The notes under the pieces are model-generated. The model searched no databases, was not told the origin of the DNA, and worked only from the letters and a program-made list of their open reading frames with translations. A stretch of 22,084 nucleotides of DNA from a virus, in IMG/VR virus record IMGVR_UViG_3300025674_000455, positions 1-22,084 of that record; one strand, 5' to 3'. Below are positions 1-22,084 of this stretch, one piece after another (positions within the stretch are counted from its first letter, which is position 1; each line of letters opens with the position of its first letter). A program made the position numbers and the translations under genes.

Positions 1-106
1 CCTTGCAGATCACAACGGCTCGCTTGTAGTAAAGAGAATCGGTTTTACCCGCAGCCTCTAGCGCAAACATAATCTTGCGCCAGTTGTTGCGGGTGTGCCG
101 ATCCAT
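1..106 (-). CDS. Small hypothetical phage protein, cut by the window edge
   Basis: An ATG directly follows the stop of the gene above it (TGA then ATG, no gap) and opens a frame that runs off the window after 35 codons. The visible protein begins MDRHTRNNWRKIMFALEAAG and continues with KTDSLYYKRAVVICK. It is rich in Arg, Lys and aromatic residues, and no signal peptide or membrane segment is visible. I recall similar short 'NNWRKIK-ALEAAGKT' proteins in cyanophage genomes but cannot name a function. The abutting start suggests translational coupling to the 44-aa gene. The C-terminus is missing, so length and family are open. Confidence 0.6.
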   Translation of the reverse strand, partial: MDRHTRNNWRKIMFALEAAGKTDSLYYKRAVVICK

Positions 107-241
107 TCACCTGCCCTGGCCGCGATACTTCTTCCTACCGTGGCTGGCTTTTGAGTGTTGACCCGCACCTTGACGGGTTTTCTTAGGCTTTCCAGGGCGA
201 TGCTCAATGCGACCCAGTGCGGTCTTGGACTTAACAGCCAT
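107..241 (-). CDS. 44-aa strongly basic hypothetical phage protein
   Basis: A 45-codon frame starting MAVKSKTALGRIEHRPGKPK and ending KKYRGQGR, directly followed by the ATG of the next gene. The protein is dominated by Lys, Arg, Gly, Gln and His, with no hydrophobic core, so it is probably disordered and nucleic-acid or surface binding; that role is inference. I recall very similar short proteins (a TGLGR/TALGR start, a PGKPKKTRQG middle and a YRGQGR end) near tail genes in Synechococcus phages, which supports a real gene and the cyanophage assignment. No function is known to me. It closes the fibre cassette. Confidence 0.7.
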   Translation of the reverse strand: MAVKSKTALGRIEHRPGKPKKTRQGAGQHSKASHGRKKYRGQGR

Positions 242-273
242 TGGTGTAAATCAACCCAATCAGCCTAGTCGCC

Positions 274-591
274 TTAAACAATTACCCAGTTGGCGCCTGA
301 CGCCACAGTCACCGTCGTGCCACTGGCAATCTCAATCGGACCAGCACTCATTCCGTTGACACCGCTCAGCGTGTAATCAGAACTGATTGACTGCGTATTA
401 GTGACAATCGCACCACCAGCTACCGCTGGAGCGCCACCGCCAATCTCAACAACAGCCTCCGTGCCATCGTCCTTCTTGGTGTACAGCTTGCCGTCGTTGG
501 TATTAACAGCAAGCTCACCAAGCGCGAGCTGAGCGGTCGTTGGAACCTTTCCGGCTGTCGCTGACCGCTTAATCCTGATTGTGTTTGCCAT
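274..591 (-). CDS. Small tail-fibre-like structural protein (chimeric modules)
   Basis: A 105-aa protein in two parts. Residues 1-52 start MANTIRIKRSATAGKVPTTA and include the phrase ALGELAVNTNDGKLY, an N-terminal module typical of cyanophage tail-fibre or adhesin proteins. Residues about 64-105 form a beta-rich tail with the pattern YT..GVNG.SAGPIEI.SGTTVTV.SG..WVIV. The N-terminal module resembles the start of the 420-aa protein at 640-1902. The C-terminal module resembles the end of the 200-aa protein at 5349-5951, so this gene looks like a fusion of two modules found in its neighbours. The likely role is a host-contact appendage or short fibre. The fibre identity is by resemblance only. 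Confidence 0.7.
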   Translation of the reverse strand: MANTIRIKRSATAGKVPTTAQLALGELAVNTNDGKLYTKKDDGTEAVVEIGGGAPAVAGGAIVTNTQSISSDYTLSGVNGMSAGPIEIASGTTVTVASGANWVIV

Positions 592-639
592 GTGGCTACC
601 CTCTAGCGCCTATGTAGGCAGGTAAAACGACGAAGCCCC

Positions 640-1902
640 TTAGAAGGTGCCGCCGTCAAACTCAATCCCGTCGATTGAGCCGCCAGTGATATTCACGTTG
701 CTGGAGTTTTGGGTGGCAATCGTCCCAAGACCCAACGTGGTTCGTGCAGCAGATGCACTCGCATCATCAACCAGGCTGCGACCAAAGCTGCTGAAATCAG
801 CAACGGCTGCCGTACCAGAACCCGTGAAATAAGGGACCTTGTTAGCGGCAGAAGTCAGACCAGCGAGGGCTGCCAGTTCAGCGTCATAAGCCTGAACGTC
901 GGTTCCGATTGCAAGACCAAGAGCAGTGCGAGCGCCAGATGCAGTGGTCGCTCCAGTACCACCATCCCCAACAGCAAGTGTGCCGGTAATGGCAGATGCA
1001 CCAAGGTCAACCGCAAGCTCGGTCGATTCAATAACCAAGCCGCCGTTGGCTTTCAGGTCAACGCTGACCGTCGAACCAGAAACATCAATACCGTCACCAG
1101 CAGTAGGTGCACCAGCGTCAGCGGCAATCGTGATGCTGCCACTGCCTTCGGTGATTGTGATGTTGTCACCAGCAGTCAGCGTCGCCTTAGTCAGACCGCC
1201 AGAGCTATTGCCGATCAGCAGCTGACCGCTTGTATAGCTGGTTTGACCAGTGCCGCCTTTGCTAACTGCAATGGTGCTAGCGGACCAAGTACCAGAGGTC
1301 AGGGTGCCAACGCTGGTCAGGCTCGAACCAGTAACACCAGAGCCAAGGCTGCTGCCGCTCAGGACAGAGGTGCCAGCAATCTTGAATTCTTTGCCGGAGG
1401 CGAGGTCAATGTGCTCGCTGCTGGTCCAGCTATCGGTGGAATCAACCCAGTTAAAAGTTTTGTCGGTTGTTCCCTTGAGGGTGATACCACCGCCATCAGC
1501 AGTTGCGTCACTAGGCGATGCAGTCGAACCTAGTTCGATGTTTTTATCATCGACCGAAAGCGTCGTGCTGTTAATGGTCGAGGTCGTGCCATTGACAACG
1601 AGGTTGCCGCCAACCGTGACATTCCCCGTGGTAGACAACGTGGAAATCGTTGCGCCACTAAAGTCAACCGTTCCAGTGAAAGTCTTGTTGCCACTGATGG
1701 TTTGAGTGCCGCTCAGCGTGGCAAACGCACCAGAGCCGCCGATGGCAAGGATGGTGGTTGCTGTGCCGCCAGCACCTCCAGTTCCCTCACCGTAATAAAG
1801 AACGTCATCAACCTCGTTGAACGCCAGTTCAGCGTTCTGCAGGCTAGACGGAGCACCAGCAGCGCCAGAAGCACGGCGTTTGATCCGAAGGGTGTTAGCC
1901 AT
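640..1902 (-). CDS. Putative tail fibre / receptor-contact protein
   Basis: A 420-aa protein, the longest of the accessory fibre cassette. Residues 1-55 are the [13 protein letters not shown]-type N-terminal module shared with the 105-aa neighbour. Then come Gly/Ser/Thr-rich beta repeats such as [25 protein letters not shown] and [20 protein letters not shown]. The phrase [11 protein letters not shown] and the [18 protein letters not shown] motif recur in tail-fibre proteins of many marine phages, including cyanomyoviruses by my recollection. The protein ends [11 protein letters not shown]; a DGG-x-F ending is also seen in the 89-aa protein directly upstream. The composition suits a trimeric beta-helical fibre shaft. 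No intramolecular chaperone domain is visible. Fibre role likely, receptor unknown. Confidence 0.8.
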
Positions 1903-1905
1903 GAC

Positions 1906-2175
1906 TTAGAAGTTGCCTCCGTCGGTGAGGGTTGTAGTCGTCCAGGTACTGTCCGCTTTATAGGTCGAAGTACCGGAGTCGTAGTAGATGACGCTCTTGT
2001 CTACTTTAGCCGTGTCTGCCAGGCTAAAACCACTGCCCGCATCGCCTTTTGCACCTTGCGGTCCAGCAGTTACCGCCTGAACAACAGAGGTTTGCTTTGA
2101 CTCAACTGTTGTGGTCTTGGATGACTCGGTGACCTCAACGCTGTTTTTCTGGAGCGTGACGTTGACGCTGGTCAT
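1906..2175 (-). CDS. Small fibre-associated protein with a short collagen-like stretch
   Basis: An 89-aa protein starting MTSVNVTLQKNSVEVTESSK. A Gly-X-Y run, GPQGAKGDAG, sits at about residues 38-47 and is followed by SVIYYDSGTSTYKADSTW and an ending LTDGGNF. Short collagen-like segments act as trimerising linkers in phage tail fibres, so an adaptor or fibre tip is plausible. It overlaps the preceding 112-aa gene by four bases (ATGA) and lies three bases before the 420-aa fibre gene. It therefore belongs to one translational unit and may physically link those two. The function is inferred from composition and position. Confidence 0.65.
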   Translation of the reverse strand: MTSVNVTLQKNSVEVTESSKTTTVESKQTSVVQAVTAGPQGAKGDAGSGFSLADTAKVDKSVIYYDSGTSTYKADSTWTTTTLTDGGNF

Positions 2176-2510
2176 CGCGTGTACCCCTGAGCGACAAAGA
2201 TGATGCCCTCCAGGTAATACTCCTTCAAACCGCTTGGATTGGTTAGCAGTACGTCGTAGTACAGCTCATCCGGGAAATCAACCGTGTCCTCATCGGACAG
2301 TGAAAGCGTCACCTTGCCGTTGGCGCGGTCGGTGTAAGCAACCGAAAAATCGGCGTACTTAGTGCTTCGCGCTTGGTTCCAAACCTGGCTGGCTACGGTC
2401 CAACTGGTGAGGTCAATCACCGCGTCATTGCTGTCCTTAAAGACAAGGACAAGCTCATGGTCCGCACCACGCTGGACCGTGAAGTTGTAGGTGCCAGGTG
2501 AGATCGCCAT
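2172..2510 (-). CDS. Baseplate-upper-protein-like small structural protein
   Basis: A 112-aa beta-rich protein with strands around YNFTVQRGADHELVLVFKD, DLTSWTVASQVW and GKVTLSLSDEDTVDFPD, ending YYLEGIIFVAQGYTR. The pattern 'Q.GADH...L.FKD....VIDLT.W...' is familiar from the N-terminal immunoglobulin-like domain of BppU-type baseplate proteins and from small proteins in cyanophage tail clusters. It probably forms a connector between the tail tip and fibre proteins. It follows a 40-base gap with no convincing promoter and overlaps the 89-aa gene downstream. Family assignment is by recall; confidence that it is a real gene is high. Confidence 0.7.
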   Translation of the reverse strand: MAISPGTYNFTVQRGADHELVLVFKDSNDAVIDLTSWTVASQVWNQARSTKYADFSVAYTDRANGKVTLSLSDEDTVDFPDELYYDVLLTNPSGLKEYYLEGIIFVAQGYTR

Positions 2511-2550
2511 AGGACCAGTTTAGTGCTAGGTCAAGGCTTGGAGACTGTTA

Positions 2551-2784
2551 TCAGATGCCTAAGGCAGCCTTGATTTCATCGGGCGAGGTTGCAGCATCAA
2601 TGTCATCCTGCATTGCCTCGTACTTGGTACGGATAGCAGCTCGTGCCGCTTCAGCCGCATCGGCATCAGCACCAGGGATCTGCTTCATGATCACCTCATC
2701 GTGAGGCTTGAACTCCTCATCACGGGCAGCACGGCGCTTGTCGTGACCGATTGCCTTGGCTTTGTCGAGGTTGATGTTGATCAT
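2551..2784 (-). CDS. Small helical hypothetical protein, possible fibre assembly chaperone
   Basis: A 77-aa, highly charged, all-helical protein starting MININLDKAKAIGHDKRRAA and ending ATSPDEIKAALGI. Similar 'INLDKA..I....RR.AR' proteins occur in many phages beside the partner encoded directly upstream (80 aa, 2781-3023). The two genes overlap by four bases (ATGA), which supports joint action. A small soluble helical protein between fibre genes suits an assembly chaperone or tail-fibre adaptor, but no catalytic motif is present and the function is not established. Confidence 0.6.
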   Translation of the reverse strand: MININLDKAKAIGHDKRRAARDEEFKPHDEVIMKQIPGADADAAEAARAAIRTKYEAMQDDIDAATSPDEIKAALGI

Positions 2785-3023
2785 TGCTCAGCCTCCTGTT
2801 GTGCAAACCAAGATTGCCGTCCCATGCTAATTCCGGTGGGATTGGTGAAATCAGCCTCCCAAGCATTGCGGAAAGTACGGTCAGCAGGAACTGCGTCGTC
2901 TTCGACGATTAGGTAAGGCGTACCAGCAGGGATGCATTTGTGGCAAAGATCTTCAACGGGCGTTGCGCCGGTTGGGTGGATGACGGATAGACCGCCTTCG
3001 GAGTTTTGGAAAAGGATTTTCAT
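2781..3023 (-). CDS. Small conserved phage protein of the tail-fibre region
   Basis: An 80-aa protein starting MKILFQNSEGGLSVIHPTGA. A CHKC pair sits at about residues 28-31, followed by IPAGTPYLIVEDDAVPADRTFRNAW. The 'P.G..Y.IV.D...P.DR.FRNAWE' pattern is a recurrent small protein in phage tail regions, usually followed by a helical protein like the 77-aa gene here. The two Cys with an intervening His could bind a metal, but nothing else supports that. It is translationally coupled to the next gene by an ATGA overlap. Function unknown; real gene very likely. Confidence 0.7.
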   Translation of the reverse strand: MKILFQNSEGGLSVIHPTGATPVEDLCHKCIPAGTPYLIVEDDAVPADRTFRNAWEADFTNPTGISMGRQSWFAQQEAEQ

Positions 3024-3032
3024 AACATTGCC

Positions 3033-3497
3033 TCAACGGAAGATAATAACGCTCACAACAGACCTGTTAACCAACGCATCAGAAGAACTGTATGTTCTTA
3101 TACTTACGCTACCAACACCGTATTCTCTTGTAACGATAGTTCCTAGTGTGGTGCCATATGATACAGCGACGGCATAATCGTCATCTGGCATATCATTTGT
3201 AAAGTTTACTGTGTAATCACCAGTACCGTTATCTGTTACTGCATCCATATTCCCATTCGCCCGTCCGGTACCGATGGTTGCAGCAGTGCCGTCGAAGTTG
3301 ATCCACGCCCTACAGCCGTAAGCCGTAGCAACACTGCCGTAGCCGGAGTTGAACTGAAGCGTTCCAGCGATTGACTGGTTACCAGTACCACTGACGGTCA
3401 GATTGCCAGTAACAGTTGCATTGGCAGAGCTGTCTAGAACGATGTTGTTACTGCCGGAACTAGCGTGTTTGAGATTGGTCGCAGATAGCGTGCTCAT
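3033..3497 (-). CDS. Short tail-fibre-like protein with exchangeable C-terminus
   Basis: A 154-aa protein. The first ~65 residues (MSTLSATNLKHASSGSNNIV, then ANATVTGNLTVSGTGNQSIAG) are the fibre-type 'T.NLKHASS...NIVLD' adaptor found at the N-terminus of many cyanophage fibres. The rest (GYGSVATAYGCRAWINFDG, NGNMDAVTDNGTGDYTVNFT, MPDDDYAVAVSYGT) is a beta-rich domain of a type often found at fibre tips. By hand count the N-terminal coding part is about 54% GC over 3301-3420, and the C-terminal part about 43% over 3061-3180. That fits a domain swapped in from elsewhere. It probably contributes to receptor binding; no ligand can be named. Confidence 0.75.
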   Translation of the reverse strand: MSTLSATNLKHASSGSNNIVLDSSANATVTGNLTVSGTGNQSIAGTLQFNSGYGSVATAYGCRAWINFDGTAATIGTGRANGNMDAVTDNGTGDYTVNFTNDMPDDDYAVAVSYGTTLGTIVTREYGVGSVSIRTYSSSDALVNRSVVSVIIFR

Positions 3498-3500
3498 GGG

Positions 3501-3788
3501 TTAGACCTCCGGCTTGGTGGGGAACACGGGGTTAGCCGGATCCACGGTATTAGCCGGTAGATCGCGGAGTGCTTGGCGATAATCCCGCATCTCGTCCGTC
3601 AGGGTTGAATCAGACAGAGCGAGGTAGTCGGTTTCGGCAAGGAGTTGGTCGCGCTGACGACGCAGCTCCTTCATCTGTTCTACGGGGAGAACGTCGCGTT
3701 CGTAGGCTTCGCGTTCTGCGATTTCTTCAGCGCTAAACGGAATGATCGTTTCTTCGCCGGTTTGTAAATTAACAATTTTATGTTCCAT
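3501..3788 (-). CDS. Tail assembly chaperone-like protein
   Basis: A 95-aa protein starting MEHKIVNLQTGEETIIPFSA. It has a helical centre (EREAYERDVLPVEQMKELRR) and the sequence RDQLLAETDYLALSDSTLTD, ending NPVFPTKPEV. The 'R.RD.LL.ETD..ALSD.TLT.E...YRQALRD...' signature is that of the small phage tail-assembly chaperone family (Pfam Phage_tail_APC type) that accompanies fibre genes. I prefer the ATG at 3788 over a TTG six bases upstream, because the ATG forms the TGATCATG junction used at four other gene boundaries here. It probably helps fold or attach the neighbouring fibre. Confidence 0.75.
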   Translation of the reverse strand: MEHKIVNLQTGEETIIPFSAEEIAEREAYERDVLPVEQMKELRRQRDQLLAETDYLALSDSTLTDEMRDYRQALRDLPANTVDPANPVFPTKPEV

Positions 3789-3790
3789 GA

Positions 3791-4432
3791 TCAATCCTGA
3801 GTAAGGTAATCGACGCGGATTTGTCCGCCGTCAAAGGTTGATCCGCTGCCCCATTGAACCCTGTCTAACGTGCCGCCAAGCTGGACTCTGCCTCCAAAAA
3901 TTGAATTTCCATCATTAAACGAACTATGCATTTGCGCTGTAACTACATAATCGCCAGTGTCAATATTTGTAATCAAAATGTGACCGCTAAAACTATGAGT
4001 AGCGGCTGTAAGAGTAGTAATGTTAAATGAAGTTACTGGATCACTCGCCGCTACTGAAGTGCCGCCAAAGATAGCAGCAGTAGATCCGGAATAATTTGAG
4101 GTAGCCGGAGTGCCTCCTGCTCCTAATCTCAGAAATTGATTAGATGTTCCGCTGAGGCTTGAGTCTTGGATAGTCACTAAAACCTGGACCGCATTACTAG
4201 GAATCCCGGTAATGGTTACATCCGCACCAGTTAGAGCAGTAAGTGTCCCTGTGACCCAAGTCGCCCCAGGTGCTGCCCAACTCAGCGCACCAGAGCCGTC
4301 GGTCTGCAGGTATTGACCGCTATCCCCATCGTTGACGGGTAGGGTCAGCACTACATCAGCGCCACTGGTCGTGTCCGCTGGTGCGTTCAGCTCAACCGAG
4401 CCGCTACTGCTGCCGTTTAGCTTGACTCCCAT
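3791..4432 (-). CDS. Tail-fibre-like protein with AT-rich C-terminal domain
   Basis: A 213-aa protein. Residues 1-60 (MGVKLNGSSSGSVELNAPAD, then TTSGADVVLTLPVNDGDSGQ and LQTDGSGALSWAAPG) form the fibre-linker module 'P.NDG..GQ.L.TDGSG.L.W' seen in many marine phage fibres. The remaining ~150 residues are a beta-sandwich-like domain rich in Thr, Ser, Ile and Gly. By hand count, the N-terminal coding part is 63% GC (4261-4380) and the C-terminal part 36% GC (3901-4020). This contrast within one gene suggests acquisition of a receptor-binding tip. The start overlaps the upstream stop (TGATG). Confidence 0.75.
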   Translation of the reverse strand: MGVKLNGSSSGSVELNAPADTTSGADVVLTLPVNDGDSGQYLQTDGSGALSWAAPGATWVTGTLTALTGADVTITGIPSNAVQVLVTIQDSSLSGTSNQFLRLGAGGTPATSNYSGSTAAIFGGTSVAASDPVTSFNITTLTAATHSFSGHILITNIDTGDYVVTAQMHSSFNDGNSIFGGRVQLGGTLDRVQWGSGSTFDGGQIRVDYLTQD

Positions 4433-4761
4433 CAGCTTGCCTCCTTGGGATACTTAGCCTTCACAGCAGCACAAGCGGCGTAATACTCGTCCAGCTTAGT
4501 GCTATCGCCGGTTGAGTTCCAGTACAAGGCGTCAGCTAGTTCAACCATGCTGGGATATTCCGGTGCGCGTTGGCGCTGGTACTCAGTGGCGGCTTGCTCA
4601 GCAAGGTGTTCTTGCCAAGCTGCTTCAAGTTCAGCCTCTGTTGGCTGTGGGTCACCGCCAATCCAACGCACAATGTGGTTGGGTGCATGAGTTTGATTAA
4701 GGCTCAGGATCTCAGGCTTTACGCCGAGACGATTAAGGCAAATTGCGACATCCATGATCAT
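4432..4761 (-). CDS. XkdW-like tail-fibre-associated small protein
   Basis: A 109-aa protein. The N-terminal half is predicted alpha/beta (DVAICLNRLGVKPEILSLNQ, then HIVRWIGGDPQPTEAELEAA). The C-terminal part, YPSMVELADALYWNSTGDST followed by KLDEYYAACAAVKAKYPK, carries the 'YPS...L.DALYW...GD..K.DEYY.AC..VK.KYPK' signature of small phage proteins near fibre genes, related to XkdW. It is probably an assembly chaperone or fibre adaptor. Two in-frame ATGs exist, at 4761 (ATGA overlap with the upstream stop) and 4755 (TGATCATG junction). The second would give 107 aa and matches other junctions in the window. Confidence 0.75.
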   Translation of the reverse strand: MIMDVAICLNRLGVKPEILSLNQTHAPNHIVRWIGGDPQPTEAELEAAWQEHLAEQAATEYQRQRAPEYPSMVELADALYWNSTGDSTKLDEYYAACAAVKAKYPKEAS

Positions 4762-5345
4762 GCCTCTTTGTAGATTTCGACTAAGACGTAGACCTCATCG
4801 CCTCCCCCGGTTGCAGCGTTGCTTTTTCCGAACCCATTAGTGGCCTGAGATTGGTTGGTATTCATCTGAATCTCATACGCAGTTGAGCCTGTTGGAGCTA
4901 CTCTTGCTGATCCAATGGAGTTAAGGGTGCCGTTGTAGGTGCTGGTAGCTACTCCGGTAATTCCGTTTTGAATTGCTGTTGTATTGGTTGCATCATATAG
5001 TCGAGCAGTTGCACCACTTGTGGAATATGCCATAGCCGTCCATTTAATCAAATAACTCCCTGCACCAAGCGTAAATTGATTACTGCTAAGAGTGACAATT
5101 CCGTCGGGATCAGCAACTTCTGTATTAAGTGTTCGTGTTGTCCATGTGTCTTGAACACTGCTTCCGCCATCAGTGCCGTCAGATTCAACTTGCGCCAGGA
5201 TTGCGTAGCTGACAAAAGTATTCGTGCCAATCTTTGCGGCAGTAACTGCACTGGTCGCCAGCATGTCGGTGTCAACGATGCCGTCAGGCAAGCCACCGAC
5301 TGATACCCCTGTAAGCGTTCCGTCGCCTGAAATGGAAATTGGCAT
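4758..5345 (-). CDS. Tail-fibre-like structural protein
   Basis: A 195-aa protein. Residues 1-45 (MPISISGDGTLTGVSVGGLP, then DGIVDTDMLATSAVTAAKIG) form a common N-terminal fibre module ending in the 'D..ML...AVTA.KIG' helix-like phrase that recurs in marine phage fibres. The remainder is a Thr/Ser/Gly-rich beta domain (ILAQVESDGTDGGSSVQDTW, NQFTLGAGSYLIKWTAMAYS, YEIQMNTNQSQATNGFGKSN, EVYVLVEIYKEA) resembling C1q/TNF-like jelly-roll tips. Hand-counted GC falls from about 55% at the 5' end (5221-5340) to about 47% over 4861-5040. It is the second gene after the central fibre and probably a receptor-contact protein. Confidence 0.75.
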   Translation of the reverse strand: MPISISGDGTLTGVSVGGLPDGIVDTDMLATSAVTAAKIGTNTFVSYAILAQVESDGTDGGSSVQDTWTTRTLNTEVADPDGIVTLSSNQFTLGAGSYLIKWTAMAYSTSGATARLYDATNTTAIQNGITGVATSTYNGTLNSIGSARVAPTGSTAYEIQMNTNQSQATNGFGKSNAATGGGDEVYVLVEIYKEA

Positions 5346-5348
5346 GGA

Positions 5349-5951
5349 TCAGACCACCGTCCAAGTTTCGCCGTCACCGATAGTAACGGTCACGCCTGCG
5401 TTGATTGTAATCGGTCCGAACGAACCGGCATTCTGTCCGTCAGTGATCGTGTAATCCGTGGTCACCGTTTGACCGTTTTCCCAAAACACCTTATCCGATC
5501 CACCGCCACCCGCTCCAGCGCCGCCAATCTCGTCCCATGCGCCGTTGACATAACCCTCAAAACGGTTGTCCGTCGTGGAGTACCGCAGCATCCCGTTGCT
5601 AGGAGTGCCAGGACGTTGCGCTTCCGTACCAGCAGCAACATCAATGGCACCCGTGCCGGTCATGTTGATGTTCCCGGCAAAACTCGCAGTGCCGGTGAAA
5701 CTCGGGGACGCCAGCGTTGCCAGCGCAAAGTTGGTGGCGCTGTAATCGCCCACAACGACCCATCCATCGTTGGAAGAGTTCCTCAGCTTGATCTGAGTGG
5801 TGTTGGTGTCAATCCACCACTGGAACGCATAAGTCGTCGCAGGCTCGGTGCTGCTGCTGTTATTGCTGACAATCGCCGCTAAGGCGTTATTTAAATCTTG
5901 ACGGACAGCCGAGCCCGTGCCATTACTAATTACATAGTCGTGAGTTGCCAC
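5349..5951 (-). CDS. Tail-tip fibre protein with C-terminal GPI..G.TVTV module
   Basis: A 200-aa protein starting MATHDYVISNGTGSAVRQDL. The first ~80 residues (NNALAAIVSNNSSSTEPATT, FQWWIDTNTTQIKLRNSSND, GWVVVG) form a widespread fibre N-terminal domain that anchors to the tail tip. Then come FTGTASFAGNINMTGTGAID and a 'RPGTPSNGMLRYSTTDNRFE' phrase typical of fibre shafts. The last ~45 residues (NGQTVTTDYTITDGQNAGSF, GPITINAGVTVTIGDGETWT) repeat the C-terminal module of the 105-aa protein at 274-591. Its position directly after gpJ is the classical place for a side-fibre adaptor. Receptor unknown. Confidence 0.8.
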   Translation of the reverse strand: MATHDYVISNGTGSAVRQDLNNALAAIVSNNSSSTEPATTYAFQWWIDTNTTQIKLRNSSNDGWVVVGDYSATNFALATLASPSFTGTASFAGNINMTGTGAIDVAAGTEAQRPGTPSNGMLRYSTTDNRFEGYVNGAWDEIGGAGAGGGGSDKVFWENGQTVTTDYTITDGQNAGSFGPITINAGVTVTIGDGETWTVV

Positions 5952-5979
5952 AGCACCTCAAACCTTCATATCCACAATC

Positions 5980-8900
5980 TTAGCCCGCCTTGCCATAGCC
6001 AACCACACTCCAGTTGAAGTTACGGTCGATCGCCGTATCTGACGAGTTGTAGAAGGTCACGTCAAAGCCCGTCGCAGACACGTTTTCCACCGTGAAGTAG
6101 TCGCCGCTCTGCATGTTCTGGGCTGTAATCCCAACAGCAGGCAAATTGCTGTCGCTACCAAGCAGGCTTGCCGTACCAACGAAAAACGCATTGCCGAACG
6201 TGATCGTCTTGGTGCTGGTGCCGCTTGCCACTGCAGTGCTGCTTTGTTCTTGACGACGGGCAAACTGCGCCTTGTACCCCAGCTCGTCGATCAAAATGTT
6301 TTGCGCGATGTTCTTTGATTCCAGCTCTGCCTTGAACTGGAATGCCCGCGCCTTAAACGTTCCACTCAAAAACTCCTGCCAATCGCCCCAAGTCGGAGAG
6401 GAATCAGGATCGTCGTCGGTTTTACGCAAATAGAGCTTGGCGTTGACCTGATCAATAATGTCGCCGTCGAAATTGTCCCAAGCATCCATCAGCTCAGTGC
6501 GAGCGTCCATGGTGTCGTTAGGGTAAAAACCGCGAGTAACGAACCGGCGTTCCAAGTCCAAGGAGAACACATTTTCTAGATCTAAAACGTTGGTGAACTC
6601 GTAAGTGCCGCTAGTAACAATGTTTCCCATAAAGTCAAACGACGGGAGATCATCAATATCCGCCACGTCGTCAAGCTCGTCAGCACCGTCAAGCGTCAAG
6701 GCGTCATAGCTTTCGTCGTAGAAACAATCGGTCTTGTCGCCTTGGAACGGCGGCACATCCTGATCCTCCCGGCGATCAGATAGCAGCAGCTTGCCCAGTG
6801 CATCAGGCAAGTCGATGATCACGCTGGTTTCATTGGTGCTAAGCCGCCCGCCGTCATCAGCAAACTTCACCAGCACCTCGCCTTCAATCAGCGGGATTTT
6901 TACGCTGGTCGCTGAACCAGCAACAGCTGGAACCAAATCAACCGAGTTCGACCATGCTCCACTGCCGTCAGTCAGGTTGGTGTGACGGATATAAACCTTG
7001 CCGCCGTTTTTAACGTCGATCTCAGTTGACTCGTCCCAGCTAAGGGTGCCTTCCTTGTCGCTGGTTGCCTCAAACTTCAGGTTTTGAACCTGTTGCGGTA
7101 CAGCAGTTTTGCCGACTGCGTTAAACGTCAGCGACGTGAAGTTGCTGGACTGACGCCCCAGTGCATTGATGCTGTAAATCTCGATGTCATAGGTGCCATC
7201 AGTGGTGTCCAGGATTTCAACTTCTGGCTTGATGACGGTTTGGCTATCCCAGTTGTCGTCACTCCGGCGATAACGAACCTTGTACTCAGGGATGCCCTTG
7301 ATCGCACTCCAGCTGACTTTGATCTTGACCTTTGCCTTGTCGTTGCTTGCGTAAAACAGCTCCTCCGCTTTGGCATTGCTTGGCGGATCTGGGATCGAAT
7401 TGAGGTTGCTGATGCTGCGTGTAGACAGCTTGGTGCCATCCTCCACAAAGTCATATTTGCTGCTGTTGTAAGTCAGCGCTGTGATCGCGTAAAGGTTGCC
7501 GTCTTTCTCCTGTACCGTCAGCACCCGGTATTGCTGCGTTTGGATCGAATCTGTTTGCACGATCCAGACACTGTTGGCATTTGGTGCAGATGAAAATGCC
7601 GTTGCAACTGAAATTTGATTGCCGCTGACACCAGAAATGCTCTTGGTTTCCAGCGTTCCATCCGACAGCAACACCGACAATGTGGCGTCAGTGCTGGGAA
7701 TGCCGGTGGCATCATCCACCGTGATCACCTCAGTGGTTGCACTACGGATCCGACCGCCATACCGGACACCAGCGCGAACTGGATCTTGGATGTCGATGAC
7801 TGCGCCGGGACGCACCAGTACACCTGCATCAATCGACGCGGTGAAGCTCACAACTTGAGTCTCGAACTGCTCGGCGTACAAAATCCATTTGCCGAGTCGG
7901 TACGCCTGACCGCGTGAAGTACAAGCAAACGCTTTGACCTGCGTGACGACCCAGCCATACTTTTCGATGGCGTCGCGGTCTTCAATCAGCTCGTAGTTTT
8001 GCTCCCTCGTTTCCAGGTCCAGGTAGCTGACAACGGCAACGGTGTGACGGGTTTTTAGGTCAGAGCCCGCATAGCTAAAGCCAGGCTCCAGCACATTGGA
8101 GCGGTTGAACAGGTAGGTCGAATCAGTCGGTTTGTCCTGCGTCAGCGTCAACGTGCCAGTGGACCAGTACGGCTGGGTCCGCATGACCGAGCACAGGTCG
8201 TTGACCAGCTTGTACGCCTCGTATTGGTTTTGAATTAGTGCGTTGCAACTAAACCTGGCTTCCTGTCCGCCAAAGCCGTCATCAACCAGCTGGTTTGCGT
8301 ACTGTGACGCTGAATAGAAAGCAAATCGGTCGAGTTGTGCTTCAGCAACGTGATCACCAAAGCCGTAGCGCTTGTTGGTGAGCAAGTCGTACAAAATCCA
8401 CGCCGGGCACGTTGTCCACTGAGCAGCGCCAAACGTTCCAGTCCATGTGCCGCTATAAATCAGCCTGCCGGTGTCTGAATCGACGGTGGCGTTATTTGGG
8501 ATCTTGACCTTGATGCCACGGATCCGATAGGACCTAGCAGGAATGTTGGTAAATTGCTCAGCCTGAAAACGCAAGCCAACAAGTGCGCTGTTCGGATAGC
8601 GCAGCTTTTCTTCAATGATCTCGGTATAAGTTGCCCAGAACAAAGGACGAACGTCGGTGTCGCTACTATCCGGCGAGGTGCGCTGAATCCTGATGTCAAC
8701 AGGGAAGTCGCCGTCTAACTCAACCAGATAATCGCGCTCATACTTGTCAGCTGTACGCCCCTTGATCGTCGGTGTTTTGGCGTCGGTATAGCCACCGCCG
8801 TTGTATTGAACTTGGATCTTGAACGCGACTGACGTACCAAGAACATCACCTTGGTCCGTGACCCGTTCCATCCGGGGGATGGCAATCGTTACGCGAACTG

Positions 8901-9387
8901 AATCAACGTTGGTGTCCGTAATTTGCCGAACAACAGGCGTCGCCTGCTTGACCTCAGTATTTACAGACTTGACATCTTCTGTTGCGCCAAAGCTCGCATT
9001 GTTGATATGCGTTTGCGCGTTAGTGCCATAGCGCGGCGTGACAGTAACGCCCTTAAAGTTGTAATCCGAATTGCTTAGGTCGGTGACATCCGCACCAGAG
9101 CGGAGAACTGGTGTATCAGTAAGAAAAACGTCTTTTAGTAGCGCCTTGTTGTAGTTGTCTGTTCCGCGCTCATAGTCCCTAGCAGAAGGGAAGCCTTCAA
9201 TCTCTCCTTCGCTTAGCAGATCAAGGATGTTGCCAAATGCCGCTGATGCCAAATTGTCCTTGGCGCGGGTTGGCGTATAAGTCGCTGGTCCAGCCGATTG
9301 GACTTGTACCGTTTGCTGGACAACGGTCTGACCACCACCGCCACCACCACCGGCACCAATGATCTGCTTGGGTTTCTTCTTAGCCAT
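5980..9387 (-). CDS. J: Central tail fibre / host-specificity tip protein (lambda gpJ-like)
   Basis: A 1135-aa protein, almost the length of lambda gpJ. The N-terminus has a Gly run (GAGGGGGGGQTVVQQ) and then the phrase ASAAFGNILDLLSEGEIEGF, diagnostic of the J family. A phage-tail hub domain with QVQYNGGGYTDAKTPTIKGR and WTTCPAWILYDLLTNKRYGF fills roughly residues 60-550. Two fibronectin-III-like domains follow at about 665-860 (PDPPSNAKAEELFYAS onward), then a C-terminal region with CFYDESYDALTLDGADELDD and ending in a beta tip. It forms the tail tip and central fibre and triggers host contact. It lies after gpI with the TGATCATG junction, completing the M-L-K-I-J order. Confidence 0.95.
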   Translation of the reverse strand: MAKKKPKQIIGAGGGGGGGQTVVQQTVQVQSAGPATYTPTRAKDNLASAAFGNILDLLSEGEIEGFPSARDYERGTDNYNKALLKDVFLTDTPVLRSGADVTDLSNSDYNFKGVTVTPRYGTNAQTHINNASFGATEDVKSVNTEVKQATPVVRQITDTNVDSVRVTIAIPRMERVTDQGDVLGTSVAFKIQVQYNGGGYTDAKTPTIKGRTADKYERDYLVELDGDFPVDIRIQRTSPDSSDTDVRPLFWATYTEIIEEKLRYPNSALVGLRFQAEQFTNIPARSYRIRGIKVKIPNNATVDSDTGRLIYSGTWTGTFGAAQWTTCPAWILYDLLTNKRYGFGDHVAEAQLDRFAFYSASQYANQLVDDGFGGQEARFSCNALIQNQYEAYKLVNDLCSVMRTQPYWSTGTLTLTQDKPTDSTYLFNRSNVLEPGFSYAGSDLKTRHTVAVVSYLDLETREQNYELIEDRDAIEKYGWVVTQVKAFACTSRGQAYRLGKWILYAEQFETQVVSFTASIDAGVLVRPGAVIDIQDPVRAGVRYGGRIRSATTEVITVDDATGIPSTDATLSVLLSDGTLETKSISGVSGNQISVATAFSSAPNANSVWIVQTDSIQTQQYRVLTVQEKDGNLYAITALTYNSSKYDFVEDGTKLSTRSISNLNSIPDPPSNAKAEELFYASNDKAKVKIKVSWSAIKGIPEYKVRYRRSDDNWDSQTVIKPEVEILDTTDGTYDIEIYSINALGRQSSNFTSLTFNAVGKTAVPQQVQNLKFEATSDKEGTLSWDESTEIDVKNGGKVYIRHTNLTDGSGAWSNSVDLVPAVAGSATSVKIPLIEGEVLVKFADDGGRLSTNETSVIIDLPDALGKLLLSDRREDQDVPPFQGDKTDCFYDESYDALTLDGADELDDVADIDDLPSFDFMGNIVTSGTYEFTNVLDLENVFSLDLERRFVTRGFYPNDTMDARTELMDAWDNFDGDIIDQVNAKLYLRKTDDDPDSSPTWGDWQEFLSGTFKARAFQFKAELESKNIAQNILIDELGYKAQFARRQEQSSTAVASGTSTKTITFGNAFFVGTASLLGSDSNLPAVGITAQNMQSGDYFTVENVSATGFDVTFYNSSDTAIDRNFNWSVVGYGKAG

Positions 9388-9389
9388 GA

Positions 9390-10046
9390 TCAGATGTCGT
9401 CAGTGTCGATACCAGCTGAAATCACCACCGATCCAACAATCGTTTCCCCGTAGACCACTGGCACGGGAATACCTTGGCGGCTGGTGTTTTGAATCCCACT
9501 AAAGCTATAGGACTCTTGTGGGTCCAGCTCTGTTGCTTGGGTTGAAGTATTGCGACTGCCGCCGAGTGACGCGGGACCAAAATCACCGATTTGCGGTGTT
9601 GGCGAAAGCAGTTGCGAAACACCGCCAGCAATCAGCGCCAAACCGATTGTGCCGCCAACAGCCGCGGCTGCCGCGGCAAAGCCACTAGCGCCAGCTACAA
9701 CACCAAATCCAAGCGATCCACCAGCAAAAAGGCCAACGCCAGGGGCCGCGATTGCAATCGCTACCAAAGCGATCCCAGTAATGATTTTCCCAACGCCACC
9801 GCCAGCGCCCCCAATTACAGGGACGATCTTGATCGATTGGCTAGCCGGGTAGTGAATCTCTTCTAGTGCGGTGTCGTAACCATCAACAACGACGCTGTAT
9901 TGATGGTCCGCCATGTGGCGCTCTAGGCCAGGGAAATTGGCCAGCAGCATTCTGATGGCTTCGCCTGCGCTATTGACCTCGGCCAAGAATCGACGCTGGC
10001 CAACGAACTTGGCGAGAGGACCGTAGACCTTAACCTCTCTCTCCAT
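9390..10046 (-). CDS. I: Tail assembly protein I (lambda gpI-like)
   Basis: A 218-aa protein starting [21 protein letters not shown] ubiquitin-like fold fills the first ~85 residues (ending [14 protein letters not shown]). A strongly hydrophobic Ala/Gly-rich segment follows ([20 protein letters not shown] to [17 protein letters not shown]), then a C-terminal part with [20 protein letters not shown]. This is the gpI layout, and the protein works with gpK at the tail tip. I chose the ATG at 10046 because GGAAGG lies about ten bases before it and the family starts at this point. An ATG at 10067 would add MSEGCCA. The hydrophobic segment may help the tip enter the membrane, which is inference. 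Confidence 0.9.
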
Positions 10047-10737
10047 AGCGCAGCACCCTTCCGACACATTTTAGTTCCCATTCTCCAATCATTTGACGCG
10101 ATGACAATCGACCCCGCAAGTGATGCAGCAGCATTTGGTCATCGACACAGACCGCGACGTGGTTGAGCTTGTTTGACTCAACTGCCATCAATAATGCATC
10201 GCCGCGTTGCATTTCCGAGATATCGATCTCGTAAAACCCAGCCTGCTCCCAACAATCGTCAAACATTGGGTTTTCATTAAACTCATCTGGGGTTGTTGGC
10301 CGTTCCCAATCCGGGAGCTTGATGCCTTGCTCGGCGTACCAATCACGGACCAAAGTCCAGCAATCAGACACGCCCCAAACCCATTGACGGCCTACCAGTG
10401 GAGCTTTGTAGCCCTCGGGGATGCATTCACCCCAGCGCTCAGTTTTGGGATTGACAATGTACCAAGGGAGCCCAGATTTTTCACATGCCACGCGATCAGC
10501 TTCGCTAGGCACAGGAGGCGTTACTGGATGACTATGCACGACTGCGACAACCTCACCTTTGTCTTCGGCGGCTGCGTAGTCAACTGGATCAAGAATGAAA
10601 AACTCCGTTCCTTCTGCCAAGTTTTTGCACGGGACGTAATGCTCTCGCCCTTTGACCACCACCAGCAGTCCGCAAGCCTCACGCGGGTCTTCCGCTTTCG
10701 CGTGCTCCAGTGCTCTTGCTTTAGCGGTCGCCTTCAT
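10030..10737 (-). CDS. K: Tail tip peptidase K (JAMM + NlpC/P60; lambda gpK-like)
   Basis: A 235-aa protein with two enzymatic domains. Residues 1-100 are a Mov34/JAMM fold: Glu20 in DPREACG, then H68-S-H70 and D81 in [14 protein letters not shown], the expected zinc ligands. Residues 115-230 are an NlpC/P60 cysteine peptidase. Its probable nucleophile is Cys126 in [14 protein letters not shown], with His193 in [10 protein letters not shown] as partner and [11 protein letters not shown] near the end. In lambda-type tails gpK sits at the tip and probably acts on peptidoglycan during entry. All key residues of both domains are present, so both may be active. The start overlaps the gpL stop by four bases (ATGA). 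Confidence 0.93.
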
Positions 10738-11477
10738 CCGTTAAAAGCACCAATTCCAGGGAACCCACCAAAGGGTAGTTCCGCTGTCTCCCCAAATCGT
10801 GCAGTACAACTGCTCAACCGCTTGCCACAGACATCAGCGGCTGACGTGTTCACCTTGTTGTCGTTGACATCAAAATAGTTGGTGCCGCTATACCCACACT
10901 CGGAACCCCTATAAATCCAGGGGCAGAGATTGCCACTGCACTGACGCTTTGGTGCTCGAACACCAGCCAAGTCAAATGCCGCTGCCAGCTCGAACTCCAC
11001 CATGTCCCGATTTTCCGAGACCTTACGGGCTACATAAAAAATTTCGTCAGGCAGCTTGGCAGTTGTATCCGGCGTCCCAAATGGGTTGTCGCCATCAAAG
11101 TTGGCGTTGTCGATGTAACGCACCAAGGTGCGAATCCGCGTCAGTTTGGCTCCGGTGAGATCGTTGCCTGCTGTGGTCGTATTAACGTCTAGCAGAATAG
11201 CTGTTATGCTGCCAAGCAGGTTTGCTACACGGATTGTGGGACGTGGAAGGCTTCCGCTTTCAGCGTTGTACTCAAATCCCTCAGCCTCAATCGGAAACTT
11301 GCTGTAAGTGTTTCCGTCCCAAATCAGATTTTGGATGCCGGTGCCGGTGTCGTTAATCCCAGCGTGAAAGCGGTATGTGAAGTCGCTGCCGTGAACAGCT
11401 TCAGTTAGCTCCAACTCAAACAGCTCAATAATGCTGCTTGGGTTGATCTTTTGAAGCTCGGAAACTGGGATGGCCAT
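10734..11477 (-). CDS. L: Minor tail protein L (lambda gpL-like, Cys cluster)
   Basis: A 247-aa protein starting [20 protein letters not shown]. The first ~175 residues are the beta-rich hub domain of the gpL family ([40 protein letters not shown]). The C-terminal part carries five Cys at 180, 185, 194, 217 and 224 ([30 protein letters not shown]). In lambda, gpL binds an iron-sulphur cluster through conserved C-terminal Cys, and this spacing suits that. The protein forms the hub between the tail tube and gpJ. Its start overlaps the gpM stop (TGATG). Confidence 0.93.
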
Positions 11478-11824
11478 CAGGGCTCAAATACCTGAATAAA
11501 CGTAGCGTTAATTGTTGCCCTGCCTGTATAAGGGATCGACTTGCTCCACTCCGGGCAAATCCACTTGTATGACGTGGTTTCGTCCAAAGGCGTCCAGTCA
11601 AAACTGGCAGAATCCTCGGCGCGGGCATCCAAAAATGTCTCGATCGTGTCGGCGTCAGTCTCGGACACGTTCCAGGTCAGGTTCCATTCTTTCGGGTTCA
11701 TGTGCGAAGGGATCCCGTACAGCAAGCGCTGCTGATACCCATCACCGAATTGAACTATTCGAGTGCGTGGCCTGCTTGTTTTCTGTGCGCCGTAGGTTGG
11801 CGTGATCGAGGGAAAGGTAGCCAT
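11477..11824 (-). CDS. M: Minor tail protein M (lambda gpM-like, distal tail)
   Basis: A 115-aa protein starting MATFPSITPTYGAQKTSRPR. It includes the family signature V.FGDGYQQR (TRIVQFGDGYQQRLLYGIPS), then LTWNVSETDADTIETFLDAR and FDWTPLDETTSYKWICPEWS. This is the small minor-tail protein family of lambda gpM, which forms the distal-tail ring below the tube. The length is normal. Its start overlaps the tape-measure stop (TAATG), and it precedes gpL as in lambda. Confidence 0.93.
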   Translation of the reverse strand: MATFPSITPTYGAQKTSRPRTRIVQFGDGYQQRLLYGIPSHMNPKEWNLTWNVSETDADTIETFLDARAEDSASFDWTPLDETTSYKWICPEWSKSIPYTGRATINATFIQVFEP

Positions 11825-14373
11825 TAGGCGAGCAAGCCTCCAGGTCGTTTCTGCTTGATTAGCTCTTGGCGAATCGCGATGCCAATGGCCTCGCCGAGTC
11901 GCTTCTGCTCTGTACTGTCTCCTTGAACGTTAGAACCGGTTGCATCCACGTTCACAGTGATGTTCCCAATGCCGCCCATTGCATTGTTGGGGACAATGGC
12001 ACCGCTCCGGCTGGGGGTAAAGAGTTCAGGGCCGCGCTCGCCCACGAGGTAAGAACTGCCAGCGGAGACGGGGCCACCAGCTGCACGCTTGCCGCCGAAA
12101 TTGAACAGGCCACCTAGCAAGCCCCCACCGCTGCCAGTACCAGAGCTGACGCCGAACAGGGCCAAATTAACGGCCACGTCCAAGAGCTTGTTGGCGATGT
12201 TGTTCAGCAGGTTGACAGCAACCTCACGGAGGCTCTTGGTGCCATCAATCGCGCCCTTGATTGCGCTGACCACACCGTCTTTGATCGTCATGCCGATGTC
12301 TTCATAGAGAGCCTTCATCCTTTCGGCAGCCTTCTCCTGCTGATCTTTAAGTTTTTTGGATTCTTTGACTTGATCTTTGAGAGACTGAAGATTCAGGTTG
12401 TTTTGGTAGAGGACCTGACCGTTCTCTTCGCCGTACTCATTGATAAGGTTTTTCAACAAGTAGGCATTGGCGACCTCCTTCTCGCTGCCGTCAAGGATGG
12501 CCTGTTGCATGGCCTGCTGTTCGTGCAGCTTGTTGACTTGATTTTCAAAGGCAAGCTGCTTGCGCTCTTGCGCTTTGACTGCAGCCTCTTCAAGCTCCAA
12601 GGCCTCCTTACGCCGGCGCTCTTCTTCCTTCTGCGCGTCAGTTAGTTTCCCGTTCCCTAGGACTCCGCCAGTCGGCGAAATGCTATTGGCCGCGGCCTGC
12701 TGTTGCGCGCTGGTGCGCCTGCTCTGCTCTTCTGCCTTGAAACCTCGGCCCGCTGCAATAGTTTCTGAAACCTGCTGTTGAACTTGGCCCATCACCCCGG
12801 AAATCATGTTTCCGGCGATGTTGGCCGCCTTGGCTGCACCTTGGATCAGGAACTTGGCCCACCCAGGCAGACCGTTGTAGAAATTCTGCATCGCGGTCTT
12901 GATGCCATTGAACGCATCCACAAAACCGCCGACCAAGTTTTGCTTGACAAAAGTTTTGACCTGATTCGTGCCGGTAATAATTTCGCCAAAGAATTTGCCG
13001 AACCTCACGCCAAGGCCGACGATGAAATCGCTGACCTGCGTAAAAACACCCAAGACGCCCTTGTAGGCCTCTTGCATCTCGAAGGCGACGTTCACACCCT
13101 CAATGCCTAAGGCTTGGCCAATGGCCTTGCCAATCTCGCTAACGGCTGCGCCAACAGCTCTAAACGGGGCAAGCAGGTTGTTGATGGTGACCCCGAGCAC
13201 CTCAACAGTGACGGCCGCGCCTTTGAAAATCAGCTTGAGCAGATCGCCCAGCTCTCCGCCATCTGCGAACAGGTTTTCAAATGCAACGCGCAGCCTGTTT
13301 AGCGATCCGTTGATCGTGTCACTGGCTTCGAATGCAGCCTTGGCCGCAGCCCCTTGAGCCTTCTTCTGATTCTCTAGAAGCCTGTTGTATTTGTCGGTAT
13401 TTTCCAGCAGGGCCAAGACCGCAGGGCCGGCCTCGGTGCCAAACGCCTTGATCACAGTGCCAGCGTCTGCACCTGTTTTTTTGATCTTCTCCAAAGTGCC
13501 GGCCAGGCCGTCGCTCTTGATCGTCGCCGCATTGATCTCGACGCCGTATTTTTTGAACTCTTTCCCGACGTTGCCAGAAGCAATCTGAGCAAATGCCGTC
13601 TTCAGACCTGTGAAGGTCATCTCGGCGTTGGTGCCACCTGCGGTGATCTGAGCGACAGCCGCGTTCACCTCAGCCAGCTCAATACCCAAAGCGGCCGCGA
13701 CTGGCGACACCTTCGCGATGTTGGCCGCGTACTGGCCAATGATAATCTTGCCGTCGTTCTGGGTCTGAATAAAGCCATCGACAATGGCGCCGACTTCGTC
13801 CGCCGTTTTGCCGTAGGCGTTCAGAACAGAGGTGGCCGCATCGGCCACGGTGTTGATGTCAGAGAAGCCACCGGTAGCGCCTTGGCTGGCCGCCTTCAAA
13901 ATCTTGGCGTTATCGGCTGCATTAGCAAAACCAGCCGAAGCCACGTCATAGGCCGCGGCAGTCAGCTCGACAACGCTGGCCTGACCGTTTAGCTCGCGGC
14001 TGACACCCTTGAGCCGCTTGGTCAGTTCTTCGCTGTTGACCCCAAGAGTGCGAACCTTTGCCTCTGCAAAATCCTGTTTTGCTAGAACGCCAAAGGCCTG
14101 GGTCATTGCACCCGCAGCCGACAGCAGCAGGCCAACAGGGCCTAACGCTGCCTTGACTGCAGCACCAAGCGCACGAACACCAGGGGCCGCCAGCTTGGCC
14201 GAGGCCCCAAACTTCGTTGTCCCAGCAGCCGCTGCACCCGCGGCCCGGCCCTGCTTTTCAAGAGCTGACTGGCTACCGCGTACAGCCTCCTGAAGCCTCT
14301 TTGTATCGTTACTTAGATCCTTTGTCGCACGCTTAGCTTGCGACGTGTCGTATCTAATCTCGACTACCGCCAC
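11824..14373 (-). CDS. H: Tail tape measure protein
   Basis: An 849-aa protein beginning at a GTG (MAVVEIRYDTSQAKRATKDL). An N-terminal coiled-coil region fills about residues 10-50. A hydrophobic Ala/Gly/Leu segment follows at 65-105 (ALGAAVKAALGPVGLLLSAA). The TP901-type tape-measure core lies at about 110-350 (NGQASVVELTAAAYDVASAG; GFSDINTVADAATSVLNAYG). Long helices and a Gln/Lys/Glu-rich coiled coil fill about 570-710. The C-terminus has the familiar AAGGPVSAGSSYLVGERGPE motif. The protein sets tail length and is ejected with DNA. At about 0.15 nm per residue the tail would be near 125 nm, which is inference. Confidence 0.95.
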   Translation of the reverse strand: MAVVEIRYDTSQAKRATKDLSNDTKRLQEAVRGSQSALEKQGRAAGAAAAGTTKFGASAKLAAPGVRALGAAVKAALGPVGLLLSAAGAMTQAFGVLAKQDFAEAKVRTLGVNSEELTKRLKGVSRELNGQASVVELTAAAYDVASAGFANAADNAKILKAASQGATGGFSDINTVADAATSVLNAYGKTADEVGAIVDGFIQTQNDGKIIIGQYAANIAKVSPVAAALGIELAEVNAAVAQITAGGTNAEMTFTGLKTAFAQIASGNVGKEFKKYGVEINAATIKSDGLAGTLEKIKKTGADAGTVIKAFGTEAGPAVLALLENTDKYNRLLENQKKAQGAAAKAAFEASDTINGSLNRLRVAFENLFADGGELGDLLKLIFKGAAVTVEVLGVTINNLLAPFRAVGAAVSEIGKAIGQALGIEGVNVAFEMQEAYKGVLGVFTQVSDFIVGLGVRFGKFFGEIITGTNQVKTFVKQNLVGGFVDAFNGIKTAMQNFYNGLPGWAKFLIQGAAKAANIAGNMISGVMGQVQQQVSETIAAGRGFKAEEQSRRTSAQQQAAANSISPTGGVLGNGKLTDAQKEEERRRKEALELEEAAVKAQERKQLAFENQVNKLHEQQAMQQAILDGSEKEVANAYLLKNLINEYGEENGQVLYQNNLNLQSLKDQVKESKKLKDQQEKAAERMKALYEDIGMTIKDGVVSAIKGAIDGTKSLREVAVNLLNNIANKLLDVAVNLALFGVSSGTGSGGGLLGGLFNFGGKRAAGGPVSAGSSYLVGERGPELFTPSRSGAIVPNNAMGGIGNITVNVDATGSNVQGDSTEQKRLGEAIGIAIRQELIKQKRPGGLLA

Positions 14374-14383
14374 AGCCCAACCA

Positions 14384-14399
14384 AGACTGATTGCAGTCT
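14384..14399 (-). promoter_or_regulatory. Small hairpin between gpGT stop and tape-measure start
   Basis: On the coding strand AGACTG, loop CAAT, CAGTCT form a perfect six-base-pair stem. It overlaps the TAG stop of the frameshift product and ends ten bases before the tape-measure GTG. There is no T-run after it, so it is not a factor-independent terminator. It could tune the GTG start of the tape measure or protect an RNA end. The stem is short and chance is a real alternative. Confidence 0.25.
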
Positions 14400-14927
14400 A
14401 TCGGCGGCGCTTAGCCCTATTCATCGCCTGTTCTTCCCGCTCGCCTTTCAGTTCATAGTACGCCGCAAAATGAACGAACTCCGCGTCGGTTAATTCCGTG
14501 CGGAGTTTGCTCACTGTCATGCCTAACTCGCAGGCCAAAAAGAACTCAAAATTGAGCCAGTTGTCCTGCTTCAGTCGTTTTTTGCTTCTTCCATGCTGGT
14601 GTCTTCGCCAAGACCGAAGAGGAACAGTTCCAGTTCGTTGAGCACAGACTCAGGCAGTTGACGCTGGAGCTTCGGTGCATCAGCAGCGGCAAAGGCTTTG
14701 GTGCCATCCTCAAGCTCTGCCATCTGGCACAGCATTTGGGTGCTGATCTCTAGCGCTTCTTCACTGCCAGCAAGGGCCTGGGCCTTCTTGCGATCAGCGC
14801 GGGTGATCGGCTTGAAATACAGGTCAACGACGGGCTTGCCGTCTGCATTCTTAAGAACAAATTTGCGACGCTGGCTGAGGTCAAATGCCTCAACCAGCAG
14901 ATCGACAGTTCGCTTTTGGGCTGCCAT
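14398..14927 (-). CDS. GT: Tail assembly chaperone gpGT, programmed -1 frameshift product
   Basis: A 176-aa fusion made by slipping one base back at A AAA AAC (14583-14577), six bases before the gpG stop. The first 117 residues equal gpG. The next 59 are read in the -1 frame: RLKQDNWLNFEFFLACELGM, then TVSKLRTELTDAEFVHFAAY, ending KRRR at TAG 14400-14398. The extension has the 'FEFFLACELG.TV..L...LT..EF..FAAYYELK.ER' content expected of the T part in siphophages. In lambda, gpG and gpGT load the tape measure and recruit tube subunits. Gene position between tube and tape measure is exact. The T part has no good separate start, which supports frameshifting. Confidence 0.88.
14571..14927 (-). 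CDS. G: Tail assembly chaperone gpG (unshifted product)
   Basis: A 118-aa protein starting MAAQKRTVDLLVEAFDLSQR, with KFVLKNADGKPVVDLYFKPI, a helical middle (ADRKKAQALAGSEEALEIST) and an acidic end FLFGLGEDTSMEEAKND. It sits immediately before the tape measure and after the tail tube. Its last codons contain the slippery heptamer that gives gpGT. It binds the tape measure during tail assembly and is absent from the mature virion in known relatives. The pairing with the -1 extension makes this assignment firm even though gpG sequences diverge strongly. Confidence 0.9.
   Translation of the reverse strand: MAAQKRTVDLLVEAFDLSQRRKFVLKNADGKPVVDLYFKPITRADRKKAQALAGSEEALEISTQMLCQMAELEDGTKAFAAADAPKLQRQLPESVLNELELFLFGLGEDTSMEEAKND
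14577..14583 (-). other. Programmed -1 ribosomal frameshift site (A AAA AAC)
   Basis: The canonical X XXY YYZ slippery heptamer AAAAAAC lies in the right phase: 0-frame codons GCA AAA AAC GAC TGA. Shifting back by one base continues as CGA CTG AAG CAG, an open frame of 59 codons with tail-chaperone T content. The gpG stop follows only three bases after the heptamer. I did not fold the downstream RNA, so any stimulatory stem or pseudoknot is unproven. Confidence 0.88.
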
Positions 14928-14964
14928 CTAGGGGGCGAATAAATCGCCCCGACTATACACCTGT

Positions 14965-15387
14965 TTATTCCAGGTTGCCGGTGATGACACCGCTGGTCAC
15001 AAAGTTGCAGCTAACGACAACAAGTTCACCAACAGTAGAAGAAATCTCCATGTCAGTGATAATTCCAGCGAAGCTGATTGAATCAGAGCCGGAGGTGGTG
15101 CCGGTAGTGAACAGTTCGAAGGTGGCATCGGCCCCGTCTGCGGTGGTCAGAACGTCTTCCAAGAAGCCAGCTTGGCCAGTTGCGTCGGGGTCGTAGACGA
15201 GTTCCACGGTGCCGGAGCCGGAGATCAGGCTGCCAACGAAGGAACGGAAGGTGTCACCGTGATCGGTAACGTCCAGAGTTTCCTTTGTGGTGGAAAGACT
15301 CCAGCTGCGGGTGCCAACGATGGTGGCGTTTGTAGAGCCTGCGGCGTCGAATTGAACAGCGCCTTGCTCTCCTCGGAGAATGGCCAT
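14965..15387 (-). CDS. Major tail tube protein
   Basis: A 140-aa protein starting MAILRGEQGAVQFDAAGSTN. Its signature RSWSLSTTKETLDVTDHGDT followed by FRSFVGSLISGSGTVELVYD is that of TP901-1/HK97-type tail tube proteins. It is beta-rich, ending MEISSTVGELVVVSCNFVTS and GVITGNLE. It polymerises as hexameric rings around the tape measure. Its position between the tail terminator and the G/GT chaperones is the normal one. No extra Ig-like decoration domain is attached. The 37-base gap to gpG is one of the larger gaps in the tail block, but I see no terminator in it. Confidence 0.92.
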   Translation of the reverse strand: MAILRGEQGAVQFDAAGSTNATIVGTRSWSLSTTKETLDVTDHGDTFRSFVGSLISGSGTVELVYDPDATGQAGFLEDVLTTADGADATFELFTTGTTSGSDSISFAGIITDMEISSTVGELVVVSCNFVTSGVITGNLE

Positions 15388-15390
15388 GGG

Positions 15391-15816
15391 TCAGAGTTCC
15401 TCGATGGATTCAAAGGTCACACGGACCTGTGTTTGGAAATAGCCCTCGGGAGCTGGTGAAGCCAGAGCCTCTGGACCTATTGGAGCGTCGAAGAAAACCC
15501 CCGACACGTTCACCCTATTGTAAAGATCGCGGATTCTTTTCCCGATCGTGTAGTTGGCGCCAGGGCCTACACCTGCGGCCGAGAAAATGTTGATGGTGAC
15601 GAGGCCAAAAATTCTGTTTTGCGAGTTTGTCGTGCTGCCTTGGCTCAGGTACTGATTCCGGCCGAAGGTGGTCAAGCACTGAACCCACGATGAGTTTGGC
15701 GTCGGCTCAAAGGGGACGTTGTGAAACACCACCGGGATGGCCGGGCCACTTGACAATTCAGTGGCCAGGCGGGCTTCGATGGTGGCCCTGATGGTGTTGA
15801 TGTCTGCAGCGGCCAT
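15391..15816 (-). CDS. Tail terminator protein
   Basis: A 141-aa alpha/beta protein starting MAAADINTIRATIEARLATE. It contains IPVVFHNVPFEPTPNSSWVQ, then a beta stretch IFGLVTINIFSAAGVGPGAN and the helix YTIGKRIRDLYNRVNVSG. It ends QTQVRVTFESIEEL. The 'I...IE.RL...... PV.F.N..F.P...WV...' start and the beta hairpin are typical of phage tail terminators (gpU/DUF4128-type), which cap the tail tube and join it to the neck. Its place directly before the tail tube supports this. The start overlaps the upstream stop (TGATG). Confidence 0.82.
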   Translation of the reverse strand: MAAADINTIRATIEARLATELSSGPAIPVVFHNVPFEPTPNSSWVQCLTTFGRNQYLSQGSTTNSQNRIFGLVTINIFSAAGVGPGANYTIGKRIRDLYNRVNVSGVFFDAPIGPEALASPAPEGYFQTQVRVTFESIEEL

Positions 15817-16289
15817 CAGAATTTACTCCTGAACTCACGAAATTTTTGGTCCACAAAACCTTGCATTTCCTTAGCAATTAAATCAGGAAAGCCAGGGACA
15901 ACTCCCCGATTTCGAGGCGGGTCTAGGCTCAGGTTGCCGACCTTGTACTCGCCACCCCAAGACGGTGGCAGGTTGGTGCCATAGGCCACCGGCTCGGCAT
16001 ATTCGAGATTGTTGTGGATGCTGTATTCGTTGCCCAGCTGTTCGTTTCCAAGCTGATAGTTAATTGTCACAGGCGGGGGCATATTGGCTCCGTAATTGCC
16101 AGGAGGCGCAGGCTGGCCGCTATTGCTGTTTTCGCCAATCATCCAACTATTGCGAAACCGCCCAGTATCAACAGGGCTGGCCTCTTTGATCCGGCCGTCT
16201 GTCTCCAAAATTGCAGCGCTCAAAAGGTCACGGCCAAACTCTTCGAGGGCAGGACCGATTTCGTCAAGGCTTTTGAGCTTTTTGCCCAT
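15816..16289 (-). CDS. HK97 gp10-like tail completion / neck protein
   Basis: A 157-aa protein with an N-terminal helix (LKSLDEIGPALEEFGRDLLS) and the diagnostic phrase IKEASPVDTGRFRNSWMIGE at about residues 34-53. This is the 'SPVDTGR.R.SW' motif of the HK97 gp10 family. Residues 85-135 (NLEYAEPVAYGTNLPPSWGG) also match the 'N...YA..VE.G' part of that family. The C-terminus is basic (VDQKFREFRSKF). The protein helps connect head and tail, and position between head closure and tail terminator agrees. A Pro/Gly/Asn insert at about 54-75 is unusual for the family. Confidence 0.85.
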   Translation of the reverse strand: MGKKLKSLDEIGPALEEFGRDLLSAAILETDGRIKEASPVDTGRFRNSWMIGENSNSGQPAPPGNYGANMPPPVTINYQLGNEQLGNEYSIHNNLEYAEPVAYGTNLPPSWGGEYKVGNLSLDPPRNRGVVPGFPDLIAKEMQGFVDQKFREFRSKF

Positions 16290-16291
16290 AG

Positions 16292-16648
16292 TTACGCCCT
16301 CAAGATCAGGTCGTAGGCGATGTCCACGTTCTGCATTTCGGTCACATTGACCGCAATAATTTGATGGACAACGCTGCTAATCACCACTTTATCGGCGGTG
16401 GATGGGCGAGAACTGAAACTGCTAGCCGGGACCGTTAGCTTCTTGTCGCTGGCCTGCACCAACTCGTTGACCTCTTGATCGCTAACAGAATCAAGAGCGC
16501 CTTTGATCGTGGTGTCGCTAGCAGTTTCAGTGACTGCGCCGGTGGTGGTGTTGTAGGCCCCGGTCGAAATTACGCGAAAGGTGACATCACCGCCAATCTT
16601 GGGGAAGGGCTTGCCTACAGCTTTAGCGATCTTGTCTGCAAGTGCCAT
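16292..16648 (-). CDS. Putative head closure (stopper) protein
   Basis: A 118-aa beta-rich protein starting MALADKIAKAVGKPFPKIGG. It contains DVTFRVISTGAYNTTTGAVT followed by IKGALDSVSDQEVNELVQAS, DKKLTVPASSFSSRPSTADK and VHQIIAVNVTEMQNVDIAYD. The '...G.YN..TG.VT......IKG...... V.......Q..D..L.VPA......P...D.V' layout is that of head-closure/stopper proteins that seal the connector after packaging. It comes just before the gp10-like gene as in HK97-like neck blocks. Its start overlaps the preceding stop (TGATG). Confidence 0.8.
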   Translation of the reverse strand: MALADKIAKAVGKPFPKIGGDVTFRVISTGAYNTTTGAVTETASDTTIKGALDSVSDQEVNELVQASDKKLTVPASSFSSRPSTADKVVISSVVHQIIAVNVTEMQNVDIAYDLILRA

Positions 16649-16905
16649 CAGACTCGGTAAGCGATGCAGGCGCCGTTCTGCAGCGTGATGCTGGTGAAGA
16701 CACCAACGATATGAAAGCCGGCCGGAATGCTTTCACCGTTCAGGCTGTTGCCGGTGTAGTTCTCGGACACCAAGGTGTCAATCGTGGTGTTTTCGTAGAA
16801 GTCGATGTGCTTAAACCGCCCGGTATGCGCAGCGGTGTCAGTAATCACCTCGGCACCGATCGTGTAATCAATGCCGACATCGCCTTGCCCAAAACCTTTA
16901 GACAT
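16648..16905 (-). CDS. Small duplicated neck-region protein, copy B
   Basis: An 85-aa protein starting MSKGFGQGDVGIDYTIGAEV and containing ITDTAAHTGRFKHIDFYENT, then YTGNSLNGESIPAGFHIVGV and FTSITLQNGACIAYRV. It is a clear paralogue of the gene directly upstream: DTAAHTGRF, YTGN.L, GVFTSITL.G...AYR align over the whole length. I do not know a named family. The symmetric beta pattern and the place between connector and head-closure genes suggest a virion surface or neck decoration. The start uses the TGATCATG junction and the stop overlaps the next start. Confidence 0.7.
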   Translation of the reverse strand: MSKGFGQGDVGIDYTIGAEVITDTAAHTGRFKHIDFYENTTIDTLVSENYTGNSLNGESIPAGFHIVGVFTSITLQNGACIAYRV

Positions 16906-16907
16906 GA

Positions 16908-17135
16908 TCAGAGCCTATAAGCGACGACAGTGCCGCTGGTCAGCGTGATGCTGGTGAAGACCCCGTACATCTCGCAGCTCGCCTTTATGGGGATCGCTGA
17001 AAGGGTGTTGCCGGTGTAATCCTCAGCCGCCAGGCTGGCAATCACCGAATCCTCAAGGGCAACGATCTTGCCGAAGCGTCCGGTATGGGCCGCCGTGTCG
17101 TCGATGAACTCAGCACCTGGGTAGGCGTAACCCAT
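16908..17135 (-). CDS. Small duplicated neck-region protein, copy A
   Basis: A 75-aa protein starting MGYAYPGAEFIDDTAAHTGR. It continues FGKIVALEDSVIASLAAEDY, TGNTLSAIPIKASCEMYGVF and TSITLTSGTVVAYRL. It shares its order of motifs with the following 85-aa protein. Such 'DTAAHTGRF...I....DTVI..L....YTGN.L....I..G....G.FTSI.L.SG.V.AYR' proteins look familiar from marine phage and prophage head regions, but I cannot name a function. It lies four bases after the connector gene, so it is coexpressed with neck genes. A possible role is head decoration. Confidence 0.7.
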   Translation of the reverse strand: MGYAYPGAEFIDDTAAHTGRFGKIVALEDSVIASLAAEDYTGNTLSAIPIKASCEMYGVFTSITLTSGTVVAYRL

Positions 17136-17138
17136 GAA

Positions 17139-17699
17139 TCAGCTCCTCTTTACGGCAATGTTGCCCGGTCCACTGATTCTAAGACCGGTGAAATAACGCT
17201 CCACCATTGGCGGGATGCGATCAGCACCCACCGCCCCGTAGAAGTTCGGGGTGAGATTGATTGAACCCACCTGCAGGTTCTTGAAGTCCTCAAGGCCACC
17301 AAGGCCCAGGCCGTCTTTGTTGTTGTGCAGGTAGACCGCCAGCTCTGCCTGAGCCTTCTTGATCTGATCCGGGATCTCGGTGGTGGTGTAGTAATCCTCA
17401 GTCAGACGGAACGGGAAACCCGTGGTGTAGGTCCGCTGGTAGGTGTCTGGCTTGCGCACACCATCACGCGGCCATTGCAGGGCCTGTGTATTGGCTGCCC
17501 TGGCCCCTAGGAACCGCTCGCGGTCGATGCGCTGCGCTGCGGTGTAGAGGGCTCGGTTTTTTTGGTCGTCAGTGGCAGAAGCCCAGGCAACCACGTCATC
17601 GTTCTGAACGAGGCCATCGATCAGATCGTTGGCATCACTCAGCGTCAGGTAGCTGTTTGCGCTTGCGCCCCCGACTGTTGCGTCGATCGTGATCGCCAT
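17139..17699 (-). CDS. Head-tail connector / adaptor (DnaT-like phage family)
   Basis: A 186-aa protein starting MAITIDATVGGASANSYLTL, then SDANDLIDGLVQNDDVVAWA, a helix with KNRALYTAAQRIDRERFLGA, and TQALQWPRDGVRKPDT. The order 'ANSY.TL.DA....... W......K..AL..A...ID...F.G......QAL.WPR.G' followed by 'IP..IK.A.AELA' is that of the phage family labelled 'DnaT-like ssDNA-binding', which in virion clusters acts as head-tail adaptor. The DnaT name should not be read as a replication function here. Its first 65 bases are shared with the upstream small ORF. Confidence 0.85.
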   Translation of the reverse strand: MAITIDATVGGASANSYLTLSDANDLIDGLVQNDDVVAWASATDDQKNRALYTAAQRIDRERFLGARAANTQALQWPRDGVRKPDTYQRTYTTGFPFRLTEDYYTTTEIPDQIKKAQAELAVYLHNNKDGLGLGGLEDFKNLQVGSINLTPNFYGAVGADRIPPMVERYFTGLRISGPGNIAVKRS

Positions 17700-17805
17700 C
17701 GGGCTTCTCGGGTGATTTCTTGGGTTCAGACTTCACAGGGCCAGAGGCCACCGCAAGAGCGGCAGCCTCACGCGCCTGTGCTCGCCTAAAAGCGAACAAA
17801 CCCAT
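17635..17805 (-). CDS. 56-aa basic small protein overlapping the connector gene
   Basis: The ATG at 17805 lies two bases after the decoration-protein stop (TGATCATG). The frame reads MGLFAFRRAQAREAAALAVA, then SGPVKSEPKKSPEKPDGDHD and RRNSRGRKRKQLPDAE, stopping at TGA 17637-17635. It begins with a short hydrophobic/arginine helix and ends in a very basic disordered tail. The last 22 codons overlap the connector gene in another frame. Without it the decoration-connector gap would be 108 bases, unusually long here. I recall short MGLFA.RR..E..AA proteins at this place in similar phages. Function unknown. Confidence 0.6.
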   Translation of the reverse strand: MGLFAFRRAQAREAAALAVASGPVKSEPKKSPEKPDGDHDRRNSRGRKRKQLPDAE

Positions 17806-17807
17806 GA

Positions 17808-18170
17808 TCAGGAGGCAGCAGCCTTGATCACGGCGTAGTTCAGCACCAGGGCCTCACCAGCGGTGGTGCCCACGTTGCTCAGGGTCACAGTGAAGGAACC
17901 TGCGGCAACAGCGCTGACGCTGACGATGTAGGTGCCGGTGGAGGCACCAGAGGCCAGCGACATTGCGACCACATCGGTCGCGGCGACCTTGTCGTTAGTA
18001 ACGACGAAGGACACCTCAGCACCACCGGCCAGGGAGGCATCGGAGGTGGTGATTTGACCAGCGGCCTGATTAAGGGTCACGCCGGTGGACTTGTCGGTTG
18101 CCTGGGTAACAGCACCGCCGGAGGTGTATCCGAGGGCCTTACCGGCACCGATCTCGAAAAGACTTGCCAT
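17808..18170 (-). CDS. Putative capsid decoration / head protein
   Basis: A 120-aa beta-rich protein directly after the major capsid gene. It starts MASLFEIGAGKALGYTSGGA and contains VTQATDKSTGVTLNQAAGQI, TTSDASLAGGAEVSFVVTND and GEALVLNYAVIKAAAS. Proteins with the phrase GGAVTQATDKSTGVTLN...GQIT are frequent next to capsid genes of prophages and marine phages, and are usually considered virion proteins; the decoration role is inferred from size, composition and place. A GAGGAG ribosome-binding site lies 11 bases before the ATG, with the GTAACTAAC motif between. No Cys and no membrane segment. Confidence 0.75.
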   Translation of the reverse strand: MASLFEIGAGKALGYTSGGAVTQATDKSTGVTLNQAAGQITTSDASLAGGAEVSFVVTNDKVAATDVVAMSLASGASTGTYIVSVSAVAAGSFTVTLSNVGTTAGEALVLNYAVIKAAAS

Positions 18171-18171
18171 G

Positions 18172-18180
18172 GTTAGTTAC
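18172..18180 (-). promoter_or_regulatory. Start-proximal motif GTAACTAAC of the decoration gene
   Basis: The coding strand reads GAGGAGA, then GTAACTAAC, one base, then ATGGC. The same nine bases occur at the same distance before the major capsid start (19210-19218). Identical spacing before the two genes whose products must be made in the largest amounts suggests a translation-initiation element, or a relic of duplicated leader. Nine bases can match by chance, but matching position and flanking ATGGC make this less likely. Confidence 0.4.
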
Positions 18181-18185
18181 TCTCC

Positions 18186-19208
18186 TCAGTCAAGATTAGA
18201 AGTAACAGTCGCCCGGCAAATACCGAGGTTCTTGGTTTCGTACACCTTGGACCAGTTGCCAACGGTCTCCAGAGTGCTCTGGTTGGGGTTGACAGTGCTG
18301 GAGGTGTAACGAGCGCCGATCGGGTGATAGACGTAGTGCAGATCGAGGCTCATCGCATCGCTCTTGGCGAGGATGTCGCGATCGACTTCCGTCCGCATTG
18401 CGAGTTGCTCGCCCGAACCGACTGCTCCTTGGGTGAAGAAGTAGGCGGCATATTCGGTCGAGGAACCGCTGCCGGCGGTCTGAACATCATCTGAAACGAT
18501 AACTCGGAGGCCCATAAAAACGGGCACTGCGGGGCTACCGAATGCACCTGCGGTAGAACCCTGGGCTGCGCTGGTGTCAGCGGCGCCAGTGTTGTCGTAG
18601 ATGTAGTCGATTGCGCGGCGCTCTACGAGGTCGTAGAAGCAGGAAGAGTGAATGCACATGGCAGTCAGCTTCTCTCCCTGATCACCCAGCTTCTGACGGG
18701 CCCGTGCAACGTGGCGGGGGCTCAGAACAGTCGGGGTGTCACCCGATTCACCATCAATGGTGAGATCGAAGAAGGCGGCAGAGCTGCTGGTAGCACCCAG
18801 CGAACCGAACACACCACCCAGGCAAGAAAGGAGATCTTTCTGACGCTGGTTGGCGACATATTCGGCGACCTTCTGACCGATAGCGGCCATGGGGTCGCTA
18901 CCTGCAGCCAGAGCGGCCAAGTCGCGTGCCTCAAAGGCCCGACCACGGTGCAGAATCACGCCAGTCTGACGGTCGGCAGTGATCTTGCCGGGGGTCAGGG
19001 AGGTGCTGTCAGACAGAACCTCAAAGTCTCCAGAAAGGTTGGCTTTCCAGAAGGGGACGTTCACAAAATCCCCACCCTCGGTTGCATTGAGTTCAGCCAT
19101 GGGCTGCACCACACCGCTAGCCAAGAAGGCATCACGTTGGGTCGATTGCTCAATAACGTAGGGGGTGAAAATTTCGGGAACTATGATATCGGACCTAAGG
19201 GTCGCCAT
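18186..19208 (-). CDS. Major capsid protein
   Basis: A 340-aa protein starting MATLRSDIIVPEIFTPYVIE. It continues QSTQRDAFLASGVVQPMAEL, GGDFVNVPFWKANLSGDFEV and SDSTSLTPGKITADRQTGVI, then a helical spine RAFEARDLAALAAGSDPMAA followed by IGQKVAEYVANQRQKDLLSC. The N-arm, spine helix and the 'G..V..PFW' strand are those of a capsid family annotated in many prophages and marine siphophages, with an HK97 fold expected. It follows the scaffold and precedes the decoration protein. No delta-domain or protease precedes it in this window, so a separate scaffold is used. The start has no clear Shine-Dalgarno site but carries the GTAACTAAC motif. Confidence 0.92.
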   Translation of the reverse strand: MATLRSDIIVPEIFTPYVIEQSTQRDAFLASGVVQPMAELNATEGGDFVNVPFWKANLSGDFEVLSDSTSLTPGKITADRQTGVILHRGRAFEARDLAALAAGSDPMAAIGQKVAEYVANQRQKDLLSCLGGVFGSLGATSSSAAFFDLTIDGESGDTPTVLSPRHVARARQKLGDQGEKLTAMCIHSSCFYDLVERRAIDYIYDNTGAADTSAAQGSTAGAFGSPAVPVFMGLRVIVSDDVQTAGSGSSTEYAAYFFTQGAVGSGEQLAMRTEVDRDILAKSDAMSLDLHYVYHPIGARYTSSTVNPNQSTLETVGNWSKVYETKNLGICRATVTSNLD

Positions 19209-19209
19209 C

Positions 19210-19218
19210 GTTAGTTAC
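19210..19218 (-). promoter_or_regulatory. Start-proximal motif GTAACTAAC of the major capsid gene
   Basis: The motif lies one base before the capsid ATG, and no purine-rich ribosome-binding site is visible in the 20 bases upstream (AATTTCTG). It is identical in sequence and spacing to the motif before the decoration gene. It may substitute for a Shine-Dalgarno interaction; this is inference. Confidence 0.4.
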
Positions 19219-19282
19219 CAGAAATTTGCGGTTGTTGGGCACAGCCCTATCGGCTCAGCACAGCTTCGCCATCCGTTTCATA

Positions 19283-19954
19283 CTAACGGCCAGCCTGTGC
19301 TTTAAGCCGCTCATATAGATCGCGGTCAGTCTTAAATAGCCGCGCTTGTTCCGTGAGGTTGTAACTCTCAGGGCGGAAGGGATTGCTTATGCCAGCTGGG
19401 ATGTCACCGCCTCCGCGGCCCACAGGTGCGCCACTGCCTTGGGGCTTGGGCTGCTTCTGCATCCATGCAGGGAGGGTCTTGGCCCACTCGACTACAGGCA
19501 CACGCTCGTAGCCGTTGACCACTACAACAGTGCCATCGGCTTCGCGCTGAATCTGATCTGCCGACAGCTTGGTCTTCATCACCAAGTCGGGATCGTGGAC
19601 GATATCAGCAAGGGCCGAGACGGCTGGGGTCAATAGTTCAAGCTCACGAACGCGGGCCTCTAGCTCAGCGATGCGCTTGTCTTTCTCAGCCGTGGCCTCG
19701 CGGAACTGTTGTTCCATGGCCTCGCGGGCTTCGCTGTACTTGCCCTGGGCTTCGAGTTCTTGCTGCTCAGCCTTGCGCTTGAAGTCCAGCAGGGCCTGCA
19801 CATCAACGCCATCGGGCACAGCCTTGGCCTGTTGCTTGACCTTTTTGTATTCGTCTAGCAGCTCGGCATTCTTGCGGCGCATGGCCTCAAGTTCGGCCAC
19901 AAGATTGGAGTTGTCGGCGCTTTGCTCCACAGGAGCAGTTTGCTCTTCAGACAT
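19283..19954 (-). CDS. Capsid scaffolding protein
   Basis: A 223-aa protein starting MSEEQTAPVEQSADNSNLVA. A long coiled coil spans about residues 18-110 (ELEAMRRKNAELLDEYKKVK; DFKRKAEQQELEAQGKYSEA; KDKRIAELEARVRELELLTP). A conserved C-terminal part contains WAKTLPAWMQKQPKPQGSG, a Gly-rich linker and NLTEQARLFKTDRDLYERLK. Charged coiled-coil proteins directly upstream of the capsid gene are phage scaffolds, which fill the procapsid and leave it before packaging. The end fits a helical capsid-binding tip. A hairpin instead of a ribosome-binding site precedes the start. Confidence 0.85.
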   Translation of the reverse strand: MSEEQTAPVEQSADNSNLVAELEAMRRKNAELLDEYKKVKQQAKAVPDGVDVQALLDFKRKAEQQELEAQGKYSEAREAMEQQFREATAEKDKRIAELEARVRELELLTPAVSALADIVHDPDLVMKTKLSADQIQREADGTVVVVNGYERVPVVEWAKTLPAWMQKQPKPQGSGAPVGRGGGDIPAGISNPFRPESYNLTEQARLFKTDRDLYERLKAQAGR

Positions 19955-19957
19955 GAA

Positions 19958-19972
19958 TTAGCCACAGGCTAA
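19958..19972 (-). promoter_or_regulatory. Hairpin directly before the scaffold start codon
   Basis: On the coding strand TTAGCC, loop TGT, GGCTAA form a perfect six-base-pair stem whose 3' arm ends three bases before the ATG of the scaffold gene. It lies where a ribosome-binding site would be, and no Shine-Dalgarno sequence is seen nearby. It may limit or time scaffold translation. The 51-base gap that contains it also has a TTGACA hexamer at 19998-20003 but no matching -10 box, so I do not call a promoter. Confidence 0.35.
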
Positions 19973-20005
19973 ATTGCGCCCACACTTTACTTTGTAATGT
20001 CAATA

Positions 20006-20227
20006 TCAGCGCTTTGGAGCAGAACGAAGCTGAGAGCGACGCTTCAGTACAGGCCGGCCAGTTGATTCAGACTTGATCCGCACTACCGGATCGTCGTCAG
20101 TGCCGACGCGGGTGATCTTGCCACCGGTAGGCCCTGTGATTGTGGCCCTCTTGCCACCCATGCCGGTGACAGTGCCATAGGTGCGGACGCCTTGATAGGT
20201 CCAGCTAACGCGGCTGCCTTTCTTCAC
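20006..20227 (-). CDS. Small Tudor-like (HVA1/DUF2945-type) protein
   Basis: A 73-aa protein with a GTG start, reading MKKGSRVSWTYQGVRTYGTV, then TGMGGKRATITGPTGGKITR, VGTDDDPVVRIKSESTGRPV and LKRRSQLRSAPKR. The pattern 'KG..VSW...G...GTV......... DDDP.VRIKSE.TG....KR.SQL' is that of the small SH3/Tudor-like HVA1 family (DUF2945). Members are small basic beta-barrel proteins of unknown function, common in bacteria and phages. The GTG overlaps the stop of the 20-aa peptide by four bases (GTGA), so its translation probably depends on that peptide being read. Confidence 0.75.
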   Translation of the reverse strand: MKKGSRVSWTYQGVRTYGTVTGMGGKRATITGPTGGKITRVGTDDDPVVRIKSESTGRPVLKRRSQLRSAPKR

Positions 20228-20286
20228 TTCTTTTTGCCCCCCTTCTTTTTGCCTTTCGGCTTGGGTTTGCCGGAGTGGTAAGGCAT
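20224..20286 (-). CDS. 20-aa lysine-rich peptide gene coupled to the next gene
   Basis: An ATG at 20286 opens a 20-codon frame: MPYHSGKPKPKGKKKGGKKK, ending TGA at 20226-20224. The stop overlaps the GTG of the 73-aa gene as GTGA. Eleven of 20 residues are basic. Similar tiny 'MPYH.GKPKPKGKKK' peptides are, to my recollection, found near capsid genes in marine phages. It may be a real DNA- or capsid-associated peptide or a leader that couples translation of the downstream gene. It lies 23 bases after the preceding gene, without a strong ribosome-binding site. Confidence 0.55.
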   Translation of the reverse strand: MPYHSGKPKPKGKKKGGKKK

Positions 20287-20309
20287 CAGCGTGAAGCAGT
20301 CAATTCATG

Positions 20310-20492
20310 CTACTCAGCTGCTTTTTTGCGAGCGCGGCGCTTGGGCTTGGGCTCATCCTGCTGGACAGGCTTGGCACCATCTAAGGCCATGCCGAACTTG
20401 TTTCGATACTGCACCGAGCCATCGTCGAGGGTGACCTTGCGGGCCAAGATCAGCTGTTCGCCGACGAGAACCGCTTCAAAATCGGAAGACAT
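20310..20492 (-). CDS. 60-aa hypothetical head-region protein
   Basis: A 60-aa protein starting MSSDFEAVLVGEQLILARKV. It continues TLDDGSVQYRNKFGMALDGA and ends KPVQQDEPKPKRRARKKAAE: a small beta-type core followed by a strongly basic tail. I prefer the ATG at 20492 to a GTG two codons upstream. The 'L.DGSVQYRNKFGM' centre is reminiscent of short phage proteins between portal and scaffold genes, but I cannot name a function. The basic tail could contact DNA or the acidic capsid interior. Confidence 0.65.
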   Translation of the reverse strand: MSSDFEAVLVGEQLILARKVTLDDGSVQYRNKFGMALDGAKPVQQDEPKPKRRARKKAAE

Positions 20493-20516
20493 GAGCACAG
20501 AAATGCTGCGCTTAGG

Positions 20517-20711
20517 CTAATCAGCGAAATATTTGTCGATCAACTCGTAATCGGCCTGGCCGCCCGAGGCGACCTTGAGCACTTCGACCAGACTTTTTAT
20601 CTGCTGCCTTTCAACCCCGCGGGCTTCGTCATAGACAGCCCGCAATCTCCTTGGGACAGTGCGGTCCTCAGGCCAGCGTCCAGCCAAATCAACTGCCTCT
20701 CTAGGTGTCAT
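20517..20711 (-). CDS. 64-aa hypothetical protein coupled to the MuF-peptidase gene
   Basis: A helical, charged 64-aa protein starting MTPREAVDLAGRWPEDRTVP, then RRLRAVYDEARGVERQQIKS and LVEVLKVASGGQADYELIDK. Its start overlaps the stop of the MuF-metallopeptidase gene by four bases (ATGA), so the two are made together. I do not recognise the family. In polymorphic toxin loci a small gene directly after the toxin is often its immunity protein. That is a possibility here, but an unrelated head-assembly role is equally open since several small genes lie in this region. Confidence 0.65.
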   Translation of the reverse strand: MTPREAVDLAGRWPEDRTVPRRLRAVYDEARGVERQQIKSLVEVLKVASGGQADYELIDKYFAD

Positions 20712-22084
20712 TTCAAAGCCTCTTCCATAGCGTCATCTACCCATTGGTAAAGCCGCGGGTGACTGGCCTTAAGGCCCTTGGGGTTCAAAACATAATGCAC
20801 AAAGGCTTCGGCAAATTGCTCGAACTCGTTTGAGTGAGCGTACTGCGAAACAAATTTCTCGCCACCCAACCCCTTGTACTTATTGGCCAGCTTGGTGCCG
20901 GCCAATCCGCGGAAGTGGACTTGGTGCCCGACTTCGTGGATTGTTGTTGATAGCCATTGGTCGGGGTCAAGAGCACCCCCGCCGCCTAATCCGCTTGCGT
21001 TCCAAGACGGTTTTGGAGCCACCGTCCCCGCTTTGTATTCCTTGTAATAGTTGATGTAGGCGTTCTGTTGCTTGAGGGAATCCTCGGCGCTGGCCACAAG
21101 ACGCTTGACCCGCTTGCTGTTGAGCGTTGTTGAGTTTGGCGTCATCGCTGCATTGATGATTCCACTGCTGCGTGTGGTGTAGCCAGCTGCCCCGCCAGCC
21201 TTGCCCATAACGTGCTTCAACTCGCCGTAGTTGCCGTCTTCCAAGGCCTTGAGAATGCTCTTAGCGCCGCTTAATGCGCCTGGGTTGTTGCCCTGTTTCT
21301 CCAAAGCCTCGACAGCTTTGCGCTGAGCTTCGAGCAAGGCTTGGTTGCCCTTAAACCGATCTGCGTTGCTGAATTTTTCAGGGATCGAGGGATGAAGCAC
21401 AACATTTTGCTTCTCAATAAATCGCCGCATCTTGCGAGCGTTGGCCCCGACTTCCCCGTCAACCTCTTCCAGCAAGCTAAAGCTGTCCTCAAACATTTTC
21501 GCCGTGCCGCCTTGCTTGGCAAAAACCAGCTGGTTTTGAGGCCCTGGGGCGAGCACTCGATCAGCAAGTGAAACTTTTGGCGCTGCAGCAGGCTTGGGCT
21601 TTGCTTTCGGGAAGGTCTCGGTAGTGGCCAGGCCAGACTTCTTCTTGGCCTCAGCCACCAGACCCACAAAGTCAGAATTTGCCGGGACGCCTTTTTCGAC
21701 CATCGCCTCGATCCGCTTCTTATCGCTCTTCAGCGACGGATCCTGCATCACCTGTTTGGCGATCTTCTCGTTCTTGGTCAGCGCCTTGGGCTTGGCCTTG
21801 ACCTTGGTCGTCGTGATCTTCTCAGGATCGCCATAGCGACGCTGCAGGTCAGCGATGCTCACCTCCGTGCCATCTTCACGAAGGAACTTCTTCATCGCCT
21901 TATCCGGCCCGTACTTGTCGGCCAAGCGGTTGAAATACTTGGCTTTCAGCCTTGCCGCTGGCGTATCCTTCCCGCCGCCAAAGGCCTTGGCCTGTGCCGC
22001 ACTCGCCTCGAACTTCTTGCCTGCAGGCCGTTGATCATGCAGCCACTTCCCGTAGCTAGTCCCCAATGGCACGCCGCCGGTAGC
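20708..22084 (-). CDS. MuF-like minor head protein with C-terminal zinc metallopeptidase domain (5' end outside window)
   Basis: The frame is open to the window edge: ATGG lies in frame before VPLGTSYGKW, and there is no stop, so the GTG at 22072 is probably internal. From that GTG, residues 1-85 (PLGTSYGKWLHDQRPAGKKF to IADLQRRYGD) resemble the end of MuF/SPP1 gp7 minor head proteins, whose 'G.TY..WL..QP' element closes the MuF domain. A Lys/Ala/Pro-rich linker fills 86-170. A new domain at about 180-454 carries HEVGH at 379-383 and SNEFEQFAEAFVHY at 414-427, giving two His and Glu422 (or Glu418) as zinc ligands of a gluzincin. MuF proteins can carry toxin domains injected with DNA; an alternative role is head maturation. 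Confidence 0.8.
   Translation of the reverse strand, partial: ATGGVPLGTSYGKWLHDQRPAGKKFEASAAQAKAFGGGKDTPAARLKAKYFNRLADKYGPDKAMKKFLREDGTEVSIADLQRRYGDPEKITTTKVKAKPKALTKNEKIAKQVMQDPSLKSDKKRIEAMVEKGVPANSDFVGLVAEAKKKSGLATTETFPKAKPKPAAAPKVSLADRVLAPGPQNQLVFAKQGGTAKMFEDSFSLLEEVDGEVGANARKMRRFIEKQNVVLHPSIPEKFSNADRFKGNQALLEAQRKAVEALEKQGNNPGALSGAKSILKALEDGNYGELKHVMGKAGGAAGYTTRSSGIINAAMTPNSTTLNSKRVKRLVASAEDSLKQQNAYINYYKEYKAGTVAPKPSWNASGLGGGGALDPDQWLSTTIHEVGHQVHFRGLAGTKLANKYKGLGGEKFVSQYAHSNEFEQFAEAFVHYVLNPKGLKASHPRLYQWVDDAMEEALK

What the first reader, a model, noticed from the sequence alone, without database searches (positions are those of the whole stretch)
274..5951. Shuffled fibre modules: the 105-aa protein combines parts of two neighbours
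The N-terminal MANT-IRIKR module is shared by 274-591 and 640-1902. The C-terminal 'YT.....N..S.GPI.I..G.TVTV..G..W.VV' module is shared by 274-591 and 5349-5951. The 105-aa protein is thus built of an anchor and a cap seen in larger fibres, and may act as a minimal or competing fibre.
Basis: seen in the sequence. Interest (0 to 1): 0.5.

Follow-up and report, generated by a model that had tools for sequence, protein, structure and literature searches.

The report
Joints that link phage fibre proteins
A tiny protein of a marine cyanobacterial virus looks like the shortest form of the end piece of its host-gripping fibre, probably plugged on by a short tail-and-socket joint that other viruses, including the textbook phage T4, also seem to use.

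Summary
In detail: the 105-aa protein (B) shares an N-terminal module with its upstream neighbour A (640-1902) and a C-terminal cap with 5349-5951, beyond chance. "Built from its neighbours" is not supported: A- and B-position modules fall largely in separate lineages, and B's cap is nearer L080's (30/44 identical) than its neighbour's (19/44).

Comparison gives a better reading. B ends a conserved fibre cassette. Genes just before an N-module gene mostly encode proteins ending GGx[F/Y]: 170 of 198 unique pairs versus 23 of 1161 other gene pairs, in 12 groups without detectable similarity. The window has this ending exactly twice, before its two N-modules. T4-like gp36 ends alike (DxGx[F/Y] in 7 of 8), and T4 gp36 binds the N-terminal region of gp37, which carries this module (review passages). 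Residue x mostly follows the recipient: N before A, T/S before B.

Best model: each C-terminal tail docks in the next subunit's N-module, and a cap ends the chain. B is a body-less gp37-position subunit; short forms are common (15 of 34). Docking is inferred, not shown.

The parts
274..591 (-). Protein B, 105 aa: body-less distal fibre subunit (N-module, linker, C-terminal cap, no tail)
433..591 (-). B-type N-module (residues 1-53), proposed socket and trimer-forming domain
   Evidence: PHROG gp37-like N-terminal matches; AF2 four strands, pLDDT blocks 87-95; position in tree
277..411 (-). C-terminal cap (residues 61-105), six short strands, proposed chain terminator
   Evidence: HMM; AF2; 0 of 84 unique cap ORFs followed within 450 bases by an N-module
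640..1902 (-). Protein A, 420 aa: connecting fibre, A-type N-module at its start and proposed docking tail DGGTF at its end
1762..1902 (-). A-type N-module of protein A (approximate end), proposed socket for the DGGNF tail of 1906-2175
640..657 (-). Codons for tail DGGTF plus stop; proposed plug for the N-module of B
   Evidence: one of only two GGx[FY]-stop matches on either strand of the window (narrower pattern)
1906..2175 (-). Adaptor, 89 aa, collagen-like stretch, ends TLTDGGNF
1906..1923 (-). Codons for tail DGGNF plus stop; proposed plug for the N-module of A
   Evidence: second of the two matches
2172..2510 (-). LtfC-like protein at the head of the cassette (phrog_1084; phrog_3304 'L-shaped tail fiber protein assembly'; Pfam LtfC match below cut-off)
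   Evidence: similarly annotated genes precede the adaptor in S-CAM9 and Sf-CH5
5349..5951 (-). 200-aa protein with a different N-terminus and the same kind of C-terminal cap; not followed by an N-module gene

Best explanation
The 105-aa protein is the terminal subunit (the gp37 position of T4) of a multi-protein fibre built in gene order: adaptor (1906-2175), A (640-1902), B (274-591). Each joint is a short C-terminal tail of one protein (here DGGNF, then DGGTF), which docks into the N-terminal module of the next. The N-module probably also trimerises the subunit. The fourth tail residue helps to specify which module type is accepted (N for A-type, T or S for B-type). B has no tail and ends in a beta-helix-like cap, so it closes the chain. 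In other phages the same slot holds proteins of up to about 1950 aa; here the body is missing. Shown: the modules, their order, the tails and their statistical pairing, and the x preference. Known for T4: gp36 binds the N-terminal region of gp37. Inferred: that the tail itself is the docking element, that subunits are trimers, and that the cap acts as a stop.
For: Tail GG.[FY] on the gene just upstream of an N-module gene versus other adjacent same-strand gene pairs: 136/150 vs 4/822 (loci found with B, plus the window), 99/107 vs 21/475 (loci found with A's N-module), 11/14 vs 1/66 (bacterial genomes), 9/18 vs 4/134 (named phages fetched by then); unique pairs 170/198 vs 23/1161. In loci chosen by the cap, 5 of 7. 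The 199 unique tail proteins, last 12 residues removed, fall into 12 components at blastp E 1e-3. All four Gly codons are used at both Gly positions. T4-like gp36 ends: 7 of 8 D[FY]G.[FY], the eighth DFGVV. Residue x: T/S in 6 of 94 A recipients and 83 of 89 B recipients. N-module genes followed by another N-module gene carry a tail in 119/122, otherwise in 41/176. No unique cap ORF precedes an N-module, 0/84. In 8 named genomes, 11 DGG.[FY]-stop matches were found in all, at ends of fibre-cassette genes read or annotated, 8 of them directly before an N-module gene. Seven cyanophage genomes lack an adjacent tail, yet 6 of 7 hold exactly one such match, each near the neck genes. T4 assembly order: PMC3004832 (passages).
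Against: No binding or structural test of any tail-module contact. Many loci are related, so counts are not independent; three contigs are in both main sets (L066/L178, L042/L181, L072/L163). One similarity component holds 174 of the 199 tail proteins and seven components are single proteins. Of 160 N-module genes with a tail, 119 are followed by an N-module gene; for 24 the next gene has none that was recognised, 19 of these in loci found with A; for 17 there is no next gene, or none within 400 bases. Donors without an N-module before B recipients have T/S in only 5 of 11. The informative B-type donors before A recipients (N in 4 of 4) are clear only in L188 and fair in L026; L051 and L122 are weak module matches. 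BPP-1 bbp9 before mtd ends LGGIA. S-PRM1 has no match. The lineage of the N-modules beside the neck genes of P-SSM2 and S-CAM9 is undecided, so they do not test the x rule. T4-like tails have F or Y where these have G.
Confidence: 0.68

Rival explanations
1. B sits on the end of A but is itself a functional receptor-binding tip, the cap being the recognition surface, rather than a mere plug.
For: Distal position as for gp37. The cap ends tail fibre proteins elsewhere, such as P-SSP7 gp17, where a tip would be expected.
Against: The cap is conserved across many phages and on many bodies, unlike what one expects of a variable receptor-binding tip. Other short B proteins end in quite different small segments.
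Confidence: 0.3
2. The DGGx[F/Y] ending is a trimer-locking or folding end of fibre proteins, inherited within one cassette, and has nothing to do with docking.
For: Most upstream tail proteins in the sample belong to one large similarity component (174 of 199), and synteny alone would produce co-occurrence. In 24 of 160 cases a tail-bearing N-module gene is followed by a gene without a recognised N-module.
Against: Eleven further components have the tail. In the window, 11 of the 13 genes from J to B that I listed lack it, and the two that have it precede the two N-modules. The x residue follows the recipient in the few cases with an unusual donor. T4-like gp36 shows a variant.
Confidence: 0.2
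3. B is a decayed remnant of a once longer distal fibre and does nothing.
For: The same slot holds proteins of up to about 1950 aa in relatives.
Against: 15 of 34 unique N-module proteins that follow an N-module protein, in loci chosen without regard to B, are 130 aa or shorter (two of the longer ones, L115 and L122, themselves end in a tail). Short forms have open frames and several different endings; two-module forms recur in distant loci, including a bacterial genome contig. The near relative L004 keeps the first 53 residues identical, with 154 of 159 bases identical.
Confidence: 0.1
4. One reading: an independent minimal fibre that competes with A and the 200-aa protein for the same attachment site.
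For: B shares an N-module family with A and a cap family with the 200-aa protein.
Against: A and B modules are largely separate lineages and mostly follow different tails. A's own tail is the type seen before B.
Confidence: 0.07

Closest known systems
T4 long tail fibre distal joint, gp36-gp37
   Same: gp37 begins with the same kind of N-module (phrog_1699 'long tail fiber protein distal subunit' matches B; gp37 letters). The gene before it encodes the connecting subunit, whose C-terminal end resembles the tail (DFGYY in T4; ILDFGTF, VIDFGTF and the like in relatives). gp36 binds the N-terminal region of gp37 (PMC3004832, passages).
   Different: gp37 has a long body and needle; B has none. 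T4-like tails have F or Y where the cyanophage tails have G. Neither gp36 nor the first 56 residues of gp37 has a sequence match in the PDB copy.
Mtd_N (PF18454), N-terminal domain of the BPP-1 major tropism determinant, and streptococcal phage hyaluronidase N-terminal domains
   Same: Weak sequence match (Mtd_N, E 0.022) and weak fold matches within residues 3-60 (Mtd Z 2.8-2.9, hyaluronidases Z 3.0-3.3).
   Different: Below the Pfam cut-off (15.1 against 26.3 bits). The gene before mtd does not end in the tail.
Collagen XV/XVIII trimerisation domains
   Same: Among the highest fold matches of the N-module in both models (Z 4.1-4.4 in the first, 3.4-4.1 in the second), which would fit a trimer-forming unit.
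P-SSP7 gp17 and other marine tail fibre proteins that end in the same cap
   Same: 71% identical to the cap at 5352-5498 and at the exact C-terminus.
   Different: gp17 has 716 residues and no N-module was found in it.

Membership tests
T4 gp37-type distal fibre subunits (phrog_1699 and kin) | N-terminal module homologous to that of gp37 | tested here: met
   phrog_1699 residues 5-79, E 1.2e-10; phrog_35830 and phrog_19966 also match
T4 gp37-type distal fibre subunits (phrog_1699 and kin) | Encoded directly after a connecting subunit with the C-terminal tail | tested here: met
   A ends EFDGGTF, 48 bases before B
T4 gp37-type distal fibre subunits (phrog_1699 and kin) | Long shaft and receptor-binding tip | tested here: not met
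   105 aa in all; only a linker and a cap follow the N-module
T4 gp37-type distal fibre subunits (phrog_1699 and kin) | Physical attachment to the connecting subunit | not testable with these tools
   No complex prediction or experiment available
Mtd_N (PF18454) | Score above Pfam's curated cut-off | tested here: not met
   15.1 bits against 26.3; 3 of 8 members of A1 match at E <= 1, best 0.00047
Mtd_N (PF18454) | Fold of the Mtd N-terminal domain | tested here: inconclusive
   VIA-align Z 2.8-2.9 over 43 residues
C-terminal cap family (named here; 0 Pfam families for the 200-aa protein at E <= 1) | Sits at the C-terminal end | tested here: met
   B's cap ends at the stop; 79 of 87 unique closed copies at 0 residues, the rest within 7

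The most novel reading that the evidence does not exclude
Tailed phages of several families, T4-like ones included, build multi-protein fibres with a common, exchangeable tail-and-socket joint. The last five residues of each subunit (about D-[G/F/Y]-G-x-[F/Y]-COOH) are an address read by the N-module of the next subunit, x helps to choose between socket types, and a C-terminal cap or another ending stops the chain. Fibre order, and partners encoded far apart in the genome, could then be read from sequence alone.
Probability: 0.45. Interest if true: 0.8.

Novelty: new variant of a known kind. Interest (0 to 1): 0.62.

Why it matters
How separate fibre proteins are joined end to end is poorly known. 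T4 gp36-gp37 is an old textbook joint, but neither gp36 nor the gp37 N-terminus matches any PDB chain in the copy searched. A short tail matched to a module would give a sequence-level rule for fibre order and for which proteins belong together. Searching for the tail alone already pointed to candidate partner proteins far from the fibre gene in six of seven cyanophage genomes. It also turns a puzzling 105-aa gene into an interpretable part, and the rule can be tested with truncation and binding assays on T4 or cyanophage proteins. I found no paper of the held library that describes such a pairing; the searches were those, of which I saw listings, plus passages of three papers.

Tried and rejected
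Chance similarity: rejected. Intragenomic shuffling from the two neighbours: not supported. Ribosome-binding or other DNA signal as the cause of the tail: not supported, since all four Gly codons occur at both positions and the gap to the next gene varies. Gene fusion as evidence for joining: none found; the two interior N-modules (L144, L172) look like start-call artefacts. A contact between the tail Asp and the second basic residue of the module: A recipients with KKR lack Asp (0 of 4, against 79 of 85 others), but B recipients with Q, N, S or T there still have Asp and the four may be related, so this is only a hint. Whole-genome search for the T4-like tail variant in the seven cyanophages: 2 of 7 had a match (one ends in TGG, no stop) and the reversed control matched in 4 of 7, so it is uninformative. 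In one search the reversed control matched once (Mosig). PDB sequence search for the 105-aa protein and for the cap: designed beta-propeller repeats, human CD276 and other weak or low-complexity hits, not taken as meaningful. Foldseek against PDB: no match with E <= 0.001; the cap was hardly tested by the fold search. The first structure model (8 sequences) had an unconfident C-terminal half. S-SM1 matched through the cap only, so it adds only pairs without an N-module. Two cyanophage structure papers, read in passages, did not bear on the joint. The nearest named phage by protein J, MED4-117, shows no N-module hit in its fetched stretch.
Full report
WHAT THE WINDOW IS. The window is a 22,084-base linear IMG/VR virus fragment. 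The genes discussed here lie on the minus strand: tail genes with a lambda-type protein J (5980-9387; phrog_31, E 3.6e-220), then a run of small genes, several of them fibre-like, ending with the 105-aa protein. The top-ranked named phage by J is Cyanophage MED4-117, 41.6% identity.

THE OBSERVATION. The 105-aa protein shares its N-terminal region with 640-1902 and its C-terminal region with 5349-5951 (39% and 47% identity, E 5.0e-6 and 1.8e-7 in the whole record). In 87 unique closed cap ORFs the cap is at or within 7 residues of the C-terminus (79 at exactly 0). An AlphaFold2 model built on 60 rows, including fragments, has mean pLDDT 85.5: four strands in the N-module, a weaker stretch (blocks 51-70 at 62-70) and six three-residue strands in the cap. 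pTM is 0.49, so the relative placement of the parts is not known, and only a monomer was modelled. That the phage matches are trimeric fibre parts is recalled, not from a call.

NOT MADE FROM ITS NEIGHBOURS. In a tree of 99 N-modules, 36 of 39 A-position modules and 1 B-position module form one lineage (100/92). The other three A-position modules lie among the B modules, and a group of eight B modules sits on the A side at 94/85. The tree is short of columns and 44 of 96 inner branches are open. Window A is closest to an A of another contig, and window B to a B of another contig. Over residues 62-105 B's cap is 30/44 identical to L080's and 19/44 to that of the 200-aa protein. So two older module families coexist in one cassette.

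A CONSERVED CASSETTE. In 72 of 82 loci (window included) the B gene directly follows another N-module gene, in most cases with the divergent A-type module. The complete B proteins there range from 72 to 1953 aa. In loci selected by A's N-module, which should not bias the length of B, 15 of 34 unique N-module proteins that follow an N-module protein are 130 aa or shorter. A short B is therefore ordinary. Limnohabitans phage DC31 has the same order with a 118-aa B.

THE TAIL. The A proteins end in DGGTF or close variants, and the protein before A usually ends in DGGNF or close variants. I called genes in the 191 loci and window then held and asked whether the gene directly before an N-module gene ends in GG.[FY]. 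It does in 136 of 150 (set 1 and window), 99 of 107 (set 2), 9 of 18 (named phages) and 11 of 14 (bacterial genomes). For other adjacent same-strand pairs the numbers are 4 of 822, 21 of 475, 4 of 134 and 1 of 66. After removing repeated pairs it is 170 of 198 against 23 of 1161. Sets 1 and 2 share three contigs. Many of the 28 misses are variants such as DCGSF, DAGTF, DGSTF and DRGTF. The 199 unique tail-bearing proteins, stripped of the last 12 residues, form 12 components at blastp E 1e-3, one of which holds 174 and seven of which are single proteins. In the window a GGx[FY] ending followed by a stop occurs exactly twice on either strand, at 640 and 1906, each directly before an N-module gene.

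LINK TO T4. gp37 begins with this module. In the 8 T4-like phages examined, gp36, the gene before gp37, ends QDFGYY (T4), LDFGTF, LDYGTF, IDFGEF, IDFGTY, IDFGTF, IDFGSY and IDFGVV. A review states that trimeric gp36 binds the N-terminal region of gp37 (PMC3004832, passages). No PDB chain in the copy searched matches gp36 or the first 56 residues of gp37.

AN ADDRESS RESIDUE. With recipients classified by lineage models, and tails of the form [DNEYFHTS][GFYACRS]G.[FY] only, residue x is T or S before 83 of 89 B recipients and before 6 of 94 A recipients, where N dominates. Much of this could be cassette inheritance: the A donors before B recipients (72) and donors without an N-module before A recipients (89) are the bulk. 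Cases with an unusual donor are the informative ones: a B-type donor before an A recipient carries N (4 of 4), before a B recipient T or S (6 of 6), and one A donor before an A recipient carries N. But of the four, only L188 is a clear B-type module and L026 a fair one; L051 and L122 are weak. Donors without an N-module before B recipients have T or S in 5 of 11.

EXCEPTIONS USED AS A TEST. Seven cyanophage genomes (six assigned to Kyanoviridae in their records; Sf-CH5 unassigned) have an N-module fibre with no tail gene beside it. Searching these whole genomes for D-G-G-x-[F/Y]-stop gave exactly one match in six of them and none in S-PRM1; the reversed-pattern control gave none. All six matches lie near the neck genes: small adaptor-like proteins of S-CAM9, Sf-CH5, S-T4 and ACG-2014f, a 443-aa protein in DSL-LC03, and in P-SSM2 an N-module protein that directly follows an adaptor ending INGGNF. 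The neck genes are annotated in four of the six; in S-T4 and DSL-LC03 I recognised the ORF by its resemblance to the annotated one of Sf-CH5. P-SSM2 and S-CAM9 have an N-module protein there (ending LDGGTF and IDCGTY), but models do not decide whether it is A- or B-type. The ends left free have x = T (P-SSM2, S-CAM9, S-T4), S (DSL-LC03), V (Sf-CH5) and F (ACG-2014f). That these proteins are the partners of the distant fibres is inference. In 8 other named genomes, 11 matches were found in 6 (T4 and Motura have none of this exact form); by their coordinates all 11 are ends of fibre-cassette genes, 8 of them directly before an N-module gene, two before another kind of start in Vibrio phages, one separated by a small gene in Mosig. 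BPP-1 mtd remains an exception.

TAIL OR CAP. N-module genes followed by another N-module gene have a tail in 119 of 122 cases, otherwise in 41 of 176. Of those 41, 17 have no next gene or none within 400 bases, and 24 are followed by a gene without a recognised N-module. None of 84 unique cap ORFs is followed within 450 bases by an N-module. A tail appears to mean continue, and a cap is one way to stop.

CONCLUSION. The 105-aa protein is best read as a very short form of the distal subunit of a jointed fibre, docked on A and ending the chain. Whether it touches the host receptor is open. The statistics are inflated by relatedness, and docking through the tail has not been shown physically.

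Noticed in passing
3501-3794 (-) and 4432-4761 (-): Small genes among the fibre genes match Phage_tail_APC (PF16778, E 2.9e-14) and XkdW (PF09636, E 5.7e-6): tail assembly-related proteins next to fibre genes.
   Followed up: no
20708-22072 (-): 454-aa protein with an HEVGH zinc-peptidase-like motif (motif recalled); the two Pfam matches at E <= 0.01 are both below the curated cut-offs. Possibly a head-associated protein with a peptidase domain.
   Followed up: no
L043, L050, L117, L158, L169 (C-termini of B proteins): Several short and longer B proteins end in a different small segment, DYG(A/S)L(V/T), some with a second DYG before it; a second possible kind of chain ending.
   Followed up: no
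L103-L105, L113, L121, L141, L148, L157 (B proteins of 68-75 aa): B proteins that are almost only an N-module plus about 20 residues ending in AM(Q/S)xF: even smaller than the window's 105-aa protein.
   Followed up: no
L004 against the window: Related contig (82.7% DNA identity over 2133 aligned bases of the fibre end): B's first 53 residues are identical, but A has another N-module subtype and the adaptor tail changes from TDGGNF to VFGGDF, a hint of joint change of tail and socket.
   Followed up: partly
L090, L091, L093 (Vibrio podophages): Four successive fibre genes; the first three end in NGG/DGG-x-F/Y. The second has a start without an N-module (MANYTPSTPNNF), which suggests another socket type.
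   Followed up: no
L115, L116, L120, L122, L127-L129, L138, L165: A proteins ending in a DGGx[F/Y] tail are followed by genes with other starts (for example MPEIYG, MxYNEGVTYxEPYFQYNG), possibly further socket types or unrelated genes.
   Followed up: no
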